NCBI GenBank assembly: GCA_933228675.1
Contig: OW121743.1
Coordinates: forward strand, 96,969,998-97,033,997
Source of the DNA: Stomorhina lunata
Taxonomy: Eukaryota; Arthropoda; Insecta; Diptera; Rhiniidae
Reading direction: 5' to 3'
DNA: 64,000 nucleotides
The position numbers and the translations under genes are program-made. Of the stretch, positions 1 through 64,000 are shown piece by piece (within the stretch, counting starts at the first letter, position 1; each line of letters opens with the position of its first letter). Below the pieces are notes generated by a model that saw only the letters and a program-made list of their open reading frames with translations, was not told where the DNA came from and made no database searches.

Positions 1-1445
1 AAAATTTATATATTGAGTGATGTTTTAAGTGCATTCGGATTTGATTAAAAATCAAACATAACATTTAGACAAATATTTAAAATCGGTATAATAACGTTCT
101 ATATAAATTAATGATATTATATAGACATTGAATGATTCATGTGGTTCAACAAAGTTTTGTATTTATATAACATTTATATCAAGTTTCAAGTTATTTCATT
201 AAATATCTGAAAAATGTCCAGTAATGTTTTCTAAGAACTGTATAACAAACTGTCATATTTAACTATTTAAACAACATTTTTTTCTTACAAACCAAAAATT
301 TAAAAAGAAACTTAAAAAATGCACAATCTAGATAAATAAAGTCCTTTTAACATAAATATTATGAACTAAAAAAAACTTTTCCATGAAAAATGATGAAAAA
401 TATAAATGACCTTGATCATAGAAAAACAACCAAAAAAAAGAGAGAAAAACAAAAATGTAAAAAGTCTTAGTAATAAAATTTATATTAAATTAATGCAATT
501 TTGATGATTTTTCAACAAAATTCATTTATAACCAATAAACCATTTTTTAAAGCTTACATTTCCATACTTTTTTTGAAATTATTTTGGCATTATCTCTCTA
601 CTATGTAAAAATATATTCGTTATTTATTTCAATATTTATCGCATTTTATTGAGGTTTTTCTCAACCATAAGGGAATTTAAGAAAAAAATACCCATAAAAT
701 TAATCTTGTTCAATTTTAAAAGCAAAAAAGAATTTAAAAATTCGTCTGTGTATATATTTTTCATTGGCTTTTACACGTCTTTACATCGTTTACCTTTAGC
801 CAAAACAATATTTAACACGTTTTCGGAAAAACCTTGTTGTCGGGAGCTTTAAGCTTAAATCTTAAATTAAGTTAATTTAAGCGATTACATTTTATTGCTC
901 TCGTATCTAGAATACAAACATTAAGCGAGACGATTTTAAATTGTTTAAGGATTATAAGAGGATATAAGAAAAGGAAGGAAGAAAAAAAAGTCAATTGAGT
1001 ATAATAGGAGATGTCCTTAACTTATTTCGTTACTTATTACAATAAGTATAAACAAAGGCCAAAGACTTTAAATAGGAAATAAAGTAAGTATTTTATTAAG
1101 TTTCAAAAATAAGGGCAATTATATTCAAATAATATCATTCGATTACTGATCATATTAATACTAGTATGAAGTTGGCTTCATTTTGCAAAAAAAAAAAAAT
1201 ATAATAATTTTAGAGTCTAAAATTTAGATACAAGATGAATGATTGAATTAAATCAATAAATTATGCATTATAAAAATGTTTGATGGGAATAACTAATCAA
1301 ATTGTTTTGGAAATAAAGCACAATATTTCTATGAAGTCATGCTAATATTATTAAAATATACAAATATGAAAAATACAAAGCGATTTGCCAAGTAAACTTA
1401 TGAAAGAATATTATTTGTTAAATTTAAAAAATCTCAAATTCTGTA
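1..1445. other. AT-rich intergenic stretch, no gene seen
   Basis: The sequence is dominated by short A and T runs with frequent stops in every frame. One open frame of 67 codons near 650-850 has no recognisable domain and biased A/T-rich codons (K, F, I), so I treat it as chance. I see no promoter, tRNA or mobile-element signature. Confidence 0.6.
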
Positions 1446-4300
1446 GAAACTTTTCTATAGAAATTTTTCTTTAGAAATTTTTCTTTAGAAATTTTTCTAT
1501 GGAAATTTTTCTATAGAAATTTTTCTCTAAAAATTTTTTTATAGAAATTTTTCTATAGAAATTTTTCTATAGAAATTTTTCTATAGAAATTTTTCTATAG
1601 AAATTTTTCTATAGAAATTTTTCTATAGAAATTTTTCTATAGAAAGTTTTCTGTACAAATTTTTCTATAGACATTTTTCTTTAGAAATTTTTCTATAGAA
1701 ATTTTCTATAAGAATTTTTCGCTAAAAATTTTTTTATAGAAATTTTTTTATGGAAATTTTTCTATAGATATTTTTCTATAGATTTTTTTTTATAGAAATT
1801 TTTCTATAGAAATTTTTTTATAGAAATTTTTCTATAGAAATTTTTCTATAGAAAATTTTCTTTAGAAATTTTTCTATAGAAATTTTTCTATAGAAATTTT
1901 TCTATAAAAATTTTTTTACAGAAATTTTTCTATAGTAATTTTACAATAGAAATTTTTCTAAAGAAATTTTTCAATAGAAATCTTTCTATAGAAATTTTTC
2001 CCTAGAAATTTTTCTATAGAAATTTTTCTATAGAAATTTTTCTATAGAAATTTTTGTATAGAAATTTTTCTATAGAAATTTTTCTATAGAAATTTTTCTA
2101 TAGAAATTTTTCTATAGAAATTTTTCTATAGAAATTTTTCTATAGAAATTTTTCTATAAAATTTTTCTATAGAAATTTTTCTATAGAAATTTTTCTATAG
2201 ATATTTTTCTATAGAAATTTTTCTATAGAAAATTTTCTATAGAAAATTTTCTATAGAAATTTTTCTATAGAAATTTTTCTATAGAAATTTTTCTATAGAA
2301 ACTTTTCTATAGAAATTTTTCTATAGAAATTTTTCTATAGAAAATTTTCTTTAGAAATTTTTCTATAGGAATTTTTCTATAGAAATTTTTCTATAAACAT
2401 TTTTTTACAGAAATTTTTCTATAGTAATTTTACAATAGAAATTTTTCTAAAGAAATTTTTCAATAGAAATCTTTCTATAGAAATTTTTCCCTAGAAATCT
2501 TTCTATAGAAATTTTTCTATAGAAATTTTTCTATAGAAATTTTTCTATAGAAATTTTTCTATAGAAATTTTTCTATAGAAATTTTTCTATAGAAATTTTT
2601 CTATAGAATTTTTTCTATAGAAATTTTTCTATAGAAATTTTTCTATAGAAATTTTTCTATAGAAATTTTTCTATAGAAATTTTTCTATAGAAATTTTTCT
2701 ATAGAAATTTTTCTATAGAAATTTTTCTATAGAAATTTTTCTATAGAAATTTTTCTATAGAAAATTTTCTATAGAAAATTTTCTATAGAAATTTTTCTAT
2801 AGAAATTTTTCTATAGAAATTTTTCTTTAGAAACTTTTCTATAGAAATTTTTCTATAGAAATTTTTCTATAGAAAATTTTCTTTAGAAATTTTTCTATAG
2901 AAATTTTTCTATAGAAATTTTTCTATAGAAATTTTTCTATAAAAATTTTTTTACAGAAATTTTTCTATAGTAATTTTACAATGGAAATTTTTCTAAAGAA
3001 ATTTTTCAATAGAAATCTTTCTATAGAAATTTTTCTATAGAAATTTTCCTATAGAAATTTTTCTATAGAAATTTTTCTATAGAAATTTTTCTATAGAATT
3101 TTTTCTATAGAAATTTTTCTATAGAAATTTTTCTATAGAAATTTTTCTATAGAAATTTTTCTATAGAAATTTTTCTATAGAAATTTTTCTATAGAAATTT
3201 TTCTATAGAAATTTTTCTATAGAAAATTTTCTATAGAAAATTTTCTATAGAAATTTTTCTATAGAAATTTTTCTATAGAAATTTTTCTATAGAAACTTTT
3301 CTATAGAAATTTTTCTATAGAAATTTTTCTATAGAAAATTTTCTTTAGAAATTTTTCTATAGAAATTTTTCTATAGAAATTTTTCTATAAAAATTTTTTT
3401 ACAGAAATTTTTCTATAGTAATTTTACAAAAGAAATTTTTCTAAAGATATTTTTCAATAGAAATCTTTCTATAGAAATTTTTCCCTAGAAATTTTTCTAT
3501 AGAAATTTTTCTATAGTAATTTTTCTATAGTAATTTTACAATGGAAATTTTTCTAAAGAAATTTTTCAATAGAAATCTTTCTATAGAAATTTTTCCCTAG
3601 AAATTTTTCTATAGAAATTTTTCTATAGAAATTTTTCTATAGAAATTTTTCTATAGAAATTTTTCTATAGAAATTTTTCTATAGAATTTTTTCTATAGAA
3701 ATTTTTCTATAGAAATTTTTCTATAGAAATTTTTCTATAGAAATTTTTCTATAGAAATTTTTCTATAGAAATTTTTCTATAGAAATTTTTCTATAGAAAT
3801 TTTTCTATAGAAATTTTTCTATAGAAAATTTTCTATAGAAAATATTCTATAGAAATTTTTCTATAGAAATTTTTCTATAGAAATTTTTCTATAGAAACTT
3901 TTCTATAGAAATTTTTCTATAGAAATTTTTCTATAGAAAATTTTCTTTAGAAATTTTTCTATAGAAATTTTTCTATAGAAATTTTTCTATAAAAATTTTT
4001 TTACAGAAATTTTTCTGTAGTAATTTTACAAAAGAAATTTTTCTAAAGAAATTTTTCAATAGAAATCTTTCTATAGAAATTTTTCCCTAGAAATTTTTCT
4101 ATAGAAATTTTTCTATAGAAATTTTTCTATAGAAATTTTTCTATAGAAATTTTTCTATAGAAATTTTTCTATAGAAATTTTTCTATAGAATTTTTTCTAT
4201 AGAAATTTTTCTATAGAAATTTTTCTATAGAAATTTTTCTATAGAAATTTTTCTATAGAAATTTTTCTATAGAAATTTTTCTATAGAAATTTTTTAAAGA
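1446..4300. repeat. 14-bp minisatellite array (CTATAGAAATTTTT)
   Basis: About 200 tandem copies of the 14-bp unit CTATAGAAATTTTT, mostly uninterrupted. Each unit junction contains the perfect 12-bp palindrome TTTCTATAGAAA. Marked variant units (AATTTTACAATAG, TTTTCAATAG, TTTTTCCCTAG) recur as an ordered cluster at about 1936, 2425, 2971, 3419, 3531 and 4021, so the array has a higher-order structure made by duplication of blocks of 32-39 units. No coding potential: stops occur in all frames. Confidence 0.97.
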
Positions 4301-6260
4301 ATTTTTCTATAAAAAATATTTTATAGAAATTTTTCTATGAAACTTTTTCTACAGAAATTTTCTAAAGAATTTTTTTTTTATAGAAACTTTTCTATAGAAA
4401 TTTTCCTAAAAAAATTTTTTCTACAAAAATGTTTCTAAAAAAATTTTTTCGATAAAAATTTTTCTGTAAAAATTTTACTGTAGGAATGTTTTTATAAAAA
4501 ATTTTTCTATAAAAATTTTTTTAGAAATTTTTCTATTTAAATTTTAAATAGAAATTTTATTTAAAAAAGTGTTTATCCAAAAATGTTTCTATAGAAATTC
4601 TTCTTATGAAATTTTTCTGTAGAAAGTTTTCTATAGAAATTCTGCTATAGAAATTTTTTATACAAAATTTTCTATAGAAATTTTTCTACGGAAATTTTTC
4701 TTAAGAAAGTTTTTGATAGACATTTTTCCATAGAAATTTGTCTATAGAATTTTTTTTAGGGAAATTTTTTAAGAAATTTTTTTAGGGATATTTTTCTAAA
4801 GAACCTTTTGAGGGAAATTTCTCAGGGTCAATTTTTCTATAGGTTTTTTCTTACAATTTTTTTTTTTTTTAGAATTTTTTTTTATAGAAATTTTTCTATA
4901 AAAACTTTTTTACAGGAAAATTTTTCTATGGAAGTTTTTCCTTAGAAATTTTGCTATAGAAGTGTTTCTATAAACATTTTTATACAGAAAATTTTCTTAA
5001 CATAATTGATGTATAGAAAAATTGTTGTATAGACATTTTTGTATAAAAAGGTGTCTAAGAAAATTTTTCTATATAAATTGTTTTATAGAAATTTTTATAT
5101 TTACATTTTTTTATAGAAATTTTTTATAGAAATTTTTTATAGAAATTTTTCTACAGAAATTGTTTTATAGAAATTTTTAAAAAAAAATTTTCTATATATA
5201 CTGTTTGCTTTAAAAATTTTTCTATAATTTTTCTATACAAAATTTTTCTATAAAAATATAAATTTTTCTGGAAGTTCCTCTATAAAAATGTTTTAATTGA
5301 AATTTTTCTATAGATTTTTTTTATAAGAATTAATCTGTTGAAATTTTTTTTACTAAATTTTTCTATAGAATTTTTTCTACACAAATTATTCTAAAGAATT
5401 TTTTTTATAGAAATTTTCTGTGGAAATGTTTTTATAGAAATTTCCCTATAAAAATTTTTCTATAGAAATTTTTATAAAGAAATTTATCTATAAAAAAATT
5501 TTTGTATAAAAATTATTCTGTAGAAATTTTTTTGAAGCAGGTTTTTCTATAAAAATTTTGCTAAAGGAATTCTTCTATAGAAATTTCTATAAAAATGTTA
5601 ATATAGGTTTTTTTGATAAAAAAAAATTTTATAGAAATTTTTCTATGAAAATCATTTTATAGAAATTTTTCTATAGAAATATTTCTATTAAAAAATTTCT
5701 ATAAAAATTTTTCTATAGAAATTTGTATATACAATTTTTTTCTATAAAAATTTTTCTACAAAGTTTTTTTTTATAGAAATTTTTCTATAGAAGTTTTTCT
5801 ATAGAAATTTTTATGTAGAAATTTTTCTATAAAAATTTTTCTCTAGAAGTATTTTTTATAGAAGTTTTTCTATAGTGCTTATGCTATATAAATTTTTCTG
5901 TAGAAATTTTTTTCAAAAAATTTTTCGTTAATAATTTTTCTACAGAAATTTTTATTAAGAAATTTTTCTATAAACAATTTTTGATAGAAATTTTTCTTTA
6001 GAACTTTTTGTTTAAAAATTTTTCTATAGAAATTTTATACAGAAATTTTTTTCAGGAAGTTTTTCTATAGAATGTTTATTCTAGACATTTTTATAGATTT
6101 TTTTAAAATTTTTTTTATAGAAATTTTCTATAGAAACTTTTCTGAAAAAAAATTTTCTATATATATTTTTCTATAAAATTTTTTCTATTAAAGTTGTTTA
6201 TTAACATTTTGCTATAGAAATTTTTTATAGAAAATTGCCTAGAGAAAATTTTTCATTTTT
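4301..6260. repeat. Decayed flank of the 14-bp minisatellite
   Basis: The 14-bp unit remains visible (TTTTTCTATAGAAA and close variants) but with many substitutions and small indels that break the register. Decay increases to the right, as expected for the edge of a tandem array where unequal exchange no longer homogenises units. Confidence 0.9.
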
Positions 6261-8019
6261 AAATTTTTTCTGTATATATGAAAAATTTACAAAAAATAAT
6301 AAAATTTTCAAAATTTTACTAAAAAAATAAATTAGTAAAATTTTAAAAACTTAATTAACAATATCCGATTGCAACTCTAGATTTCTGTACTTCGTGGCAT
6401 TACTTTTTATAATTTTTAAATTTAAACATCTCTAAATTTTTATTTCATCTTTGGAATGCCAGATGTAACTTCGAAGATTATATAGAAATTCTAAACGGAA
6501 TGATAAAGTTCTTTAATAAAGTTGATAAAAAACAAAAAAAATTGTGTATATGAAAATATTTTTATATTTTATTACATTGACATTGAGGAGCAAAAGAAAA
6601 TAAAACAGAAGAAAGAAATCAAGTTATAATAATCGGATGAATATTCTTCCGCACAGTGTTTAAACTTATATTGAATTTATATCAAAAAATACTTTATGTT
6701 AAATAATCAGTAGATACAATTTTATTTAATATGCTTACGATTCTATTCTTAAAGCTCTAAAAAGACACTTGGTCGATTTAAATAAAATTTTTCAAAAACT
6801 TTAGTAGAAAATCATAACAAAATATGACAATAATAAAATTCATCATTTAATTGTTTAATAATAATAGAGTTCAGTTATACTACATATTTTTTTTCTCAGT
6901 GTATTATTTTTTATATCTTTAAGTACATTTGCATGTATATTCATTCCGCTACTTGTAAATGGACAATTTCCATTTTATACATGACACGTTTTAGGCAAAA
7001 TTAACTTTTCTCAAATTTGATATCTATAGAAAGGCGGGATTTACTTGTATATATATATATATATTTTTTAGTCTTTTATATTTTTATTTCTTTTTGATAG
7101 CTTTTTTCATCTTAAAAAATTTCTTTCTTAAATTGCTGAAATTTCTTTTAGCACTTATATAAATGGCCTATGGATGTCATTTAAAAAATGTTTTAAGAAT
7201 TTAGAATTTTCTTGCAGAAAAATTTCAACTAATGTCATTAAATTAAAGTTTGGAAAGTGGCTAAACGTCCACGGGATAACAAATATTGTTTTTTTAATTT
7301 TTGATAATAAAATTTATTTCATTGTGACAAATTTTTTTTTATATAAATGTTACAAAGCTTTTCCTCATAAACAATAATCGTAAAAAGATAAATTAGCAAA
7401 TATGTAAAAAAAATTTAAAATTATATATTTATTTTTTTTTCTTGCAAAAAAATAATGACTTGGTTTTAGTATGAATTATTGAGAAAACATAAAATCCTAT
7501 CAAAATTTCAATTTATATTTCTTTTTGGCTTTTGATATCTTTGTTCATTAAATTGAAGAAAGAATTTGTAATTAAAATAGAAAAAAGTTATAAAACTTGT
7601 TAAAAAATACAAGATAAGTTATTATCCTTTTTTAATAGCGGTCAGTTTGAGTCAAAAGTTGCCTTGGTAAATCGTTAAAAGGGTTGTTAGGTAGTTTTTC
7701 TTTTTACTTAAAAAAATAAACTCTTTCTTGTCAAGCTTAAAGAAAGGTTGTGTGTTACAAATTTTACTTTTACTATTTAGAAAAAAACTGATAAAAATTC
7801 GAACAATTTTTTTATTTCCCTTTTTCAGATTTTTTTTTTTGAAAAATGATAACCTTGTTAAAAAAGTTTCTTGAAGTTAATGGTGAAAACATTTTAGGAA
7901 CAATTTTGACAAAACAATAAAAAAACACAAAATAAATCTTACTCGTGCAAGAAACCAATAAGAAAGTTTAAAAGTCGGTGATGCAAGACCATACCGCTTG
8001 TTAACAAACTAAGGCTTTT
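6261..8019. other. AT-rich intergenic stretch, no gene seen
   Basis: Unique AT-rich DNA with a short TA run near 7050. Open frames here (for example 7174-7377) are short, lysine/phenylalanine-rich and unrecognised. No RNA gene or mobile element identified. Confidence 0.6.
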
Positions 8020-10435
8020 TAAGACATATACTGAGACACAGACTAAGACATAGACTAAGACGTAGACTAAGACATAGACTAAGACATAGACTAAGACATA
8101 GACTAAGATATAGACTAAGACATAGACTAAGACATAGACTAAGACATAAACTAAGACATAGACCAAGACATAGACTAAGACATAGAATAAGACATAGACT
8201 AAGACATAAACTAAGATATAGACTAAGACATAGACTAGGACATAGACTAAGACATAGACTAAGACATAGACTAAGAAATAGACTAAGACATAGACTAAGA
8301 CATAGACTAAGACATAGACTAAGACATAGACTAAGACATGGACTAAGACATAGACTAAGACATAGACTAAGACATAGACTAAGACATAGACTAAGACATA
8401 GACTAAGACATACCTTAAGACATAGACTAAGACATAGACTAAGACATAGACTAAGACATAGACTAAGACATAGACTAAGACATGGACTAAGACATAGACT
8501 AAGACATAGACTAAGACATAGACTAAGACATAGACTAAGACATAGACTAAGACATAGACTAAGACATAGACTTAGACATAGACTAAGACATAGACTAAGA
8601 CATAGACTAAGACATAGACTAAGACATAGACTTAGACATAGACTAAGACATAGACTAAGACATAGACTAAGACATAGACTAAGACATAGACTAAGACATA
8701 GACTAAGACATAGACTAAGACACAGACTAAGACATAGACTAAGACATAGACTAAGACATAGACTAAGACATAGACTAAGACATAGACTAAGACATAGACT
8801 AAGACATAGACTAAGACATAGACTAAGACATAGACTAAGACATAGACTAAGACATAGACTAAGACATAGACTAAGACATAGACTAGGACATAGACTAAGA
8901 CATAGACTAAGACATAGACTAAGACATAGACTAAGACATAGACATAGACTAAGACATAGACTAAGACATAGACTAAGACATAGACTAAGACATAAACTAA
9001 GACATAGACTAAGACATAGACTAAGACATAGACTAAGACATAGACTAACATAGACTAAGACATTTACTAAGACATAGACTAAGACATAGACTAAGACATA
9101 GACTAAGACATAGACTAAGACATAGACTAAGACATAGACTAAGACATAGACTAAGACATAGACTAAGACATAGACTAAGACATAGACTAAGACATAGACT
9201 AACATAGACTAAGACATTTACTAAGACATAGACTAAGACATAGACTAAGACATAGACTAAGACATAGACTAAGACATAGACTAAGACATAGACTAAGACA
9301 TAGACTAAGACATAGACTAAGACATAGACTAAGACATAGACTAACATAGACTAAGACATTTACTAAGACATAGACTAAGACATAGACTAAGACATAGACT
9401 AAGACATAGACTAAGATATAGACTAAGACATAGACTAAGACATAGACTAAGACATAGACTAAGACATAGACTAAGACATAGACTAAGACATAGACTAAGA
9501 CATAGACTAAGACATAGACTAAGACATAGACTAAGACATAGACTAAGACATAGACTAAGACATAGACTAAGACATAGACTAAGACATAGACTAAGACATA
9601 GACTAAGATATAGACTAAGACATAGACTAAGACATAGACTAAGACATAGACTAAGACATAGACTAAGATATAGACTAAGACATAGACTAAGACATAGACT
9701 AAGACATAGACTAAGACATAGGCTAAGATATAGACTAAGACATAGACTAAGACATAGACTAAGACATAGACTAAGACATAGACTAAGACATAGACTAAGA
9801 CATAGACTAAGACATAGACTAAGACATAGACTAAGACATAGACTAAGACATAGACTAAGACATAGACTAAGACATAGACTAAGACATAGACTAAGACATA
9901 GACTAAGACATAGACTAAGACATAGACTAAGACATAGACTAAGACATAGACTAAGACATAGACTAAGACATAGACTAAGACATAGACTAAGACATAGACT
10001 AAGACATAGACTAAGACATAGACTAAGACATAGACTAAGACATAGACTAAGACATAGACTAAGACATAGACTAAGACATAGACTAAGACATAGACTAATA
10101 CATAGACTAAGACATAGACTAAGACATAGACTAAGACATAGACTAAGACATAGACTAAGACATAGACTAAGACATAGACTAAGACATAGACTAAGACATA
10201 GACTAAGACATAGAGTAAGACATGGACTAAGACATAGACTAAGACATAGACTACGACATAGACTAAGACATAGACTAAGACATAGACTAAGACATAGACT
10301 AAGACGTAGACTAAGACATAGACTAAGACATAGACTAAGACATAGACTAAGACATAGACTAACACATAGACTAACACATAGACTAACACATAGACTAACA
10401 CATAGACTAAGACATAGACTAACACATAGACTAAG
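8020..10435. repeat. 12-bp minisatellite array (GACATAGACTAA)
   Basis: About 200 tandem copies of GACATAGACTAA, mostly perfect. Because 12 is a multiple of three, the minus strand gives long frames reading (CLSL)n and (VYVL)n in different phases; these are artefacts of the period, not genes. Occasional 10- and 6-bp truncated units shift the frame. At the right end several units change to CACATAGACTAA just before the array stops at a SINE-like sequence. Confidence 0.98.
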
Positions 10436-10440
10436 ACAAT

Positions 10441-10640
10441 GGTTTTTTAATTAGTCGAGTCTGACCGACTATAGGGCTTTATTACTTTTCTTTATAATAT
10501 TTATGTATTTATTTGAAATAAAGTTTATTTATATTCTATTTATGAAGTGTAACAGACCGAAGTTTCTGGTGGGAGTCGAACCCAGAACCTACGCACAAAC
10601 AGTCTAACACTATCTAATAGACCACATATTCACGCCTCTT
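10441..10640 (-). mobile_element. tRNA-like sequence, possible tRNA-derived SINE
   Basis: The minus strand shows a pol III internal promoter layout: a box-A-like TGGTCTATTAG (near 10624-10614) and a box B GGTTCGACTCC (near 10581-10571) that fits the tRNA consensus exactly. A 4-bp T-stem GGG(T)/(A)CCC is formed around the TTCGACT loop. However, the acceptor and anticodon stems do not pair properly, so this is not a working tRNA. About 130 bp of non-tRNA sequence follow, ending in a GC-richer tail (CTATAGTCGGTCAGACTCG) right at the edge of the 12-bp array. A tRNA head plus unrelated body is the SINE layout; a lone tRNA pseudogene is the alternative. Confidence 0.5.
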
Positions 10641-12039
10641 TACAAAATGTTTCTTAAAAATACAATTTTTAAGTATTTCTTGGAATTACTTTAACCTAAT
10701 TGATTAATTTGCAGAACATATTAATTTCTGTAAAAAAAATATTGAAAAATGGTCATTTGCTGATAGCATTTTTGCTTTCCTGAAAATGTATCCACTTTTT
10801 TCCAAATATTAAATCATCTCCAAGGTTACTTTTACTGAAACTTAACAAGAATATATGAATGTAACAAAAAAATACCTCCTCCTTTTATTACAAAAAAAAA
10901 TAAAAACTTTCCTTTTTGTATGAAACTGCCAACGTAAAACTTAACTTATGCGTATAAGCACGAAAATATGTTCAATATTTTTGAACGAATTTCTTTGAGG
11001 ATGTTACAAAATTTTACAAATTAAAACGAAGAGGGAGAAAGTAAAAAAAAAAGACATTATTAAATCATTTCCAACGATTCATTTATTCAGATCAAAATAA
11101 AAAATTAAGAAATTCAATAAAATATCAAGAGGAAAAGTTAAGAGGAATTTCCCAAACATTAAAAAATAAATGAAAGAAAAACAGCAGAAAATCTCACATC
11201 TTAAAACAGACAGACATAAATTCTGATTTAACTGGAAAGTGGTGACAATTTTTATTCTAAAGAAAAAACTCTCGAAGAATAATAATGAAAAAATCTCAAT
11301 TTTTATTATTATTGCCATTTGTTTCCGTTGTATTTACTTCTACATGTACACATGTAATGTATGAAATGTATACAAATGTAAATTTATTTGCACTTGACTG
11401 AAGAGAAAAAAATCAATAATTGTTGTTTTTGTTCATGTTAAGCAAAACATGTACGATATTTTTTCGTACAATGTTTGTAAAATGTTCATTACATTTATTG
11501 TATTTTATCCTCATCTCAAGTTTACTTCACTATGTTACAATTTTATCCTATTTATATTTTTTGCTGAGCCTCACAAAAATTCTGTTTTAATTCGACTCGA
11601 GAGATGTGTATTCTCGTTCATATACTCGCACACTTCATACACTCGTAGTCTATGAGATTTGTATAAATTTTTGGCAAAAGCCTATTACGTTAAGCAAAAA
11701 TAAACACTGTAAAACAGCAAAAGTATGACCACTAATAATTTAAGTTCTGCAAACATTTACAAGTACCGCACAGATACAGTAGAGTACCGCCAAGACGATA
11801 TTTATATGCTACTAAGTTATAGTTAATTACTAACTCTTTGGTGCCATGGTTTTTATAGTCTTTCGATCTTCTTATAACAAACTCCAACCATTTTGTGCCT
11901 TTACTAAATACAATGTTCTTTATTGCCATACTCCACTGTAGTTAATTACCTATAAATGTATATGTATACAGAATGGACCAATTTTGGCCTTGAGGTCTGA
12001 TACATCAAAATATGTATGTATGCTCATTTTCTATGAAAT
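10641..12039. other. AT-rich intergenic stretch, no gene seen
   Basis: Unique sequence. Open frames at 11079-11318, 11449-11655 and 11732-11929 are short and have no recognisable motif. I see no promoter, RNA gene or TE terminus. Confidence 0.55.
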
Positions 12040-15000
12040 TAATTGATATTAAAATTTTTTATAACAATTTTTTGGATGTAAAAAATTTTTATATAAAATT
12101 TGTTGATGTAAAAAACTTTTAAAATAAAATATTCGATTAAAAAAATGTTACATCAAATTTTTCGTACTTAAAACTTCAAGTTTTAAGAAAATTTTTAGAT
12201 ATTCTTGTATGTGATGGAAATCGATCGATTTTAGATTTATTTTTGAGATAATTTTCCCCATTTTCACAAAAAATTTAAACCAAGATGAAAGATAAGATAT
12301 CACTTAAAAGGATTAAAAGACAAATTTTATTTTTTTAGGGAAACAACCGAAAATATCTCAAAAATTTATCAGAAATATATCAGAAATCGATCGTTTTGAA
12401 AACGAAAAATGTCTATCACATACCGGATTATAATTTTTAAAGAAATCTTTTGATAACAAAATTAAAAAAAAAATTGTTGCATATTAAAATTTATACAGAA
12501 AAATGTTCAATATTAAAACTTTAATAGAAAATCATTCAATATTAAAATTTTCTATACAAAAAAATCATTAAAAAATTTTCATTGAAACTTTTTTGATATT
12601 AAAATTTATATAAAATTTTTCGATTGTAATATTTTCATAGAAAATTGCTGAATTTTATAAGTTTCATTAAAAATTTATAGATTTTTAAAATTTTAGTAAA
12701 CAAATTTTAGGTTTTCAAAATTCTCATAGAAAATTTTTTGAAATTAAAATTTGTATAGAAAATTTATCACATAAAAATTTATATAGACAATTTTTTGATA
12801 TTAAATATATTGTACAGAACTTTTTGATATATATATTTTTTTTTTTTGAGAACTGTTTTCGATATGAACAATTTTATAGAAAAATTTTTTAATACTAAAA
12901 TTTTTTTTTAATAATAAAAATAAAGAAAAATCAATATTAAAAGCTTTTTACAGAAAAAAATTCTATTGTATTTTATAATTATTTCGATATTAGAATCTTT
13001 TGATATTAAAATTTTTTCATAGAAAATTTTCGGTACTAAAATTTTCTCATACAAAATTTTTTTAAAAGAAAATTTTTAGATATAAACATTTTTTTAATAA
13101 AAAATTTTTCGATATTAAAATTTTTTCATATTAAAATTGTTTAAGAAAGCAATTATAACATTTAACTTACAATTTTTTGATATTGAAATTTTTTCATAGA
13201 CAATTTTTCAATATTAAAATATTTTCATAAAAAATTTGTAAATACAAAATTTTTCAATATTAAAATTAATTCGTAGAACATTTTTCGAAATTTAAATTTT
13301 ATTTATAAAAAATTTATCGGTATTTACATTTTTTTATAAAAAATTTTTCGGTATTTAAATTGTAATATACAAAATTTTTCGAATTTAAAATTTTTTCATA
13401 GAAAATTTTTCAAAATTAAAATTTTTTCATAGAAAATTTTTTAAAACTAACATTTTTTTGCAGAAAATATATCGGCATTCAAATTTTTTATAGAAAATTT
13501 TTTAATATTAAAATTTTTTTTATAGAAAATATTTTGATATTACAATTTTTTAATAGAAAATTTTTCGATATTAAAATTTTTTTGTCGAAAAAATTTGGAT
13601 ATTAAAATTTTTCATAGAAATTTTTTACATTCAAATTTTTTCATAGAAAATTTTTCGATACAAAAATATTTTTATTTAACATTTTTCGATATTAAATTTT
13701 TTTTATAGAAAATTTTCGTTATTAAAATTTTTTAATAGAATTTTTTTTAATATTAAAATTTTTTCATAAAAAATTTTCGATACTAAAATCTTTTCATAAA
13801 AAATTTTCGATATTACAATTTTTTATAGAAAATTGTTCGATATTAAAATTTTATTATTGAATATTTTTCGATATTAACATGTTTTTATAGAAAAGTTTTC
13901 GATATAAAAATATTTCATAGAAAATTTTTCGATAGAAAATTTTTCGATATCAAAATTTTTCTAGGAAATTTTTGGATATTAAAATTTTGTATAAAAATTT
14001 TTCGATACTAAAATTTCTTCGCAGAAAATTTTCCGATATTAAAATTTTTTCATGGAATATTTTTTGATACTTAAATTTTTCAAAGAAAACTTTTCAATAT
14101 GAAAATTTTTCATAAAAAATTTTTGATATTAAAAAAATTTTAAATTAAATTTTTAAATATTAAAATTTTTTATAGAAAGTTTTTCGACATTCCCATTTTT
14201 TTTAGAAAATTTTTCAATATTACAATTTTTTTTTTCATAGAAAATTTTTTGTTATTAAATTATAGAAAATTTTTTATATTAAAATTTTTGAAAAGAAAAC
14301 TTGTCGACATGAATTTTTTAAAATTATAAATTTTTCACGGAAAAATTTTCGATATAATTATTTTTTGATATAAAAATTTTGGATATTAAAATATTTTTCA
14401 TAAAAAAATTTTTGATATTAAAATTTTTTCATAGTGAATTTTTCTATATACAATTTTTTTGGTAGAAAATTTTTCGAACTTAGATTTAAAAAAAAATTAT
14501 ATTGAAATCTTTTCATAGAAAAATTTTCAATATTAATTGATTTTCATAGAATATTTGGCGACATTAAATTTTTCGGTATTAAAATGTTTTTATAGAAAAT
14601 TTGTCGATATACAAATTTTTTCTTAGCATAATTTTGGATACCAAATTTTTTTTTTCATTTAAAAAATATTCGATAATAAAATTTTTTCATAGAAAATTTT
14701 TTGATATTAAATTTTTTTTGGTAGAAACTTTTTTTATATTAAAATTTTTTCAAACAAAATTTTCCTTATTAAAATCTTTTCATAGAAAATTTTTTACTAT
14801 GAATAGATTTTCATAGAATATTTGCGACATCAAATTTTTTGGAGAACATTTTTTCATAGATAAAAATTTCGATATTAAAATTTCTTCACAGAAAATTTTT
14901 CGATATTTACACTTTTTCATGGAATATTTTTCGATACTAAAATTTTTCAAAGAAAATTTTTCGATATTTTTTAAAGAAAATTTTTCGATATTAAAATTTT

Positions 15001-15803
15001 TCATAAAAAATTTTTTGATATTAAAATTATTTCATAGAAAATTTTTGATACTAAAACTATTTTATAGAAAATTTTTCGGTTTTCAAAATTTTTTTTAAGA
15101 AAAAATTTATAAATATTAAAATTCTTTCATAGAAAGTTTTTCGACATTTACAATTTTTTTTTAGAAAATTTTTTAGTATTAAAATTTTTTCATAGAAAAT
15201 TTTTTAGAAAATTTTAGATATTAAAACTTTTTCATTGAAAATTTTTCGATCTAAAATTTTGTTGGTAGTAAATTTTTCGATCTTAAATTTTTTCCAAAAA
15301 AATTTTTCAATATTAATTGATATTCATACAATAATTGGCGACATTCAGTTTTAGTACAAAATTTTTCGGTATTAAAATGTTTTTATAGAAAATTTTTCGA
15401 TATATAAATTTTTTCCACGAAAAATTATGGAAACCAAAATTTGTTTCTTATAAAACTTATTCGATAATAAAATTTTTTCATAGAAAATTTTTCGATATTA
15501 AATTTTTTTGATAATAAATTGTTTGATTTTAAAATTTTTTAAAACAAAATTTTCCTTTTTAAAATCTTTTCATAGAAAATTTTTCAATATTAAGAGGTTT
15601 TCATGAAATATTTGCGACATCAAATTTTTTATAGAAAATTTTTTCATAGAATATTTTTCGATATTAAAATTTTTTATAAAAAATGTTTATATTACAATTT
15701 TTTCAAAGAACATTAACATTTTTTGAGAGAACATTTTTTAATATAAAATACTAAAATTTTTTCATAAAAAATGTTTTCGATATTTAAATTTTTATAGAAT
15801 ATT
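12040..15803. repeat. Degenerate ~31-bp AT-rich minisatellite
   Basis: A heavily diverged tandem array. The recurrent pieces are CATAGAAAATTTTTCGATA followed by TTAAAATTTTTT, giving a period of about 31 bp with many indels. Copies are more regular after about 13,200. Within the array AATTGATTTTCATAGAATAT-like variant blocks recur (near 14,535, 14,810, 15,320), indicating older block duplications. The array ends abruptly in the 12-bp array at about 15,804. Short frames at 14601-14816 and 14780-15004 are repeat translations. Confidence 0.88.
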
Positions 15804-17602
15804 TTAGACATATACTAAGACATAGACTAAGACATAGACTAAGACATAGACTAAGACATAGACTAAGACATAGACTAAGACATAGACTAAGACATAGACT
15901 AAGACATAGACTAAGACATAGACTAAAACATCGACTAAGACATAGACTAAGACATAGACTAAGACATAGACTAAGACATAGACTAAGACATAGATTAAGA
16001 CATAGATTAAGACATAGACTAAGACATAGACTAAGACATAGACTTAGACATAGACTAAGACATAGACTAAGACATAGACTAAGACATAGACTAAGACATA
16101 GACTAAGACATAGACTAAGACATAGACTAAGACATAGACTAAGACATAGACTAAGACATAGACTAAGACATAGACTAAGACATAGACTAAGACATAGACT
16201 TAGACATAGACTAAGACATAGACTAAGATATAGACTAAGACATAGACTAAGACATAGACTAAGACATAGACTAAGACATAGACTAAGACATAGACTAAGA
16301 CATAGACTAAGACATAGACTAAGACATAGACTAAGACATAGACTAAGACATAGACTAAGACATAGACTAAGACATAGACTAAGACATAGACTAAGACATA
16401 GACTAAGACATAGACTAAGACATAGACTAAGACATAGACTAAGACATAGACTAAGACATAGACTAAGACATAGACTAAGACATAGACTAAGACATAGACT
16501 AAGACATAGACTAAGACATAGACTAAGACATAGACTAAGACATAGACTAAGACATAGACTAAGACATAGACTAAGACATAGACTAAGACATAGACTAAGA
16601 CATAGACTAAGACATAGACTAAGACATAGACTAAGACATAGACATAGACTAAGACATAGACTAAGACATAGACTAAGACATAGACTAAGACATAGACTAA
16701 GACATAGACTAAGACATAGACTAAGACATAGACTAAGACATAGACTAAGATATAGACTAAGACATAGACTAAGACATAGACTAAGACATAGACTAAGACA
16801 TAGACTAAGACATAGACTAAGACATAGACTAAGACATAGACTAAGACATAGACTAAGACATAGACTAAGACATAGACTAAGACATAGACTAAGACATAGA
16901 CTAAGACATAGACTAAGACATAGACTAAGACATAGACTAAGACATAGACTAAGACATAGACTAAGACATAGACTAAGACATAGACTAAGACATAGACTAA
17001 GACATAGACTAAGACATAGACTAAGACATAGACTAAGACATAGACTAAGACATAGACTAAGACATAGACTAAGACATAGACTAAGACATAGACTAAGACA
17101 TAGACTAAGACATAGACTAAGACATAGACATAGACATAGACTAAGACATAGACTAAGACATAGACTAAGACATAGACTAAGACATAGACTAAGACATAGA
17201 CTAAGACATAGACTAAGACATAGACTAAGACATAGACTAAGACATAGACTAAGACATAGACTAAGACATAGACTAAGACATAGACTAAGACATAGACTAA
17301 GACATAGACTAAGACATAGACTAAGACATAGACTAAGACATAGACTAAGACATAGACTAAGACATAGACTAAGACATAGACTAAGACATAGACTAAGACA
17401 TAGACTAAGACATAGACTAAGACATAGACTAAGACATAGACTAAGACATAGACTAAGACATAGACTAAGACATAGACTAAGACATAGACTAAGACATAGA
17501 CTAAGACATAGACTAAGACATAGACTAAGACATAGGCTAAGATGTAGACTAAGACATAGACTAAGATATAGACCAAGACACAGACTAAGACTAAGGCATA
17601 TA
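15804..17602. repeat. Second 12-bp minisatellite array (GACATAGACTAA)
   Basis: About 150 copies of the same 12-bp unit, in the same orientation, as the array at 8.0-10.4 kb. It is very homogeneous. The first units after the junction with the 31-bp array and the last units near 17,530-17,600 are more diverged. Minus-strand frames of 619 and 471 codons are products of the period. A few 6-bp slips (GACATAGACATAG) near 16,640 and 17,127 change the phase. Confidence 0.98.
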
Positions 17603-18929
17603 AAAAATCGCCCATAGTGAAAGGTATTGGATTGAGTCTTCAATAATTTGCTTCAGTACCCACTGTCCGTTATTTACAATTATATACCGTGTGTTACACA
17701 TGTTACGTTTTTGTTATGAACACAGACAAAGAACCCGATGTGTGCTGGAACTTAAAGTAAATAATGACCAAAAATTTGTTTCGCCCTCTTCCACTCTGTT
17801 ACATAAATATTAGTACATCTATAACAAAGGTCAAGTTAATTTATGCGATAGTCTGCTTCTTGGGCAAAAAATAAACATTAAAATACACAAAATCATGTGT
17901 AAAAAAAATTTCGCTCAAACCACAGAGACATATTGAGGTTTTAAGCTACTTTACACACAAACACACACAGACATAAATATTTAAGAACAATTCCTGAAAA
18001 ATCTATGTGAATGACCTACATTTACTAAGAAAAAATTGCTACTTTTGGAAAAATTGTTTAAGGAAAACGGAAAAAATATAAATTGCGACTTATAAGGAAT
18101 AATGTATGAAAAAGCATCTTATGTCGCTCAGGTATTTTCTATTTTTTTTTTTTTTTTTTTGTTTACATTAAAAGTTTATAAAATTCTTTTAATGTAAAAG
18201 CACTCAGGGGATATTTTATATGCAATATATATGTAGTAATGTCAAATATGGAATGGGAGTAAAAAAAAAAATAAATTCATTAGCAAAAAAATACCTAAAT
18301 AAATAATGGAAAAATTTGTTTCATATACCTACAAAATTTCTTTAGAGAATTTAGATTTGTTTGATCTTAAAGTCTGATGCTGTTGGAATTTTGAAAAATA
18401 TATTTTTATGTTCATATAATCCAAATTTAAAACAAAATTGCTTCTGGCTGCCTAGAGTTACAAAGTATGAGTGATATATTTTTAAGTTATTGTTACAGTT
18501 GTTATTAGCTGGTATTATGTATTCTCGTATATTCCTTTTTGAGTGAAACCCATTTAAATAACCTTGTGCTGTACAATGTAACATATACTTAATGTCTTTT
18601 ACGTGAAACAAGATTTTATGAACAATTTCGTATTTAGACCATTACGAACTAATGTCTGGTATAATGATTTAAGTAGTCATTAGATGTTATTATGTAAAGA
18701 TGTGAGTTTCAGATTAAGAGTGAAAGTACTCCTATGTTACCAAGAATAAATAATAATGAGACTATATACAAGGTAATTCCAAAATGAGTCTAAATCAATA
18801 TAAGATACATAAGTATCTTAAAGAGAAGAAAGCGTATAACTTTGGTTGGTTATGGTATCAGTTAAATGTAAGAAAATGTCTCCTAATATTAAAGTTTATC
18901 AGAAATACCATAAGTATACCAAATACCAA
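17603..18929. other. AT-rich intergenic stretch, no gene seen
   Basis: Unique sequence including a poly-T run near 18,143-18,160. The 86-codon minus-strand frame at 18351-18611 has no recognisable domain and no supporting splice or promoter signal. Confidence 0.55.
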
Positions 18930-21900
18930 AAGTAAATTTTTCAAACAATTCCTATAAAAAGTAAATTTTCCAAAAATTTTCTAAATTTGTAAAAAATTTC
19001 CTAAAACTAGTATTTTTTCCTATAAATAGTAAAATCATGGAAAATTCCCTATAAATAGAAAATTTTTGAAAAATTCCCTATAAATAGTAAATTTTTGAAA
19101 AATTTTCTATAAATAGTAAATTTTTGAAAAATTTCCTATAAACAGTAAATTTTTGAAAAATTACCTATAAATAGTAAATTTTTGAAAAATTTCCTACAAA
19201 TAGTAAATTTTTGAAAAATTTCCTATAAATAGTAAATTTTTGAAAAATTTCCCATAAATAGTAAATTTTTGAAAAATTTCCTATAAATAGTAAATTTTTG
19301 AAAAATTTCCTATAAATAGTAAATTTTTGAAAAATTTTATTTAAATAGAAAATTTCTAAAAAATTTCCTATAAATGGAAAATTTTTGAAGAATTTCCTAT
19401 AAAAAGGAAATTTTTGAAAAATTCCCTATAAATAGTAAATATTTGAAAAATTCCCTATAAATAGTAAATTTTTGAAAAATTTCCTATAAACAGTAAATTT
19501 TTTAAAAATTTCCTATAAATAGTAAATTTTTGAAAAATTTCCTATAAATAGTAAATTTTTGAAAAATTTCCTATAAATAATAAATTTTTGAAAAATTTCC
19601 TAAAAATAGTAAATTTTTGAAAATTTTCCTATAAATAGTAAATTTTTGAAAAATTTCCTATAAATAGTAAATATTTGAAAAATTTCCTATAAATAGTAAA
19701 TTTTTGAAAAATTTCCTATAAATAGTAAATTTTTGAAAAATTTCCTATAAATAGTAAATTTTTGAAAAATTTCCTATAAATATTAAATTTTTGAAAAATT
19801 TCCTATAAATGGTAAATTTTTGAAGAATTTCCTATTAATAGTAAATTTTTGAAAAATTCCCTATAAATAGTAAATTTTTGAAGAATTTCCTATAAATAGT
19901 AAATTTTTGAAAAATTCCCTATAAATAGTAAATTTTTGAAAAATTTTCTATAAATAGTAAATTTTTGAAAAATTTCCTAAAAATAGTAAATTTTTGAAAA
20001 TTTTCCTATAAATAGTAAATTTTTGAAAAATTTCCTATAAATAGTAAATTTTTGAAAATTTTCCTATAAATAGTAAATTTTTGAAAAATTTCCTATAAAT
20101 AGTAAATTTTTGAAAAATTTCCTATAAATAGTAAATTTTTGAAAAATTTCCTATAAATAGTAAATTTTTGAAAAATTTCCTATAAATGGTAAATTTTTGA
20201 AGAATTTCCTATTAATAGTAATTTTTTGAAAAATTCCCTATAAATAGTAAATTTTTGAAGAATTTCCTATAAATAGTAAATTTTTGAAAAATTCCCTATA
20301 AATAGTAAATTTTTGAAAAATTTCCTATAAATAGTAAATTTTTGAAAAATTTCCTATAAACAGTAAATTTTTGAAAAATTACCTATAAATAGTAAATTTT
20401 TGAAAAATTTCCTACAAATAGTAAATTTTTGAAAAATTTCCTATAAATAGTAAATTTTTGAAAAATTTCCTATAAATAGTAAATTTTTGAAAAATTTCCT
20501 ATAAATAGTAAATTTTTGAAAAATTTCCTAAAAATAGTAAATTTTTGAAAATTTTCCTATAAATAGTAAATTTTTTAAAAATTTCCTATAAATAGTAAAT
20601 TTTTGAAAAATTTCCTATAAATAGTAAATTTTTGAAAAATTTCCCATAAATAGTAAATTTTTTAAAAATTTCCTATAAATAGTAAATTTTTGAAAAATTT
20701 CCTATAAATAGTAAATTTTTGAAAAATTTCTTATAAATAGTAAATTTTTCAAAAAATTTTCTATAAATAGTAAATTTTTGAAAAATTTCCTATAAATAGT
20801 AAATTTTTGAAAAATTTCCTATAAATAGTAAATTTTTGAAAAATTTCCTATAAATAGTAAAGTTTGAAAAATTTCCTATAAATAGTAAATTTTTGAAAAA
20901 TTTCCTATAAATAGTAAATTTTTGAAAAATTTCCTATAAATAGTGAATTTTTGAAAAATTTCCTATAAATAGTAAATTATTGAAAAATTTCCTATAAATA
21001 GTAAATATTTGAAAAATTTCCTATAAATAGTAAATAATTGAAAGATTTCCTATAAATAGTAAATATTTGAAAAATTTCCTATAAATAGTAAATTTTTTAA
21101 AAACAGTAAAATTTTTAAAAAATTTCCTATAAATAGTAAATTTTTGAAAAATTTCCTATAAATAGTAAATTTTTGAAAAATTTCCTATAAATAGTAAATT
21201 TTTGAAAAATTTCCTTTAAATAGAAAATTTCTAAAAAATTTTCTATAAATGGTAAATTTTTGAAGAATTTCCTATTAATAGTAAATTTTTGAAAAATTCC
21301 CTATAAATAGTAAATTTTTGAAAAATTCCCTATAAATAGTAAATTTTTGAAGAATTTCCTATAAATAGTAAATTTTTGAAAAATTCCCTATAAATAGTAA
21401 ATTTTTGAAAAATTCCCTATAAAAAGTAAATTTTTGAAAAATTTCCTATAAATAGTAAATTTTTGAAAAATTTCCTATAAACAGTAAATTTTTGAAAAAT
21501 TTCCTATAAATAGTAAATTTTTGAAAAATTTCCTATAAATAGTAAATTTTTGAAAATTTTCCTATAAATAGTAAATTTTTGAAAAATTTCCTATAAATAG
21601 TAAATATTTGAAAAATTTCCTATAAATAGTAAATTTTTGAAAAATTTCCTATAAATAGTAAATTTTTGAAAAATTTCCTATAAATAGTAAATTTTTGAAA
21701 AATTTCCTATAAATATTAAATTTTTGAAAAATTTCCTATAAATGGTAAATTTTTGAAGAATTTCCTATTAATAGTAAATTTTTGAAAAATTGCCTATAAA
21801 TAGTAAATTTTTGAAAAATTTCCTATGAACAGTAAATTTTTGAAAAATTTCCTATAAATAGTAAATTTTTGAAAAATTTCCTATAAATAGTAAATTTTTA

Positions 21901-23220
21901 AAAAATTTCCTATAAATAGTAAATTTTTGAAAAATTTCCTACAAACAGTGAATTTTTGAAAAATTTCCTATAAATAGTAAATTCTAGAAAATTTTTTATG
22001 AAAAGTAAATTTTCCAAAAATTTTTAAAAATTTCCTATAAATAGTCAATTTTTAAAAAATTTTCTATAAATAATCAATTTAAAAAAAAAAAATCCTATAC
22101 ATAGTCAATTTTCGAAAAATCTCCTATAAATAGTCAATTTTTGAAAAATTTCCTATGAATAGTAAACTTTTGAAAAATTTTCTTTAAATAGTAAATTTTT
22201 GAAAAATTTCCTATAAATAGTCAATTTTCGAAAAATTTCCTATAAATAGTCAATTTTCGAAAAATTTCCTATAAATAGTAAATTTTTGAAAAATTTCCTT
22301 TAAATAGTCAATTTTCGAAAATATCCTATAAATAGTCAATTTTCGAAAAATTTCCATAATTAGTCAATTTTCGAAAAATTTCCCATAATTAGTCAATTTT
22401 CGAAAAATTTCCTATAAATAGTCAATTTTCGAAAAATTTCCTATAAATAGTCAATTTTCGAAAAATTTCCTATAAATAGTCAATTTTCGAAAAATTTCCT
22501 ATAAATAGTAAATTTTTGAAAAATTTTCTTTAAATAGTCAATTTTCGAAAAATATCCTATAAATAGTCAATTTTCGAAAAATTTCCATAATTAGTCAATT
22601 TTCGAAAATATCCTATAAATAGTCAATTTTCGAAAAATTTCCATAATTAGTCAATTTTCGAAAAATTTCCCATAATTAGTCAATTTTCGAAAAATTTCCT
22701 ATAAATAGTCAATTTTCGAAAAATTTCCTATAAATAGTCAATTTTCGAAAAATTTCCTATAAATAGTCAATTTTCGAAAAATTTCCTATAAATAGTAAAT
22801 TTTTGAAAAATTTTCTTTAAATAGTCAATTTTCGAAAAATATCCTATAAATAGTCAATTTTCGAAAAATTTCCATAATTAGTCAATTTTCGAAAAATTTC
22901 CATAATTAGTCAATTTTCGAAAAATTTCCATAATTAGTCAATTTTCGAAAAATTTCCTATAAATAGACAATTTTTGAAAAATTTCCTATAAATAGTCAAT
23001 TTTCGAAAAATTTCCTATAAATAGTCAATTTTCGAAAAATTTCCTATAAAGAGTCAATTTTCGAAAAATTTCCTATAAATAGTCAATTTTCGAAAAATTT
23101 CCTATAAAGAGTCAATTTTCGAAAAATTTCCTATAAATAGTCAATTTTCGGAAAATTTCCTATAAATAGTCAATTTTCGAAAAATTTCCTATAAAGAGTC
23201 AATTTTTGTAAAATTTTTTC
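18930..23220 (-). repeat. 29-bp minisatellite array, A-type then C-type units
   Basis: Roughly 145 units of 29 bp. The left three quarters are A-type, reading CCTATAAATAGTAAATTTTT then GAAAAATTT. From about 22,010 onward units are C-type, with GTCAATTTTCG in place of GTAAATTTTTG. A variant pair (GAAGAATTTCCTATTAATAG) recurs near 19,820, 20,200, 21,260 and 21,755, showing block duplication. Strand is given as the strand on which the shared core (AGGAAATTTTTCG) reads; the array lies in the opposite sense to those at 33.5-35.2 and 37.0-37.9 kb. Confidence 0.97.
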
Positions 23221-24424
23221 AATATAAAAAAGTGATTAAGTCAATTTACAATAATTTTAAATTATTGTATATTTAACTATAAAAACAATTTCTCGATAAA
23301 AGATTTATCTGAACTGTCAAAAATTTCACAGAAATATTTTGCACTAATGGAATTTTTGAAGTAAAAAATTATAAAGTTTTGTTTTTATAAAAAAAAAATA
23401 TTTAGCCATTTATCATAGAGAAAGTTTGGAGAATCTTCAAATTATGACAACTTTTCACTGATATTGTAAAAGTTTCAAAAACAGTTTATTATTTAATTTA
23501 ATTGAATATGGAAAATAACTGAAAGCCACACACTGATATGTTGGGAATAAATCATTTAAAATTTATTTAATTACAATCCAAACTAAAACGTTTTTAATTG
23601 ATTTGTTGAATATAAAAAATGTTATTAGGTTTTAATAACTTTAAAGTGTTTAATTTATACAACAACTTTTTTAATGTTTACAAATGTTTATTGAATTATT
23701 AAACGTTATTTCTTTGTTAGCCATAAATAATTGTTATATAAATACAAATGGTTTAATAAAAATATTTGCTAAAATAAAAACAATATGACATCAAAAATAT
23801 AATAAATAATCCGTTTTAGTGTTTTAATATAAAAATATTAAATTAAAACATACAGCAACAAAAAAATTCATTTTACCTAAAATTTTAACCACAGAAATAA
23901 AAATATAATCCCAGGATGCCAAACATTTTGGCTCATATTAACTGACAGTCTGACACCCAACACTAATATTATTCTTCATATTTGATTTTTGTTCTGATTT
24001 TGTACTCGTTTCATGTAGGAGTATTTTAGTGTCAATTTATTACCAAATATTTTTTTATTCTAAAAAAAAGTGATTGATATGAGATTTTTTTGCGTTTATT
24101 ACTTTCATGTGTCACATGTATCAGATTATGAGAGATTTTGTAATTTTTGCTTATATTCTTTTATTTTTTGTTGGTTGTGAAAAGTTAAATTTTGATGTTT
24201 GTTACATGTGTTTGTTGCCTGTTGTTTGGTGGTTTATGTGTTATAAAACATCTGGGGGTGAAAATTAATAATAGAAAAACATGAATTAATAAAACAATTT
24301 TGACAGAATTTTCATTAAATAAAACTAGTTACTTATTTTTTTAATAAATTCCGTGTTATATGACACTCTTTTTTACTGCATTATATTAAACATTTCAATG
24401 AATGTTTTTGGAAGTATATAATAA
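23221..24424. other. AT-rich spacer between two 29-bp arrays
   Basis: Unique AT-rich DNA with no convincing open frame longer than about 60 codons. No tRNA or TE terminus recognised. It separates two arrays of the same repeat and orientation, so it is probably an insertion into, or an unexpanded remnant between, one original array. Confidence 0.55.
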
Positions 24425-26402
24425 ATTCCTATAATAATCAATTTTTCAAAAATTTCCTATAAATTGTCAATTTTTAAAAAATTTCCTATAAATAGTCAAT
24501 TCTCAAAAAATTTCCTAAAAATAGTCAATTTTCTAAAAATTTCCTATAAAAAGTTAATTTTGGAAAAATTTTCTATAAAAAGTCAATTTTCGAAAAATTT
24601 CCTATATATATTAAATTTTGGTAAAATTTCCAATAAATAGTAAATTTTGGTAAAATTTCCAATAAATAGTAAATTTTTGTAAAATTTCCAATAAATAGCA
24701 AATTTTTGAAAAATTTCCTATAAGTAGTAATTTTGTTAAAAATTTCCTATACAAGTAAATAGTAAATTTTTGTAAAATTTCCTAAAAATAGTTAATTTCT
24801 GAAAAATTTCCTATAAATAGTTAATTTTCAAAAAATTTCCTATAAATTGTTAATTTGTGAAAAATTTAGTATAAATAGTAATTTTTAAAAAATTTCCTAT
24901 AAAATCAGTAAATTTTTGAAAAACTTTCTATAAATAGTAAATTTTTGAAAAATTTCCTATAAATAGTAAATTTTTGAAAAATTTCCTATAAATAGTCAAT
25001 TCTCGAAAAATTATAAAAATAGTAAATTTTTGAAAAATTTCCTATAAATAGTAAATTTTTGAAAAATTTCCTATAAATAGTCAATTCTCGAAAAATTATA
25101 AAAATAGTAAATTTTTGAAAAATTTCCTATAAATAGTAAATTTTTGAAAAATTTCCTATAAATAGTCAATTCTCGAAAAATTACAAAAAAAAAATAGTAA
25201 ATTTTTGAAAAATTTCCTATAAATAGTAAATTTTTGAAAAATTTCCTATAAATAGTAAATTTTTGATAAATTTCCGATAAATAGTAAATTTTTAAAAAAA
25301 TTTCCTATAAATAGTAAATTTTTGAAAAATTTTATATAAATAATAAATTTTTGAAAAATTTCCTATAAATAGTCAATGTTCGAAAAATTTCCCATTAATA
25401 GTAATTTTTTTAAAAATTTCCCATTGATAGTAAATTTTTGAAAAATTTTCCATTAATAGTAAATTTTTGAAAAATTTCCCATAAAAAGTAAATTTTTGAA
25501 AAATTTCCTATAAATAGTAAATTTTTGAAAAATTTCCTATAAATAGTAAATTTTTGAAAAATTTCCTATAAATAGTAAATTTTTGAAAAATTTCCTATAA
25601 ATAGTAAATTTTTGAAAAATTTCCTATAAATAGTAATTTTTTGAAAAATTTCCTATAAATAGTACATTTTTAAAAAATTTCCTATAAATAGTAAATTTTT
25701 GAAAAATTTCCCATAAATAGTAAATTTTAAATATTTTCCTATAAATGGTAAATTTTTGAAAAATTTCCTATAAAGAGTAAATTTTTTAAAAATTTCCTAT
25801 AAATAGTAAATTTTTGAAAAATTTATTATAAATGGTAAATTTTTGAAAAATTTCCTACAAAAAGTAATTTTTAAAAATTTCCTATAAATAGTAAATTTTT
25901 AAAAAATTTCCTATTAACAGTCAATTTTTGAAAAATTTCCTATAAAGAGTAAATTTTTGGAAAATTTCCTATAAAAAGTAAATTTTTGAAAAATTTCCTA
26001 TAAGTAAAAGTAAATTTTTGCAAAAATTCCTATAAGTAGTACATGTTTGAAAAATTACTTATAAATAGTAAATTTTTTAAAAATTTCCTCTAAATAGTAA
26101 ATTTTTGAAAAATTTCCTATAAATAGTAAATTTTTGAAAAATTTCCTATAAAAAGTCAATTTTCGAAAAATTTTTTATTAAAACTCAATTTTCGAAAAAT
26201 TTTCTATTAATAGTCAATTTTCGAAAAATTTGCTAAAAAAAGTCAATTTATGAAAAATTTCCTAAAAAAAGTCAATTTTTGAAAAATTTCCTATAAATAG
26301 TCTATTTGCGAAAAATTTCCTATGAATAGTCAATTTTCGAAAATTTTCCTATAAATAGTCAATTTTCGAAAAATTTCCTATTAAATTTCCTATAAATATT
26401 GT
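24425..26402 (-). repeat. 29-bp minisatellite array, mixed units
   Basis: About 65 units of the 29-bp repeat in the same sense as the preceding array, more diverged at both ends. A block with a deletion (ATAGTCAATTCTCGAAAAAT followed by TATAAAAATAG) is repeated three times near 24,990, 25,080 and 25,165. C-type units (TCAATTTTCG) occur at both edges and A-type units in the centre. Confidence 0.95.
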
Positions 26403-26439
26403 TTCTACTCTAAATAAATTATATAAATTAAAGAGGAGT

Positions 26440-27060
26440 CCCAGAAATCTAATTTTAGGGTGGAATAAAAATAAACATTTAGGGTGGAATAAAAATAAAC
26501 ATTAATAAACATTAATGTAGATTAGAATTAAAGACTAAGATCTTAGCTTTAAAGCCTAATATAAGTCATATGCATATATTTGCATATTAAGTCTAAAATC
26601 AATAATAAGTGACAAAAAGGCTCTAATAAGTTTAATTTTATTCAAATTTATGGTTTAAGTCCTTGCCTGAAAGTTTTAAATAAATCAGCTGCATATATGA
26701 ATTGAATTTTTAAGGTAACAAAAATTAAATAAATGCCGTCTGGCTTATTATTACCTTATTTTTACCTATTTTCTTTTTTTTCCAAATATTTACTTAAGGA
26801 GAATAAAAGTCAACACAAGATTCGGCAGGCTATAACTTTTTTCAATGACAACCTGTAAATCTAAATTTTATTTAAATTAAAGGCTTAAGTCTAAGCTTTT
26901 ATGTTTTATATAAACCATCTGCATATGTTTGCATATTTAGTCTAAAATCAATCATAAGTCAAAAAATTTACTCTTTTTCTAATATTTTTGTAAATTTTGT
27001 AAAAAATGAAGGTTAACTCAAGATTCGGCAGGATATAAATTTCTATCTTTTAATTTACAG
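26440..27060. repeat. Degenerate short tandem duplications
   Basis: A 24-bp direct duplication (AGGGTGGAATAAAAATAAAC) lies at about 26,455-26,502. After it, a segment containing GCATAT and GTCTAAAATCAAT recurs near 26,545-26,600 and 26,915-26,955, with a partial copy near 26,685. The phrase AAGATTCGGCAGG occurs at about 26,818 and 27,021. This looks like an old, diverged tandem repeat of about 200 bp or remnants of a dispersed element. Confidence 0.6.
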
Positions 27061-27612
27061 TTTTCTGCAAGTTTAAATCAATTACAATTTTAATTTCTTT
27101 TCTTTAAACACTTAAAATCTACTCTTGAAATATACACTTGTACATTATCAATCGTTAAAGCAAATTGCACAACTTTACTCATTTCCGTTAACTATCTTTT
27201 GCAATAGGTAATTGATTTAGTTTAGTACTTAAACTTAATCCTTTAAAAACAATTATTTTTCTCTGTATGTGTTGGCTCACATACTTAAAGGAACATTTAA
27301 TTTCATTATTTGAATCGTATACTTCTCGGTAAAGGTAAATGGCGGGTTCATGAAAATATGCTTATTTTGTGGGCTACTAATAAAAAAATTAAGATTCACT
27401 TACTACTAATATAAATTTTAAAGAACGTTAACCAATATCATATTTTGCATAAATTTCTTAAAGTTTTAAAAGGTCAGAAATTTATGAGCACTCCTAATAT
27501 ATAAATACAAGTACAAAAAAATAGTTTTTATTTGTTACAAGTACTTTACTAGTGGTACTTACTTTGAAATTTTTTGTGAGATTATTTACAAATATTATGC
27601 TCATGTATGTAT
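27061..27612. other. AT-rich intergenic stretch, no gene seen
   Basis: No open frame, RNA gene or repeat was recognised. Confidence 0.5.
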
Positions 27613-27770
27613 ATTAGGGTGTCCCGAAAATTTAAAAGTTTTTTTTTAATGCATATAATCTTATTTTTTTCGAAAGGTATCAATCACTTTCAGATAAGTT
27701 TGACGTAATTCATCGCAAAAATTGAGATTAAAAGCAAAAAATTCCCAAAATATGTGTGGGACAGTCTAAT
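27613..27770. mobile_element. Possible small MITE with imperfect inverted ends
   Basis: The left end reads ATTAGGGTGTCCC and the reverse complement of the right end reads ATTAGACTGTCCC, 11 of 13 identical, about 158 bp apart. No open frame lies between. A target-site duplication is not clear. The short, imperfect match makes chance possible. Confidence 0.3.
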
Positions 27771-28470
27771 GTAGAGGAATCCTTAAGTGAAGGATTCTTA
27801 AAATTTTATTAATGGAAAGAAGTGTTGCGTGTAACATCTAATTTTAAGTCAAACTTATACCTATATTTTGCTATATACTTATATGTACAATACTTTAAAT
27901 TCATTATATTCCCTTCCAAATTAACTTGAATCCCCCTAACAAAAATGTTTATAACGAAGCCAACAATCATACACATATTGTTAAAAGCTGTATGTTTTCT
28001 ATTTTTTGAATTCTAACATTTGAAATAAATATTTTTGTTCGCTAAGTATCTCCGAGACTGAGTGTGTGAGGATTATTGTGGATTTCCACTATGATGATTC
28101 CTTTCGAATTGTATATTTATCTTTATTGTTAAGTAGTAAAGTTGTTAGAAATTTTTTTAGCCAACTTTCTCTGGCATTTTGCACAGAAAAATTTTGGAAT
28201 AATTTTTTTTTTCTATTTTAAAATTTTGCAAATAAAACTCTTTTCATTGGCAAATATTTATGTATTTACAAAAATTTTGTTATATTTTTTTTTGGATAGA
28301 ATTTTTTGTAGTTATCAACTAAATATCTTTATTAGATTTATTTATTTGCTTACACTTTTGTTATATAAAGTTATATAAATACAAAGTTCTACGAAAATAC
28401 GATTACATTTTATTTAGAGAAGACAGTGGAATTTTTTAGTTTTTGTTTCAAAAAATGCTATTAGGCAGAA
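27771..28470. other. AT-rich intergenic stretch, no gene seen
   Basis: A 78-codon frame at 28142-28378 is F/L/I-rich, as AT-rich DNA gives by chance, and has no domain signature. Nothing else noted. Confidence 0.5.
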
Positions 28471-28740
28471 AATGGTAATATTAGAGATTAATCTGGTCTT
28501 AAATTTGGAAAAAACGACAAAAGACGTTATCACTTTGACAACGTCATTGTTATAAAAATTTTACACTGCAAATTATAAATGTTCTTTTTTTATGATATTA
28601 AAAAGATCTAACGAAGGACAGATATTGGTAACATTAGAGATAGATTTGGTTTTACTTTTGTAAATTTGACAAAAGCCTTTATCATTTTGACAATATTATA
28701 CCTTATTAGTTTTACTCTGTACTTTAGCACAGAGTAAATT
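28471..28740. repeat. Diverged ~154-bp direct duplication with a perfect 10-bp hairpin
   Basis: The segment beginning GGTAATATTAGAGAT (about 28,473) recurs as GGTAACATTAGAGAT at about 28,627, and both continue with GACAAAAG, TTATCA and TTTTGACAA-like blocks. At 28,711-28,738 the second copy ends in a perfect inverted repeat: TTTACTCTGT, an 8-nt loop, ACAGAGTAAA. Confidence 0.6.
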
Positions 28741-28861
28741 TGCACAGCAAATATGTTGCTAATCCAAGCACATATATTGTCATTTTGTTATCTGTGATTA
28801 ATCGTGGACAATAAATGTTGTCATATAGAATAGAAATTCTAATAAATACATAAATTAAAAA

Positions 28862-28960
28862 AAAATGGGATATTTCCCGAGTTTTGTAAATATCGGTCCA
28901 TATTTTATCATAGCTCCTATATTAAATCTAATTCGAAAATTTCATAAAAATGTCCATTAG
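28862..28960. mobile_element. Fragment of a dispersed fly repeat
   Basis: The phrase ATCGGTCCATATTTTATCAT followed by AGCTCCTAT resembles the phrase AATCGGTCCACATTTGACCA then TAGCTCCCAT at about 59,175-59,205. This wording is typical of non-coding TE-derived repeats in higher flies. Only a short degraded fragment is present. Confidence 0.4.
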
Positions 28961-29599
28961 ATTAATTACATTAAAAACGTGGAAGGAATTCTTTTTGCAA
29001 ACAACCGAAACAAAATTAAAACACTTTAAGTCGTTTCACAAAGTTATTGTTTTAATAACTTTAACACAAGTCACAAAAACTGTAAACAAATTTGTCTCTT
29101 TTACAAATATTCTTAGAATCACTGTTCTCTTATACGCGTCTCAATTAAAAATGTTAACACAATATTCGTTCATCGGTCTTATATAGTAGAGAAGAGAACG
29201 AAAGTTTATGCATGTTCCAATACATTCTCGCATGCTCAAGAACACACTTACACATATGTTGTGCAAAGAGATTATCTGAAGTAGCAGTAACAGAAAGAGC
29301 GAGAGAGAGAGAGAATGTAGATAAAAGAGAAAAATGTTGCTATACTCTTTACAGCAAATAAGAGAAACATATTGATCTGCTTATAGAAATAAACAGAATA
29401 ACAACAACATCAACAAAAATATTCTAGAAAACTAGGGGAAGAATTAAACTAGGTTGTGAACTTTGCACAATGGGGTGGATAACTTAAAAATTCGTGACAA
29501 TAATTTTAACTAGAGTTGTAGACGATTTAGGTAATAATTAAAAAAAAAAAAAAACTTTTTGATAGTAATAATGACGATGAGAAAACTTTGTAAATATTT
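28961..29599. other. Unique stretch with GAGA-rich patch
   Basis: Contains a TATATAG motif near 29,181, then purine-rich GAGAAGAGAACGAAAG and, at about 29,297-29,314, GAGCGAGAGAGAGAGAGA. In flies GAGA tracts often lie in promoters, but no open frame of a recognisable protein follows, so this is a suggestion only. The frame at 28950-29186 has no recognisable domain. Confidence 0.35.
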
Positions 29600-30370
29600 T
29601 GTAAATTTTACAGTAAGTTTTTTCATAGAAAAATTTTTATATAACATTTTTAATAAAAAATTGTCCATATACAATTTTTCCACATACAATTTTACTTAAA
29701 AAATTTTTCCATATAAAATTTTAGTTACAAATTTTTTTTTTTTAGATTTAAAATTTTCTACATCAAATTGTTTATAAAAAATTTTCTATATCCAACTTTT
29801 TTGTAAAAAATTTTCTATATCAAATTTTTGTAAAAGATTTTCTATATCAAATCTTTTGAAAAAAATTTTCTATAACAAATTTTTTGTAAAAAATTTTCTA
29901 TATAAAATTTTTTGTAAAAAACTTTCTTTATAAATTTTTTTGTAAAAAATTTTCTTTATAAATTTTTTTGTAAAAAATTTTCTACATACAATTTTTTGTA
30001 AAATTGTTCGATACCAAACGTTTTGTAAAAAAATTTCTATATCAAATTTAAAAAAAAAAAATTTTCTATATCAAATTTTTTTAAAAAAATTTTCTATATC
30101 AAATTTTTTATAAAAAATTTTCGATATCAATTTCTTTTAAAGAAAATTTCATTATTTATTTTAATAAATTTTTCCATAGAAAGTTTTCGTTACATAATTT
30201 TTCAAAATTTTTTTTTTTTTATAGAAAATTTGTGTATATTAAGATTTATATATAAAATTGTTTATAAAAATTTTCTATAGAAAATTTTTCGTACAAAATT
30301 TTTTAAACTAATTTTCATAGAAAATTTTATCTATAAAATTTGTTCAAAGAATATTTTCTATATAATTCTA
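29600..30370 (-). repeat. Degenerate ~28-bp AT-rich minisatellite
   Basis: Recurrent AAAAAATTTTCTATATCAAA and TTTTTTGTAAAA with a period of about 28 bp and many errors. Read on the minus strand it gives TATAGAAAATTTTTTAC, related to the core of the other AT-rich arrays. Confidence 0.8.
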
Positions 30371-31464
30371 AATTTAAAAAATATAAGCCAATTATTATAG
30401 TATTTAATGAAATCACTTTTCTTTTCATGTCTTGAAGAAAAGTACTCGAATTCTAACCTTTTTCATGTCAATGAGCGATATAAATATCTTCTTTATAATA
30501 AGAGTATTATTCATATTGTTTTTCTTTTTAAATTTTCCTTAAATCTATTATTTTCTATTTTACATGTAATATACGCATGTAAAATGTAAATTTTTTAAAA
30601 CTTTAACTTTGTTGCCAAAACTAAAATTATGCATAATCTTTTGTTCCAAACTCTTGTGTGCATGAAAATGATCTCGAAACGAAAGTAACTGGAAAATTAT
30701 TCAACAGCTACAATAAAATGTTTTCAATTTTTTTTTAATATTTCAGTACATACAATACAATACTATACAGATGTAAAAACTATTCATATGAATATGAATT
30801 TCCTGTCAAAGGGAACGAATGAGTAAAACCTAGTTACCAAAAAAAAAAAGTTATTAAATTTCGTTGCAATTTTGGGAATTTGTTGTGAAAAGTTATGAGG
30901 AAATTTTTTGAAATTTCTGAGACTTTTTATATTAAAATTTTAATGTTGATAAAATGTATCTAATGATTAGTTAAATGGAAAAATATTATAATCTATTTTC
31001 AAACTTTTTTTTACAGAATTTTTATTTTAAGTTTTTTTTTTTCAACTTTATAAATTATACAATTATTTTATTAAAATATTTATTTAATAAACTTTATTAA
31101 ATTTTAAATCATTTATTATTTCTTACAAAAAGTATAATATTTACTCCTATACTTGAGGTGTAATAAAACTTTGTAAAAATGCAATTTATATTTTATTCAA
31201 GTTCTTTTTTATTCCTCATTTATTTTAATATTTCATTTTCTTCCACTAACAAATAATATTATAAGTGTCAGAATAAAACAACAGTAAGAAAGTTGCACAG
31301 AAAGTCACGTTTGTCTATAACTAAAGTACCCTACCCTAACATAGCTTAAATATAAACGTCTACATATACATATAGAAAGGAGATTCTGGAATTCTTAGAA
31401 AAACATTTAAGTTAAAGTCTGAAATATAAAATTGAACTGCATTATTTAATAGTACGTGGCTGAC
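30371..31464. other. AT-rich intergenic stretch, no gene seen
   Basis: A 60-codon frame at 30407-30589 is unrecognised. No RNA gene, promoter or TE end identified. Confidence 0.5.
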
Positions 31465-32041
31465 CGAGCCCCGACTTACGAGCAACCACTTTGATGATGA
31501 TCACAAAATGACCAAATGCACTGTTTACGATTTAATTCATTTTGAGTAATTTTCAGTAGCTCCACCTGTCGGAAATTGGTCATTTTAACATAAAAACCTT
31601 CGTCGGCTTATGCGCCACAACTTTGCTAAATATCAAAGCATGACTAAATGCACTATTTACTATTGAATTCACTTTGAAAAAACATCAATGGTGCCACCTG
31701 TCGGAAATGTGACATACAAACTGAGAAACCAACTAAGAAACCTTCGTCGGCTCATGCGCGTCAGCTTTGGTAAATATCATAGCATTATCAAATACACAGT
31801 TTACGATTTTATTCATTTTGAGTTATTTTCACTGGCGCCATCTGTCGGAAATCGGTCAAACCTTTTGAGAAACCTTCGCCGGCTCATGCGCAACAAGTTT
31901 GCTTAAGATTATAGCATGACGAAATGCACAGTTTGTGATTTAAATCACTTTGAGTGGCGCCACCTATCGGAAATAAGTCATATCAACTTAGAAATCTTCA
32001 TCGGCTTATGCGCAACAACAAATGCATAGTTCACTATTTTA
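31465..32041. repeat. ~130-bp tandem repeat with a conserved GC-rich CTCF-like motif
   Basis: About 4.5 diverged copies. Each contains, in order, a CGGCTCATGCGCAAC-like block, AAATGCACAGTTTACGATTT, and a motif GGCGCCACCTGTCGG. The motif ends at about 31,572, 31,704, 31,848 and 31,970 (spacings 132, 144 and 122 bp). The two GC-rich blocks are better conserved than the AT-rich sequence between them. GGCGCCACCTGTCGG matches 11 of 14 positions of the vertebrate CTCF core GCGCCCCCTGGTGG, as I remember that core. The 72-codon frame at 31688-31906 is a translation of two copies and not a gene. Confidence 0.85.
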
Positions 32042-32069
32042 TAAATTCTATTATATTCGTTGTATATAT

Positions 32070-32620
32070 AGAAGATAGATATACCTATTAATTTAAAAGT
32101 TATAACGTTTCCAATTTTTCCCCATTTTATCCCCTAATTTCAAAAAAGTTCCATATGCATATTTAGTACTTCTCTGGTACCAATTGAATTCGGTACATTT
32201 TATTAAAACGCAGTTAACCTATTGTTGCAGTCATATTACTTTATCTATTACTTTATCTTTTTATCCCGTTTTTACCCATTTTGGTCCCCGAAATCAAAAA
32301 AGTACCATATACGTATTCAATATTTTTTCACATTTATTGATTGCAGTAAAATGTTTCTTTCTATATTCTTTGGTTCAAAAGATAAGAGTGGGTTAAAAAT
32401 AGTGCAAAAAAAACTATTTTCACCCTTTTTTACCCTCTATGGAGCATAGTTTCAAAAAAGTACCAAACATCCACTTGTATTTATAGCTGTTCACTAAGTA
32501 ATTTAAATTTTGTTTCTATACCTATTGCTTTAGGAGATATAACGTTTTTATTTTTTTCCCTTGTTTACCCGTTTTTACCCTTTTAGCGGCAAAAGTTCCA
32601 AAAGTCCCTTCTTACTTAAT
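32070..32620. repeat. Diverged ~150-bp tandem repeat
   Basis: About four old copies. Each carries a pyrimidine-rich block (TTTTTACCC type) followed by CAAAAAAGTACCA or CAAAAGTTCCA, at about 32,141, 32,295, 32,453 and 32,590. ATATAACGTTT also recurs near 32,101 and 32,537. Overlapping frames at 32184-32449 are repeat translations. Confidence 0.7.
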
Positions 32621-32699
32621 CTACACGGCAAAAAAGGTACCCATCGTCCAAATTTTATGAATATATATACAAATTTTTGATACCATATTTATAAAATAG

Positions 32700-32930
32700 T
32701 AAGATAAGTTTTTTGCCTTATAGACGAGAAGCCCCTATAGAAGAAAAAGGAATAATGTAGAGGTTTGGTTCTCTACTAGAGGCCCTAGACTTTTCTGGCG
32801 ACATCTGTCTAATGTCTTCCAACTATGTCAAAAAAAAAAAAATAGACAGCATTGTCAAAGCACCTATCAGGGCTTACATAATCCCCCGCTAGATGGTGTA
32901 GGGTATAACTGTGAAGCTATGAAGTGCATA
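32700..32930. mobile_element. Possible TE fragment with two CTCF-like sites
   Basis: GC-richer than its surroundings. It contains CTGGCGACATCTGTCT at 32,795-32,810 and CCCGCTAGATGGTGTAG at 32,884-32,900, whose reverse complement reads CTACACCATCTAGCGGG. A weak inverted pair (AAGCCCCTATAG near 32,728; CTATCAGGGCTT near 32,865) suggests a small non-autonomous element, but its ends are not certain. Confidence 0.35.
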
Positions 32931-33464
32931 ATATTTATAAATGTTATTTATAAGAAGAAATAAAAAATGCACAACAAGTAAAATTGGCCTTTTCGAATAA
33001 AATAATATTGTTTACATTTGTATTCGTATTTCATATACATAAAAGAACAAAAATGCAATATTTTACACACTTTAGTAAAATTTTCAAAGATATTTTTCAC
33101 TTGTAAAAAAAGAAAGAAATTTTTCACTTGTAAAATAAGAATAAGACTTTTATGAGTGAGTATACATATAAAATACAATAAATTTTTATAATAAATATTT
33201 ATTTGTTTGGAGTTATACAAATAAATAATATTCAAAAAAACAACTCACAATACAAATATAACTGGAAGTCTGCCAGACTTATAAAAAAAGTACTTGAACA
33301 CTTTTTTTGTGTGGGTGTGAAAGGAAGCAACAGTAAAAAGGATATTGTCGTAAATTTTAATTTAAGATAAAAGTAGTGTTAAATGGGGTCTGTTTAATAG
33401 AAACGAAATATTAAATTATATATAAATATTCTCCAGAATAATTGTAATGTTTCACAAAAAAATT
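32931..33464. other. AT-rich intergenic stretch, no gene seen
   Basis: The 95-codon minus-strand frame at 32948-33235 is Y/F/I/K-rich without a domain and is probably chance. Confidence 0.5.
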
Positions 33465-35220
33465 GTGACTTTTTATAGGAAATTTTTCGAAAATTAACAA
33501 TTTTTAGGAAATTTTTCGAAAATTGACTATTTATAGGAAATTTTTCGAAAATTGACTATTTATAGGAAATTTTTCGAAAATTGACTATTTATAGGAAATT
33601 TTTCGAAAATTGACCTTTTATAGGAAATTTTTCAAAAATTTACTATTTATAGGAAAATTTTCAAAAATTTACTATTTATAGGAAATTTTTCAAAAATTTA
33701 CTTTTTATAGGAAATTTTTAAAAAATTTACTACTTATAGGAAATTTTTCGATAATTGACTATTTAGAGGAAATTTTTCGAAAATTTATTATTTATAGGAA
33801 ACTTTTTAAAAAATTTACTATTTATAGAAAATTTTTCAAAAATTTACTATTTATAGGAAATTTTTCAAAAATTTACTATTTATAGGAAATTTTTCAAAAA
33901 TTAACTATTTATAGGAAATTTTTCAAAAATTTACTATTTATAGGACATTTTTCAAAAATTTACTATTTATAGGAAATTTTTTAAAAATTTACTATTTATA
34001 GGAAAATTTTTTAAAAATTTACTATTTATAGGAAATTTTTCAAAAATTTACTATTTATAGGAAATTTTTCAAAAATTTACTTTTTATAGGAAATTTTTCA
34101 AAAATTTACTATTTATAGGAAATTTTTCAAAAATTTACTATTTATAGGAAATTTTTCAAAAATTTACTATTTTTAGGAAATTTTTCAAAAATTTACTATT
34201 TATAGGAAATTTTTCAAAAATTTACTATTTATAGGAAATTTTTCAAAAATTTACTATTTATAGGAAATTTTTCAAAAATTTACTATTTATAGGAAATTTT
34301 TCAAAAATTTACTATTTATAGGAAATTTTTCAAAAATTTACTATTTATAGGAAATTTTTCAAAAATTTACTATTTATAGGAAATTTTTCAAAAATTTACT
34401 TTTTATAGGAAATTTTTCAAAAATTTACTTTTTATAGGAAATTTTTCAAAAATTTTCTGTTTATAAGAAATTTTTCAAAAATTTACTATTTATAGGAAAT
34501 TTTTCCTAAATTTACTGTTTATAGGAAATTTTTAAAAAAATTTACTATTTATAGGAGATTTTTTTAAAAATTTACTCTTTATAGGAAAATTTTCAAAAAT
34601 TCACTATTTATAGGAAATTTTTCAAAAATTTACTATTTAAAGGAAATTTTTAAGAAATTAACAATTAATTGGAAATTTTTGAAAAATTTACTATTTGTAG
34701 GTAATTTTTCAAAAATTAGCTATTTATAGAATTTTTCAAAAATTTACTATTTATAGGAAATTTTTCAAAAATTTACTATTTATAGGAAATTTTTCAAAAA
34801 TTTACTATTTATAGGAAATTTTTCAAAAATTTACATTTATAGGAAATTTTTAAAAAATTTACTTTTTATAGGAAATTTTAAAAAATTTACTATTTATAGG
34901 AAATTTTTCGATAATTGACTATTTATAGGAAATTTTTCAAAATTGACTATTTTAGGAAATTTACTATTTATAGGAAATTTTTCGAAAATTGACTATTTAG
35001 AGGTAATTTTTCGAAAATTGAATATTTAGAGGAAATTTTTCGAAAATTGACTATTTTTAAGAAATTTTTCGAAAATTTACTATTTATAGGAAAATTTTTA
35101 AAAATTAGCGAATTATATGAAATTTTTCTAAAATTTACTTTTTATAGGAAATTTTTCAAAAATTTGCTATTTATAGAAAATTTTTTAAAAATTTACTATT
35201 TATAGAACATTTTTTTATTA
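33465..35220 (+). repeat. 29-bp minisatellite array, inverted relative to 18.9-26.4 kb
   Basis: About 60 units reading AGGAAATTTTTCAAAAATTT then ACTATTTAT. This is the exact reverse complement of the array at 18.9-23.2 kb. C-type units (TTTTTCGAAAATTGACTATT) lie at both ends (33,476-33,615 and 34,895-35,070) and A-type units fill the middle. Confidence 0.96.
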
Positions 35221-36670
35221 AAATTTCTAAAATTTCTTATTAACCTTTTTTCTGAAATTAAGATAATTAAATTTATTTCTATTATATCCCGCATCCCAAA
35301 ATTTTTCTCATTGTAACTAAAATAAGAATCTTTCGGGTAAATACATAATGACTTAAGTATGTTAAAGTTGCTGATATTTATGTTCCTGCTTACGAAAAGA
35401 AACAATTTCAAAAAAGGATCCTAATATTTTATTTAAAATTGAACTTAGAAAAGACAAATAACCAACAAAGGGAATTTAAAAGAACATCCACCTCAAAGGA
35501 GAAACTAAATTCCCATACCATCTGTTTAAGGCGCTGTTTTTTCCATAATTTATTTGTGTTGGAAAATTAAAAAAAAAGAAAAACAATAAAGTAAACAAAA
35601 ATATTATTGTTCATTTCAGTTGTTGGAAAATTTTTTATAAATAAGGTATTTAATTGGATATTAAAGAAATTTTAATATGCTTTGTTCTTGTAACTTTTCT
35701 GTTTGTGAATAAAATTATCATGAAATAACAAAGAGGTTTGTTGACTTAAAGGGCAGAGGAATGAAAATTGTTTAGTATAAATATTCAACAATTTTCGTTT
35801 TAGTAATAAGTAATTCTTTTGGAAAACTTTAAGATTAATAAATAAAATAAAATAAAATAAATATCAATCACATATTTTGTATATTATATCCAAAAGAATA
35901 TAGGATACCTAAATCTATACCCCAAATAGCATAACATGACGCTTATCATAAGATTTGTATATGAAGTATTATAAATTTTAATTTAAAAATATATCAAAAG
36001 GAACCATGTACAATTAAAATTTCTACAATGAAACACTAAAAATAAAAAAGAAAACCATATAAATATTAAAATAAAAATATCTCAGTTAACAATGAAAAAC
36101 AAAAGAAATATTCAACAATCAAACAATGGCCTAAGAATAAAGAAAAATATTAGTGTAAAATCACGTATATAAAAATAAAAACAGAACAAATAACAAGCGT
36201 CAATACAAAAAAACTCACACAAATACATCACCACAATAAAACCAAATTAAAACACAGAATTATTTTCAATATCAAGTTCAGGTACGAGGATAAAGGACAC
36301 GCACATACACATACACACACACAAATTCGAAAGCCTAGAAAAGCACGTTCACTTTCATATTTCCATGGAAAAATATGCTGTGACCATCAACAACATGTAG
36401 CAAAAAAAGCAAGGATGCGTATTAAGTGCTTTTACAGTTAACAACCAAAGAAAACAACAGTTAAGTTAACATTTTCTCTGCTTCGCTCTCTCAAAAGCTT
36501 CACATAATCGAAAAGCTTTATTTTCGAAAGAGAGTTTAATATGCGCAGAGAGCATTAAGTTGGAAATTCAACTAGTGTGTTTTGAAAATTAACTTCTACT
36601 ATTGCGAAAAGGTTTTCCTCTTTTTTTCAAACGTATATATTTATTTGCCTTATAAGAACAACACTAGGTT
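35221..36670. other. AT-rich intergenic stretch with a purine/pyrimidine hairpin
   Basis: Mostly unique AT-rich DNA with (AAAAT)n near 35,840 and a CA-rich patch near 36,300-36,325. At about 36,475-36,555 CTCTGC..CTCTCTC and GAAAGAGAG..GCAGAGAG form an imperfect inverted repeat around two AAGCTT sites. The frame at 35196-35411 is unrecognised. Confidence 0.5.
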
Positions 36671-36888
36671 ATGTCTCTGTGGGAAAAAATCAACATTGAA
36701 AAGATATACAAGAAAGGTAATTACTTTGGACATTGTTTGAACAACGTGCAATATTACGTTCAGAGTATATTTGCAATCTGGACTTATTATCACTAATACC
36801 ATCTTGGCAATACGAAAATGTATTTGATGATTGGGGAGACAAAAGTCCCATAAGCAAGAAATACACTAACCCATTAACTAAAATATAG
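36671..36888 (+). pseudogene. Unidentified coding-like remnant in two frames
   Basis: I do not recognise this sequence. An ATG at 36,671 opens a 41-codon frame starting MSLWEKINIEKIYKKG and ending at TAA 36,794-36,796. One frame over, 36,721-36,888 gives 55 codons with varied composition, including SEYICNLDLLSLIPSW and YENVFDDWGDKSPISKKY, ending in TAG. Both have more W, E, D, C and P than neighbouring chance frames, and a single 1-base indel near 36,720-36,727 would join them. AAAG/GTAATT at 36,715 could instead be a splice donor. It may be a broken exon, a TE-protein scrap or a real small exon. Confidence 0.3.
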
Positions 36889-36994
36889 TAGAACAAAAAC
36901 TAAAACACAGACCGAGATATAGACTAACATATTGATATAGATACGATAATTAGCAAAAAAAAAAAAAATGAGATGCTCTTATCCATAAATTATG

Positions 36995-37920
36995 CTATAT
37001 TTATAAACATTTTTGAAAAACTTACTATTTAAAGTAAATTTTCCGAAAATTTACTACAAATAAGAAAATTTTCAAAAATCGACTATTTATATGAAATTTT
37101 TCGAAAATAAAATATTTATAGGAAATTTTTCGAAAATTTTTAAATACTGACTATTTATAGGAAATTTTTCGAAAATTTACTATTTATAGGAACTTTTTCT
37201 AAAACTGACTATTTATAGGAAATTTTTAGATAATACAATTTTTAAAGGAAATTTTTCAAAAATTTATAAAAATTTTTCGAAAATGACTTTTTATAGGAAA
37301 TTTTTCAAAAATTTACTATCTATAGGAAATTTTTCAAAAATTTACTATTTATAGGAAATTTTTCAAATATTTACTATTTATAGGAAATTTTTCAAATATT
37401 TACTATTTATAGGAAATTTTTCAAAAATTTACTATTTATAGGAAAATTTTCAAAAATTTACTATTTTTAGGAAATTTTTTCAAAAATTTACTATTAATAG
37501 GAAATTTTTCAAAAATTTACTGTTCATCAGGAAATTTTTCAAAAATTTACTATTTATAGGAAATTTTTCAAAAATTTACTATTTATAGGAAATTTTTCAA
37601 AAATTTACTATTTATAGGAAATTTTTCAAAAATTTACTATTTATAGGAAATTTTTCAAATATTTACTATTTATAGGAAATTTTTCAAATATTTACTATTT
37701 ATAGGAAATTTTTCAAACATTTTTTTTAAAATTTACTATTTATATGAAATATTTTAAAAATTTACTATTTATATGAAATACTTTATAAATTGACTATTTA
37801 TATGAAATTTTTAAAAAATTTACTATTTATAGAAAATTTTTCAAAAAAAAAATTATTATTTATAAAAAATTTTTCAAAAAAAATTACTATTTATAAAATC
37901 TACTATCAATAGAAAATTTT
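36995..37920 (+). repeat. 29-bp array, left arm of an inverted pair
   Basis: About 30 units reading AGGAAATTTTTCAAAAATTT then ACTATTTAT. C-type units predominate at the left edge (37,075-37,215) and A-type units after that. Units near 37,730-37,920 are diverged, including insertions of A runs, right next to the point where the orientation flips. Confidence 0.94.
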
Positions 37921-40190
37921 TTAAAGTAAATAGTAAATTTTAGAAAAATTTCCTATAAATTGTAAATTTTAGAAAAATTTCTTATGAATAGTAAATTTTT
38001 AAAAAAATTTCCTATAAATTGTAAATTCTTGAAAAATTTTCTATAGATAGTTTATTTTTGAAAAATTTCCTCTAAATAGTAAATTTTTGAAAAATTTCCT
38101 ATAAATAGTAAATTTTTGAAAAAATTTCCTATAAATAGTAAATTTTTGAAAAATTTCCTATATATAGTAAATTTTTGAAAAATTTCCTATAAATAGTGAA
38201 TTTTTGAAAAATTTCCTATAAATAGTAAATTTTTGAAAAATTTCATATAAATAGAAAATTTTTAAAAAATTTCCTGTATATAATAAATTTTTAAAAAATT
38301 TCCTATAAATAGTAAATTTTTGAAAAATTTCCTATAAATAGTAAATTTTTGAAAAATTTCCTATAAATAGTAAGTTTTTGAAAAATTTCCTATAAATAGT
38401 AAATTTTTGAAAAATTTCCTATAAATAGTAAATTTTTGAAAAATTTCCTAAAAATAGTAAATTTTTGAAAAATTTCCTATAAATAGTGAATTTTTGAAAA
38501 ATTTCCTATAAATAGTATATTTTTTTAAAAATTTCCTATAAATAATAAATTTTTGAAAAATTTCCTATATATAGTAAATTTTCGAAAAATTTCCTATAAA
38601 TAGTAAATTTTTGAAATTTTCCTATACATAGTAAATTTTTAAAAAATTTCCTATATATAGTAATTTTTTGAAAAATTTCCTACAAATAGTAAATTTTTGA
38701 AAAATTTTCTATAAATAGTAAATTTTGGAAAAAATTTCCTATAAACAGTAAATTTTTGAAAAATTTCCTATAAATAGTAAATTTTTGAAAAATTTCCTAT
38801 AAATAAATAGTAAATTTTTGAAAAATTTCCTAAAAATAGTAAATTTTTGAAAAATGTTCTATAAATAGTGAATTTTTGAAAAATTTCCTATAAATAGTAT
38901 ATTTTTGAAAAATTTCCTATAAATAATAAATTTTTGAAAAATTTCCTATAAATAGTAAATTTTCGAAAAATTTCCTATAAATAGTAAATTTTTAAAAATT
39001 TCCTATTAATATTAAATTTTTAAAAAATTTCCTATAAATAGTAAGTTTTTGAAAAATTTCCTATAAATAGTAAATTTTTTAAAAATTTCCTCTAAACAGT
39101 AAATTTTTGAAAAATTTCCTCTAAATAGTAAATTTTTGAAAAATTTCCTGTAAATAGTAAATTTTTGAAAAATTTCCTATAAATAGTAAATTTTTGGAAA
39201 ATTTCCTATAAATAGTAAATTTTTGAAAAATTTTCTATAAATAGCCAATTTTTGAAAAATTTCCTATATATAGTCAATTTTTGAAAAATTTCCTATAAAT
39301 AGTAATTGTTGGAAAAATTGCCTATAAATAGTCAATTTTCGGAAATTTTCCTATAACTACTCAATTTTTGAAAAATGTTGTATAAATATTTATATTTCAA
39401 AAAATTTCCTATAAATAGCAAATTTTTGAAAAATTTTCTATAATTTGTCAATTTTCGAAAAATTTCCTATAAGTAGTAAGTTTTTGAAAATTTTCCTATA
39501 AATTGTAAATTATTAAAAAATTTCCTATCAATAGTAAATTTTTGAAAATTTTCAATTTTCGAAAAATTTCCTATAAATAGTCAATTTTCGAAAAATTTCC
39601 TATAAATAGACAATATTCGAAAAATTTCTTATAAATAGTCAACTTTCGAAAAATTTCCTATAAATTGACAATTTTCGAAAAATTTCCTATAAATAGTCAA
39701 TTTTCGAAAAATTTCCTATAAATAGTCAATTTTCGAAAAATTTCCTATAAATAGTCAATTTTCGAAAAATTTCCTATAAATAGTTAATTTTCGAAAAATT
39801 TCCTATAAATAGTTAATTTTCGAAAAATATCCTATAAATAGTCAATTTTCGAAAATTTGCTATAAATAGTTCATTTTCGAAAAATTTCCTATAAAGAGTT
39901 AATTTAAAAAAAATTCCTATAAATAGTAAATTATTGAAAAATTTCTTATAAATAGTAAATTTTCGAAAAATTTCCTATAAATAGTCAAGTTTTGAAAAAT
40001 TTCCTATAATTAGTCAATTTTCGAAAATTTCCTATAAATAGTAAATTTTCGAAAAATTTCCTATAAATAGTCAATTTTCGAAAATTTCCTATAGATAGTT
40101 AATTTTTGAAAAATTTCCTATAAAAAGACAATTTTCGAAAAATTTCCTATAAATAGTCAATTTTCGAAAAATTTTTTATAAAAAAGTAAT
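37921..40190 (-). repeat. 29-bp array, right arm of an inverted pair
   Basis: About 78 units in the opposite sense to the left arm (CCTATAAATAGTAAATTTTT then GAAAAATTT). A-type units dominate from 37,921 to about 39,560 and C-type units (TCAATTTTCG) from about 39,560 to the end. With the left arm this makes a large array palindrome with almost no spacer. Confidence 0.96.
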
Positions 40191-41647
40191 TAAAATCTTT
40201 CAAGAAAAGTCGATTAATCCCGAAATTTCAATTAGATTCAAGTTTTACACAATTCTCAACAACAGACCAAAAACAAAATTGCATAAGTATGTTAAGAAGT
40301 TGTAACTAAATAAAAAAATCAAAGTGAAATATATATCTCGCCATCACAAAACTAAAAAATTGTCCAAGGACAATAGTAAACTATGAATTTATTGTATATA
40401 TTATAATAAATAAATTCAACTTAATATCTTAATTGGAAAACTTATGCTGGATCTGTATTTATTTATGTAAAGGAGTATTTTTCTTTTCCTGTTGCATTTA
40501 ATAATAATGTAAGGACAAGGTCTTCTGTAAGAAGAGGCTGATGGTGAAACAGTATTCAAGGTTTTCATGTTTTATTCATCATTTCCGTATATACTCAGGA
40601 TACGGAAGACGAGTTATAACAAATACATGCAATTACAATACTCGAGGTTTCTTAGCAGGTGAATTAATTACAGAGCAGTTTCATTCGATTTTTTTAACTT
40701 ACTTTTTAATGTTGTAACTAGAAAATGCATTTGTCTCGTTTGTATGCTCTTATTTATTCCATTAATTTTAGTGTTTTTTTTTACAATAGATAGTCTTTGG
40801 TATTGTTCTGTTGACAGATGTTTCTTCGCCTGTATTCACAGCCATTGCCTTAAGGATTCATTGTTGTACTGAAGTAAATTCTATTTTATTACAAAATGTT
40901 GTTGGCATCGCTGAAGCCAAGAAGGAACGAAAGAGAATGAAAGAGAAAAAACACAAGAGCTTCTAAGGCTTAATGTTGCTACAGAATACAATGAAAACAA
41001 CTAAGATTGGAAGGCATTATCCCTTTGTTTACATAAATACTTAACACAGATACAACGATGTAACCAATACATATACAAGTAGGAAGTGACAACGAAAGGA
41101 AGTACCAACAAGAGTTTATTCTTAAGGAAATTCGAGCCAACTTGTTGATACAGACAAAAAATCTACTAATTTAAGTTTGAACTGTCCTTTCGAAAATAAA
41201 GAAACTTTAATGAAAAGCTAGCCATGACAGAGCAGAGTGTAAAATTGCTGCAGTTTAACACTCTTCTATTATTTTTGAAGAAATTGAATCAGCAGATTCA
41301 AAGGACATTAAAATTCTTTAATGGAAAAATAGTTTTTTTTAATCTATCTTTGTTGCCTTTAAGTATTTCTTTTTATACATTACTATTTGTATAGTTTTAT
41401 TTAGTTTAATTAAGAAAGTTAAAGGCTTCTATTTGAATTACAGTTTATTTTTTCTTGAAAGAAAAGATGCGTTTAAGATTACAAAAGTTAACTTTTTATA
41501 TTAAATTTACTTAGTAAAATGTTTTGAACTTAGTAGAAAGACTCAAGTGCAATATTTAGATCTATTTATAATAATTTTCAATATATTCTTTTGGAATATC
41601 TTAGTCTCTGAAAATTGTCTTTATTTAAGTAGTAGTAATGACTTAAG
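40191..41647. other. Unique intergenic stretch, no gene seen
   Basis: Contains a small perfect hairpin at about 40,587-40,612 (TTCCGTAT, 9-nt loop, ATACGGAA). No convincing coding exon, tRNA or TE terminus. The ATG at 41,547 opens a frame that runs into the 15-bp array; it is discussed separately. Confidence 0.5.
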
Positions 41648-44600
41648 TCGTCTGGACCATAGTCGTCTGGACTATAGTCATCTGGACTATAGTCGTCTGG
41701 ACTATAGTCGGCTGGACTATAGTCGTCTGGACTATAGTCGTCTGGACTATAGTCGTCTGGACTATAGTCGTCTGGACTATAGTCGTCTGGACTATAGTCG
41801 TCTGGACTATAGTCGTCTGGACTATAGTCGTCTGGACTATAGTCGTCTGGACTATAGTCGTCTGGACTATAGTCGTCTGGACTATAGTCGTCTGGACTAT
41901 AGTCGTCTGGACTATAGTCGTCTGGACTATAGTCGTCTGGACTATAGTCGTCTGGACTATAGTCGTCTGGACTATAGTCGTCTGGACTATAGTCGTCTGG
42001 ACTATAGTCGTCTGGACTATAGTCGTCTGGACTATAGTCGTCTGGACTATAGTCGTCTGGACTATAGTCGTCTGGACTATAGTCGTCTGGACTATAGTCG
42101 TCTGGACTATAGTCGTCTGGACTATAGTCGTCTGGACTATAGTCGTCTGGACTATAGTCGTCTGGACTATAGTCGTCTGGACTATAGTCGTCTGGACTAT
42201 AGTCGTCTGGACTATAGTCGTCTGGACTATAGTCGTCTGGACTATAGTCGTCTGGACTATAGTCGTCTGGACTATAGTCGTCTGGACTATAGTCATCTGG
42301 ACTATAGTCGTCTGGACTATAGTCGTCTGGACTATAGTCGTCTGGACTATAGTCGTCTGGACTATAGTCGTCTGGACTATAGTCGTCTGGACTATAGTCG
42401 TCTGGACTATAGTCGTCTGGACTATAGTCGTCTGGACTATAGTCGTCTGGACTATAGTCGTCTGGACTATAGTCGTCTGGACTATAGTCGTCTGGACTAT
42501 AGTCGTCTGGACTATAGTCGTCTGGACTATAGTCGTCTGGACTATAGTCGTCTGGACTATAGTCGTCTGGACTATAGTCGTCTGGACTATAGTCGTCTGG
42601 ACTATAGTCGTCTGGACTATAGTCGTCTGGACTAAAGTCGTCTGGACTAAAGTCGTCTGGACTATAGTCGTCTGGACTAAAGTCGTCTGGACTATAGTCA
42701 TCTGGACTATAGTCGTCTGGACTATAGTCGTCTAAACTAAAGTCGTCTGGACTATAGTCGTCTGGACTATAGTCGTCTGGACTATAGTCGTCTGGACTAT
42801 ATTCGTCTCGACTATAGTCGCCTGGACTACAGTCGCCTGGACTACATTCGTCTAGACTATAGTCGTCTGGACTATAGTCGTCTGGACTATAGTCGTCTGG
42901 ACTATAGTCGTCTGGACTAAAGTCGTCTGGACTAAAGTCGTCTGGACTATAGTCGTCTGGACTAAAGTCGTCTGGACTATAGTCATCTGGACTATAGTCG
43001 TCTGGACTATAGTCGTCTAAACTAAAGTCGTCTGGACTATAGTCGTCTGGACTATAGTCGTCTGGACTATAGTCGTCTGGACTATAGTCGTCTGGACTAT
43101 AGTCGTCTGGACTATAGTCGTCTGGACTATAGTCGTCTGGACTATAGTCGTCTGGACTATAGTCGTCTGGACTATAGTCGTCTGGACTATAGTCGTCTGG
43201 ACTATAGTCGTCTGGACTATAGTCGTCTGGACTAAAGTCGTCTGGACTAAAGTCGTCTGGACTATAGTCGTCTGGACTAAAGTCGTCTGGACTATAGTCA
43301 TCTGGACTATAGTCGTCTGGACTATAGTCGTCTAAACTAAAGTCGTCTGGACTATAGTCGTCTGGACTATAGTCGTCTGGACTATAGTCGTCTGGACTAT
43401 AGTCGTCTGGACTATATTCGTCTCGACTATAGTCGCCTGGACTACAGTCGCCTGGACTACATTCGTCTGGACTATAGTCGTCTGGACTATAGTCGTCTGG
43501 ACTATAGTCGTCTGGACTATAGTCGTCTGGACTAAAGTCGTCTGGACTAAAGTCGTCTGGACTATAGTCGTCTGGACTAAAGTCGTCTCGACTATAGTCA
43601 TCTGGACTATAGTCGTCTGGACTATAGTCGTCTAAACTAAAGTCGTCTGGACTATAGTCGTCTGGACTATAGTCGTCTGGACTATAGTCGTCTGGACTAT
43701 AGTCGTCTGGACTATAGTCGTCTGGACTATAGTCGTCTGGACTATAGTCATCTGGACTATAGTCGTCTGGACTATAGTCGTCTGGACTATAGTCGTCTGG
43801 ACTATAGTCGTCTGGACTATAGTCGTCTGGACTATAGTCGTCTGGACTATAGTCGTCTGGACTATAGTCGTCTGGACTATAGTCGTCTGGACTATAGTCG
43901 TCTGGACTATAGTCGTCTGGACTATAGTCGTCTGGACTATAGTCGTCTGGACTATAGTCGTCTGGACTATAGTCGTCTGGACTATAGTCGTCTGGACTAT
44001 AGTCGTCTGGACTATAGTCGTCTGGACTATAGTCGTCTGGACTATAGTCGTCTGGACTATAGTCGCCTGGACTATAGTCGTCTGGACTATAGTCGTCTGG
44101 ACTATAGTCGTCTGGACTATAGTCGTCTGGACTATAGTCGTCTGGACTATAGTCGTCTGGACTATAGTCGTCTGGACTATAGTCGTCTGGACTATAGTCA
44201 TCTGGACTATAGTCGTCTGGACTATAGTCGTCTGGACTATAGTCGTCTGGACTATAGTCGTCTGGACTATAGTCGTCTGGACTATAGTCGTCTGGACTAT
44301 AGTCGTCTAGACTATAGTCGTCTGGACTATAGTCGTCTGGACTATAGTCGTCTGGACTATAGTCGTCTGGACTATAGTCGTCTGGACTATAGTCGTCTGG
44401 ACTATAGTCGTCTGGACTATAGTCGTCTGGACTATAGTCGTCTGGACTATAGTCGTCTGGACTATAGTCGTCTGGACTATAGTCGTCTGGACTATAGTCG
44501 TCTGGACTATAGTCGTCTGGACTAAAGTCGTCTGGACTAAAGTCGTCTGGACTATAGTCGTCTGGACTAAAGTCGTCTGGACTATAGTCATCTGGACTAT

Positions 44601-44815
44601 AGTCGTCTGGACTATAGTCGTCTAAACTAAAGTAGTCTGGACTATAGTCGTCTGGACTATAGTCGTCTGGACTATAGTCGTCTGGACTATAGTCGTCTGG
44701 ACTATATTCGTCTCGACTATAGTCGCCTGGACTACAGTCGCCTGGACTACATTCGTCTGGACTATAGTCGCCTGGACTATAGTCATCTGGATTATAGTCG
44801 TCCTGACTAAAGCCG
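41648..44815 (+). repeat. 15-bp minisatellite array (ACTATAGTCGTCTGG)
   Basis: About 211 units of ACTATAGTCGTCTGG, strikingly homogeneous and much richer in GC than the flanks. Each unit holds the perfect 10-bp palindrome GACTATAGTC. Variant units (TCTAAACTAA at 42,731, 43,016, 43,331, 43,631 and 44,621; TATTCGTCTCG at 42,800, 43,415 and 44,705) recur at distances that are exact multiples of 15, showing higher-order block duplication. The period is a multiple of three, so the plus strand reads (SRLDY)n and the minus strand (TTIVQ)n. The array ends cleanly near 44,815. Confidence 0.98.
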
Positions 44816-45639
44816 TCTTTTCTATATAAAGCAAAACCAAATTTAACATTAAAATTCTGGAAATTGTTTCCTTTTTAAACACTAAAGTTCTTGATAAAGA
44901 AAATATTTTTGAAAACATATCTCCTTAAATTCTTTAAAATTTCTACAAATTAAAATTTTAAATCATAGAAAAAGTACTTGCCAAATCACAAATGAATCTA
45001 ATAGCTTCTGAAAAATACTCAGCTACCTGTTCTCGAAAAATCTATGTTAATTTTCTTGTGTAACAAAAATCTTATACAACAAAATTTACATAGAATTTCT
45101 AATAATCGAACGTATTCCTTGAATCATTGAGTTAATGTTTTTGTTAAACAAGCAACAAAAACAAAATACAGGAAAATTTGAAAATGTTTGATAATTCTTT
45201 AAGTGGCACTGACTTCAAGCACTTTCTGTATAAACCATCAACCTTCCGGAAAATTTAAAAGAATTAATGTGCATGAAAATTACATTTTTGCTTATTTTGT
45301 GAGTTCGTGTTGAATTAAAAAAGTTTTGTACGTTTAGGGTCTTTTCTTGATTGAAAGATTCTTTTGTTTGGATGTTTGTGTATTAAAAGTTGTCTCAAAA
45401 TTGTATAAAAGAAAATCTTATGTTATTGACAGGCATGAAAGTTATGTATAATATACATTTACCCAAATACTTCGTTCTATATAATAAAAAATTATAATGA
45501 TGTTAATTAATCAGAAAAAGTTATAAGCGAATTTTCATATTTTTAATTCTTAGTGGGGACAATTATGATAATCTCAACAGGTGAAAAACAGGCAAAAAAA
45601 AGTGCAAACATAAAATTCTTTATGTAATAAGGTAATGAC
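44816..45639. other. Spacer between inverted 15-bp arrays
   Basis: About 0.82 kb of unique AT-rich DNA with no recognisable gene. In a transcript crossing both arrays this would be the loop. Confidence 0.6.
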
Positions 45640-48240
45640 TTTAGTCTAGATTACTATAGTCCAGACGACTATAGGACAGACGACTATAGTCCAGACGACT
45701 AAAGTCCAGACGACTAAAGTCCAGACGACTATAGTCCAAACTACTGTATTCCAGACGACTATAGTCCAGATGACTACATTCCAGACGACTATGATCCAGA
45801 CGACTGTAGTCCGGGAGACTTTTCTTCAGACGACTATAGTCCAGACGACTACAGTCCAGACGACTATAGTCCAGACGACTATAGTCCAGACGACTATAGC
45901 ACAGACGACTATAGTCCAGACGACTATAGTCCAGACGACTATAGTCTAGACGACTATAGTCCAGACGACTATAGTCCAAACGACTTTAGTCCAGACGACT
46001 ATAGTCCAGACGACTATAGTCCAGACGACTATAGTCCAGACGACTATAGTCCAGACGACTGTAGTCCAGACGACTAAAGTCCAGACGACTATAGTCCAGA
46101 CGACTTTAGTCCAGACGACTTTAGACCAGATGACTTAAGTCCAGACGACTATAGTTTAGACGACTATAGTCCAGACAACTATAGTCCAGACGACTATAGT
46201 TTAGACGACTATAGTCCAGACGACTATAGTCCAGACGACTATAGTCCAGACGACTATAGTCCAGACGACTATAGTCCAGACGACTAAAGTCCAGACGACT
46301 ATAGTCTAGACGACATTAGTCCAGACGACTATAGTTTAGACGACTATAGTCCAGACAACTATAGTCCAGACGACTATAGTTTAGACGACTATAGTCCAGA
46401 CGACTATAGTCCAGACGACTATAGTCCAGACAACTACAGTCCAGACGCCTATAGTCCAGACGACTATAGTCCAGCAAACATAAAATTGTTTATGTAATAA
46501 GGTAATGACTTTAGTCTAGATGACTATAGTCCAGATGACTATAGCCCAGATGACTATAGTGCAGAAGACTAAAGTCCAGACGACTATAGTCCAGACAACT
46601 TTAGTGCAGACGACTATAGTCCAGACGACTATAGTTTAGACGACTATAGTCCAGACAACTATAGTCCAGACGACTATAGTCCAAACGACTATAGTCCAGA
46701 CGACTATAGTCCAGGCGACTATAGCCCAGACGACTATAGTCCAGACAACTATAGTCCAGACGACTATAGTCCAAACGACTATAGTCCAGACGACTATAGT
46801 CCAGGCGACTATAGCTCAGACGACTATAGTCCAGACAACTTAAGTCCAGACGACTACAGTCCAGACGACTATAGTCCAGACGACTATAGTCCAGACGATT
46901 ATAGTCAAGACGATTATAGTCAAGACGACTACAGTTTAGACGACTATAGTCCAGACGACTATAGTCGAGACGACTATAGTCTAGACGACTAAAGTCCAGA
47001 CGACTATAGTCCGGACGATTATAGTCCAGACGACTATAGTCCTGACGACTATAGTCCTGACGACTATAGTCCAGACGACTATAGTCCAGACGATTATAGT
47101 CCAGACGACTATAGTCCAGACGACTATAGTCCAGACGACTATAGTCCAGACGACTATAGTCCAGACGACTATATTCGAGACAACTATAGTCCAGACGACT
47201 ATAGTCCAGACGACTATAGTCCAGACGACTATAGTCCAGACGACTATAGTCCAGACGACTACAGTTCCGACGACTATAGTCCAGACGACTATAGTCCAGA
47301 CGACTATAATCCAGACGACTATAGTCCAGACAACTATAGTCGAGACGACTAAAGTCCAGACGACTAGAGTCCAGACGACTATAGTCCAGACGACTATAGT
47401 CCAGACGACTATAGTCCAGACGACTATAGTCCAGACGACTATAGTCCAGACGACTATAGTCCAGACGACTATAGTCCAGACGACTATAGTCCAGACGACT
47501 ATAGTCCAGACGACTATAGTCCAGACGACTATAGTCCAGACGACTATAGTCCAGACGACTATAGTCCAGACGACTATAGTTCAGACGACTATAGTCCAGA
47601 CGACTATAGTCCAGACGACTATAGTCCAGACGACTATAGTCCAGAAGACTATAGTCCAGACGAGTATAGTCCAGACGACTATAGTCCAGCAAACATAAAA
47701 TTGTTTATGTAATAATGTAATGACTTTAGTCTAGATGACTATAGTCCAGACGACTATAGTCGAGACGACTATAGTCCGGACGACTATAGTCCAGAAGACT
47801 ATAGTCCAGACGACTATAGTTCAGAAGACTATAATCCAGACGACTATAGTCCAGACGACTATAGTCCAGATGACTATAGTCCAGACGAATTTAGTTCAGA
47901 CGACTATAGTCCAGACGACTATAGTGCAGACGACTATAGTCCAGACGACTATAGTCCAGACGACTATAGTCCAGACGACTATAGTCCAGACGACTATAAT
48001 CAAGACGACTGTGTTAAAAACGACTATAATCCAGACGACTATAGTCCAGACGACTATACTCCAGACGACTATAGTCCAGACGACTATAGTCCAGACAACT
48101 ATAGTCCAGACGACTATAGTCCAGACGACTATAGTCCAGACGACTATAGTCCAGACGACTATAGTCCAGACGACTATAGTCCAGACGACTATAGTCCAGA
48201 CGACTATAGTCCAGACGACTATAGTCCAGAATACAGTTGG
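45640..48240 (-). repeat. 15-bp minisatellite array, reverse complement of 41.6-44.8 kb
   Basis: About 170 units of CCAGACGACTATAGT, the exact reverse complement of the preceding array, with more sequence variation. Two internal interruptions, at about 46,473-46,525 and 47,687-47,735, repeat the left flank of the array (GCAAACATAAAATTGTTTAT, then GTAATGACTTTAGTCTAGA; first seen at 45,603-45,650). So the array is three blocks, each starting with the same unique boundary. The long (SRLDY)n and (TTIVQ)n frames here are period artefacts. Confidence 0.97.
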
Positions 48241-49035
48241 TCTAGAGATGTTATCATATCATAGGCGAGCCGACTACAGCTGCTTTTATTACAGGTGACT
48301 ATTTATTGGCCAGACGACTACTTGTAGTGGGAGCGACTTCAAAATTTTTATAATATAAAATTTTTTCAAAATTCATTGTACATCCCTCGTACTAGAAACC
48401 ATTACCTAAAACCACCTTGTCCCGCCCTGAAGAAAAAATGCTACCCGCAGTGTTTGAGTTTATAATGATTCGATATTTGGTTTGATTAATGAAGTATCTT
48501 ATAAAGTTTTCAACAGAAGCCGTGATAAGAATAACTTATCAAAAATACAAATATAATAAAATCTGTCAATAAACTCTACAACTTTGGCAAAATATTAAAC
48601 AAAGGGACAAAGGAAAGGAATTTTTGAAAAAAAAGTACCAAGTTATCGTAACATATACAATATTAAAAAGTTTGATGAAAATCAAACTTATGCGACATGT
48701 AAATGTTCCAAAACATGAAATAATGAAAATGACAGGAGATTTCAAAAAAATTTATATATATTTTTGAATGTATAATATTTGATTTATTTGGTTAAAGGAT
48801 TTCTGTTGAAAAAGATTAAAATCAGTTATAAAGGAAAAAAATATTTAAAAGTTATATTTAAAGTAAACATTAACCAAATGTTTTGCTATCTTTGCGAAAT
48901 ATTAATACTCATATAAATTCCTTTTGAATAATTTCTGAACATTTTTGTAAATTTTAGTAACTAATCCTATTAGCAAAAAAGTATTAACAAACATTTAGAT
49001 ACAATTAAAATTTCTTTTTCTTTATCTGCTTTCAG
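48241..49035. other. Array edge and upstream (probably intronic) AT-rich DNA
   Basis: Decayed 15-bp units (CCAGACGACTACTTG) persist to about 48,330. The rest is AT-rich with no exon. It ends in a strong pyrimidine tract and TTTCAG at 49,030-49,035, a good splice acceptor for the following gene, so this stretch may be 5'-UTR intron. Confidence 0.45.
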
Positions 49036-49556
49036 TTTCATCTTCAACAGCTATAATTCTTTGGAAGTAAAACGAAAAGTATTAAAATTTTAAAAGTATT
49101 AAAACTAAACTTTTCCTTAAGACAAAACAGACGCACAAAACCAGCATCATAATGTTCCAGGGAAAAAACAGTAAAGTTTAACTAAGAAACCTACAACATT
49201 GGCATGACTTAAAAATTACCTTTTCAATTAAGACTAAATCTAAAAAGCTACATAGAAAAACTACAAGTTGGGGGATATATAACAAAGAAAAAAAACCTCA
49301 ATAACAAAAGAAAACTTTAAATAAAAGTTGAACATTTAAATATGTACAAGAGAAAACTTTAGACTTTAGATATAAAAACTATAACTAAAAGATAAATGTG
49401 CTAAAACTTAAAAAACTATTCAGAAAAATAAAATTATACAATAACTATAATTCAACCAAGTAAAAATACATTTAAACAAGATTGTGGCAACTATCTTGGA
49501 ATAACAAACCAATATACTAACACGCCACAAAACAGCTGCACTATTTACCCCCCACC

Positions 49557-49951
49557 ATGGATAGTGACTGTGAAAAACTATTGCCGCTGGATAATGCACC
49601 ATCACCTTCGCCATCATCAGCAAATTCTATTACTTCAGGCACATCACATCGTCTAGTGCGCACTCCTTCACCCTCCACAGCCACCAGTCCACACACACCA
49701 CCATTACAGCCTTTGGTGCAAACATTCACGGCCCCACTTCATCGCAAGAAGGGTCGTTTACAACGTTCGGAACGTCTGCAAACAGTCGACAGTGGCTCGA
49801 ATTCATCGAGTGGAAATAATTCAACGTCAACGCCCACCTCATATTCGGCCTGGGAATCGTTAGTGAAAGAGAGTTTTGGCCAAATTGCTTGGCCAATAAA
49901 AATAACATCATGGGAGTTGGTGGACGATCGTGTTAAGGTGGTGCCAAATAG
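49557..49951 (+). CDS. First coding exon of an unrecognised Ser/Pro/Thr-rich protein (partial)
   Basis: I do not recognise the product. The exon opens at a strong fly Kozak context (CCCCACCATGG) and reads 131 codons plus 2 bases to a perfect donor (AATAG/GTGAGTG at 49,951/49,952), phase 2. GC content and codon use are clearly higher than in the surrounding DNA. Residues 4-10 (DCEKLLPL) contain an acidic dileucine-type sequence, usual in cytosolic tails of membrane proteins. Residues about 15-55 are S/P/T-rich and look disordered. A basic patch (HRKKGRLQRSERLQ) follows, then an S/N stretch, then a more structured end (WESLVKESFGQIAWPIKI). A TTTCAG acceptor at 49,030-49,035 suggests a 5'-UTR exon start at 49,036. 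The next exon was not found, so the intron is long and may contain the downstream arrays. Confidence 0.75.
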
Positions 49952-50051
49952 GTGAGTGAAAGCAAATATTTTTTATTTTTACATTATTAATTAATATACA
50001 AAAGAACATAAAACTTTCATATATCCTTATTAAATTAAGGTATGTAAACAT

Positions 50052-50583
50052 ATATCGAGGGTTTATATTCAAAAAGTGCTATCTATAAATTCACAATTTT
50101 ACAGGAGAGGGAAAAAACTGTTTTTATCATTAACTATAAGTGAAGTAATTTTAATTAAAATGACAAGTTTTTTGAATAAAACAAGATTTATTATAAATAT
50201 GTCAATAGAATTCAGGGTATTCTTCTTATATGACGTTTACTTACAATCTGTTAAGGTCAAAGGCCGAGTATATTTTAGAAATCCATTATTACAGTACGTT
50301 GCAGGAAATTGTGGTCCATTTTGTTGGTTTATCACAAATTACAATGTATATTTTATAACAATTGTTATTATTTCCACAAATATTTTTAATGTAGATAGCA
50401 CTATTTTTTGATTATGTGTAGATAGCACAAACACAATTTATAAAAAAAAAATGTTTTAAAATTATTTTTCTTGCTTAAAATTTATATAACGTATGAGAAA
50501 TAAGCCAAGGAACACGTTTCCATTAAAAACCATTTTGATCGAAAATGTAGATAGCACTTTTTGAATATAAAGCGTCGATATGT
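50052..50583. mobile_element. TIR element (MITE-like), about 530 bp
   Basis: The left end (50,052-50,084) and the reverse complement of the right end (50,548-50,583) share TATATTCAAAAAGTGCTATC (20 of 20) and continue outward with an imperfect ATATCGAGGG/ATATCGACGC block, giving ends of about 33 bp. Internal GTAGATAGCAC repeats near 50,393 and 50,419 echo the ends. The 111-codon frame inside (50076-50411) has no transposase motif that I can see, so it looks non-autonomous. It lies just inside the intron of the preceding gene. Confidence 0.7.
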
Positions 50584-50671
50584 AGTTTTCATTTATTAAA
50601 AAGAACAAATTTTTCAAAATTCTTTTTTTTAATTATTCTATAAAAATTTTTTCAATATAAAAATTGTTCTT

Positions 50672-50795
50672 AAAAAGGTTGTGTATTGCACTAAGATCCC
50701 AATTTATCATATTATATCTTTTTTCAAGGAACAGAATAAATAAGAATTATTGTGTCCAGCAACAGTCAATATAAAGCGAATATTTTGAGCTGAAC
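50672..50795. mobile_element. Fragment related to the hammerhead-bearing element
   Basis: TTGCACTAAGATCCCAATTT at about 50,687 is shared exactly with 56,210 and resembles the GCATTTGATCCCAAACC block of the 97-bp inverted repeat at 51,060. Farther right, AGAATAAATAAGAATTATTG resembles AGAACAAATACGAATTATAG near 58,461, next to the second ribozyme-like copy. A 27/28-bp array begins directly after it. Confidence 0.55.
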
Positions 50796-50814
50796 ATAAA
50801 CATTTTTCAGATTT

Positions 50815-51059
50815 TTTTCTTTAGAAAATTTTTTTATAAAAAATTTTTTTCTTTAGAAAATTTTTTTATAAAAAATTTTTTTATAAAAAATTTTTTTATC
50901 GAAAAATACAAACATTTTTCTAAAGAAAATTTTTTGTTAAAAAAAAATTTTCATTAAAAAAATTTATTTAAGAAAATTTTTCTACAGAATATATTTTGTT
51001 AAAAAAATTTTTCTATACAAAATGTTTTGTTAAAAAAATTTTTCTCTAAAAAATGTTTC
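50815..51059 (+). repeat. Degenerate AT-rich minisatellite (left part)
   Basis: Irregular copies of TTTAGAAAATTTTTTTATAA and TTGTTAAAAAAATTTTTCTA, the same family as the arrays that follow. It ends exactly where the inverted-repeat element starts. Confidence 0.75.
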
Positions 51060-51395
51060 TTCAAAAAGAAGTGTATTTGCATTTGATCCCAAACCTGTTA
51101 CATTTATTTATTAATGTAACAGATCAATTTATTGATAAAAAGCCAAAAAATGTTTGCGGAGAAACCAAATTCCTCGACGCGTTTCGATGGTTGGTTAAGC
51201 CATCTCTTCAGGAGGATTATCCCCAATTTAGACAGATCGAAAACCTCGCATTATTACTAAATTTACAAACATAACTATTAAGAATTATGTTCATAAACCA
51301 AACATTTTTTGGCTTTTTATCAATAAATTGATCTGTTACATTAATAAATAAATGTAACAGGTTTGGGATCAAATGCAAATACACTTCTTTTTGAA
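51060..51395. mobile_element. Element with perfect 97-bp inverted repeats and a hammerhead ribozyme
   Basis: Positions 51,060-51,156 and 51,299-51,395 are perfect inverted repeats (97 of 97 by my reading), separated by 142 bp. The interior carries a hammerhead ribozyme motif on the minus strand. A second copy of the outer sequence at 52,306-52,373 continues beyond the repeat end into GATGTAAATATTATT, also seen here at about 51,396-51,412, so the true element boundary lies outside the 97-bp repeat. No protein is encoded; the 73-codon frame at 51053-51274 merely reads through the repeat. Hammerhead motifs are known in the terminal repeats of Penelope-like elements and in metazoan retrozymes, so a non-autonomous relative of one of these is my inference. 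Confidence 0.8.
51161..51228 (-). ncRNA. Minimal type I hammerhead self-cleaving ribozyme
   Basis: Minus strand, in order: stem I strand TCCTC (51,216-51,212), core CTGAAGA (51,211-51,205; fits CUGANGA), stem II GATGG/CCATC (51,204-51,200 and 51,190-51,186) with a 9-nt loop, core GAAA (51,185-51,182), a tiny stem III within ACGCGT (51,182-51,177), cleavage triplet GTC (51,178-51,176), and stem I strand GAGGA (51,175-51,171). All conserved core bases are present. Stem I can extend through AATTT/AAATT past an 8-nt bulge. The predicted cut is after the C of GTC, between 51,176 and 51,175. The self-complementary ACGCGT stem III is what known minimal hammerheads that work as dimers show. Activity is not shown here. 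Confidence 0.75.
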
Positions 51396-51429
51396 TAATA
51401 TTTACATCCCGACTAATTATTTTTAAAAA

Positions 51430-52250
51430 ATGTTTCGTTAAGAAAAATTTCTATAGCAAATTTTTCGTTAAAAATATTTTCTGTAGGAAAAAAAGTTTTT
51501 CTATAGAAAATTTTTCGTTAACAAAAATTTTTCTATAGAAAATTTTTCGTTAAAAAAATTTTTCTATAGAAAATTTTCTGTAGGAAATTTTTCTATAGAA
51601 AATTTTTCGTTAAAAAAAAATTTTCTATAGAAAACTTTTCGTTAAAAAAAAAAATTGTTTAGAAAATTTTTCGTTAAAAAAAAATTTTTCTGTAGAAAAT
51701 TTTTCGTTAAAAAAAATTTTCTATAAAAAATTTTTCGTTAAAAAAAAATTTCTATAGAAAATTTTTCGTTAAAAAAAATTTTCTATAGAAAATTTTTCGT
51801 TAAAAAAAATTTCTATAGAAAATTTTTCGTTAAAAAAAATTTCTATAGAAAATTTTTCGTTAAAAAAAATTTTCTATAGAAAATTTTTCGTTAAAAAAAT
51901 TTTCTATAGCAAATTTTTCGTTAAAAAAATTTTCTATAGCAAATTTTTCGTTAAAAAAATTTTCTATAGCAAATTTTTCGTTAAAAAAATTTTCTATAGA
52001 AAAATTTTCGTTAAAAAAAAATTTTCTATAGAAAAATTTTCGTTAAAAAAAATTTTCTATAGAAAATTTTTCGTAAAAAAAAAAAAATTTCTAAAGAAAA
52101 TTTTTCGTTAAAAAAAAAATTTCTATTTTCGTTAAAAAAAATTTTCTGTAGAAAATTTTTAGTTAAAAAAATTTTCTATAGAAAATTTTCGTTTCAAAAA
52201 ATTTTGTATACAAAATTTTTCAAAAAGAAGAGCATTCTTTTAAAATAAAC
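51430..52250 (+). repeat. ~27-bp AT-rich minisatellite (CTATAGAAAATTTTTCGTTA)
   Basis: About 30 units reading CTATAGAAAATTTTTCGTTA followed by an A run and TTTT. The unit length varies between 26 and 31 bp because of the A run. The shared core TATAGAAAATTTTTCG is nearly invariant. It lies between the full hammerhead element and a fragment of it. Confidence 0.93.
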
Positions 52251-52305
52251 AAGTTTATATTAAAAATAAGCTGAATGCATGTAGTTTTATCAAAAAATAA
52301 CAAAA

Positions 52306-52373
52306 TAGTCAGGATGTAAATATTATTCAAAAAGAAGAGTATTCGCATTTGATCCCTAATCTGTTACATTTAT
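52306..52373. mobile_element. Truncated copy of the hammerhead element end
   Basis: AGGATGTAAATATTATTCAA, AAAGAAGAGTATTCGCATTT and GATCCCTAATCTGTTACATT match, with a few changes, the right flank plus inverted repeat of the element at 51,060-51,412 (read from its right end inward). It breaks off straight into TTTTCGTTAAAAAAATTTTC, the first unit of the next array block. Confidence 0.85.
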
Positions 52374-53070
52374 TTTCGTTAAAAAAATTTTCTATAGAAA
52401 ATTTTTCGTTAAAAAATTTTTCTATAGAAAAGTTTCCGTAAAAAAAATTTTCTATAGAAAATTTTTCATTAAAAAAACTTTTCTATAGAAAATTTTTCGT
52501 TAAAAAAATTTTTCTATAGAAAATTTTTCGTTAAAAAAATTTTTCTATAGAAAATTTTTCGTTAAAAAAAATTTTTTCTAAAGAAAATTTTTCGTTAAAA
52601 AAAGTTTTCTATAGAAAATTTTTCGTTAAAAAAAATTTTTCATTAAAAAAAAATTTTCTATAGAAAATTTTACGTTAAAAAAAATTTTCTATAGAAAATT
52701 TTACGTTAAAAAAAATTTTCTATAGAAAATTTTACGTTAAAAAAAATTTTTCTATAGAAAATTTTACGTTAAAAAAAAATTTTCTATAGAAAATTTTATG
52801 TTAAAAAAAAATTTTCTATAGAAAATTTTACGTTAAAAAAAACTTTCAATAGAAAATTTTACGTTGAAAAAAAATTTTCTATAGAAAATTTTACGTTAAA
52901 AAAGGTTTTCTGTAGAAAATTTTTTGTTAAAAATAAATTTCTATAGAAAATTTTTCGTTAAAAAAATGTTTCTATAGAAAATTTTTCGTTAAAAATATGG
53001 TTTCTGTAGAAAATTTTACTTTAAAAAAAATGTTTCTATAGAAAATTTTTCATTAAAAATTTTTCTGTGA
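52374..53070 (+). repeat. ~28-bp AT-rich minisatellite, continued
   Basis: About 25 units of the same family. From about 52,665 a sub-block uses ATTTTACGTTA in place of ATTTTTCGTTA, a variant that has spread over seven or more neighbouring units, which shows local homogenisation. It ends about 230 bp before the stop codon of the minus-strand gene. Confidence 0.93.
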
Positions 53071-53300
53071 CATCATAACACAATTAATCAAATGTTTAAG
53101 CATTCAAAACCAATTCCACATTTATAAGTTTTAACATAAACTAATTTGCATATATTAACATGTACTAAATTTGGAGTTTTGATTTAAATAAAACAACAGA
53201 AAAAAAATCAAAACAAAAACTTTTTTAACAAAAATATATTCAAAATTTTTAAAACATTAAATAAAATATAAATAAACAAAACAATTAAATAATAATAAAT

Positions 53301-53723
53301 TTATTTCTTGAAAAAACCGCTTCCAAGACCTCCAAATCCTCCTAAACCACCGCCAAAGCCACTAGAATAACTAGAGCTGGAGGAATAACTTGAAGAGTAA
53401 CCACTTCCAAGACCACCAAAACCGCTAGAATAACCTAATCCACCCAAACCCCCGTATAGACCAAGGTCATGTTTATGCCACCCGGTCTTAAAAGGAATAC
53501 CTACAGGTACTCCAACAGGGTAGGGTGCTGGTACAGGTATGGGTGTATGGACTGGTACTGGAACGGGTACTGCTACTGTTTTAATAATTGGCACTGGAAC
53601 AGGTTCCGGGAAGGGAACACCTACTGGATAAGGTAGACCAAAACTGACTTTCTTTATCCATGCATGTGAAGGGCCGCAACAGAGTACGAGGGTAAAGACG
53701 GCAACTGATAATTTTAAATTCAT
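53301..53723 (-). CDS. Secreted VPV- and GYS-rich protein, cuticle-like
   Basis: An intact 140-codon frame with clearly higher GC and protein-like codon use than its surroundings. The first 21 residues form a signal peptide (MNLKLSVAVFTLVLCCGPSHA, hydrophobic core VAVFTLVL, likely cut after SHA). Residues about 30-75 are Pro/Val-rich (PVPVP, VAVPVPVPV, TPIPVPAPYPVGVPVG). Residues about 88-137 are low-complexity G/Y/S (GGLGGLG, SGYSSSYSSSSSYSSG), ending FFKK. This layout fits structural secreted proteins of insect cuticle or eggshell; no chitin-binding Rebers-Riddiford consensus is visible, so the exact family is open. TTTCAG stands directly before the ATG on the coding strand, so a 5' intron or a short upstream exon is possible. 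Arrays flank it on both sides, and it is antisense to the presumed intron of the 49.56-kb gene. Confidence 0.85.
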   Translation of the reverse strand: MNLKLSVAVFTLVLCCGPSHAWIKKVSFGLPYPVGVPFPEPVPVPIIKTVAVPVPVPVHTPIPVPAPYPVGVPVGIPFKTGWHKHDLGLYGGLGGLGYSSGFGGLGSGYSSSYSSSSSYSSGFGGGLGGFGGLGSGFFKK

Positions 53724-53737
53724 CTGAAATGTAGGAA

Positions 53738-55015
53738 TGTTTGTTAAAGAAAATGTTTCTATAAAAATTTTTCGTTATAAAAAATTTGTTGTAATGATAT
53801 AAAATTTTTCCTATAGAAAATTTTTCGTTATAAAATTTTTTCTATAAAAATTTTTTCTATATAAAAGTTTGCTATAGATAATTTTTGTTACAAAAAGCTT
53901 TCTATAGGAAATATTTCGTAATAAAAATTTTCTATAAAAAAAATTTCGTTATAAATTTTTTTCAATAGAAATGTTTGGTTATTCAAATTTTTCAATAGAA
54001 CACTTTGGTTATAAATTATTTTCTATAGAAAATTTTCCGTTATAAATAACTTTTCGTTATAAAAATTTTTCCATAGAACATTTTTCGTTATAAAAAAGTT
54101 TCTACAGAAAATTTTTCGTTGTAAAAATGTTATAGAAAATTTTTAGTTGTAAAAATGTTATAGAAAATTTATCGTTGTAAAAATTTTTCAGTAAAAAAAT
54201 TTTTGGTTATAAAAAATTTTTCTATAGAAAATTTTTCATTATAAAAATTTTTCTTTAGATTTTTTTTCGTTATAAAAATTTTTTATTATTAAAATTTTTG
54301 TTATAAAAATTTTTCTATAGAAAATTTTTCGTTGTAAAAATTTTTCTATAGAAAGTTTTTCGTTATAAAAATTCTTTATAAAAATTTTTCTATAGAAAAT
54401 TTTTCGTTATAAAAATTTTTCTTTAGAAATTTTTACGTTATGAAAATTTCATCTATAGAAAATTTTTCGTTATAAAAATTTTTTTACAGAAAATTTTTAG
54501 TTACAAAAATTGTTCTGCAGAAAATTTTTCGTTGTAGAAATTTTTCTATAGAAAATTTTTCATTATAAAAATTTTTCTATAGAAAATTTTTCGTTATAAA
54601 AATTTTTCTATAGAAAATTTTTCTTTATAAAAATGTTTCTATAGAAAATTTTTCTTTATAAAAATATTTCTATAGAACATTTTTCTTTATAAACATTTTT
54701 CTTTAGAAAATTTTTCTTTATAAAAATTTTTCTCTAGAAAATTTTTCTTTATAAAAATTTTTCTATAGAAAATTTTTTTTTATAACATTTTTTTTAATGG
54801 AATTTTTTTGTTTTAAAAATGTTTCGTTAGAAAATTTATCGTTATTAATATTTCTATAGAAAATTTTTTCGTTATAAAAAAAAATTAAAAATTTGCGAAA
54901 AAATTTCTATGAACAAATTTTTATAACGAAAAAGTTTTCTATAGAAAAATTAATAACGAAAAATTTTATAAAGAAACATTTTTATAACAAAAAAATTTTA
55001 TTTTTGAAAATTTTC
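53738..55015. repeat. Degenerate 31-bp AT-rich minisatellite, switching orientation at its right end
   Basis: Irregular units reading TATAGAAAATTTTTCGTTAT followed by AAAAATTTTTC, most regular between 54,290 and 54,780. A sub-block near 54,620-54,780 uses TTCTTTATAAA instead of TTCGTTATAAA. From about 54,890 to 55,015 the sense flips (TTTTTATAACGAAAAAGTTT and AATAACGAAAAATTTTATAA). It begins about 15 bp upstream of the start codon of the minus-strand gene, so any core promoter for that gene lies inside or beyond array DNA. Confidence 0.88.
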
Positions 55016-55975
55016 TAAAAATATTTTTCTTCCACTTTTGCATCACAGTGTATTTATTTGGAAACTTATTTTTTTAATTAATTTAACACCGATCAATCAA
55101 AAAGTTAATTTTATGTATAAATGACTTATTTCACAAGATTTGTCTTTTTTTGTAATAGTTTATACTTCATCGTTTTGCCTTTTTACTTTTTCTCTAGTTT
55201 TAGTTTACCAATAGTCGTACCACTAATTTAGTTCTTCTTCCGATAAGTTACGAAACTTTACTAAAATTGTTATAAATCGCTCAATACTTTAAATAGACAT
55301 ATAACTTTATCTTATTCAAAATTCAAAAACATTCAAAATATGTTAAATATTCATGTTAATTTATTTGTTGTTTAGGGTAAAAAGTTATTTCTTGTTGATT
55401 TCAAATTTGACTTGTAAAACTGGAATACAAAAAATTATGAACTCTGGTAAACTTTTAAAAAACCGGTGGGCGTTTATTTAAAAACCTGTTATTTTCATAT
55501 GATATATTAAAAAAAATATTTAACTTTTTATTTGATTTAACAAATAAATTTAATTTTAGTTGATTGATTATAAATGTCATCGTTAATGTTAATTTGTCAT
55601 ATTTGACCATAAGTTTGTATAAATCTTTTTTAATTTTAATAATAGTGTTAAACTATTAATTAACATACTTGAATACTTATAAAAATCTTCTTTGTATTTT
55701 TAATAGCAATTATTTTCATTTTTAATTCAATACACTTTTAAATAATTTAAATATCTATAAATTTATATTACTACTACATTCAAATCTGTTTATTTATAAA
55801 TATGTTTGAACCGGAAAAACTTTGTAGAACCGTGATAATAAAAATAATTGGTATGCACCTCTTTTTATCATACACAAATTCCTGTTATGCGAGTTTTTCT
55901 ATATTTGTAATTCATTATCGCTAAATTCCTTACTGCCTATTTTATACATATACGTATATGTACAGATATATTTTT
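55016..55975. other. AT-rich intergenic stretch, no gene seen
   Basis: Unique AT-rich sequence without recognisable exon, RNA gene or TE end. Confidence 0.5.
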
Positions 55976-56049
55976 ATGTTTTATATTCCTATTTATTAAA
56001 TATAAAATAATACATATGGCGACTTCTATGAAAAATATAGATTTGTACA

Positions 56050-56110
<61 letters not shown>

Positions 56111-56133
56111 TAATAAATAGGAATATAAAACAT
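55976..56133. repeat. AT microsatellite inside a perfect 28-bp inverted repeat
   Basis: Positions 55,976-56,003 and 56,106-56,133 are exact reverse complements (28 of 28; inner end ATTTATTAAATAT). The interior holds about 50 bp of uninterrupted AT dinucleotide (about 56,055-56,104). The minus-strand frame 55937-56146 with its (IY)n run is a by-product. Confidence 0.9.
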
Positions 56134-56206
56134 CAATATAATACAAAATATGAAGAGTTGGAGCAGACTAAACTTCCTCTTTTAGAAATAATACTTATTT
56201 TAAAAT

Positions 56207-56240
56207 ATGTTGCACTAAGATCCCAATTTATTATAATTAT
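56207..56240. mobile_element. Short fragment related to the hammerhead element
   Basis: TTGCACTAAGATCCCAATTT is identical to the sequence near 50,687. As there, it lies immediately left of an AT-rich minisatellite array, here starting about 30 bp to the right. Confidence 0.55.
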
Positions 56241-56267
56241 TTATAACTGTAATACAATTTTTTTTTT

Positions 56268-58365
56268 TAATAGAAAATTTTTCGTTATAAAAATTTTTCT
56301 AGAAAAAAATTATTCGTTATAAAAATTTTTCCTAGAAAAAAATTTTTCGTTATAAAAATTTTTCTATAGAAAATTTTACGTTATAAAAAGTTTACTTTAG
56401 AAAAGTTTTCTACAAAAAATTTTTCATTATCAAAATTTTCTAGTTACAAAAATTTTTTTATAGAAAATTTTTCGTTATAGAAATTTTTCAATACAAAAAT
56501 TTTTCGTTATTAAAATTTTACATATAAAAAAATTTTTCGTTATAAAAATGTTTCTAAAGAAAATTTTTCGTTATAAAAATTTTACTTTAGAAAATTTTTC
56601 TACAAAAAATTTTTCATTATAAAAATTTTCTAGTTACAAAAATTTTTCTATAGAAAATTTTTCATTATAAAAATGTTTTTATAGAAAATTTCGTTATAAA
56701 AATATTTTTCTGTTTCGTTATAAAAATTTTTCTATAGAAAATTTTTAGTTATAAAAATTTTTCTGTAGAAAATTTTTCATTGTAAAAATGTTTTTATAGA
56801 AAATTTAGTTATAAAAATATTTTTATGTTTCGTTATAAAAATTTTTCAATAAAAAATTTTTCGTTATAAAAATTTTTCTATAGAAAATTTTTCGTTATAA
56901 AAATTTTTCTATAAAAAATTTTTCGTTATAAAAATTTGTCTATAGAAAATTTTTCGTTATAAAAATTTTTCTATAGAAAATTTTTCGTTATAAAAATTTT
57001 TCTATAGAAAATTTTTTTTGTTATAAAAATTTTTCTATAGAAAATTTTTTTTGTTATAAAAATTTTTCTATAGAAAATTTTTCGTTATAAAAATTTTTCT
57101 ATAGAAAATTTTCCGTTATAAAAATTTTTCGTTGTAAAAATTTTTCTATAGAAAATTTTTCGTTATAAAAATTTTTTTATAGAAAATTTTTCGTTATAAA
57201 AATTTTTCTATAGAAAATTTTTCGTTATAAAAATTTTTCTATAGAAAATTTTTCGTTATAAAAATTTTTCTATAGAAAATTTTTCGTTATACAAATTTTT
57301 CTATAGAAAATTTTTCGTTATAAAAATTTTTCTATAGAAAATTTTTCGTTATAAAAATTTTTCTATAGAAAATTTTTCGTTATAAAAATTTTTCTATAGA
57401 AAATTTTTCGTTATAAAAATTTTTCTATAGAAAATTTTTCGTTATAAAAATTTTTCTATAGAAAATTTTTCGTTATAAAAATTTTTCTATAGATAATTTT
57501 TCGTTATAAAACTTTTTCTATAAAAAATTTTTCGTTATAAAAATTTTTCTATAGAAAATTTTGCGTTATAAAAATTATTCTATAAAAAATTTTTCGTTAT
57601 AAAAATTTGTCTATAGAAAATTTTTCGTTATAAAAATTTTTCTATAGAAAATTTTTCGTTATAAAAATTTTTCTATAGAAAATTTTTCGTTATAAAAATT
57701 TTTCGTTATAAAAATTTTTCTATAGAAAATTTTTCGTTATAAAAATTTTTCTATAGAAAATTTTTCGTTATAGAAAATTTTTCTATAGACAATTTTTCGT
57801 TAAACAAATTTTTCTATAGTAAATTTTTCGTTATAAAAATTTTTCTATAGAAAATTTTTCGTTATAGAAAATTTTTGTATAGATAATTTTTCGCTATACA
57901 AATTTTTCTATAGAAAATTTTTCGTTATAAAAATTTTTCTATAGAAAATTTTTCGTTATAAAAATTTTTCTATAGAAAATTTTTCGTTATAAAAATTTTT
58001 CTATAGAAAATTTTTCGTTACAAAAATATTTCTATAGAAAATTTTTCGTTATAAAAATTTTTCTATGGAAAATTTTTCGTTATAAAAATTTTTCTATAGA
58101 AAATTTTTCGTTATAAAAATTTTTCTATAGAAAATTTTTCGTTATAAAAATTTTTCTATAGAAAATTTTTCGTTACAAAAATATTTCTATAGAAAATTTT
58201 TCGTTACAAAAATTTTTCTATAGAAAATTTTTCGTTATAAAAATTTTTCTATAGAAAATTTTTCGTTATAAAAATTTTTCTATAGAAAATTTTTCGTTAT
58301 AAAAATTTTTCTATAGAAAATTTTTCGTTATAAAAATTTTTCTATAGAAAATTTTTCCTTACAAA
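56268..58365 (+). repeat. 31-bp minisatellite array (core TATAGAAAATTTTTCGTTAT)
   Basis: About 67 units, very regular from 56,850 onward. Each unit is CTATAGAAAATTTTTCGTTA plus TAAAAATTTTT. Earlier units (56,270-56,840) are diverged, with two repeats of a block containing TTTTCTAGTTACAAAA (near 56,436 and 56,627). The right end runs directly into the second, decayed ribozyme-like fragment. Confidence 0.97.
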
Positions 58366-58510
58366 AAATGTCGATGTTCGGTTAGGCCATCATTAGGAGG
58401 AGTATCCCCAATTCGTGATAGCACGAAAACCATGCATAATATTTATCTAACTTGAGAGATAGAACAAATACGAATTATAGTGATTCTACAAGTAGATATA
58501 AATTTATAAT
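58366..58510. mobile_element. Decayed copy of the hammerhead element interior
   Basis: TCGATGTTCGGTTAGGCCAT, GGAGGAGTATCCCCAATT and CACGAAAACCATGCATAAT correspond block by block to the element interior at 51,183-51,252. On the minus strand the ribozyme core is broken: CTGANGA reads CTAATGA and the GAAA box reads CGAC, so this copy should not cleave. Farther right it continues with AGAACAAATACGAATTATAG, shared with the fragment near 50,740. Confidence 0.75.
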
Positions 58511-58756
58511 AATCATTTTTGAATATTAATGATAATTTTATACCTGCTTGCTTTGAATTTTTTATGTCAGAATGATTTATTTTCTTTTTTTTATCCAATA
58601 TTCGTAAGCAATATTTGTTAAATAAAAAAGTTATTAGCCGTGGGCGTTGTAGTTTTTTGAATATAACACATGTTTTTATAAAAAAGGTACATTTTGTTCA
58701 ACATATCGTGAGCCTATACCGAATATGAAACAAATTTTTTCAAAATCACTTTTTAT
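58511..58756. other. AT-rich stretch between TE remnants
   Basis: No exon or RNA gene recognised; it probably belongs to neighbouring TE-derived DNA, but I cannot show that. Confidence 0.4.
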
Positions 58757-59420
58757 TTGGGAACTGTTTTTATACCCGTTACCACCATAGGTGGAAACGG
58801 TTTTATAAGTTTGTGCTGATGTATGTAACGCATAGAAATATTTGTCTTAGACCCACCGTTTAGTATACCAATATGCTTAGAATCACTTTATGAGTCGATT
58901 AAGCGATGTCAGTCCGTCCGTCTGGCTGGCTAGCTGGACGGTTGGCTGGCTGGCTGCAATTTAAAGATAATTTAATGAAATTTGGCAGAGATAATTTTTT
59001 GATAACGTGACCATGGCTATTGAAATTCGTCAAAATCGGTCCATTATTTATGGTACTTCCCATAGGTCCCAGTTCCCGGAATTGATATGTTGGCCACAAA
59101 TATAAATATTTTTTATGAAATTTAAAACAAATACTGCTTATGTAAACCTAAATCACTATACCAAATTTCGTTGAAATCGGTCCACATTTGACCATAGCTC
59201 CCATACAAACTCTTCTGTCAAAACGCACTAAATGAGACAAAAATTACTAAATGGTTCGTAAATCTGAAGATAATGAGAATTTCAAGTTTTTTTTTGCACA
59301 CATAATATCTGTAGCAACTGTAATCAATTTGCCAAATTTCGAGATAATCAGTCTAAACTTGACCCTAGCTCTCATATAAGTCCAAATGATGGAAACAGCC
59401 TAAAAATATAAGTTTTGAGA
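58757..59420. mobile_element. Non-coding dispersed TE remnant of the 'TATACCCGTTACCACC' type
   Basis: Begins TTTTTATACCCGTTACCACC and continues with a GC-richer block (CAGTCCGTCCGTCTGGCTGG, then repeated TGGC units) and with phrases such as AAAATCGGTCCATTATTTAT and CGGTCCACATTTGACCATAG. Wording of this sort is common in interspersed repeats of higher flies. No intact frame exists; the 66-codon minus-strand frame at 58899-59099 is a by-product. Ends are not defined. Confidence 0.6.
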
Positions 59421-59560
59421 AAATGTTCGTATGATAGCAAATTACTTCCAAAGTATATTCAAAAGAAAAAAGCTCTTACCAACAGTGAATTATAAAAAAT
59501 AATTAAGTTCCAAAGTTTTCAAGCTTAGGTATGTCAATTTAAAAACAAAAACTAAACTAG

Positions 59561-60108
59561 TTGAAAAAACCTACAAAAGGGATACCTAGTGGGTGAAGAT
59601 AATTCGAGCAAGTTTCAATTCAATGTTAATAACTGTTTGTTTAGATTAGCTCTAGTAGAGTAGGTTGAGCAATAAATATTTACGTAACTTGAAAAATATT
59701 TATTTTCTGGAACTAGGCAAAAAAACCGAAATTTAACAACAAAATTATCTTTCAGAAACACTATGTTTTTTTAATCCTGTAGCTGTAGTTTTGGAAAAAT
59801 TGTTTACAAATAAAATATTTTTGAAAATTAAAATTTTTGTGATTTTTCAAAAAAAAAAAAAAATGTTTTTGTTTGCAAAAAAAAACATTTATTTCCAAAT
59901 AAAGATAATTTTGTTTCCGAATTTCGGGTTTTTTACTTAATTAAAGAAAATAAACAGTTTTCGAGTTATGTGAATATTTATTGCGCAATCTCCTCCATTT
60001 TTAAAACGCTATATCTCGAAAACTATAGCTAACCTAGCACTATTGAATTCATAGTACTCTATTTATCTTTACCCACTAGATCTTCCTTTCGTCGGTAAAA
60101 AAATTTTT
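59561..60108. mobile_element. Fold-back element: long imperfect inverted repeat
   Basis: The left arm (about 59,561-59,757) and the reverse complement of the right arm (about 59,905-60,108) match along their length with frequent substitutions. Shared blocks include CTAGTGGGT/AAGATAA, ATTCAAT, GCAATAAATATT, TTTATTTTCT, CCGAAATT and ACAAAATTATCTTT. About 150 bp of A/T-run DNA form the loop. No protein is encoded. A fold-back or MITE origin is likely; a diverged hairpin-RNA locus is the alternative. Confidence 0.75.
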
Positions 60109-60882
60109 GAATTCGAGCACATTTTTAACATCAAAATTACGACTGGTGGCAAATTTAACTGGCCACTTTATGAGTTTTGAACAGAGATGGCAAACATTAA
60201 GCAATTGTATTTTTTTTTTATACATTTTAAACCTGATGTGTCCTACTTGGTAAAATTTTAAAATATTAATTTAACTGATTTTCATATGTAGCTTCCATTA
60301 TGCTGAAGTTTGTAATACATAGACAAATTGGTCTGAGTTCAACTTTTAATATTTCAATTGACTTAGCATCACTTTTATAAACATTTCTACCGGACCAGAA
60401 CCTCGGTTTTGAAATGTTTAAGTGACTGTATTATTTTTTAGTTGGAACTGAATCATATCTGACCCATTGAAGATTTTCTTTCAAAATCACTTAAATATGG
60501 TGACAAAATTTAAGCATAACAAAATCTTCCATATTCGGATCTTAGTGGTACCAGGTATCTCAGAATTGGTCGAGTTTAACTCTAGAAATTATCGTTCAAT
60601 TTTTGTATTACAACTGATATCTCAATTGGAGGAAAGAGTACCCATAATATAAGATTTAAAACCATATTTAGAATGAAAAAATTTCAAAAAAGTAAGTTTT
60701 TTACCAAAATAAAATAAATTCCATTGTAGATATAGTCTTGATTTGATACACGTCGCAAAAGGCACTTTTACTTTCTTCTTCTTTATTTGCTCATCCGTTA
60801 TTCGGATATAAGCGATCATATGATAATATTACATTACAAAATATATATTTTCTAAAGTTTAGTTTTTTTATATTATTAGAAG
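60109..60882. other. AT-rich intergenic stretch, no gene seen
   Basis: Frames at 60467-60652 and 60622-60819 are short, unrecognised and overlap each other antisense. The last part may include the 3' end of the adjoining LINE copy. Confidence 0.45.
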
Positions 60883-62536
60883 CTATCTATTCTTGGCGGC
60901 GTTCAATAGGGTTCTTTCCTCACGGTAACCGGTCCAGTCTTGGATATTTTTCAGCCATGAAGTTTCTTTTCTGCCTCTGGCAGGTCTTCCTTGAATTTTT
61001 TCTTTGAAAATTGTTTGTATGAGATGTTATTTATCGTTTCTCATAATGTGTCCCAATTATGAAATTTTTCTGGATTTAATTGTCCTTATTAATTCTCGAG
61101 CTACATGCATTCTCCTTAGGACTTCGTCATTGGTGACTCGATCTGTCCATGGTATTTTCAGAATTCTCCTATATATCCACATTTCAAATGCCTCTAGTTT
61201 CTTTTCATCAATGGCTTTAATTGTCCATGTTTCTGCTGCATATAATAAGATCGACCAAATATAACATTTCACGAATCTGATTTTTGTTTGAAGGCCGATG
61301 TCATGACTAGCTAAAATTTTTGAGTATTTGAAAAAAGCTTCCCTCGCCATCTCTATACGGCACCGTATTTCATTTGATATGTCCCATTGGTCATTTATTA
61401 AAACTCCCAAGTATTTAAGTATTTTTTACTTTTTCAATTTCTGTGTTATGAATTTTTAATGTTGTGTTGTTGTATATATTTTTCCTGCTAACAATCATGT
61501 ATTTTGTCTTTTTAGTATTAATTTTTAGGCCATATGATTTACTCACAACTGTAAGTTTGTCTGCTAATTTTTGTAGTCCACATATACTGCTCGCCAGTAG
61601 CGTGGTATCGTCTGCATATCGTATATTATTCATAAGAACTCCATTTGTTCGTATTCCTATTCTTTCATTGTCAACAGCTTCCAGGAATATTCTTTGGGAG
61701 TAAATATTGAATAAAAGGGGAGAAAGTATACATCCCTGCCTTACACCTCTTGAGATAACTATTTCATCAGTGAGTTCTCCATTCACATCAATGCGCGCTG
61801 TTTGGTTCCAGTAGAGATTTTCAATGTACCGTATTTCCTTTCCGTCTATGCCAATTGATATTAAAATTTCTATGACCTTGTTATGTTGGACAGTGTCAAA
61901 GGCTTTTTCATAGTCGATGAAACACAGAAAGACATCTTTTTGCACATCACGGCAATTTTGGACCAATACTTGGATACTAATAAGTGCTTCTCGAGTACCC
62001 ATTCCTTCCTTGAAGCCAAATTGCGACGTTCCCATATACATTTCACATTTAGCGTATATTCTTCTGTGAATTATTCTTAAAAATATTTTCAATGCGTGGC
62101 TCATTAGGCTTATGAGTCTATATTCTTCGCATTTTCTTGCATTTGTCTTTTTCGGTATGGTGATAAAATTCGATTTTAGTCAGTCTAGCGGGTATTGACC
62201 AGTATCATAAATATAATTAAAAAGTGTCGCTAAAAGTTCTATATATTCACCATCTATTAATTTTAAAATTTCTGAGGGAATTTCATCGGTACCTGTTGCT
62301 TTTTTGTCTTTTAGTGAATTTATTGCATATTCTACCTCGTCTCTATTTATTCATGTATCTGTCAAAGCATATTGGCTTCTATCATATAACGATCTTCCTT
62401 CATCTGTAAACATCTTTGTTACATAGTCACTTTTACTTAAGTGCAGTATTTTGTATATATTTTCCATCCCTGGTTTGGAATCATCCGTCTGATACATCAA
62501 AATATTTAAATTTTTTCTTTTACGCATTTTGCACAT
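60883..62536 (-). pseudogene. Broken RTE-like non-LTR retrotransposon reverse transcriptase
   Basis: The minus strand encodes a LINE reverse transcriptase. Recognisable pieces are PKKTNARKCEEYRLISL, GFKEGMGTREAL, the palm motif LCFIDYEKAFDTVQH, SRGVRQGCILSPLLFN, the catalytic NIRYADDTTLLA, a KINTKKTKY thumb-side block, and the C-terminal ETWTIKAIDEKKLEAFEMW, RRILKIPWTDR and GRPARGRKETSWLKNIQDW. This order resembles RTE/BovB-type elements. It cannot be made as one protein: in-frame stops lie at 62,351-62,353 and 62,180-62,182 (TGA, both where W is expected), an 8-bp tandem duplication at 61,409-61,424 shifts the frame, and two TAA codons follow (61,057-61,059 and about 61,027), replacing Y. 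The frame ends at TAG 60,883-60,885. The endonuclease half is absent, so the copy is 5'-truncated near 62,540, as is usual for LINEs. Confidence 0.93.
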
Positions 62537-63677
62537 TCTCCAAACTTATAAAATTAATAGCTTGAGGTTATTTAAAACAATTCCAAACATATTTTGTATT
62601 TTAATATTTAACAAAATTAACTTATTAAAAGTTAATAACTTGAAATTACACAAACAAATGAATTAATTTATTCAACTGAAAATAACTTTAAAAATGCACA
62701 AATCAATTTAATAATTAAATATTTTTTTATTCAAATACAAGATGTATAAAGTATGCATATAACAATCAATTTAACAAGGTTTTACAGCATTCGGTTCAAA
62801 GGCTGAAGCATTAACTTATAACCTGTAAACAGTTCTTAAAAATAAACCTTCAGATATATTGGATATATTAAAGTCATTTATAAACCCAAGACAAAAACAC
62901 CGTTTCCAAAAACCAATAAAGGTTTATGAACAACTTTGGGGCCTTTCCATAAACTTTTTAAATAATCTAGTTCTACTTTATTTCTATGATGGGGGAAAAG
63001 CCCAAAAATGATAAAATTAAAAATCAAGATCAAAATCTGTTCAAAATAAAAGCACGAGACAATCAAGTTAAGAATCCATTCAAGAGTATCTTGAAGATTT
63101 TCTGTCTAACACATTGATAACAATGAAAAGTGATAATACAAATTAAGATCATCATCAGAGATGCTAATTATCATTAAAGACTAGATAATGACGAACCTTT
63201 TTTAAGCCAAACAAAAGTGATGGAGCATTTCAAAAAATGTAAAACTTGTTTGTTAAAGACTTTCGGTCTCATAATGTTTATGACAAATTTATAGCCTTTT
63301 ATGTTTTTCTTTGTTGTTTTGATTTTTTTTAAACAAAAACAAAATTTATGTTAATTAATTTTTTATTTTTTGATATATTTTTTTATATGCAAAGCATCTT
63401 TTTTTTATTATTAATTTGACAAACGCACAGCTCGTGGGAAAATCACAATCAGAGTTCATTTCCGAGTTGAGGGTCATTGAGTTTGCAAAAAAATGCGCTA
63501 GTTTATAAGAAATTAGTCAGAAGCGTTTATTCGCAAAAAAGAAAGACATAAAACTATTTTTAATAGATTTCCGCAAAGTTCTTAAATTGGCGCTAGAACA
63601 AAATCGCATGTTCTTTGAGAGACAATTAGTTAGATAACTTTTAGGCGTGGGAGTTTCCCAAAAAACTAAGTTTTTAG
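62537..63677. other. AT-rich upstream DNA of the right-end gene
   Basis: No exon recognised; the 62-codon minus-strand frame at 62878-63066 has no domain. The last few hundred bases before 63,678 probably hold regulatory sequence for the right-end gene, but I can name no specific site. Confidence 0.45.
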
Positions 63678-63716
63678 TATATAAACTGAAGATGTGCAGT
63701 AAGAAGTTATCAGTTT
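63678..63716 (+). promoter_or_regulatory. TATA box and initiator
   Basis: TATATAAA at 63,678-63,685 and the initiator-like TTATCAGTTTC with TCAGTT at 63,710-63,715. The A of TCAGTT is about 34 bases from the TATA start, close to the usual fly spacing. Predicted transcription begins near 63,712, about 70 bases before the ATG. Confidence 0.8.
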
Positions 63717-63782
63717 CAAAAGTAATTTAAACTATTAACTAAAAAAACAAAACGAATACAAAACATTAAAAAATAAAACAAA

Positions 63783-64000
63783 ATGTTCCATAAAGTAAGT
63801 TTCGTAACAAAAATTAAAAATCTTTTTTTAACAAAACTTAATTTCCAGTTCGCAAAATTAACTCTATTAGCCATGTCTTTGGCTTTGGTCTCTGCCCAAT
63901 ATCAATATTCCGGACAAAATGCTGGCTATTATCCTAGTGCTCAAACTTATCAACCTACTTCTCAATATTCCGGCGCCAGCCCTCAAACTTCCTATCAACA
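63783..64000 (+). CDS. Secreted Q/Y/S-rich protein, 5' part (runs off the window)
   Basis: Exon 1 is ATG plus three codons (MFHK, 63,783-63,794), ending at donor GTAAGT. The intron is 54 bp (63,795-63,848, acceptor TTTCCAG). Exon 2 starts at 63,849 in phase 0 and is open to the window end (50 codons plus 2 bases). The spliced start MFHKFAKLTLLAMSLALVSA is a signal peptide with likely cleavage before QYQYSGQNAGYY. The mature part is rich in Q, Y, S, P and A (PSAQTYQPTSQYSG), typical of structural cuticle or silk-like secreted proteins. A tiny first exon that splits the signal peptide is a common layout of insect cuticle protein genes. The TATA/initiator pair upstream supports this start. The family cannot be named without the rest. 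Confidence 0.88.
   Translation, partial: MFHKVSFVTKIKNLFLTKLNFQFAKLTLLAMSLALVSAQYQYSGQNAGYYPSAQTYQPTSQYSGASPQTSYQ

Follow-up and report, generated by a model that had tools for sequence, protein, structure and literature searches.

The window analysed, a 64,000-nucleotide stretch of DNA corresponding to C10:96969998-97033997 of a fly genome of 728,027,400 bases, harbored a type I-like hammerhead motif on the minus strand at 51171..51216. This motif was located within a copy of a repeat designated unit A (51057..51302, minus strand), which consisted of unit positions 339-465 followed by positions +1 to approximately +116 after the predicted cut and which pointed outward with a short 3' end. 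Another copy of unit A (51299..51423, plus strand; positions 20 to approximately 149, with a small gap) was arranged head to head with the former, with a 4-nt overlap at 51299-51302, and faced outward with a long, tailed 3' end; its right border was placed, by inference, at a repeated target word. This 13-bp word, TAAAAAATGTTTC, was found on the plus strand at 51047..51059 and again at 51424..51436, and it was read as a target-site duplication. The other copies were all on the minus strand. A unit A fragment (52238..52375) and a short fragment resembling a related unit, B (56210..56266), stopped before the hammerhead. A decayed B-like copy (58369..58478) had a broken core and ended after GACA at the start of a tandem array. 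A further B-like copy (50668..50823, approximate borders) seemingly had no hammerhead segment, the deletion being judged by eye; its alignment score was 121, and the best of 200 shuffles reached 61.5. Arrays of approximately 31-bp AT-rich repeats (AAAATTTTTCTATAGAAAATTTTTCGTTA-like) at 51425-53059, 53798-54879 and 56263-58367 bordered hammerhead copies.

The minus-strand letters from 51216 to 51171 were TCCTC CTGAAGA GATGG CTTAACCAA CCATC GAA ACGCGT C|GAGGA. Stem I was formed by TCCTC/GAGGA and stem II, closed by a 9-nt loop, by GATGG/CCATC; stem III comprised only 2 bp, within the self-complementary ACGCGT. As expected for a type I hammerhead, CUGANGA, GAA and UH followed one another in this order together with stems I-III. 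All of the fixed core bases of the hammerhead, on which the Rfam model agrees, were present, and N7 was A. The cut was predicted after C17, between 51176 and 51175, which is where the preliminary description had placed the RNA ends. Exact cores whose stems I and II each reached 5 bp or more were found once in the window and 3 times in 5,804 dinucleotide-shuffled windows. This exceeds chance for a single window, but it corresponds to approximately 6 motifs expected by chance per 728-Mb genome. Therefore, the window motif alone was no proof of a ribozyme.

The covariance score spoke against the motif by a refuting condition of the preliminary description, namely a score below threshold. No Rfam family reached its threshold in the whole window, and the 9 weak matches in a 360-nt region did not include the hammerhead. 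When a 48-nt cut-out of the motif was scored with Hammerhead_1 (RF00163), 23.1 bits were obtained against a gathering score of 34, and the hammerhead of subfamily B scored 22.0 bits against the same cut-off. The hammerhead fold predicted for the window copy had an energy of -10.2 kcal/mol versus -11.4 kcal/mol for the optimum, with pairing probabilities of 0.19 for stem II and 0.11 for stem I. For unit A, the predicted probabilities were 0.14-0.36 for stem II and 0 for stem I (in the L170 copy, one stem I pair was broken). For subfamily B, stem II was dominant (approximately 0.9), and stem I was predicted at 0.05-0.35.

The case was decided by the genomic copies. The genome was searched for exact matches to CTGANGA-GATGG-N9-CCATC-GAAAC, with the reversed pattern as a control. 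At least 2,000 forward and 1,976 reverse matches (at least 3,976) to the core and stem II were found, whereas the control gave 0, and pure chance was rejected on this basis. Because the motif recurred exactly in thousands of copies, the hammerhead was accepted despite its weak individual score: it is genuine as an encoded motif, as the preliminary description had maintained of its intact core, although the window alone would have left the matter undecided. Positions were available for 100 of the exact-core matches. The loci L141-L170 contained 31 distinct hammerhead sites, after overlapping loci (L144, L150, L152, L153, L158 and L159) had been merged with their neighbours; N7 was A in 22 sites and T in 9, and stem I, ACGCGT and C17 were also intact in 24 of the 31. 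Genomic matches to a 34-nt sequence that precedes the hammerhead, with up to 3 mismatches allowed, numbered 1,205 + 1,186, and the control gave 0.

A sample chosen without regard to the motif (264 kb; the window and L121-L140) provided a view of the decayed copies. In this sample, 14 copies or fragments were recognised, 8 of which bore the hammerhead segment; it had been lost from 3 and was not reached by the remaining 3. Only one of the 8 segment-bearing copies, that of the window, had an intact hammerhead. Considering the thousands of intact cores elsewhere, it could be concluded that this is a large family, most copies of which have decayed. These cores and the identical tandem units at L149-L153 favor recent activity, and of the earlier proposal that the element makes, or recently made, self-cleaved RNA, it is this part that we retain. 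No relatives of the element were found in viral contigs.

Units were delimited at the predicted cleavage site of head-to-tail copies. Unit A was 465 nt long (L170; GC 32%), and unit B was 488 nt long (L153; GC 31%). Arrays had periods of 488 and 465, one for each subfamily. Two of them, at C1:2809921-2812170 (L149-L153) and at C1:41026632-41028585, the latter known from match positions only, had the same form, with three minus-strand units followed by two plus-strand units. The plus-strand array at L150 began within ACGCGTC, the word of stem III, at a distance of 6 nt or marginally more ahead of the cut. Neither unit contained a coding frame longer than 85 aa, even when two joined units were considered. 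Because an open reading frame for a reverse transcriptase with a GIY-YIG endonuclease was lacking from both, A and B can be at most non-autonomous relatives of Penelope-like elements (PLEs).

The units were approximately 66% identical overall (325 of 494 alignment columns, with gaps counted as differences). Across the hammerhead, identity was 90% (37 of 41), and in five bins from +41 to 400 it ranged from 49 to 69%. When 13 copies were aligned, RNAalifold recovered stems I and II unprompted, together with a stem-loop at approximately +52 to +83. In the window, this stem-loop (CTGTTACATT..AATGTAACAG) was located at 51095..51122 on the minus strand, +54 to +81 past the cut, with compensatory changes between the subfamilies. 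Three of its pairs were exchanged on both sides among the 13 copies, and 96.5% of the pairing cells could pair, compared with 92.8% after shuffling. Its covariation score was 0.177, against 0.120 for shuffled alignments (none of 500 reached 0.177) and at most 0.075 for a slid control. Two of the five measures did not exceed the shuffles, namely, the double-change pairs (3 versus 2.6) and the pair types (13 versus 14.8). Since the exchanges mostly separated A-like from B-like copies, few underlying events were involved. In stems I and II, covariation, the lack of which the preliminary description had named as a refuter, was not seen in the copies surveyed. No compensatory changes were found in the hammerhead stems of the 13 copies, in which these stems were nearly invariant, and when the whole genome was searched for copies with both bases of one stem II pair changed, 0 were found; the compensation lay in the neighbouring stem-loop. 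The hammerhead stems showed conservation rather than covariation.

The 5' ends of the copies were variable, and the 3' ends fell at two fixed sites per subfamily: in unit A, a short end at approximately +116 after the cut (...CTTCTTTTTG) and a long end at approximately +150 (...CCCGACTATTTTGTTATTTTTTG); in unit B, ends at approximately +118-123 and +162. These genomic ends point to two adjacent start sites of reverse transcription, resembling those of PLEs with their optional tail of 30-40 bp. The 3' ends were classed by a sequence marker and by eye, and chance anchors found by the marker search were left out. Marker calls were overruled by eye at L124, L151 (the plus copy, overlapping duplicates included) and L154 (331), which were read as short, and at L164, which looked long with an internal deletion.

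Eleven outward-facing pairs were counted (L143, L149-153, L154, L155, L157, L162, L166, L167, L170, the window and L147), and 10 of them combined one short with one long 3' end. The pair at L147:1270-1660 joined a short end to a 3' end that matched neither usual site and lay at unit position 198, past the long site. If the two ends were independent, at least 10 unequal pairs of 11 would be expected with a probability of approximately 0.006 at even odds, and 10 of 10 with a probability of 0.0003-0.001; for this calculation, 10 single copies (one of them doubtful) were tallied as short and 5 as long. By reading, roughly 11 single copies had a short end and 8 a long one, L132 and L164 being doubtful. 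The two flanks shared a word of 12 nt or longer in 6 of the 11 pairs versus 7 of 110 cross-locus flank pairings. The cleanest target-site duplication was that of L151, AAATCGATTTAT; individual calls at other loci were unsafe owing to AT-rich repeats. Many genomic copies were located inside AT-rich repeats like the approximately 31-bp arrays of the window, which may therefore be a preferred target.

Because the 3' ends were fixed and the flank word was repeated, the inverted repeat of the window was identified as the left and right copies of unit A lying head to head. The inverted repeats that the preliminary description had reported do exist, but they are better understood as two outward-facing copies, one of which bears a PLE-like tail, within a target word present on both sides than as a single inverted-repeat element. 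Such an element, for example a MITE or foldback DNA transposon with terminal inverted repeats in which the hammerhead is incidental, was suggested by the two 100-nt arms, 99% alike, around a 142-nt centre and by the 13-bp word repeated outside them. It appears very improbable: the arm is the portion of the unit downstream of the hammerhead, head-to-tail tandem units exist, the 5' ends vary while the 3' ends are fixed, and 13 of the 24 main insertions at L141-L170 had no inverted partner (10 had one, and 1 was unclear). A transposon of this type was rejected because constant terminal inverted repeats were not found, partnerless copies and variable 5' ends being present instead. The head-to-head pairs could also have arisen by twin priming if the units were non-LTR retrozymes moved by a LINE. 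ORF-less tandem units of low GC content with type I hammerheads and target duplications of more than 4 bp do fit the retrozymes described in PMC7229834, and the window contains a reverse transcriptase frame (RVT_1). However, an inverted pair had a 3' start site at each of its outer borders, the two being of different kinds, a pattern that LINE twin priming does not predict, and the spacing of these sites, 33-40 nt, resembles the PLE tail. Mobilisation by a LINE is accordingly considered unlikely, and twin priming was rejected as the sole source of inverted copies since both outer ends were start sites.

A different doubt concerns the hammerhead itself, which might be a relic or a chance match with no catalytic role in a family that spread by other means. 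The sub-threshold Rfam scores, the absence of covariation in its own stems and the unfavourable fold are in agreement with this possibility, as is the finding that insertion by a lizard PLE in vitro did not require hammerhead cleavage (PMC11167929). On the other hand, the hammerhead was the best conserved part of units that are otherwise approximately 66% alike, and thousands of copies retained an intact core. Moreover, hammerhead-like motifs with other stems were present at PLE loci in this genome. A hammerhead devoid of catalytic function thus seems rather unlikely, if not as improbable as a foldback transposon.

The PLEs of this genome were also studied. A Pfam search for GIY-YIG returned two loci, L171 and L172. 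The gene at L171, which is adjoined by a Med31 gene, we take to be SLX1-like, and L172 we take for a PLE; the Med31 neighbour and the make-up of the genome point to an animal host, probably a fly. The GIY-YIG domain of L172 was searched in the genome and gave at least 150 scored copies, of which 11 lay within open frames of 830-864 aa. Complete autonomous PLEs are therefore likely to be present, the frames being known here from the GIY-YIG domain. Hammerhead-like motifs were found in the pLTRs at L172:2021-2061 (GTCC-CTGAAGA...GAAATATT|GGAC) and L173:292-334 (AATCC-CTGATGA...GAAACGTC|GGATT). Both were minimal, and their stem sequences were wholly different from those of A and B. Rfam gave no match to the L173 motif, and for seven loci it returned only miRNA-model matches, on a palindrome of L172. 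Among the loci read, no PLE frame joined to an A or B unit was found, and the PLE copies at C1:1.086 and 5.860 Mb had no neighbour among the 100 exact-core places listed. Comparison of the units with the pLTRs of L172 and L173 revealed no convincing likeness; the best E values, 1.6e-4 and 0.008, came from AT-rich stretches.

The architecture of the insertions was compared with that of known PLEs. A typical Penelope insertion, as described in PMC3846280, consists of direct pLTRs and an adjacent inverted pLTR; the example there has a 9-bp target duplication, and a 31-bp tail is optional on one inverted pLTR. Both strands are cut and extended by a PLE protein, and reverse transcription begins at either of two internal positions separated by the length of the tail; in vitro, the strands were not seen to differ in start site, and hammerhead mutants were still inserted (PMC11167929). 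In the same study, the hammerhead cut lay 26 nt inside the ORF and reverse transcription began 111-118 nt inside it, from which a start 85-92 nt past the cut can be worked out for PAc of Anolis; in the fly units, this distance is approximately 116 nt. Penelope/Poseidon PLEs (PAc of Anolis and Pen2a of Adineta vaga) have several features in common with the fly units (PMC3846280, PMC11167929): the hammerhead lies in a terminal part that is repeated, the units occur in tandem, an inverted pLTR is adjacent, the target duplication is short, a tail of 30-40 bp is optional on one side, reverse transcription starts beyond the hammerhead on its downstream side, and the targets are AT-rich. Unlike these PLEs, the fly units encode no protein, the stem III element ACGCGT of A and B is slightly longer than the ACGT of L173, and exact cores (at least 3,976) outnumber scored GIY-YIG copies (at least 150).

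The units were also compared with metazoan retrozymes. Cervera and de la Pena 2020 (PMC7229834) describe tandem units of 150-450 bp with type I hammerheads. These non-LTR retrozymes resemble the fly family in being ORF-less, low in GC content and present in thousands of copies, and those of the mussel have two ribozyme families, as in the fly. The fly units are longer (465-488 bp). According to the same paper, retrozymes and PLEs have so far been kept apart, with PLEs named as strong candidates for the mobilisation of retrozymes but merely suspected of it; the ends of the fly units bear a PLE-like signature. Thousands of intact cores in units with PLE-type ends make the link between the two groups testable. 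The kinship with both that had been proposed for the locus was supported. The newt satellite hammerhead is likewise a type I hammerhead in a DNA repeat and is dimeric with a shared, elongated helix III (PMC6155905). The repeats differ, but the self-complementary ACGCGT could allow a dimer in the fly as well. The type III hammerheads of Drosophila pseudoobscura, Musca, Rhagoletis and Hermetia, although also found in flies, have larger helices and differ from A and B in motif and element (PMC7936874). The open-access PMC literature yielded no account of type I hammerhead retrozymes from flies, and in the main text of PMC7229834 the word 'insect' occurs once.

Taken together, the window most probably contains a single insertion of a retroelement that is small, devoid of ORFs and very numerous, bears a type I-like hammerhead and is copied by Penelope-like machinery; we assign this reading a probability of roughly 0.8. 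The element is best regarded as a non-autonomous, retrozyme-like relative of PLEs, whose cleavage, circular RNA and mobilising protein are predictions from the sequence. Multi-unit transcripts, with 465 or 488 nt per unit, would fold one hammerhead per unit and would cut themselves at C17|G1.1, yielding RNA of unit length that could then circularise. A PLE reverse transcriptase/GIY-YIG endonuclease, presumably supplied by the GIY-YIG PLEs of the genome itself, would bind this RNA downstream of the hammerhead and cut AT-rich DNA. Reverse transcription would be primed at one of the two internal sites (approximately +116 or +150 in A; approximately +118-123 or +162 in B). In many cases, both target strands would be extended, one from each start site, which would leave a pair of copies lying head to head between the two repeats of a short duplication, the form found in the window. 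A two-copy insertion of the PLE type would account for the origin of such inverted-repeat 'elements', and the rule of one short and one long end is a constraint for any model of PLE integration. More tentatively, and with odds that we put slightly below even, animal type I hammerhead retrozymes in general might be non-autonomous PLEs whose enzyme primes both target strands and uses the near and the far start site once each, so that the one-sided tail would be built into double target-primed reverse transcription.

Several features of the window lay outside the hammerhead copies. Long arrays of 12-bp or 15-bp units at 8020-10438, 15806-17591, 41646-44818 and 45637-48230 were open in several frames; they are satellites rather than genes. 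The open frame at 61415-62179 on the minus strand contained a reverse transcriptase domain (RVT_1, E 7e-38) and is perhaps a LINE fragment. A 156-aa frame at 53301-53774 on the minus strand, for which Pfam gave no match, was rich in Pro/Val and Gly/Ser and had a signal-like start; we take it to resemble an insect secreted or cuticle-type protein.
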